From the IMG/VR virus record IMGVR_UViG_3300009537_003722, positions 1-23,201 of that record: DNA of 23,201 nt, one strand, 5' to 3'. Position numbers and translations under genes: made by a program. Positions 1-23,201 of the stretch are shown in pieces; position 1 is the first letter of the stretch; each line of letters opens with the position of its first letter. Under the pieces are notes generated by a model. That model saw only the letters and a list, made by a program, of their open reading frames with translations, made no database searches and was not told the origin of the DNA. This DNA comes from a virus.

Positions 1-386
1 CGCACGCGCGCACATGCACACGTATGCGCGCACGTAGCAAAATCTATGCCAGAAATAAATATCAAACTTCGTGCTGTAAAGTGAAGCTTTCCTTCTGGAT
101 CGAGAATACAATTCCGCCGCTCCGCATGACATTTTGGTATATTATTCTCTTTTACGTCGCTTATCTTCCTGCTGTTCTAAAAATCGGATTGTCAAAAATA
201 TAATTGCGTATAGATAGAATTAATTTGTTTTGTATGTACGTTATAAACGCGATCGAGATATATATATATTTGTTTCCAGAGGGCAATTGTTCATTCGTTG
301 GTACAAGATTGACGGCGCATTTTTGCGTTTTCTGACTTGCCTTTGAAAGTGCTTTGAGGTAAGATGATCTTATCTTGGAGGCTTAT
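1..386. other. AT-rich leader region without a supported gene
   Basis: No convincing gene is present in this stretch. It opens with 36 bases (1-36) of strictly alternating pyrimidine-purine steps, followed by AT-rich DNA that includes an (AT)6 run at 258-269 and a TATAAT-like hexamer at 199-204. The minus strand is open from about 135 to the window edge but has no SD and an unlikely composition. The region probably carries the promoter or regulatory sites for the helicase gene at 387, and its low melting stability would also suit a replication origin, but no iteron set was seen. What lies to the left of base 1 is unknown. Confidence 0.6.
337..365 (+). promoter_or_regulatory. weak candidate sigma70-type promoter for the helicase gene
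   Basis: TTGCCT at 337-342 and TAAGAT at 360-365 are separated by 17 bases. Each matches four of six consensus positions. Transcription would begin only about 15 bases before the ATG at 387, giving a very short leader that still contains the SD at 377-381. The promoter could equally lie further upstream. Confidence 0.25.
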
Positions 387-1919
387 ATGAAAATCACCGT
401 TGGTAATGTATTTTGCTGTTTGAGCGATTTATATCCCAAAGAGCGTAAAATAATTGATGACGCCGCATCTGGTTTTGTCAGCGGGTATCGGCACATGGAG
501 CTGTTTCAGAAGGGGTATTGGGATGGCAAAGTGCATTTGCTCAAAAACGGGGAATTTCCTACTGGGCTGCTCGGGCTTGTTATAAAAACATGCATAAAGT
601 CCGGTATAAAATTCACGCTTTCTGACACGCGTGTTCGGCCTACTGCTGCTATTAACGAGCTTAATCTCAAGGATGTTAATCTAAGGGATTATCAGATTGC
701 TTGTGTGGAAGAGTGTGTCAAGCGTCTTCCGCGGGGCATAATATATTGCGCCCCTAACGCTGGAAAAACAGAAATCGGGATTGCGATTACACAGAGGCTT
801 AATGCTAAAACTTTGTGGATCGCAAATAGGATATCCCTGATCGATCAGACCGCAGAAAGATTCCGCTCTCGACTCGGTGTATCGATAGGCCGTATAGCTG
901 CGGGGTCGTATTTGCCTCAGAAGATAACTGTTGCGTCTATAGAATCCCTATGGGCAATTTTCGATCCTTATCGAATCGAGTATTCAACACAATGCTATCA
1001 TTGCAGATACGCCTTTGTAATAAAAAAGCCTGCCAAAAAGCGCTCTCCTATTAAATGCGAAAAATGCGGAGGGGATTTTATTCCTGCTATAAATAAGAAG
1101 AAGGCACTTAAATCTTCTAACGCTATAGTAATGCGTGACGCACTAATCAACTACCTTAAAAGCGTCGATGTGGTTATCTCAGATGAGTGTAGTCATGTCC
1201 CCTCTAGAACCTGGTATACGATTCTTACCCACATTCATGCGTATTACAGATTCGGGCTTTCGGCCACACCATTTAACGATTCCGCCTCCGATCTTGAGCT
1301 CGTCGGTGCATTAGGCCCCGTCATCTACAGGATTGATAATAATGAACTCATCAGTAATAACATATCTTCCCGCCCCGAATTTGATATCAGGGAGGTCGTA
1401 CAGCCTGACAGTTTTGATGTGAAGAACAGCGCTTGGCCGCAGTGTGAGAATTTGGGTATTATAGAGAACATCTATCGGAATGCAATAATAGTCGAGGAGG
1501 CTGAAAGGGCGGCTAAAAACAGCTTGTCTGTTATAGTGCTTTTCTGTAAGCTGCGTCATGGCCGCGCATTATACGATACACTTAGAGAGCGTATCGGCGA
1601 GTCTGTGCGTATATTAACGGGATCAGACAACATCGCAACTAGAAACGGCGTTATAGAAGATTTTAAATTAGGTCGGGTCAGGGTTATCATTGCCTCCACT
1701 ATATTCGATGAGGGTATAAGCATTGACGATATTGACTTGCTCATTATAGCCGGGGGCGGTAGAAGTTCTCAGCGTGCTATTCAGCGCGCGGGAAGAGCGC
1801 TGAGGAAGAACAAAACTGGCTGTGTAAGAATAGTTGATTTTTATGATAAAACTAATGATTTTTTAAAGCGCCACTCGGAGGCGCGTTTTGCTGCGTACAA
1901 GAAGGACGGTTTAATGTAA
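387..1919 (+). CDS. UvsW-like superfamily 2 DNA helicase with zinc-finger insertion
   Basis: 510 residues. ATG at 387 is chosen because GGAGG at 377-381 is correctly spaced; the frame stays open four codons further, to TTG 375, which lies on the SD itself. The N-terminal ~90 residues include GYWDGKVHLL, like the substrate-binding domain of phage UvsW proteins. Helicase motifs follow in order: Walker A CAPNAGKT (121-128), DECSH (266-270), SAT (292-294), and motif VI QRAIQRAGR (462-470). C203, C206, C224 and C227 form a zinc finger inserted between the two ATPase motifs. Family members unwind branched DNA and R-loops, remodel stalled forks and move phages from origin- to recombination-dependent replication. 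It leads a block continuing into the DnaB-like helicase and primase. UvsW-like is favoured over a restriction-enzyme helicase because no nuclease domain is attached. Confidence 0.9.
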   Translation: MKITVGNVFCCLSDLYPKERKIIDDAASGFVSGYRHMELFQKGYWDGKVHLLKNGEFPTGLLGLVIKTCIKSGIKFTLSDTRVRPTAAINELNLKDVNLRDYQIACVEECVKRLPRGIIYCAPNAGKTEIGIAITQRLNAKTLWIANRISLIDQTAERFRSRLGVSIGRIAAGSYLPQKITVASIESLWAIFDPYRIEYSTQCYHCRYAFVIKKPAKKRSPIKCEKCGGDFIPAINKKKALKSSNAIVMRDALINYLKSVDVVISDECSHVPSRTWYTILTHIHAYYRFGLSATPFNDSASDLELVGALGPVIYRIDNNELISNNISSRPEFDIREVVQPDSFDVKNSAWPQCENLGIIENIYRNAIIVEEAERAAKNSLSVIVLFCKLRHGRALYDTLRERIGESVRILTGSDNIATRNGVIEDFKLGRVRVIIASTIFDEGISIDDIDLLIIAGGGRSSQRAIQRAGRALRKNKTGCVRIVDFYDKTNDFLKRHSEARFAAYKKDGLM

Positions 1920-1937
1920 TAAGGCTCGGAGGCTTTT

Positions 1938-2366
1938 ATGAATGCTGTACAGATACTAAATTTGTTCCGCGAGATTCGGATGGAATATGTTGGACATACA
2001 TGGAAGAGTAGTAAACGCACACCTGTTCAAATTAAGCACGCTGCTCAAGTCGCTATTAATGCTTCCTCTTTAAATATCCCCCCTGCCGCGTATATCAGAG
2101 CACAATTTCTCTTGGGGCATATACGCCCTGAATATTTACACTTATGTCATATGTTAAATGATTTGGCCAAATCGCGAGCGGAGAAGTACGTATACGATAT
2201 AGGTGTTTCTGATAATTGCGACAGGCGTACAATTCAGATGGACAAAAGCGCTGTTGGTAAATATTGGGATACGGTTATAGCCAGAATAGCGAAGGATAAG
2301 AAGCTGCCTGAAGACGCTGTTCGGAAACTCCTCGAGAATAACGGTTTTATAGTGAAAAATGGATAA
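1938..2366 (+). CDS. unknown protein between two helicase genes
   Basis: 142 residues, starting at ATG 1938 behind CGGAGG at 1928-1933. No family is recognised. The sequence is mostly helical and basic, with no clear zinc, membrane or nucleotide motif. The last bases overlap the start of the DnaB-like helicase gene (ATG 2359), so the two are probably translated together. Position alone suggests an accessory replication role, for instance helicase loading, but nothing in the sequence proves this. Confidence 0.75.
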   Translation: MNAVQILNLFREIRMEYVGHTWKSSKRTPVQIKHAAQVAINASSLNIPPAAYIRAQFLLGHIRPEYLHLCHMLNDLAKSRAEKYVYDIGVSDNCDRRTIQMDKSAVGKYWDTVIARIAKDKKLPEDAVRKLLENNGFIVKNG

Positions 2367-3612
2367 GCTCACTTTAGATTTTCAAGTGCAGTTAGTCTCA
2401 TGTATGGCCAGTTCAAGAGCATTTATGGCCGATATCGCAGACATCGTGAAGGTAGACTATTTTGACGATACGCTGAGGAAGATAGTCGTTATAATTTCTC
2501 AGTTGTTCTCTTTGGGTCAGGATGTCGATAAGTTCATTTTGAATGAGGAGATACGGCGTGTATATAACGATAAAGATGTAGTCTTGCTGACTGCTGTATT
2601 GAGTCAGTTGGATTATACGGGTAAGTATGAGGAGTATGTCCGAAAGCGATTTATGGATTTCGCGGTTCCGCGTGAGATGGAACTGGCTCTTGAGGATAGC
2701 AGGGAATTGCTGAATGAGGGTAAATATGGCGCTATACCTCAACGTGTGACTGAGGCGTATGCGCGTACACAGCCCCGAATATTCAGTAACTATTTTGATA
2801 CTATACGTTCTCGTGCAGTGGATCGTAACGCGAAAGATAGTTTCGTTCATACGCGTACTTTGATCCCCGGGCTGGACGCTGTAATTCGTGGTCTGAAAAT
2901 AGGGCAATTAGGTGTTTGGCTTGCTCCTCCATCCAGAGGGAAGAGCACGTTATTGCGGCATTGTGCGCGTGCCTCCGCATTACAAGGACAAAATGTTCCT
3001 CATTACACGTTGGAACTGCATTCTAAAATTGTGGAGGGTTATTATGACGCTGCTATATCAGATATTCCGGAGAACGAGTTAAATGATTACCCTGTGGCAG
3101 TTGTGGATCGTGTTGAGAGTTTCAGATCTATATGTCCGGGCAATATTTTTGTTATAGATTCGCCCGCGCGAACGCTTGACGTGTCTGTTATACGCGCACA
3201 TTACTACAGACTTATGGCGATGGGCTATAAGCCTGATGTAATAGTTATAGACTATGCCGATCTGATGGCCTCGACGCGAGCGTATTCGAGTAAATATGAG
3301 GAGTGCGAGCTTCTCTATGAAGAATTACGCAGTTTAGCTTCAGAGTTTAAGATTGCTATATGGACAGCGTCACAGTCGAACAGAGGGAGTATGTCAAAGC
3401 GCGTGTTGACGATGGGGGATATAGCGGACTCCTTCGGTAAGTGCAAGGTCGCTGATGTAATAATTGGTATTTGTCAGACTGCGGAGGAGCAGCAGACGAA
3501 CACGGGCAGGTTTGTGACAATTAAGAATAGAAATGGGCAGGAGTTCGCTTCTGTCCCGTTTCGATGCGATTTCTCGAGGTCTATGATATATGGTTTCGAA
3601 GCGCAAAATTGA
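2359..3612 (+). CDS. DnaB-like replicative helicase
   Basis: 417 residues. The C-terminal half is a RecA-fold ATPase with Walker A APPSRGKST (189-197), Walker B VIVIDYADL (294-302), and the later motif WTASQSNRG (335-343), which fits the DnaB/gp41 helicase family. The helical N-terminal ~150 residues correspond to the part that usually contacts primase. Such proteins form hexameric rings that move 5' to 3' on the lagging-strand template. The primase gene begins inside its last codons, so helicase and primase are coupled at the level of translation. A RadA/KaiC-like ATPase is a less likely alternative. Confidence 0.88.
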   Translation: MDKLTLDFQVQLVSCMASSRAFMADIADIVKVDYFDDTLRKIVVIISQLFSLGQDVDKFILNEEIRRVYNDKDVVLLTAVLSQLDYTGKYEEYVRKRFMDFAVPREMELALEDSRELLNEGKYGAIPQRVTEAYARTQPRIFSNYFDTIRSRAVDRNAKDSFVHTRTLIPGLDAVIRGLKIGQLGVWLAPPSRGKSTLLRHCARASALQGQNVPHYTLELHSKIVEGYYDAAISDIPENELNDYPVAVVDRVESFRSICPGNIFVIDSPARTLDVSVIRAHYYRLMAMGYKPDVIVIDYADLMASTRAYSSKYEECELLYEELRSLASEFKIAIWTASQSNRGSMSKRVLTMGDIADSFGKCKVADVIIGICQTAEEQQTNTGRFVTIKNRNGQEFASVPFRCDFSRSMIYGFEAQN

Positions 3613-4450
3613 TATAGTTTCGTATTTGATAGATAAGGATGTTCTGTATGATCGTAGGTCTCTGAATAATGATGAGGTATTATTCTCATGCTTTTTTTGC
3701 GGGGATAAGAGGGGTAAATTCCATCTTTATGTAAATCCTACTAAAGGCGTTTTTAATTGTTTCAAGTGCGGGCACGGCGGTTCGGTATGGGCTATACCCC
3801 GATACTTCCATGACGACTCTTCTGTATTGAGTTCGTATGAGAGCGTGCGCAGAAAGTGTGTTGAGAGTACTGCGGAGTGGGAGGCTAAATTGCCACAATC
3901 ATTCAAGTTTATTAATGAGTATCCAGCCCCGGATTATCTTTCTAAGAAGAGGCTGGACTTGAGTGTGATTAAGGAGTACAAAGTTGGTTACTGCCGTTTT
4001 GGTCCTGAGGCTAAGCGGGTTATATTTCCGATCACGCACGACGACAGGCTCGTCGGATACACGTCGAAAAGTAACGTTGTAGGCATGAGCCCTCATGTGC
4101 CAAAAGGGTTCAATATTCACGAGTATCTTTTTGGTTTTGATCTGGCGAAGTACTACGATACGTGCGTAGTTGTAGAGGGACCGACGGATGTCATGGCAGT
4201 TGGGCTTAACGCTGTCGGATTGTGCGGAAAGGCGCTTTCTAAGGTCCAAATGGCGCATATCTTAAATGCGCGGTTTAAGAGAATTATTGTGTGTCTCGAT
4301 GCAGACGCGCATGTACATACGCGAAAAGTGGCGCGTACACTAGCGCCGTTCGTTGATACTTATGCTGTGTATTTAGACGACGGTGATCCGTGTGACCGCA
4401 TTGACGATATTAATGCACTGATATCTAAACACGCAGTTCCTGTCCGCTAA
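3590..4450 (+). CDS. DnaG-type DNA primase (zinc ribbon plus TOPRIM)
   Basis: 286 residues. An N-terminal zinc ribbon uses C34, C37, C57 and C60, with the typical NCFKCGHGG ending. The TOPRIM core has EGPTD (196-200, the acidic metal-binding Glu) and CLDADAH (235-241, the Asp pair). It makes RNA primers for the lagging strand and works with the DnaB-like helicase just upstream. It is shorter than bacterial DnaG (about 580 residues) because the C-terminal helicase-binding domain is absent, as in other phage primases. The start overlaps the helicase gene by 23 bases, with GAGG at 3576-3579 as SD. The gene closes the left block, followed by a 148-base gap. Confidence 0.9.
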   Translation: MVSKRKIDIVSYLIDKDVLYDRRSLNNDEVLFSCFFCGDKRGKFHLYVNPTKGVFNCFKCGHGGSVWAIPRYFHDDSSVLSSYESVRRKCVESTAEWEAKLPQSFKFINEYPAPDYLSKKRLDLSVIKEYKVGYCRFGPEAKRVIFPITHDDRLVGYTSKSNVVGMSPHVPKGFNIHEYLFGFDLAKYYDTCVVVEGPTDVMAVGLNAVGLCGKALSKVQMAHILNARFKRIIVCLDADAHVHTRKVARTLAPFVDTYAVYLDDGDPCDRIDDINALISKHAVPVR

Positions 4451-4535
4451 TCTTGTAATCGATATTTCAGGAATGTAATTGGATTACACTTTCGATATTT
4501 TAAGTCCTTCGATATTGCGCAATTTAATAGTGTTA

Positions 4536-4564
4536 TTGAAGCGGCATAGAGTGTGCACTATTAT
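4536..4564 (+). promoter_or_regulatory. sigma70-type promoter for the DUF932-to-resolvase block
   Basis: TTGAAG (4536-4541) and TATTAT (4559-4564) are separated by exactly 17 bases, matching four and five of six consensus positions. It lies in the only real gap (4451-4598) of the left plus-strand array, 35 bases before the ATG at 4599. The spacer holds a 15-base element repeated upstream of the integrase-like gene at 18769, so regulator binding between the -35 and -10 boxes is possible. Confidence 0.5.
4543..4557 (+). repeat. copy 1 of a 15-base shared upstream element
   Basis: GGCATAGAGTGTGCA here matches GGCATGGAGTGTGCA at 18712-18726 in 14 of 15 positions. Both copies end 41-42 bases before a start codon (4599 and 18769). 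Equal placement in front of two separate gene blocks suggests a shared operator or phage promoter part. Confidence 0.5.
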
Positions 4565-4598
4565 ATTGCATATAACAATTCGAAAAGGAGATATTGGT

Positions 4599-5402
4599 AT
4601 GTATGAGTATGAGTTTGCAGTAGCCGAAAGGCCATTAATAATCAATGTTGACGGTAAAAACATTGAAGATAAAACGCGCAAGGTGATCTTGCGTGAAGAC
4701 GATAGCTCTATACTCGGGGTAGTCGGAAGTGGCTATCAGGTAGTAACTCACCCTTCTGTAATAGACGGGGTGGAGAGCGTTTTCGATGAGAGCGGCGAGG
4801 ATTGGAAGTTCAGCCGCACGGTTCATGTGAGCGAAGACGGCGGGGCTTTCATGCGGGCATCTTATAGATTTCCGCAAATGAAGTTCGGCGTAGTTCCCGC
4901 TAAAGGGGACTATGTAAGTTTCGGCTTGGACATTATGAATTCCTACAGCGGGAGGTCTGCCGTGAAAATGGTTATTAAACTTATTAGGCTTGTATGCACA
5001 AACGGAATGACGGTAGCGGACCGAACGTTCAACGTTGCATCTCGCCACTTACCCTCCTTCGACATAGAGGTGTTCAAACGTCAGATTGTGTTGGCGAGGG
5101 AACACTTGGAGAAGCGGGCTCTTCCTCTTTACGCTGCGATGCACGACACTGTAGTGACTGAGGAGCGAAGCGCTGCGATTTTCGATGAGCTTTCCGGCGC
5201 TCACTATACGAAAATACCTGCGAAATATGGGGAAGCTGCGAAGGCGGAGTTGAAGAAGGAAAGTGTCTTAACCCTGTGGGCGTTATATAACGCCTTCACT
5301 TGGGTTATATCTCACGAATTTGACACAGCGAAGGTAGAGAGACAAAACATTTTGCTTGCGACTGTCGATAAGTACTTCAGCAGGCAGGTTACAGGAGGAT
5401 AG
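4599..5402 (+). CDS. DUF932-like phage/plasmid protein
   Basis: 267 residues. ATG 4599 is chosen because AAAAGGAG (4583-4590) is well placed; the open frame begins 40 codons earlier but overlaps the promoter and has no SD. LGVVGSGYQVV followed by an alternating hydrophobic domain resembles the DUF932 family found on phages and plasmids, whose function is not established. No enzyme motif is evident. The sequence gives no sign of secretion, so it probably acts in the cytoplasm. It is the first gene behind the 4536 promoter and therefore likely abundant. Family assignment is from pattern memory only. Confidence 0.65.
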   Translation: MYEYEFAVAERPLIINVDGKNIEDKTRKVILREDDSSILGVVGSGYQVVTHPSVIDGVESVFDESGEDWKFSRTVHVSEDGGAFMRASYRFPQMKFGVVPAKGDYVSFGLDIMNSYSGRSAVKMVIKLIRLVCTNGMTVADRTFNVASRHLPSFDIEVFKRQIVLAREHLEKRALPLYAAMHDTVVTEERSAAIFDELSGAHYTKIPAKYGEAAKAELKKESVLTLWALYNAFTWVISHEFDTAKVERQNILLATVDKYFSRQVTGG

Positions 5403-5410
5403 GAGATAAG

Positions 5411-5431
5411 GGGGAGGCGCACAGCCTCCCC
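5411..5431 (+). terminator. GC-rich hairpin in the 5402-5440 gap
   Basis: GGGGAGGC (5411-5418) pairs perfectly with GCCTCCCC (5424-5431) around a GCACA loop. It directly follows the stop of the DUF932-like gene. The following bases (TGAATTTAATG) give only a poor T tract, so termination would be partial. The left arm also contains the only SD-like sequence before the ATG at 5440, so the stem could hide that site. Confidence 0.5.
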
Positions 5432-5439
5432 TGAATTTA

Positions 5440-5993
5440 ATGAAAACAACAGATTTAATTTTGGCATTGTTACATGTCGATTCGCATTCTGAAATACGTG
5501 GATGGACACGGCTCCAAAAGGCCGTTTTCGCGCTTATGCACGAGATGCGTCTATGCGATGATGAAATATCAATGAGCTTCGTAAGGCATAATTACGGCCG
5601 TTTTTCGCGCAAGTTGCAGAATCTGTTGAATTTTTAAACAACGCGGAATTTATAACCATCTTTCAGGATTCATCTATAGAAGAGGCGTTCGGCTGTATTG
5701 ATGACTATGACATAATGGTTGATGATTTGGACAATGACGCCGATTCTTTGGGCTATATACAAGCGCCGATTTATAAGATCGGGCGCTCAGGTGTGCTTTA
5801 CGCAGAGAAGAATTTGTCCCGTTTGTTGACGGTATATAATCGGGAATTGACTCGCGTCAAAATTAGCATTAATAGGTATACATTGTTCACGATAATGAAC
5901 TATGTCTCTATAAGGTACCCGGAAATGTTTTTGGGTAATATGATTGTAGAGAGGTTGAGACATCGGGATGCTGATCCCGATTCTAGCATTTAA
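5440..5993 (+). pseudogene. unknown protein gene interrupted by a one-base frameshift
   Basis: The first frame runs from ATG 5440 to a stop at 5635-5637. A second frame, open through 5601 and continuing to 5993, carries on the same protein. Adding one T to the TTTTT run at 5601-5605 joins them into about 184 residues: HNYGRF then FAQVAESVEFLNNAEF. The N-terminus (IRGWTRLQKAVF, then NYGRF) recalls small proteins of the YwgA or phage-associated winged-helix type with a G-x-TRLQK-x-VF pattern, but this is only a resemblance. A later ATG at 5715 could restart translation of the C-terminal 92 residues. The interruption may be real decay, programmed slippage or a homopolymer sequencing error. Confidence 0.6.
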
Positions 5994-6004
5994 GGAGGTT
6001 GTAT

Positions 6005-6214
6005 ATGGATAATTTGGACTTTGTTGAGGTGTCTTGGGATGAGTTAGTAGTGTCCCCGTCAAATCGGTATCAAAACACGCGCGTAGGGGTCTCTATGCGC
6101 AAAACTGTAATTGCCGGGGGCGATTATAAAAAGGCTTTCGGGGAAGCGTGGATCGAGGTTTTGCGCGAGGTGGCTGAGAAGAAGAAGCTTGCAATCGTAG
6201 AGATGGGCAAATAG
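6005..6214 (+). CDS. small unknown protein
   Basis: 69 residues from ATG 6005, chosen for the strong AGGAGG (5993-5998) six bases ahead; the frame extends two codons upstream to TTG 5999 with no proper SD. The C-terminal half (AFGEAWIEVLREVAEKKKLAIVEM in two parts) is probably one amphipathic helix. No family is recognised. It lies 9 bases before the polymerase gene and probably shares its transcript. Confidence 0.7.
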   Translation: MDNLDFVEVSWDELVVSPSNRYQNTRVGVSMRKTVIAGGDYKKAFGEAWIEVLREVAEKKKLAIVEMGK

Positions 6215-6223
6215 GGGGTTTTC

Positions 6224-8725
6224 TTGGCTGCAAAATACAAATGCGCGTGTGGCAAAGCTGTTCGTAAAAAAGAGCAGTCTTGCCATTCGTGCAGGGTAGA
6301 GGGCGTATTGCGGTTTTACAATACGCCCGATCGATGCACTAGATGCCCGCTGCATTTGGGGTGTGCGACAAACTGCATGCGCGGTGTCGGGCCTTCTGAC
6401 GCACGAATCATGCTTGTCGGCGAGGCTGCGGGGGCGCACGAGGACGCCCGAGGCGTTCCATTCGTTGGCGAGGCAGGGAAGCTTCTGAATATGATTATCG
6501 AGGATATCGGTTGGGATCGAAGCTCTCTATTTCTGACTAACACGTGCAGATGCAGGCCGACTAACAATAGAACTCCAAAGGCGGCAGAGATCGAAGCGTG
6601 CTTGCCTTTCTTGGAGGAAGAGATATCACGCATCAAGCCGCGAGTCATCATAGCTTTGGGTGGGACGCCTTTAAAAGCGTTATTAAATCAGCGGAGGATT
6701 CTATCTGCGAGGGGTAATCCGCAGTGGTCAGCGGAATACAATGCACACGTGTTTCCCACGGTGCATCCAGCGTTTGTATTGAGGAATCCCAACTATTTCG
6801 ATGTTCTTAAGAGGGATTTGGAATCTGCTGATGTGCTATTGCGAACCGGTAGAATTGGGGATTGCTCTGATATAACGGTTAAGCATATTGATCGTCTTGA
6901 TGATGCGATCAATTACTTAGAGTCCCTTCTTTCTGTGAAAGAGTTTGCCCTCGATATTGAGACATATGGCAAGGACCCCTGGAAAAGTAAAGGGTTGTGC
7001 AGCATGGCATTCGCTTTGTCCGCTGTTGATGCGTGCGGAATTGATATCAGATTGTGGTCTCACGACGAGTCCGGTAAGCTCTTTTCGAAGTTAAAGTGCG
7101 TATTGGAATCTAGCGAGCGCTTAAAAATAATTCACAATTATCAATTTGAGTACAAAATGCTGCGTAAAATATGCGGTATTGGTATCGCTCCTCCTGTGTA
7201 CGACACTATAGTTGCGCATCATTTGTGTCATGAGGAATACCCCCATGATCTGGATTCTCTGGCTACATTACACTGCAATATGCCTAATTATAAGAATGCT
7301 TTTGGCGCTCTTACAAAGAATTACGCTAATATGGATGCGCCGACTACTGCTCAACTGCTGAATTATAACGGCTACGACGCTGTCGCCGCTTTCAGGTTGA
7401 GGTGTGTTCTGGATGGGTGGATGGTTAAGGAGAAAGTGGTGCATTTGTTTTGGGGGCTGTCTATGCCGCTGGCGCATACGCTTGCGCATGTTGTATACAC
7501 TGGCGTGCACGTAGACACGGATCGGATGCGGGAACTTGCGACAGGTTACAAGAAAAGGATTGATGTAGGAACACAGGCTGCTAGGATATTGGCAGGCAAT
7601 TCAGATTTTAACCCTGCCTCTCCGAAGGAACTTGCTGCGTATCTTTACGAGAATAAGGGGTATGCACCCTTGAAGAAATCTTCTAAAACAGGGGCTGCTA
7701 GCACAGATGAGGCATCATTAGATTATCTTGATGATAAATACAATGATCCGATGGTTCGGATAGTCAAGGCTATCCGAAAATCCAGTAAGCTTCGCGGTAC
7801 GTATTTAGTCGGGGATACAGATGATAGTGGTCTTATGCAGCACGTGGATAAAGATGGCCGCATACATGCCGATTATTTATTGCATGGAACTACTACAGGT
7901 AGAATTTCATCTCGGGGGCCTAATCTTCAAAATATACCGCGGGAATCCGAAATCCGATCCGTATTCACAGCATCTCAGGGGTATTATCTCGTAGATGCGG
8001 ATTATAGTCAGATTGAATTGCGTGTTTTAGCTTTTTATTCGCGTGATCCCGTGTTTCTTTCTATCTTCAGGGCGGGGAAAGACCCTCACTCATCCGTCGC
8101 GGTTGAATGCTTTGGTGCCGATCTGAATAATGTTGTAAAGGATCTGCGCGACGCTGCGAAGATTGTTAATTTTGGTATTGTTTATGGTATGGGCCCTGAA
8201 AGTCTGGCGGTGCTTATATCTAAAAAGCGAGGGAGATATTGTTCTATCGAAGAGGCTGACGAATATCGAAGGGCATATCTGGTAAAATTCGCGGCTGTTG
8301 ATAGATTCATGGAGCGCGTGAGATCAACAGCGTTGCAGGGAAAGGAGCTTGTCACTATATTTGGGAGGAAAAAGCGCTTTCCGTTCCTGGAACAGTGGTT
8401 GGCCGACAGATATAGATACAGTCAGGAATTGGGTAACGCTTTAAGGAGCGCACAGAACTTTTTGATACAATCTACTGCGGGAGACATATTGTCCGAAGCG
8501 ACTGTTCGTTTGGACAAAAGGTTGAAGCGGACTTGCTTAGACGCTCGAATTGTGTTAACTGTACATGATGAGCTTGTTACGGAATTTAGGAACACATATG
8601 ATAGGGATGAGGCGGCGGCTATTGTTCGATCCGAGATGGAGAACCCGCTGCGTTTTGGCAGTGCGCTGCCTTTTCCTGTTGAGGTTGAGTGTGTTAATGC
8701 CTGGAAACAGAAATTAGAGGTGTGA
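6224..8725 (+). CDS. uracil-DNA glycosylase / family A DNA polymerase fusion
   Basis: 833 residues from TTG 6224 behind GGGGG. Domain order: a small zinc ribbon (C7, C9, C20, C23); a family 4 uracil-DNA glycosylase (about 35-205) with GEAAGAHED (66-74), all four iron-sulfur cysteines (C38, C41, C110, C126) and HPAFVLRNP (181-189); a 3'-5' proofreading exonuclease with DIET (244-247), HNYQFE (304-309) and YNGYD (381-385); and the polymerase with DADYSQIELR (591-600), KIVNFGIVYG (646-655) and VHDE (780-783). Phage SPO1 polymerase is the known parallel with a glycosylase-like front domain. It copies phage DNA while possibly sensing or removing uracil. Oddity: the second exonuclease motif ends in Glu rather than the usual Asp. 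Confidence 0.93.
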   Translation: MAAKYKCACGKAVRKKEQSCHSCRVEGVLRFYNTPDRCTRCPLHLGCATNCMRGVGPSDARIMLVGEAAGAHEDARGVPFVGEAGKLLNMIIEDIGWDRSSLFLTNTCRCRPTNNRTPKAAEIEACLPFLEEEISRIKPRVIIALGGTPLKALLNQRRILSARGNPQWSAEYNAHVFPTVHPAFVLRNPNYFDVLKRDLESADVLLRTGRIGDCSDITVKHIDRLDDAINYLESLLSVKEFALDIETYGKDPWKSKGLCSMAFALSAVDACGIDIRLWSHDESGKLFSKLKCVLESSERLKIIHNYQFEYKMLRKICGIGIAPPVYDTIVAHHLCHEEYPHDLDSLATLHCNMPNYKNAFGALTKNYANMDAPTTAQLLNYNGYDAVAAFRLRCVLDGWMVKEKVVHLFWGLSMPLAHTLAHVVYTGVHVDTDRMRELATGYKKRIDVGTQAARILAGNSDFNPASPKELAAYLYENKGYAPLKKSSKTGAASTDEASLDYLDDKYNDPMVRIVKAIRKSSKLRGTYLVGDTDDSGLMQHVDKDGRIHADYLLHGTTTGRISSRGPNLQNIPRESEIRSVFTASQGYYLVDADYSQIELRVLAFYSRDPVFLSIFRAGKDPHSSVAVECFGADLNNVVKDLRDAAKIVNFGIVYGMGPESLAVLISKKRGRYCSIEEADEYRRAYLVKFAAVDRFMERVRSTALQGKELVTIFGRKKRFPFLEQWLADRYRYSQELGNALRSAQNFLIQSTAGDILSEATVRLDKRLKRTCLDARIVLTVHDELVTEFRNTYDRDEAAAIVRSEMENPLRFGSALPFPVEVECVNAWKQKLEV

Positions 8726-8726
8726 T

Positions 8727-9122
8727 ATGTCTATCAGAGACGATTTGAATTTTTCTCGTGAGACTGTGTTGGAGGATTTGCGCTCTGTATCTGCTCAATG
8801 TTATTATCATTCTATAACACTTGAGGGCGTGGATAAGGATTTGCGTGATGTCGAGCTTGCATTAGAGATATACGAGGCGGAATTGTCCGAGCGGTTAGAG
8901 GGCGAGTATAGAAAAACCGGTAGTTCCACAGAGTCCGGGTGTTCTAGGTATATAAAGCAGAAAGTCCCTCTGGATGCAAAATATCAGGAGTTGCGAAAAG
9001 TGATCTCTTTGACACGATATAGAAGGAATGTTGTTCGTGCTGCGCGGGATGGGTTCGCAATGAAGGGCGACATGTTGCGTAGTTTTATCAGTTACCTTAA
9101 GAAGGAGGTTGAAAGTTTATGA
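8727..9122 (+). CDS. helical unknown protein preceding the ssDNA-binding protein
   Basis: 131 residues, ATG 8727 with GAGG at 8717-8720. It is rich in charged helices, with likely coiled-coil stretches (about 35-60 and 85-131) and one cysteine pair too far apart for a zinc finger. The stop overlaps the ATG of the single-strand binding protein (ATGA at 9119-9122), so their production is coupled. Small helical proteins of this kind are often seen beside phage ssDNA-binding proteins, but the family cannot be named. A mediator that helps load RecA or the binding protein is a guess from context. Confidence 0.75.
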   Translation: MSIRDDLNFSRETVLEDLRSVSAQCYYHSITLEGVDKDLRDVELALEIYEAELSERLEGEYRKTGSSTESGCSRYIKQKVPLDAKYQELRKVISLTRYRRNVVRAARDGFAMKGDMLRSFISYLKKEVESL

Positions 9123-9961
9123 GTAAGGATTTAGCGATTATTGGCCTAAATGATAGGTGGGCATTAGATGCGGGCGCGGAGAAGGCGAAGCTTGAAAGTA
9201 TCCGCGCGATGCAGAATTCCTATTTGTATATGAAAAATGGGGATAATGAGGTGCGCATACTGCCTCCATATGATCCTGTCAAGCGTCTATGGTACAAGGA
9301 GTACGCGCTACACTTTGGCGTGTCTTCCGATAATTTACCTACGTTTTGCTTGGATAACTGGGGCGAGGCTTGTTTCATATGCGAACAGCAATTATCGCTA
9401 AAAGAGACCGGCGATAAGGATGCAGATTCTCTTAAGGCGACGAGACGAATTTACGTGAACGCCCTAGACATGAGTGATATAAAATCGGGCGTGCAGATAG
9501 CTGTTATGCCCGTGACAGTTTTAGAGAAGATATTGGAGTTCGTTACTGATCCGAAATGGGGAAATTTAATGCATCCTATATCAGGCAGGGCGTTCACGAT
9601 AACTAAGAGCGGGCAGGGGGTAAAAGGAACGAAATATGCCGTCAAGCCCTACCCGCATGCTTCCCCGATTCCTGATATGAAAGTGTTGGACAAGTTATAT
9701 AACCTCGAATCTGTGGGGCAGCGGGTGACATATGAACAGATGAAGGGCATTTTTAAGGGTAATATATCTGTAGGAAATGCTCTCGCGGGGGCTGTCTCAT
9801 CGGTTGAGGATTCCCCGCCGTTTGATATACCTGAGTCAGGCGTGTGCAGTGCGCCTGTGAGCGGAGATTGTCCTTTGGGCACTTTCGGCAAATTCGACAC
9901 GCGCAATTCCGAGTGCATCTCGGGATGCCCAAGTATCGATAAATGCGTGCAGGCGATGTGA
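9119..9961 (+). CDS. single-stranded DNA-binding protein, gp32-like
   Basis: 280 residues. A central OB-fold-type region is entered by NEVRILPPYDP and contains a zinc site H65-x11-C77-x7-C85-x2-C88, almost the spacing of the His/Cys zinc site in T4 gp32. The C-terminus ends in a second cysteine cluster (CISGCPSIDKC), common in phage ssDNA-binding proteins; the acidic tail of gp32 is not obvious. It would coat single strands during replication and recombination and work with the polymerase, RecA and nuclease encoded alongside. Start ATG 9119 overlaps the previous gene. Confidence 0.82.
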   Translation: MSKDLAIIGLNDRWALDAGAEKAKLESIRAMQNSYLYMKNGDNEVRILPPYDPVKRLWYKEYALHFGVSSDNLPTFCLDNWGEACFICEQQLSLKETGDKDADSLKATRRIYVNALDMSDIKSGVQIAVMPVTVLEKILEFVTDPKWGNLMHPISGRAFTITKSGQGVKGTKYAVKPYPHASPIPDMKVLDKLYNLESVGQRVTYEQMKGIFKGNISVGNALAGAVSSVEDSPPFDIPESGVCSAPVSGDCPLGTFGKFDTRNSECISGCPSIDKCVQAM

Positions 9962-9965
9962 CGAT

Positions 9966-11132
9966 ATGACTAAGGTAAAAGATGTTGATAATATCGTCGC
10001 AGATATCAAAAAGTCTTTCGCTGGGGAGGCATTAATGCCTCTCAGCGGCGGCTGTACTGCGGATATCGTTGGATTACCCTCTGGATCGCTGAAAGTTGAT
10101 CGGATATTGGGTATAGGAGGATTTCCTAAAGGCAGGATAATTGAGATATTCGGCTCCGAGGCTTCAGGGAAAACTACTTTGGCGCTTCAGGCAATTGCTG
10201 AGGTGCATAGAGAGGGCGGTATTGCTGCGTTCATAGACGCTGAGCACGCTTTGAGTAAGGCGTATGCGCGTGATATCGGTTGCAATCTGGAGCGCCTGCT
10301 ATTCAATCAGCCCTCGTGTGGTGAGAGCGCCATGGATTTAGCATATGCTATAGCAATTAGAGGCGGAGTTGATCTTATAGTGATTGACTCAGTTGCTGCG
10401 TTGACTCCCAAGAAAGCACTGGAAGGAGATTTGACCGACTCTGATATAGCGCTGCACGCTCGATTGATGTCCAGGGGTTTGGCTAAGGTAGCTGCTCCCG
10501 CCGCTAAATCAGGCACAACGATAATATTTGTTAATCAGACACGAAATAAAATTGCCGCTTGGGGTAATCCGGAAGAGGCTACAGGAGGTAAAGCCCTTAA
10601 GTTTTACTCTTCTGTACGGTTATCTGTACGGAGAGTGTCAGGCATTAAGGTCGGCGATAAGATTATTGGAAACAAGGTCGCTATTACAGCGGTGAAGAAC
10701 AAGGTTGCTCCTCCGCTGGAATCGTGCGAGGTTGATATTATTTTCGGTAAAGGCATTAACATTTGCGTTGAGATTGTCGAGTTGGGTGTGCAGTGTGGAT
10801 GTATAACAGTGTGTGACAATACAGCTAGGTTTAATGATGCCGAGGGTAATGTGGTAGTTGTTTCGGGCGTAGTGTGTAATGACGCCTTAATTAATTATCT
10901 AGTGTCACACCCTCAATATATACCCTGTTTGCACAAGTCGATTCTAGGGACCGCAAATAGCATTGCTGTAAAAGCCGATCATATAAATAATACTTTGGAC
11001 AGGTTGTTCTCGTCGGGGAGGTTGGTGGATAAGAAGTTTGGCAGGCTGCTTTTGGACGGCAAACACTCATTTACTCGGAAGGATGCAGCGGCATTTTTGA
11101 GAGATAATCCCTATATCTTGGAGGATAGTTAG
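9966..11132 (+). CDS. recA: RecA-family recombinase
   Basis: 388 residues. Bacterial-type RecA features are clear: Walker A GSEASGKTT (63-71), DAEHALS with catalytic Glu 93, Walker B LIVIDS (137-142), and the DNA-binding loop 2 region GNPEEATGG (200-208) followed by LKFYSSVRL. It forms filaments on single-stranded DNA and catalyses strand exchange. It resembles cellular RecA (about 350 residues) more than T4 UvsX, with an extra C-terminal stretch of ~40-60 residues of unknown role. The SD before ATG 9966 is weak (AGG at 9951-9953), so translation may depend on the preceding gene ending at 9961. Next comes the SbcD-like nuclease. Confidence 0.93.
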   Translation: MTKVKDVDNIVADIKKSFAGEALMPLSGGCTADIVGLPSGSLKVDRILGIGGFPKGRIIEIFGSEASGKTTLALQAIAEVHREGGIAAFIDAEHALSKAYARDIGCNLERLLFNQPSCGESAMDLAYAIAIRGGVDLIVIDSVAALTPKKALEGDLTDSDIALHARLMSRGLAKVAAPAAKSGTTIIFVNQTRNKIAAWGNPEEATGGKALKFYSSVRLSVRRVSGIKVGDKIIGNKVAITAVKNKVAPPLESCEVDIIFGKGINICVEIVELGVQCGCITVCDNTARFNDAEGNVVVVSGVVCNDALINYLVSHPQYIPCLHKSILGTANSIAVKADHINNTLDRLFSSGRLVDKKFGRLLLDGKHSFTRKDAAAFLRDNPYILEDS

Positions 11133-11133
11133 T

Positions 11134-12255
11134 ATGAAATTTCTTGCTTTCTCGGACTTACATGTTCACAAATGGAAGGACTTTTCGTCTGTAACGAGGG
11201 ACGGTCTGAGTTCGAGGGTTGTTGATGCATTAAACTGCGTTGATGAGGTCATTCAGTATGCTGTTAAACACGACATCAATACTGTCGTGTTTTTGGGTGA
11301 TATATTCGAAACTAAGGGTGTGGTTTCGATGGATGTGTTTAATCCCACATACAACAAGTTTGCGGAGTTCGGGTCTAAGGGGATCGATCTCATCATGGTT
11401 GTTGGAAATCACGACTTGGCTACCCGCACGCCATCTATACACGCTATGGAGGCATTCAAATCGATAGCTACAGTGATTGATCGCCCTCGAACCGTTAAGC
11501 ACAGAGACGGCGGCGTTTTCTTAGGAGCGCCATTTAGTTATAGTGCTAGTGCCCTGAGCGCCGATTTGGAGAAGCTTGTAGAGCTTAGGTCCTGCGAATT
11601 GGCGGGTATCCCATGTGTTCAGTTGCTTCACTGCGATTGTAACGCAGGTAAAACTGAGTTAGGATTTACGCTTTACAATGACATAGCCCCGTCGAGACTA
11701 CATTTCGATTCGTATGACTTAACACTGATGGGACACTATCATATGTTCCAGTGCGTGCACGCAAAGGGGTTTTATGTGGGCGCTCCATACGAGAGGCACA
11801 GCGGAGATGTGAATAGAGATGTACCGAAAGGTTTTTTGCTGATCGATGTCGAGGCTGATAAGCCTGCAACTATTCAGCACGTCGAGTCAAGCGCCCCGAA
11901 GATAGAAACGATAACACTGAACGAAGAGGGCAAAGTGGATTTTGGCAAGTCCACATGTACTGGGGATAACACTGCCGGAAAGTATGTGAAGCTTGTTGTG
12001 CCCGCAGGTGTGAATCCCGCAAGAAAGTTGACCCAGTCTGCGATTGCGGCCTCGGGGGCGCTTGGGGTTGAGATGATTGAGAGCAAGGTTATAGATCAAT
12101 CCGCCAGGATGGTTTTATCTCATGATGCGCCTATGGCAGATGTGATCAGAAAATTTATTCTGGATAGTCCTGAAGAGGTGCAGCAGCTTTTTGCCGATTT
12201 AGATAAGGAGAGGCTGATGAATATTGGCATAGAACTGTTGGAGGAAGCGGTATGA
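11134..12255 (+). CDS. sbcD: SbcD/Mre11-like nuclease subunit (gp47-like)
   Basis: 373 residues. Calcineurin-like metallophosphoesterase motifs are all present: SDLH (7-10), LGDIFE (54-59), GNHD (91-94), LLHCDCN (164-170) and MGHYH (199-203). With its ATPase partner encoded next it would form the Mre11-Rad50 type complex that resects ends and cuts hairpins, feeding single strands to RecA. SD GGAGG lies at 11120-11124. Its stop overlaps the start of the Rad50-like gene by 4 bases, as expected for subunits made in fixed ratio. The C-terminal ~150 residues are the variable capping region. Confidence 0.92.
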   Translation: MKFLAFSDLHVHKWKDFSSVTRDGLSSRVVDALNCVDEVIQYAVKHDINTVVFLGDIFETKGVVSMDVFNPTYNKFAEFGSKGIDLIMVVGNHDLATRTPSIHAMEAFKSIATVIDRPRTVKHRDGGVFLGAPFSYSASALSADLEKLVELRSCELAGIPCVQLLHCDCNAGKTELGFTLYNDIAPSRLHFDSYDLTLMGHYHMFQCVHAKGFYVGAPYERHSGDVNRDVPKGFLLIDVEADKPATIQHVESSAPKIETITLNEEGKVDFGKSTCTGDNTAGKYVKLVVPAGVNPARKLTQSAIAASGALGVEMIESKVIDQSARMVLSHDAPMADVIRKFILDSPEEVQQLFADLDKERLMNIGIELLEEAV

Positions 12256-14147
12256 TTTCTACTTTACGTCTAACGGAGATTCAGCTTAAGAATTTTCTCG
12301 GTTACGACACGGCATTCATATCATTCCCTGAAAAGGGTTTGTTAGGTATTGTCGGTACTAACGGCGCAGGCAAATCCGCTATATTTGACGCTATAACTTG
12401 GTGCTTATACGGCAGTACTATACGAAGTCGCAGCAGCAATGAAGGGGATGTGCTGGCTGACGACGTTGTCCGATCCGGTACGCGTAATTGCGAGGTGGTA
12501 TGCACATTTAATAATTTTAAGGTCACGCGTTCGCGTAAACTTCGGAAGACCGACCTGCGCTTGGAAATAGGAGGACAGGACGTCTCGCAATCCAGCATAT
12601 CCGCTAATCAGCACGTAATAAATAGTTTATTACGTGCTGATTACAGGATATTTCTTTTGACTGCACTATTTGGACAGGGATCGCTTAGGAAGTTTGTCTT
12701 TATGACTGACTCGGAGAAGAAGGAGCTTTTTGAGCGCATACTTGATTTAGGAACGCTTTCAGGGTTAGTTGATAGGGCTAAGTCAAAGTGGAAAGCGATG
12801 CAGGTGGAGGCGGCTAGCCTTTCAGGGAAAATTGGGGGTGTTGACGGCGAAATTGCTTTGTTGAATAGGGATATCGAATCCCTCTCCGCCCGACAGCGCT
12901 CGGAGGCGGATGTTACGGCAGAGAAGTTAGCCGATACAAAAAAGGCTATAAACGCTTTTGAGAAGGAGATGGAGGGTATAAGCGTTGCTGACACATCCGC
13001 TTTGTCAGTGCAGTTAAGCGCTCTTGATACTGCGCTGCAATCCCGCGAGCGTGCATATGCGGATTCCGAGGCCGAAGCGCGTAAAACGGAGTTGGACTTG
13101 AGTAAAAGACTTCATGATCTTGAGCAGGTAATCAAGCGTGCTAATAGTGATATACAAGCTCTTACAGCTAAGAGGAATAGTGTTTTATCGCTGGTTAGTG
13201 GCAGCTATTGTGAGGTTTGCGGGGCTGTTGTGACGCCTGAGAATAAGGGCGCTATACTTCAGAATATTGGGAAAGAGATCGCATCGATCCTTTCAGCGCT
13301 TCCCGACGCTAAGGCAGCGCGTGACGCCTGTTTGATTGATTTAGAGAGTGCGCTATCGGCTGCGGCGGACAGTTCCTCGGACATGCGATCTTTTAGGGAT
13401 AAAATAGGGTCCGCCCGTAAAGTTGTTCAGAATAGCATAAGTTTAAGCACTGAGAACTTAGCGCGAGTAAAAATATTGCAGGCCCGTATACTCGATTTAA
13501 ATAAGCAGTGTGCAAGCTTGACTGCCGCAAAAACTTATGACTCACTGATTAATGAGAAGAAGGGGACTCTTGCTATTTCTAATAATAGAAGGGTTGAGTT
13601 GGCGAGTAAATCGGCGGAAGTGCTGGACTCCATGCGATACTATGATTTTTGGTTGAAATATGGTGGTGATAAAGGGCTTAAATCGTATATGCTCGATAGT
13701 ATAGTGCCGTCGCTGAACAGAAGTGCCGTTAAATACTCTAACGATATAACAGGCGGCAAATACGAAGTGACATTTAGCACACAGAAGGTTGTTGGAGGCG
13801 TTCTTAAGGATAATTTCGATGTAACGTGCTCGATTAAGGGCGGGTCTGGTTCTATTTCCACCATGTCGGGCGGGGAGAGGCAGAGGCTGAATTTAATTGT
13901 CACAATGTGTCTTCAAGATTTAGTGGTGAGTTCCGCTAATTCGGAACTGCCCCTCAAAATATTTGATGAGCCTTTTGACGGCCTTGATCAGGAAGGGCAG
14001 GAGTACGTGTTTAATACTATACATGCAGAGGCGCAATCCCGTCTTGTCCTGTTCACGACGCATTTACTTGAGTATCAAGGATGTTTTGATGCTCTATACG
14101 TGGCCGAGAAGGTTAATGGTGTATCAGCTATAAGGAGGGAATTTTGA
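12252..14147 (+). CDS. sbcC: SbcC/Rad50-like ATPase subunit (gp46-like)
   Basis: 631 residues. An SMC-like layout is visible: Walker A GTNGAGKS (35-42), a long coiled coil (about 170-310), a zinc hook C320-EV-C323, a returning coiled coil (about 340-460), then the ABC signature SGGERQR (539-545) and Walker B FDEPFDGLD (571-579). It drives the SbcD-like nuclease with ATP. The coiled coil is short compared with E. coli SbcC (1048 residues), similar to T4 gp46 (about 560). The gene contains an 18-bp perfect inverted repeat at codons ~118-130. Its stop overlaps the TTG start of the resolvase gene. Confidence 0.93.
   Translation: MISTLRLTEIQLKNFLGYDTAFISFPEKGLLGIVGTNGAGKSAIFDAITWCLYGSTIRSRSSNEGDVLADDVVRSGTRNCEVVCTFNNFKVTRSRKLRKTDLRLEIGGQDVSQSSISANQHVINSLLRADYRIFLLTALFGQGSLRKFVFMTDSEKKELFERILDLGTLSGLVDRAKSKWKAMQVEAASLSGKIGGVDGEIALLNRDIESLSARQRSEADVTAEKLADTKKAINAFEKEMEGISVADTSALSVQLSALDTALQSRERAYADSEAEARKTELDLSKRLHDLEQVIKRANSDIQALTAKRNSVLSLVSGSYCEVCGAVVTPENKGAILQNIGKEIASILSALPDAKAARDACLIDLESALSAAADSSSDMRSFRDKIGSARKVVQNSISLSTENLARVKILQARILDLNKQCASLTAAKTYDSLINEKKGTLAISNNRRVELASKSAEVLDSMRYYDFWLKYGGDKGLKSYMLDSIVPSLNRSAVKYSNDITGGKYEVTFSTQKVVGGVLKDNFDVTCSIKGGSGSISTMSGGERQRLNLIVTMCLQDLVVSSANSELPLKIFDEPFDGLDQEGQEYVFNTIHAEAQSRLVLFTTHLLEYQGCFDALYVAEKVNGVSAIRREF
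12605..12643. repeat. perfect 18-bp inverted repeat with 3-base loop inside sbcC
   Basis: TAATCAGCACGTAATAAA (12605-12622) is the exact reverse complement of 12626-12643, separated by TAG. Seen directly. It would form a near-ideal hairpin in RNA or single-stranded DNA. There is no T tract, so it does not look like a terminator. It encodes part of the Rad50-like ATPase after the Walker A segment. Confidence 0.9.
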
Positions 14148-14692
14148 GGAACTTTTACATCGGAATCGATCCGGGCGCTCATGGCGCTATTGCTATGATA
14201 GATGACTACTTGAATGTTCCTGCACTTCTAGACTACGTATCTGTATCCTCGCTCAAGGATTTCGGCCTTTTAATAAATAGTTTCAGGGGCGATCCGAATA
14301 CCTCCTCTGCTTACGCTGGATTAGAGAATGTTTCTGCGTTCCCAAATCAAGGTGTGGTGTCTATGCACACGTTCGGGCGCATGGTGGGTGAATGGGAGGC
14401 GTTTCTTGTAATGATGGGGCTGCCGTACATAAGGGTGCGGCCCAAGGCATGGCAGGATGCGATATTAGGAGGTATTAGTTTCCCTCCGTCTCTTACATGT
14501 AAGAATAGCGACGATGTGAAATCCCGCAAGGTTCATACGGATCGCAGGAAGATAATAAAGGCGGCTAGTTTAGATTCTGCCCGAAACGTATTTCCTAAAG
14601 CGGAGTTGAACTTGGCTAAGCACTCTGATAGGGCGGACGCTCTGAATATAGCGCGCTATGTGAAGAGGCTTGTACACGAGGGGAAATTCTAA
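14144..14692 (+). CDS. ruvC: RuvC-like Holliday junction resolvase
   Basis: 182 residues from TTG 14144, with AAGGAGG (14132-14138) as SD. The RNase H-fold acid residues can be placed: D9 in GIDPGAHGA, E61 in GLENV, and D162/D165 in KHSDRADALNIA. The family cuts four-way junctions symmetrically, the last step after RecA-driven exchange, and in phages also trims branched DNA before packaging. It ends the recombination set and is tightly linked to it by start/stop overlap. Confidence 0.88.
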   Translation: MRNFYIGIDPGAHGAIAMIDDYLNVPALLDYVSVSSLKDFGLLINSFRGDPNTSSAYAGLENVSAFPNQGVVSMHTFGRMVGEWEAFLVMMGLPYIRVRPKAWQDAILGGISFPPSLTCKNSDDVKSRKVHTDRRKIIKAASLDSARNVFPKAELNLAKHSDRADALNIARYVKRLVHEGKF

Positions 14693-14712
14693 CTGCAATT
14701 TAGGAGGTAAAT

Positions 14713-14925
14713 ATGGATAAGCGTATTTTGAGGTCTGCTATAAAGAAGCTTGCGATGTTCTTATCGACTGAGAAAGGGCAGGCTTGTATATGCAGGGTCA
14801 TCGATGAGATGCAGGAGGGGCGCAAAAGTGAGGTTCAGGTTTCTGCTAAGACTAATCCCGCTTCATCGTCATATGCAGATCAGATTTCGGCGTCAGAGCG
14901 CTCTTCGCTTTTATGGGGTGGTTAA
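14713..14925 (+). CDS. small unknown protein
   Basis: 70 residues, ATG 14713 with AGGAGG (14702-14707). The N-terminal half looks helical with two close cysteines (CIC); the C-terminal half is serine-rich and probably disordered. No family recognised. First gene after the recombination block, 20 bases behind the resolvase. Confidence 0.65.
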   Translation: MDKRILRSAIKKLAMFLSTEKGQACICRVIDEMQEGRKSEVQVSAKTNPASSSYADQISASERSSLLWGG

Positions 14926-14942
14926 CTGCGAGGGAGGCGGAA

Positions 14943-15095
14943 TTGACTGTGTCTCAGAATCACGATTCAACAGGGGTTAAGCGTTTGATCGCAGCGTTCT
15001 GCCGTGTTAACGGGCTATCCACTCCGAGAGCCGATTTTACGGATCACTATATTAATCTTAGGGAAGGTGATATTATTGATGGTACAAGCTGGTGA
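14943..15095 (+). CDS. small unknown protein, TTG start preferred
   Basis: 50 residues from TTG 14943, which has an excellent GGGAGG (14932-14937) five bases upstream. An ATG at 14913 gives 60 residues but lacks an SD and overlaps the previous gene by 13 bases. The end overlaps the next gene by 17 bases. The sequence VKRLIAAFCRVNG suggests a short helix; no family is recognised. It may be a small regulatory or accessory phage peptide, or a fragment. Confidence 0.5.
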   Translation: MTVSQNHDSTGVKRLIAAFCRVNGLSTPRADFTDHYINLREGDIIDGTSW

Positions 15096-15483
15096 CGATA
15101 TATTACGACAGATGGAGATCGATTTAAAAGGTGTTTACGAATTGATGCCTTCAGGCGCATTCGAGTGTAGGGCGGGGTGTTCTAAATGTTGCGGATCGCC
15201 CATCATTGTTTTCGCTCAGGAGAAGGCGAATATATATGCGTGTGGTACGCCTGCTAATGTTGTGCACGATGGGCGCTGCGCTTACTTGAGTAATGACGGA
15301 TGCGGTGTTTATAGCGTGCGTCCATTGATATGTAAAATTTTTGGTGTCTTAGATAAGGTTAATCCTCTACTTAAGTGCTGCGAAGGCAGAAGGTCGAAGT
15401 TGACTTCTAAAACGCAACGCAGGATACATAGTGAGGTTAAACGGGTAATTAATAAATATCGTAATTCGATGGTTTTATTGTAA
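15079..15483 (+). CDS. YkgJ-like cysteine-cluster protein
   Basis: 134 residues. ATG 15079 is chosen, with GAAGGTGAT about 10 bases ahead, because the upstream extension of the frame would overlap the previous gene far more. Cysteines C30, C34, C37 and C38 form the CxxxCxxCC signature of the YkgJ/UPF0153 group, with further conserved-looking C67, C75 and C85 (the latter in RPLICKIFG) and a C100-C101 pair. Such proteins bind zinc or an iron-sulfur cluster; their function is not established. In this context it could modify or regulate a nucleic-acid process, but nothing shows which. Confidence 0.8.
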   Translation: MVQAGDDILRQMEIDLKGVYELMPSGAFECRAGCSKCCGSPIIVFAQEKANIYACGTPANVVHDGRCAYLSNDGCGVYSVRPLICKIFGVLDKVNPLLKCCEGRRSKLTSKTQRRIHSEVKRVINKYRNSMVLL

Positions 15484-15492
15484 GGAGCACGT

Positions 15493-16056
15493 ATGAGGGG
15501 CATGAACATAAAGACTGTCAAAGTATCGGAACTGAAACCGAATCCTAAAAACCCAAGAAGCATTAGTGATGACGCTCTGTCGGGACTAGCCGCAAGCATA
15601 CAGAAGTTCGGCCTTGTTGAGCCCATCATCATGAATGAAACCACAGGCTACATTGTGGGTGGCCATCAACGGTTAAAAGCTCTGGAAAAGCAGGGAATAA
15701 AAGAAACAACAGTTGTTGTCGTCAATCTTTCCGAAAAAGAGGAGATGGAATTAAACGTTGCCCTGAACAATAAGGCTATTCAGGGCGACTGGACAAAAGA
15801 TATAGAAAATATTTTGAGTGGCCTGAAAGTGGATTTTCCGGAGGATTTCGAGACATTAAAATTCGATTCCCTTCTGGAAGAAATAAAGGACATTGATTTC
15901 GATATTCCCAAAGAAGAAAAAGAATATCAGGGCAACTGCGATGAAGATGAAGTTCCCGAGGTTGAAACGAAAGAGCCTATTACCAAGAAAGGCGACTTAT
16001 GGGAATTAGGGCGGTCTATATTCTGTCCTAAATGCGGGAAGAGGCATTTTATATGA
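15493..16056 (+). CDS. ParB-like domain protein beside DNA methyltransferases
   Basis: 187 residues from ATG 15493 (AAGGAG at 15482-15487). The ParB/sulfiredoxin-fold domain covers about 5-95, with KPNPKNPR and the signature VGGHQRLKAL (55-64). An acidic linker follows, then GDLWELG (168-174), the phrase that in fused ParB-methyltransferase proteins comes just before the methyltransferase. Here the chain instead ends in CPKCGKRH, half of a zinc ribbon, and stops where the first methyltransferase starts (ATGA overlap at 16053-16056). A one-base change in the TTTT run at 16047-16050 would fuse the two. It is not a partition protein: no ParA or centromere is seen. It probably helps target the methyltransferases. 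Confidence 0.82.
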   Translation: MRGMNIKTVKVSELKPNPKNPRSISDDALSGLAASIQKFGLVEPIIMNETTGYIVGGHQRLKALEKQGIKETTVVVVNLSEKEEMELNVALNNKAIQGDWTKDIENILSGLKVDFPEDFETLKFDSLLEEIKDIDFDIPKEEKEYQGNCDEDEVPEVETKEPITKKGDLWELGRSIFCPKCGKRHFI

Positions 16057-16952
16057 ACATCACATGTGATTGCGGCCATAAAATCCAGTATTCGGAAAAA
16101 GATGTGTTCTCCCACAAAGTTCTCTGTGGAGATTCTACAAGTGTTGACGATGTCGAAAAGCTTATGAGCGGAGAAAAAGCGGACATGGTGTTTACTTCTC
16201 CGCCATACACTGACCAGAGGACATATAAAATCGGCTCTTTCGATTGGGATGAACTTATGAACGGGGTATTTGCTGCCATACTCATTATCATCAAAGAAAC
16301 TACACATATTCTTGTAAATCTCGGCCTTTCCCACAAGAACAGGCAGGTAGATTTTTATTGGAACAAATGGCTGGAATACATGGCTGGTGCGGGATATCCC
16401 CTATTTGGGTGGTACACCTGGGACAAAGGCAGTGGTTTTCCTGGCGATTGGAACGGCAGACTCGCCCCGTCATTTGAGTTTGTATTCCATTTCAATAAAA
16501 AATGCGAAACGGCCAATAAATGGGTGCCAACGCAGGAAGAATCACAGAAGAAAGACCATTCCAACAAGACGTTCCGTCAGCCGGACGGGTCTTTCAAGCC
16601 GATATATTCTCTAGATAAGTCCAACCAGAAATATAAAGTTCCTGATTCTGTCATCAGAGTACCAAGGGCTAATACCGTTGGTCTTCTTTCCGGTCATCCG
16701 GCAGCGTATCCTGTCGCCCTTCCAGAGTTTGGTTGTAAAACATGGGCGCAGGAAAATGACATAGTGTATGAGCCATTCGCCGGTAGCGGTACGACAATAA
16801 TCGCCTGCGACAAAACAAAACGGCAGTGTCGGGCAATGGAAATATCGGAAGCTTATGTTGATATCATCATTGCCAGATATGTGAAGTTCGTTGGTAATAA
16901 AGGCATGAAACTTAACGGCAAGAAATATGAATGGAGCGAAGATGCACATTAA
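16053..16952 (+). CDS. DNA methyltransferase 1 (TSPPY type)
   Basis: 299 residues from ATG 16053 (GAGG at 16041-16044); an ATG seven codons upstream lacks a proper SD. The N-terminus CDCGH (5-9) looks like the second half of a zinc ribbon whose first half ends the ParB-like protein. Motif IV is TSPPY (48-52) and motif I PFAGSGT (241-247), the order typical of beta-class enzymes. TSPPY is more usual for N4-cytosine enzymes, but N6-adenine cannot be excluded. It would transfer a methyl group from S-adenosylmethionine to phage DNA, plausibly as protection from host restriction; no restriction nuclease is nearby. It is a paralogue of the next gene, sharing HK/R-x-LC-x-DST, DDVEKLM and the C-terminal LNG-x5-W pattern. 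Confidence 0.9.
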   Translation: MNITCDCGHKIQYSEKDVFSHKVLCGDSTSVDDVEKLMSGEKADMVFTSPPYTDQRTYKIGSFDWDELMNGVFAAILIIIKETTHILVNLGLSHKNRQVDFYWNKWLEYMAGAGYPLFGWYTWDKGSGFPGDWNGRLAPSFEFVFHFNKKCETANKWVPTQEESQKKDHSNKTFRQPDGSFKPIYSLDKSNQKYKVPDSVIRVPRANTVGLLSGHPAAYPVALPEFGCKTWAQENDIVYEPFAGSGTTIIACDKTKRQCRAMEISEAYVDIIIARYVKFVGNKGMKLNGKKYEWSEDAH

Positions 16953-17727
16953 TTGTGAGTGCGGCCATAAATTCGAATATAGCGATAATGATATTTACTC
17001 CCATCGTTTACTTTGTGCCGATTCCACGGTAATTGACGATGTTGAGAAACTTATGGATGGTGGTAAAACCGATATGGTCTTTAGTGACCCTCCTTACAAT
17101 GTCGATTACGAGGGGTACACAGAAGACAATCTCAAGATTCAGAACGATGCCATGTCCGTTGAAGATTTCTGTCAATTTCTCACGGATGTTTTTGCAAATT
17201 ACCGCATCGTTTGTAAGGGTACTACGAGCCTGTATATCTGTCATCCGAGCAAATACCAGCGTGAGTTTCAGAATGCCATTGAAAAGGCAGGCTTTGAAAT
17301 CCGCTGTCAGATTGTATGGGCGAAAAACACTTTTGCTTGGGGACATGGGCGATATAAATTTCAGCATGAACCCATATTTTACATCCATGTTGCCGGTGAA
17401 TCGGATTCATGGTACGGCGATAAAAGCCAATCAACACTTTGGGAGGAAAACAAACCCTCAGCAAGCAGGCTTCACCCTACCATGAAGCCTGTGGGACTGT
17501 GTATAAGGGCTATGAACAATAGCTCCAAGAAAAATGACATCGTATTGGATTTATTCGGCGGCTCCGGTACGACACTCATAGCCTGTGAGAAAACAGGTAG
17601 GCAATCAAGACTTATGGAAATAGACGAACATTACTGCGATGTTATCATTGAACGATACGTTAAATTTAGCGGGAATCGGGGGATCACATTAAATGGTGAA
17701 CATCATAAATGGGAGACACGTGCATGA
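16942..17727 (+). CDS. DNA methyltransferase 2 (DPPY type)
   Basis: 261 residues from ATG 16942 (GGAG at 16933-16936), overlapping the end of methyltransferase 1. It has the same N-terminal half-ribbon (CECGH, 5-9), then SDPPY (48-52) as motif IV and LFGGSGT (204-210) as motif I. DPPY points to N6-adenine methylation. Together with the upstream paralogue it suggests a tandem duplication followed by specialisation in target base or sequence. It also contains a central WAKNTFAWGHGRYKF region, probably for target recognition. The ATGA overlap at 17724 couples it to the following zinc-finger gene. Confidence 0.9.
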   Translation: MHINCECGHKFEYSDNDIYSHRLLCADSTVIDDVEKLMDGGKTDMVFSDPPYNVDYEGYTEDNLKIQNDAMSVEDFCQFLTDVFANYRIVCKGTTSLYICHPSKYQREFQNAIEKAGFEIRCQIVWAKNTFAWGHGRYKFQHEPIFYIHVAGESDSWYGDKSQSTLWEENKPSASRLHPTMKPVGLCIRAMNNSSKKNDIVLDLFGGSGTTLIACEKTGRQSRLMEIDEHYCDVIIERYVKFSGNRGITLNGEHHKWETRA

Positions 17728-17963
17728 GGGCTATCGGTCAAAAAGAAGATCATAAACATCGAGAAGGCAAGCGTAATAGCCCAAAAAGCGCTATCCGCGC
17801 TAAATGTTATCAGTGTATGTGCTCGTATGATGACGGGAGGGAGGAGTGTGGAATAGCAACATGCGCTTTATACCCGTATATGCCTTACACACAAAAGAGT
17901 GTTGAGCGGCGGCGTGGGTATATTAATAAAAGTAATGCAAAAGTAAATACGCCCGCTGTATAG
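17724..17963 (+). CDS. small cysteine-rich zinc-finger-like protein
   Basis: 79 residues from ATG 17724, overlapping the stop of methyltransferase 2, with GGGAG at 17711-17715. KSAIRAKCYQCMC, then C42, C47 and LYPYMPY, match a widespread phage/prophage pattern (KAIRAKC-x2-C ... C-x4-C-x-LYP) of unknown function, presumably zinc-binding. Such genes are often seen near phage DNA-modification or packaging genes. The terminator hairpin begins inside its last codons, making it the final gene of the long plus-strand array. Confidence 0.8.
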   Translation: MRAIGQKEDHKHREGKRNSPKSAIRAKCYQCMCSYDDGREECGIATCALYPYMPYTQKSVERRRGYINKSNAKVNTPAV

Positions 17964-17983
17964 TGCACAGCGGGCGTATTTTT
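17945..17983 (+). terminator. strong rho-independent terminator ending the main operon
   Basis: AAATACGCCCGCTGT (17945-17959) pairs perfectly over 15 bases with 17967-17981, around a 7-base loop, followed by a T run through 17983. It overlaps the stop of the zinc-finger gene and faces the end of the minus-strand genes, so it probably separates convergent transcripts. On the minus strand the T tract is weaker. Confidence 0.9.
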
Positions 17984-17987
17984 ATAT

Positions 17988-18095
17988 CTATCTGCCTCTG
18001 CGGGCTCTTTGCCGTGTCGCGGCAATGAACTGCGCTTCGAGTTGCATACGCTTTTTCAGGTTTTTAAGCGCCTCGTTATTCATTAATACACGCAT
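17988..18095 (-). CDS. tiny basic unknown protein, minus strand
   Basis: 35 residues. On the minus strand AGGAGG lies 7 bases before ATG (complement of 18093-18095), a very convincing SD. The peptide is a single helix with a basic tail (RQRARRGR), suitable for nucleic-acid or membrane binding. It ends 4 bases from the convergent terminator. No family is recognised. Confidence 0.6.
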   Translation of the reverse strand: MRVLMNNEALKNLKKRMQLEAQFIAATRQRARRGR

Positions 18096-18110
18096 CTTTA
18101 TACCTCCTAT

Positions 18111-18133
18111 GGGGGCATCTTGGCCCCCTTTTT
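18111..18133 (+). terminator. second plus-strand terminator, between minus-strand genes
   Basis: GGGGGC (18111-18116) pairs with GCCCCC (18123-18128), loop ATCTTG, followed by TTTTT (18129-18133). The T tract is on the plus strand, so it would catch transcripts that pass the first terminator. For minus-strand RNA the same stem sits just upstream of the SD of the 35-residue gene and might affect its translation. Confidence 0.7.
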
Positions 18134-18139
18134 ATTGTC

Positions 18140-18373
18140 TTATACTCTGCCGCAAGGGGTAGAGTATCTTTTCCCGAGTTTGTAGCTGTACATGGCGTTC
18201 TCTAGCGCAGTCTTGTGCGCTGTCAATTTGTAACATTTGGCCTCTATAAGGCCCTTTTGCCTTTCTGCGCCCTCGGCGGTGGAGTATCTTATGCGGTCGT
18301 ACTCCGCTTCGAGTTTTGAATACTTTTTATTAAGTGCTGCGATTTTTCGCAGCGCCGTCTTCCGTATATTCAT
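18140..18373 (-). CDS. small helical unknown protein, minus strand
   Basis: 77 residues, start at 18373 on the minus strand with AGGGGAG about 7 bases ahead. It is nearly all helix, with heptad-like leucine spacing (KIAALNKKYSKLEAEYDRI), and probably forms a coiled-coil dimer. Small coiled-coil proteins encoded opposite a phage operon are often regulators, but no helix-turn-helix is evident. Only this gene and the 35-residue gene are on the minus strand in the window. Confidence 0.65.
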   Translation of the reverse strand: MNIRKTALRKIAALNKKYSKLEAEYDRIRYSTAEGAERQKGLIEAKCYKLTAHKTALENAMYSYKLGKRYSTPCGRV

Positions 18374-18470
18374 CTCTTTCTCCCCTTCTGTTTGTTGTTA
18401 TGCACTTATATATTGCATGTATTGTGCCGTTTAATTACTTTATATAATAACTAGATATTACAAACACTTA

Positions 18471-18502
18471 CGATATAGATTCACAATTACGAATTTGTAT
18501 CG
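18471..18502. repeat. 32-bp imperfect palindrome, operator-like
   Basis: CGATATAGATTC (18471-18482) matches the reverse complement of GAATTTGTATCG (18491-18502) in 10 of 12 positions, with an 8-base centre. This size and symmetry suits a dimeric repressor in a divergent promoter region. No regulator gene is identified in the window. Confidence 0.4.
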
Positions 18503-18711
18503 ATTACATATGTGTAATTAGCCCGTTTGGGGGAGGAAAGTGAGCGTTTTCGTTTGGATTCACTAATTAAATAGAACAAACATTTCGATGCGTCTGAAGG
18601 CGCTAAAAGCTCTACACTTTATGTGCCGTTTAGAACAATTTATGCGCTATATCGGACATCCCGTACTTCATGTGTGTTTTAAATGTTTGTAATTTTAGAT
18701 ATATGTGTTGT

Positions 18712-18726
18712 GGCATGGAGTGTGCA
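18712..18726 (+). repeat. copy 2 of the 15-base shared upstream element
   Basis: GGCATGGAGTGTGCA, one mismatch from the copy at 4543-4557, and at the same distance (42 against 41 bases) from a start codon, here ATG 18769. The neighbouring -35/-10 boxes are much poorer than at 4536-4564, so an operator or activator site is as likely as a promoter core. Confidence 0.5.
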
Positions 18727-18768
18727 TTTATTGTATGTGTAATATCAATCAAAAAGAAAGGGGATAAT

Positions 18769-19122
18769 ATGAGTACAGATGTAACGCTAAACACTGCGGT
18801 GAGCGCTTATATAGCGCATTTAAAGGAAACGGGAGCGGCGGGGAATACCGTGAAAATATATGAAAACGCTCTGAGAAGGGCGGTTAGCTATTTCGGCGAG
18901 AATAAGCTCTTATCAAAAATACTTATACCTCATGTGGCTGCGCTATTTAATAGCGACTTCATAGTGAAGAGTCCCTCAGGTAATCCGCTTGCGTTAATTA
19001 CAATAGCGCAGAATAAGCGGGTGTTCAGACAGTGCATGCAATACGCTGTCGAGCAGGGATGGATAAAGAGTATCCCGATTTCCAAGGATGAAATGCCTGA
19101 AAGAGGTCGGGTAAAAAAATGA
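18769..19122 (+). CDS. orphan integrase-type SAM-like N-terminal domain
   Basis: 117 residues from ATG 18769 (AAAGGGG at 18757-18763). SAYIAHLKETGAAGNTVKIY, then RRAVSYFGENKLLSKI and a helical end, match the core-binding (SAM-like) domain of phage integrases and tyrosine recombinases. The catalytic domain with its R-H-R-Y residues is absent, and downstream frames do not contain it. The stop overlaps the next gene (ATGA), so this looks like a settled, intact small gene rather than a fresh break. It may bind DNA as a stand-alone protein or inhibit a recombinase. Confidence 0.75.
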   Translation: MSTDVTLNTAVSAYIAHLKETGAAGNTVKIYENALRRAVSYFGENKLLSKILIPHVAALFNSDFIVKSPSGNPLALITIAQNKRVFRQCMQYAVEQGWIKSIPISKDEMPERGRVKK

Positions 19123-19268
19123 TTAGGATAGGCGCGCGTATATGTTTAGCAGGTATTGTGCTCATACTTGCTCTTGTCGGGGTCGATAACGCGCTGGAAA
19201 TCTTCTTTAGGGCGTTTACGATAGGGTATTGCAATGCTTTCAACTTCTTGAGGACTTGTATACAATGA
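19119..19268 (+). CDS. small single-span membrane protein
   Basis: 49 residues, ATG 19119 overlapping the previous stop; GAGG at about 19103. Residues ~9-22 (CLAGIVLILALVGV) form one membrane-spanning segment after a short basic N-terminus, with a soluble aromatic-rich C-terminal half. A holin-like or superinfection role is possible but unsupported. Its stop overlaps the next start. Confidence 0.55.
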   Translation: MIRIGARICLAGIVLILALVGVDNALEIFFRAFTIGYCNAFNFLRTCIQ

Positions 19269-19462
19269 TCTACTATGATGCTGTTAATATGTTTAAAAAG
19301 TCTGATGTTATGATCGCCGCGGATAAGGAGCGAAAACTTTATGTGAGGCTCTTGAGGGAGAAGTGTTCCATATGCGGGGAGGATGTCTGCCCTTGCACTT
19401 ACATGTCTATTAAAGACAGGTTAGAGCGATGTTTCAGGGAGGAATTGCCGAGTGGAAGTTAA
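19265..19462 (+). CDS. small CxxC-CxC unknown protein
   Basis: 65 residues from ATG 19265, overlapping the previous TGA, with GAGG at 19250-19253. C34, C37, C42 and C44 (CSICGEDVCPC) make a compact metal-binding knuckle. The rest is helical and charged. No family is recognised. It overlaps the following GTG-started gene by 11 bases. Confidence 0.6.
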   Translation: MIYYDAVNMFKKSDVMIAADKERKLYVRLLREKCSICGEDVCPCTYMSIKDRLERCFREELPSGS

Positions 19463-19901
19463 AATTAATTACTTTAAGGATTCGGGGAAATTTTACGCAG
19501 ATCATATTATGAAGCTTAAATCGACAACTATGCTTGATGTTTTCGAGCATATTCGCGGCCTTCATACTAAGGGTAGATTGCCTGGGCTGCGTAAGGGCGC
19601 ACGATTCATAACGCTTGTGGACTCCACAGAGGGGTATCCGAATTTAATAGGGCTTCCAGCGGAGCCTGTTATGAGAGACATAGCGTATTCGATGCTGCGC
19701 GAGGAGTGGGTGCGATGTGATGATCTGAAAAATCAGCCGGATGAGAAGGGTATTCTGTACTACTCCTGGCCGGACGCGTCTGATAACGGTGTTCAAGTAC
19801 ACGCGTATTATTGGCAGGGGTCAACAGGCGACCTTGCCGTTCTTTTCAAAGGTAATGATAGAAAGATTGTCAGAGGTTTCAAACCTCAGATGTGTTTTTA
19901 A
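19452..19901 (+). CDS. unknown protein
   Basis: 149 residues from GTG 19452, with GGGAGG at 19437-19442. It starts as a beta-rich domain (VKINYFKDSGKFYAD) and later has YYSWPDASDNGVQVHAYYW. No family, zinc or nucleotide motif is recognised, and it appears soluble. It overlaps the previous gene, so it probably belongs to the operon starting near 18769. Confidence 0.7.
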   Translation: MEVKINYFKDSGKFYADHIMKLKSTTMLDVFEHIRGLHTKGRLPGLRKGARFITLVDSTEGYPNLIGLPAEPVMRDIAYSMLREEWVRCDDLKNQPDEKGILYYSWPDASDNGVQVHAYYWQGSTGDLAVLFKGNDRKIVRGFKPQMCF

Positions 19902-19914
19902 CGGAGGCTTACTT

Positions 19915-20286
19915 ATGTACTATGATTCGAGAGACTATCCGCGGAGTGCGCATGAATGGTGGGCGCTGGCTTCAACTTACGCATCAGATATTGTGGCGCT
20001 GTTGTTTCGTGTTAAGGTTAGGAGTACTAAGCATGCCGCGTTAGTTAAGTTGTTTAATACAACGGAGAAATATAAAAAGGCGGTAGAATGTAGAAACGCT
20101 GATTTGGCGAAGGCGCTATCCTATATTTGGATGGCGCTTCCAAATTCGAAGAGCACCCAGGCTCTTAGCGGGTTTAGTGTGCTGTGCGATTTATGCAGTG
20201 AGGCGTATGTATTAACGCTTAAACATCGCAGGCCGGTTGCGGTCAACTTTACCGATATTACGGAGGATGAGTTGAATGGGGTCTAA
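19915..20286 (+). CDS. unknown helical protein
   Basis: 123 residues from ATG 19915, which follows CGGAGG; a longer open frame upstream lies within the previous gene and is not favoured. It is mostly helical, with an aromatic N-terminus (SAHEWWALASTY) and a CDLC pair (91-94) that alone cannot form a zinc finger. It overlaps the next gene by 11 bases. Function unknown. Confidence 0.65.
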   Translation: MYYDSRDYPRSAHEWWALASTYASDIVALLFRVKVRSTKHAALVKLFNTTEKYKKAVECRNADLAKALSYIWMALPNSKSTQALSGFSVLCDLCSEAYVLTLKHRRPVAVNFTDITEDELNGV

Positions 20287-20536
20287 TGGCATGTTTCAGG
20301 CCAATAAGGGGCTTAAACTGAGTAAAGTAATTGATAAATTCAGGAGTTTGGACTATTTGTTTGAAGTAGGAGGCGTGTATACATATAACCCCGATATCCC
20401 GGAGGGCGTTTCCGACTGCGCCGTTTACGGGGGATCGATTTGGCTCATCAAAGACGGCGGGGTAGAGGAGTTTTGGTGTACCGTATTTGCCCCTGTAGAT
20501 GAGGAGGCTGTTGATTACGACGATCGGGAGGATTGA
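20276..20536 (+). CDS. small acidic unknown protein
   Basis: 86 residues from ATG 20276, with GGAGG shortly upstream inside the previous gene. The N-terminal helix is followed by a small beta-rich part and an acidic tail (DEEAVDYDDRED). No family is recognised. It ends 1 base before the RNase H start codon, so the two are probably coupled. Confidence 0.65.
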   Translation: MGSNGMFQANKGLKLSKVIDKFRSLDYLFEVGGVYTYNPDIPEGVSDCAVYGGSIWLIKDGGVEEFWCTVFAPVDEEAVDYDDRED

Positions 20537-20537
20537 T

Positions 20538-20978
20538 ATGTTAGATAAATTCAAGCCGCTTAGATTATATACTGATGGAAGTTTCGACGGTTCTCGCGCG
20601 GGTTGGGGAGGCGTCTTGGTGTACCCGAATGGGCACACGCTTGAGATGCTTGGCCCGTCGAGCGCTTCTAACCCTCTCGAGGCCGAAATATCCGCGGTAT
20701 GCGAGTGCACGAAACATTTAACGAGCATAAATGTGCTGTTCAGAGAGCGTCCAATTGTGGTTTTTACTGATAGTTTCGCAATTGTATCAAAGACGTCTAA
20801 CACCGCTGTTACAGGAACTTTAAAGTTGAAGAGTGCTGATTTTTGGGATCGCTTATTCATGCTCAATCTTATGTATCGGGCGACTTTTAGGAAGGTATCT
20901 CGAAATAGCGATGTCTATAGTAAGAGATCGCATGAACTTGCAAATATCGGAAGGGGTTTGAGTGTTAACAGGTGTTAA
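20538..20978 (+). CDS. rnhA: RNase HI-like ribonuclease
   Basis: 146 residues from ATG 20538 with GGGAGG at 20527-20532. RLYTDGSFDG carries the first catalytic Asp (D13), NPLEAEISAV the Glu (E50 best fits), and VVFTDSF the second Asp (D78). The fourth acid, normally Asp before Glu-Leu-Ala, is replaced by His: RSHELAN has H132. Family members cut RNA in RNA-DNA hybrids, here to remove primers made by the primase. The length suits RNase HI (about 155). Confidence 0.82.
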   Translation: MLDKFKPLRLYTDGSFDGSRAGWGGVLVYPNGHTLEMLGPSSASNPLEAEISAVCECTKHLTSINVLFRERPIVVFTDSFAIVSKTSNTAVTGTLKLKSADFWDRLFMLNLMYRATFRKVSRNSDVYSKRSHELANIGRGLSVNRC

Positions 20979-20993
20979 GTTAAGGAGGTGATA

Positions 20994-21002
20994 ATGCTCT
21001 AG
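20994..21002 (+). CDS. possible two-codon minigene ATG-CTC-TAG
   Basis: A perfect full-length SD (TAAGGAGGTGAT, 20981-20992, complementary to the 16S 3' end) sits at ideal spacing before ATG 20994, but the frame stops after one more codon. GTG at 20988 is in the same frame and would add two codons. No other frame uses this SD. It follows RNase H by two bases and precedes a hairpin terminator. It may be a true minigene or leader peptide, or a fossil of a lost gene. Confidence 0.35.
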   Translation: ML

Positions 21003-21022
21003 AAGATTTTATTTTGTAGCTG

Positions 21023-21058
21023 TTAATGTAAGATGCAAAGCATCTTACATTAATTTTT
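21023..21058 (+). terminator. hairpin terminator after the RNase H gene
   Basis: TTAATGTAAGATGC (21023-21036) pairs perfectly with 21040-21053 around AAA, followed by TTTTT (21054-21058). The stem is AT-rich but 14 bp long. It probably ends or attenuates the 18769-20978 operon. Confidence 0.75.
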
Positions 21059-21085
21059 AACCTGTGTCAATAATAAGGAGTTGAT

Positions 21086-21214
21086 ATGTTTAAAAAAGCG
21101 CTTCTCACTTTAGTCATTTTTTTTTCGGCGTCTTGCGTTTTTGCTGTGGCACGCACTAGGCGGGCCGTATTGTGTGCCGTTAGGCGCTGGTTATGCGCCG
21201 TTATGGCATATTAG
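21086..21214 (+). CDS. 42-residue membrane or exported peptide
   Basis: ATG 21086 is preceded by AAGGAG (21075-21080). The peptide starts MFKK, then a hydrophobic stretch (LLTLVIFFSASCVFAVA, 6-22), then a basic part with a repeated short motif (AVLCAV and WLCAVM). SASC is a loose lipobox, and the alternative is a single anchor with the C-terminus in the cytoplasm. It lies 60 bases before a peptidase M15-like gene, so a holin or spanin-like lysis helper is possible; this is inference from position and size only. Confidence 0.6.
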   Translation: MFKKALLTLVIFFSASCVFAVARTRRAVLCAVRRWLCAVMAY

Positions 21215-21273
21215 ATTATTTGTTTTTGATTTTGAAAGCTCTATTATGTGCCGATACGCACGGGAGGATTAAT

Positions 21274-21660
21274 ATGGGTGATATATCGAGATATTTTGAT
21301 CGAGATGAGTTTGTATGTAAGTGCGGGTGCGGTAAGTCCGATATCGATTTGGATTTGGTTGATCGGCTGGACTTTATGCGTATGATATTGAAGGGGCCGA
21401 TCCAGATTACGTCTGGATGTCGGTGTGAGAAATACAACAAGGCTGTTCAAGGAAAACCGGATAGTGCTCATTTGTACGGGAAAGCAGCAGACATAAAAAT
21501 CTTGTCTTCGGCACACCGTTTCGCGGTGCTTTCTGCCTGTATGCAGGATTACACTGACGATAAAGGCCGAACGCATAAGGCAGTGTTCGACCGGATTGGG
21601 ATCGGCCAAGATTTTATACATCTCGGTATTGGTTCTGTGGGGCTTGTCTGGACGTACTAA
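21274..21660 (+). CDS. peptidase M15-like protein (endolysin or D-Ala-D-Ala peptidase type)
   Basis: 128 residues from ATG 21274 with GGGAGG (21261-21267 area). The N-terminal CKCGCGK (15-21), ITSGCRCEKYN and then SAHLYGKAADI provide zinc ligands H66 and D73; the third is H116 in FIHLGIG. This fits the peptidase M15A group, which cleaves peptidoglycan peptide bonds. No signal peptide is seen, so as an endolysin it would need a holin; the 42-residue membrane peptide just upstream is a candidate. The usual Asp after the last His is replaced by Gly, as in several phage members. Confidence 0.82.
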   Translation: MGDISRYFDRDEFVCKCGCGKSDIDLDLVDRLDFMRMILKGPIQITSGCRCEKYNKAVQGKPDSAHLYGKAADIKILSSAHRFAVLSACMQDYTDDKGRTHKAVFDRIGIGQDFIHLGIGSVGLVWTY

Positions 21661-21675
21661 ATTGGAGTGTCGATT

Positions 21676-21891
21676 GTGAAATATCTTTTAGATAAAGAGG
21701 AGTTTGAGCGTCTGGTGCCTGAGGGCGAAGTTGCCGCGCGCGATGCTTTATTCGTTTCTGTTTTCGATTTTATGCTTGATAAGTGTGACTTCCCATGTAC
21801 ACATTCACGATTCGACTCGTGCGGTGAATGCAGAATTATGCGTATAGATTCGGAGGGCATGTTATGCCCGTTGACGCGACGTAAGAGTTAG
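21676..21891 (+). CDS. small cysteine-rich unknown protein
   Basis: 71 residues from GTG 21676, chosen since GGAG (21664-21667) is 8 bases ahead; a GTG at 21667 overlaps that SD. Cysteines C37, C41, C49, C52 and C64 (CDFPC ... CGEC ... C) probably bind a metal. The N-terminal half is helical. No family is recognised. Confidence 0.6.
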   Translation: MKYLLDKEEFERLVPEGEVAARDALFVSVFDFMLDKCDFPCTHSRFDSCGECRIMRIDSEGMLCPLTRRKS

Positions 21892-21899
21892 GAGGAAAT

Positions 21900-22166
21900 A
21901 TGTGCACATTCGAGTTCGTTTCTGTGGAGAATAAAACTCAGAATCACACGTACTGCACAATGCTGTTTGTGAATGGCGATCCTTTTGGAATTGTGCAGGG
22001 GATAAAATCGAGAGTGTATGCCCGCGTATTCGATTTTAAAGATGGCGCTGTTCGAAGATTAAGCCCTCTTACAGATAATGGGGCTTTTACATTAATTGCG
22101 GACGCTGAGGCAGCATTACTAGCAGAAGCATTTGCGCTATCGCAGTTGAATGTTGCTGCGCAATAA
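21900..22166 (+). CDS. small unknown protein
   Basis: 88 residues, ATG 21900 with TTAGGAGG at ideal spacing. It appears to be a small beta-rich fold (CTFEFVSVENKTQNHTYC, later GIVQGIKSRVYARVFDF) with an alanine-rich C-terminal helix. No family or motif is recognised. It is the last clearly intact plus-strand gene before a 550-base stretch of fragments. Confidence 0.65.
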   Translation: MCTFEFVSVENKTQNHTYCTMLFVNGDPFGIVQGIKSRVYARVFDFKDGAVRRLSPLTDNGAFTLIADAEAALLAEAFALSQLNVAAQ

Positions 22167-22342
22167 GAGGAAACTAAAATACGTGTATTAAACGTTCATG
22201 CAATCAGGGAGAGGATCAGTATGGAATATGGGAAGATTTCTCGTTTGTAATGAATGAGGTAGATAGAGTCATGTCCTCTAAATCATTTAAGCGCAAGGTT
22301 GAGATGTTCTCGTAGTGCATGAAATAACATGCGAGGGGCACT

Positions 22343-22396
22343 ATGGATATACGCGGTCTCCGGCCGGTCTTAAAGGGCGGGGGATGGGTCACATGA
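22343..22396 (+). CDS. possible 17-residue micro-protein
   Basis: ATG 22343 follows GAGGGG (22333-22338). It encodes MDIRGLRPVLKGGGWVT and its TGA overlaps the next ATG. Short and unsupported by any family, it is listed because SD and overlap are in place. Confidence 0.25.
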   Translation: MDIRGLRPVLKGGGWVT

Positions 22397-22461
22397 AAGC
22401 AACTGTGCATGAGGAAGAAAGGGAAAAACATTATGGAAAGGAGAGAATGAGGAGTGTATAA
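22393..22461 (+). CDS. possible 22-residue micro-protein
   Basis: ATG 22393 overlaps the previous TGA, with GGGGGATGG ahead as SD. It is highly charged (HEEEREKHYGKERM). Its stop overlaps the GTG that begins the interrupted zinc-ribbon frame. Confidence 0.25.
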   Translation: MKATVHEEEREKHYGKERMRSV

Positions 22462-22579
22462 AAAAGAGGCTATTCATGAAGAGGGAGACAGTTGTCCCGA
22501 ATGCAAAAAAAAAAGACAACCGGGCTATGCTTGAGATGGTGCATGTAATAAGTGTGGGTGGGAAGATGAAGATGAATAG
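22454..22579 (+). pseudogene. zinc-ribbon mini-gene with an in-frame TGA
   Basis: From GTG 22454 (AAAGGAG at 22437-22443) the frame encodes a chain with CPEC, then GYA, TGA (22532-22534), then DGACNKCGWEDEDE to TAG 22579. The two CxxC pairs and the CNKCGWEDED ending make a typical small zinc ribbon if the TGA is ignored. A nonsense change (for example from TGG Trp) is the simplest reading. A ten-A run at 22505-22514 lies between the halves but no frame change is needed. Confidence 0.5.
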
Positions 22580-22719
22580 GATTATTGTCTGTCTGAGTGG
22601 CGGGACGGCATCATTTTGATTGAAAATCCACTAGACAATCGCAAATTGTAAACAAACTGTTGAAACTCGAAGGCGGTGAAACCGCTGATACTACGAGGAC
22701 GAAAAGAAAGGGCGTAGAA

Positions 22720-23201
22720 ATGGAGATTAGGACAGAAGACCATGCAATTGAATTTATTAAAAACTTGTTAACAGAAATAAACGCTCAAAACAATAGGGCG
22801 ACGGCCTATCCTTATTATGTTGAAGTGCAGGCAAGACGAAACCACGTAACTAATCCTGAATATGGATATGACGAAATTCAATACAAGTTTCCGCAGAATG
22901 AAGAGCCTCTCGAGGAAAATAGTTTGAAAGAGCTTCTTGATGAATCAGACGGAGAGATCGAGGAGAAACTTGGCATTTCTAGAAATGAGTTGGAGGAGCT
23001 ATTGAAATACGGGGGCTGTTCCGAAGTAGCAATTCGGAAACATGATGGCGTAGATATTATACATATTAAATACATATGGGAGACTGTTGGCGTATATCTT
23101 ACAATAGCGGCAGCAAATCAGCATATTGATGAGAATATTTACCATTATGGAACAGTAAGAACTTACATAAGAAATTTCTGGCGGAATGGAGAAATTGAAA
23201 A
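22720..23201 (+). CDS. unknown acidic protein, 3' end outside the window
   Basis: ATG 22720 opens a frame that stays open to the last base, at least 160 residues. AAAGG about 10 bases ahead is a fair SD; the frame continues upstream to a TGA at 22621, with TTG 22660 as another possible start. The middle is acidic and helical (EEPLEENSLKELLDE). The C-terminal part, AANQHIDENIYHYGTV then RNFWRNGEIE, resembles a recurring ending of small phage proteins, without known function. Codon use is A-rich, unlike most of the window. Confidence 0.7.
   Translation, partial: MEIRTEDHAIEFIKNLLTEINAQNNRATAYPYYVEVQARRNHVTNPEYGYDEIQYKFPQNEEPLEENSLKELLDESDGEIEEKLGISRNELEELLKYGGCSEVAIRKHDGVDIIHIKYIWETVGVYLTIAAANQHIDENIYHYGTVRTYIRNFWRNGEIE

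Follow-up and report, generated by a model that had tools for sequence, protein, structure and literature searches.

In the viral record IMGVR_UViG_3300009537_003722, a gene for a ParB_N-fold protein ends where a gene for a DNA methyltransferase (MTase 1) begins, and cysteine motifs resembling the two knuckles of a zinc ribbon lie on either side of the boundary. Does this boundary reflect one fused gene broken by a frameshift, or do two separate chains each contribute half of a single zinc site? The window, that is, the whole stretch of 23,201 bases analyzed here, encodes a replication module 5' of ParB (helicases, DNA polymerase, SSB, a UvsX-like recombinase, SbcCD, and a Holliday junction resolvase), and ParB is followed by MTase 1 and by a second methyltransferase, MTase 2 (Table 1). 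A CxxCxxCC (PF03692) zinc- or iron-chelating-like protein is encoded directly 5' of ParB (15004-15483), and an 84-aa cysteine-containing protein (CYQCMCSYDDG) that matched no family is encoded 3' of MTase 2 (17709-17963).

The ParB-methyltransferase boundary

The first-pass annotation of this locus described a ParB end with CxxC and a methyltransferase start of MNITCDCGH, and both were confirmed at the ATGA boundary, where the MTase 1 ATG at 16053 lies inside the ParB stop in a four-base overlap. The ParB C-terminus reads GDLWELGRSIFCPKCGKRHFI (also given as ITKKGDLWELGRSIFCPKCGKRHFI), with CPKCGKRHFI as its last residues before the stop, and the MTase 1 N-terminus reads MNITCDCGHKIQY (also given as MNITCDCGHKIQYSEKDVFSHKVLCGDST). 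It was likewise correct that one extra base in the TTTT run between the knuckles yields a single reading of 486 residues; the MTase 1 frame is open 5' as far as 16032, and the ATG at 16053 is its best start. ParB retains, along with its ParB_N domain match, the GGHQR box (the conserved arginine box) and is probably a targeting or NTP-binding subunit. Both methyltransferases carry N6_N4 methylase motifs (TSPPY/SDPPY and FAGSG/FGGSG); by motif, MTase 1 would be m4C-like and MTase 2 m6A-like.

Table 1. Coordinates of features at the boundary (positions in the window unless a locus is named)
Feature	Position	Strand	Details
ParB_N-fold protein	15493..16056	+	187 aa; PF02195 E 2.4e-11; phrog_498, phrog_620
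ParB C-terminal tail DLWELGRSIFCPKCGKRHFI, putative first zinc knuckle	15994..16053	+	CPKC codons 16024-16035
AAGAGG, Shine-Dalgarno-like	16039..16044	+	8 nt 5' of MTase 1 start
TTTT run	16047..16050	+	ordinary sequence; matches no known type of slip site
MTase 1 (N6_N4_Mtase)	16053..16952	+	299 aa; PF01555 E 4e-27; TSPPY motif IV
MTase 1 N-terminal second knuckle MNITCDCGHKIQYSEKDVFS (putative)	16053..16112	+	CxC-G-H codons 16065-16079
MTase 2 (N6_N4_Mtase)	16942..17727	+	261 aa; PF01555 E 1.9e-29; DPPY motif IV
MTase 2 N-terminal second knuckle MHINCECGHKFEYSDNDIYS (putative)	16942..17001	+	CxC-G-H codons 16954-16968
HNH gene at ParB-MTase boundary	L135:7409-8041 and L154:5828-6349

MTase 2 and its CxCGH start were overlooked in the first-pass annotation. 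Its first 11 nt are shared with the end of MTase 1, and its N-terminus, MHINCECGHKFEY (also given as MHINCECGHKFEYSDNDIYSHRLLCADST), opens with MHINCECGH. Exact matches to the string TGYGANTGYGGNCAY occur at two places in the window, each directly 3' of a start codon, and allowing one mismatch gives three matches compared with 0.21 expected. Going by these counts, the CxCGH start on MTase 2 is not due to chance, and some 30 loci show the arrangement. The protein that precedes MTase 2 is MTase 1, which offers no CxxC partner for the MTase 2 half ribbon; one extra base therefore cannot pair every half, and at the level of sequence the MTase 2 half ribbon is decisive against a simple frameshift.

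Age of the split

The order ParB, MTase 1, MTase 2 is also found on a viral contig of 59.7 kb (L001), where the ParB boundary is likewise ATGA. Its ParB tail reads GRSVYCPKCGKRHFVEL before the stop, and its methyltransferases begin with MKITCDCQH and MKINCECGH. Between the window and L001, the boundary linker differs in length by 6 nt, MTase 1 is 71% and MTase 2 79% identical, and the ParB core is 36% identical compared with 90% for tail residues 167-186. For this tail, dN is 0.10-0.14 and dS is 1.2-1.9, and dS is mostly saturated elsewhere. As judged from these rates, the ParB tail is under purifying selection as a separate tail and is not the product of a slip.

The L001 contig has two additional features. 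A 66-aa ORF 3' of MTase 2 (L001:6842-7042) starts with MLITCECGHTFSVEDA and is a third orphan second-knuckle, which might represent an MTase relic or another docking partner. The L001 copy of MTase 1 (L001:5001-5873) lacks approximately 12 residues around the HPAxYPV motif that are present in the window copy and thus may be inactive.

Two types of ribbon-bearing split operons

A scan with the pattern D-[LIV]-W-x-L-G-x4-CxxCG, which places no constraint on the methyltransferases, recovered 58 loci comprising 53 split ParB operons (including the L001 contig), one fusion, and four chance matches (L122, L134, L146, and L163). Because CxxCG is part of the pattern, the sample is one of ribbon-bearing operons of a single spacing; L115, from a ribbon pattern of the wrong spacing, was also a chance match. 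MTase start codons in the split operons were assigned by rule. Together with the window, the 54 split operons comprise two types. Type I (30 operons, including the window) has a single knuckle in the ParB tail, e.g., DLWLLGRVARCPRCGRLTDV before the stop, and the other in the MTase starts, e.g., MSECTCHHCGHRFEAE. In type II (24 operons), the whole four-cysteine ribbon is in the ParB tail, e.g., DLWLLGAYWECEDCGKKYDYAEGIEMKECPCG before the stop, and the methyltransferases begin with the cysteine-free MGKLKLKSKHRLLCGD. At least two cysteines are present in the starts of 48/48 scored type I methyltransferases versus 0/38 of those from type II (Fisher 2.7e-25, uncorrected for kinship).

Many of these loci are near-identical, and the test quoted is therefore one made on a tree of 83 MTase catalytic domains from which the starts were left out. 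Operon type switches at least 12 times on this tree, with 8 switches forced by strong branches, and independent pairs are concordant in 8/8 cases (sign test p = 0.0078). Thus, MTase domains recur in both operon types, each with a start that fits the ParB tail. This covariation of cysteines strongly supports the first-pass suggestion of two polypeptides with one zinc site, while the zinc itself and the contact between the chains are inferred.

A finer correspondence is seen within type I. Tails with CGKxH (the window, L001, L124, L135, and L154) occur only with CxC-x-H starts, and other type I tails go with CxCxxC-like or CxxC starts; this match is concordant in 47/47 cases, with four independent changes, which are too few for significance alone. 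Three cysteines (CxCxxC) are common in type I MTase starts, such that the exact set of zinc ligands is uncertain. Where an operon encodes two methyltransferases, their N-termini are far more alike (0.34-0.77) than their catalytic domains (0.06-0.25), and an SPPY enzyme precedes a DPPY enzyme in 15 of the 21 type I operons with two methyltransferases. Tandem methyltransferases with near-identical starts and one full-ribbon ParB are also encoded by type II loci, among them L145 with three methyltransferases.

Relative to ParB, the MTase frame is +1 in 34 cases, +2 in 12, and 0 in 1 across the family. ParB and MTase are separated by an HNH endonuclease gene in L135 and L154, on the opposite strand in L154; one way in which the fused gene was split may have been such a homing insertion. 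The predicted fold downstream of the TTTT run in the window is no better than that of shuffled sequences (z = 0.02), and none of the slippery site, stimulator, or conserved frame relation characteristic of programmed -1 frameshifting was found. Given the HNH gene between the halves, the varied frames, and the unremarkable fold, fusion by frameshift is not the device used by this family.

Fused relatives and structural evidence

Alignment-based scans with MTase 1 recovered 72 viral and 36 genome loci; a scan of the genome collection with the MTase 1 sequence alone returned nothing useful. A total of 182 fused ORFs in 107 loci have an uninterrupted GDxWxLGxHRLxCGD junction, and none of them has two or more junction cysteines. 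H157 and H173, which match MTase 2 from residue 3, are ordinary ribbonless fusions. In the window this one-chain junction is instead split, with ribbon halves inserted. Tandem fused ParB-MTase pairs are common among the relatives, e.g., gp24 and gp25 of Acidithiobacillus phage AcaML1, whereas the window and L001 encode one ParB and two ParB-less methyltransferases with ribbon halves at the boundary.

Fused homologs with the ribbon, which the first-pass annotation had proposed searching for, are represented by a single example; other fusions are plentiful, yet the 182 checked lack a ribbon. This example, L137 (IMGVR_UViG_3300032561_000315), is a natural ParB-ribbon-MTase fusion with CxxC...CxxC at the junction of one chain, and its methyltransferase shares approximately 60-65% identity with window MTase 2 and the relatives of that enzyme. 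It is likely an ancestral or re-fused form. A model of L137 has a pLDDT of 86.6, with a very confident GDLWLLG strand and ribbon blocks at 70-77, and its predicted fold matches beta-class methyltransferases such as CcrM (6pbd) and M1.HpyAVI (5hfj). MTase 1 modeled alone has a confident core, and its residues 1-18 have pLDDT below 50 except residue 7. Such a start fits a half domain modeled apart from its partner, although a shallow alignment would look alike.

When joined, the window halves supply CxxC and CxC. The joined ribbon matches Pfam and NCBIfam ribbon profiles weakly (best E 0.04-0.06, below cut-offs), and its weak profile and PDB matches are to zinc ribbons and bL32. A tblastn search with the 44-residue joined ribbon found no homolog in annotated phages or plasmids.

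A proposed ribbon completed in trans and its alternatives

The explanation that best accommodates the anatomy of the split, its age and conservation, the physical separation of the halves, and the covariation of their cysteines is that one zinc ribbon is completed in trans by ParB and the methyltransferases, each of them a distinct chain; a probability of about 0.72 is assigned to this explanation. By this model, the operon would produce one ParB-fold subunit and two beta-class amino-methyltransferases as individual polypeptides whose translation is coupled. The methyltransferases of the common relatives are each fused to a ParB of their own via a GDxWxLG-xHRLLCGD junction; the ribbon would sit in this junction, with the gene boundary passing between the knuckles such that CPKC ends ParB and CxCGH starts the methyltransferases. 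The ParB tail and an MTase start would then contribute CxxC and CxC, respectively, to a single four-cysteine zinc site, clamping ParB onto the enzyme, and the shared ribbon would adjoin the GDLWELG and HKVLCGD strands that are sequence neighbors in the fused forms. In this arrangement zinc would be coordinated by the paired halves through a contact between ParB and MTase, and ParB may direct the MTase to DNA or regulate it with NTP. Since both methyltransferases carry a matching half, one ParB could serve either, by exchange or in a larger assembly, and given that MTase 1 is SPPY (m4C-like) and MTase 2 is DPPY (m6A-like), one ParB may serve two chemistries.

Among the alternatives, a sequencing slip or recent frameshift in a fused gene, as raised in the first-pass annotation, is hardly credible. 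A single base does restore one frame, and close fused families exist; however, the independent L001 contig, whose linker is of another length and whose synonymous sites are close to saturation, keeps the ATGA boundary, the ribbon-bearing split is found in approximately 50 loci of both types and in differing frames, and MTase 2 carries a half ribbon at its own start. L001, together with L135 and L154 with their intervening genes, refutes this explanation. Programmed -1 frameshifting at the TTTT run, which would produce some fused ParB-ribbon-MTase in addition to free ParB, is very improbable. The frame relation is the same in the window and L001 and TTTT precedes the boundary, but a canonical heptamer and downstream structure are absent, frame relations vary across the family, two operons have an intervening gene, MTase 1 has an ATGA start with its own Shine-Dalgarno-like site, and MTase 2, with its own start and half ribbon, is unreachable by a shift.

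The strongest competitor, albeit an unlikely one, is that zinc is bound but not shared: ParB tails would pair with one another in the manner of Rad50, and MTase starts would pair mutually, as MTase 1 with MTase 2 or as homodimers. A Cys4 site can arise from two CxxC tails in a homodimer, as Rad50 shows (PMC9569753), dimers are frequent among beta-class methyltransferases, and both window methyltransferases have like knuckles. Such separate sites nevertheless do not predict that MTase cysteines occur exactly where the second knuckle of ParB is missing, a relation that holds through eight switches, nor do they predict the match of CGKxH tails to CxC-x-H starts or the joining of both halves in L137. 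It is also conceivable, with a considerably smaller chance, that the pairing is real and the knuckles are docking or DNA-contact elements that bind a metal other than zinc or whose cysteines are redox active (disulfide). Cysteine pairs alone do not prove zinc; however, CPxCG and CxCGH are typical zinc knuckles, the weak matches noted above are to zinc ribbons and bL32, and the cytoplasm is reducing.

With a ribbon completed in trans as the preferred reading, a more general docking code can be proposed, at odds only slightly better than even. The ribbon halves would be matched plugs through which one ParB-fold targeting subunit recruits at least two swappable methyltransferases; an MTase domain moving between operons would acquire a start that suits the ParB tail already there, and either gene could carry the second knuckle, the MTase in type I and ParB in type II. 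If true, completion of a ribbon in trans would explain how one phage ParB-type subunit works with several methylation chemistries and would make available to protein engineers a compact zinc plug that can be encoded genetically. The ParB/MTase pair offers a concrete two-protein assay for the role of phage ParB domains toward methyltransferases. A caution for annotation is that, in phages of this kind, genes labeled as single-domain ParB or MTase may encode parts of one enzyme.

Comparison with known systems

The literature searched, which did not extend to subscription papers or preprints, yielded no account of a ribbon split between a ParB and an MTase, nor of a heteromeric complex with shared zinc in phage DNA modification. 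To our knowledge, few shared-zinc heteromeric complexes have been studied in depth. The novelty claimed in the first-pass annotation for this way of holding a subunit must be narrowed: ParB-MTase fusions and intermolecular zinc sites, including those of CxxC plus CxC composition, are already known, and the new part would be the division of a ribbon between ParB and MTase.

Fusions of ParB-CTPase folds to methyltransferases, with NTP binding, are documented (PMC12704722), and DNA nicking by a ParB-methylase fusion of B. cereus is cited in PMC5512222. The phrog_498 fusions (PF02195 and PF01555), such as AcaML1 gp24 and gp25, resemble the window in both domains, in the GDxWxLG...HRLxC motif, and, as tandems, in the order of SPPY and then DPPY enzymes; they differ in being single-chain and ribbonless, whereas in the window the chains are separate, one ParB accompanies two methyltransferases, and the ribbon is divided at the boundary. 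L137 is closer, with a like junction and a kindred methyltransferase, but is one polypeptide. HNH elements, free-standing or hidden, are known to invade phage methylase genes, as in the ShiLan domain (PMC11855218); ShiLan lies within the methylase frame, while the HNH gene of L135 and L154 lies at the ParB-MTase boundary, and both are cases of HNH in methylase loci.

Shared zinc as an assembly device is exemplified by the Rad50 zinc hook, in which CxxC elements of two chains hold one zinc (PMC9569753); this hook is homodimeric and is borne on a coiled coil, whereas the site proposed here would be heteromeric, joining ParB with MTase. The CD4/CD8a-Lck zinc clasp is intermolecular, pairing a CxCP motif with two cysteines of the partner chain (PMC12198760), and is like the proposed site in that short elements supply ligands from two chains. 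It differs in being a non-homologous eukaryotic signaling pair, whereas in the window the putative ribbon is split at the linker of the fused relatives and would be common to two enzymes.
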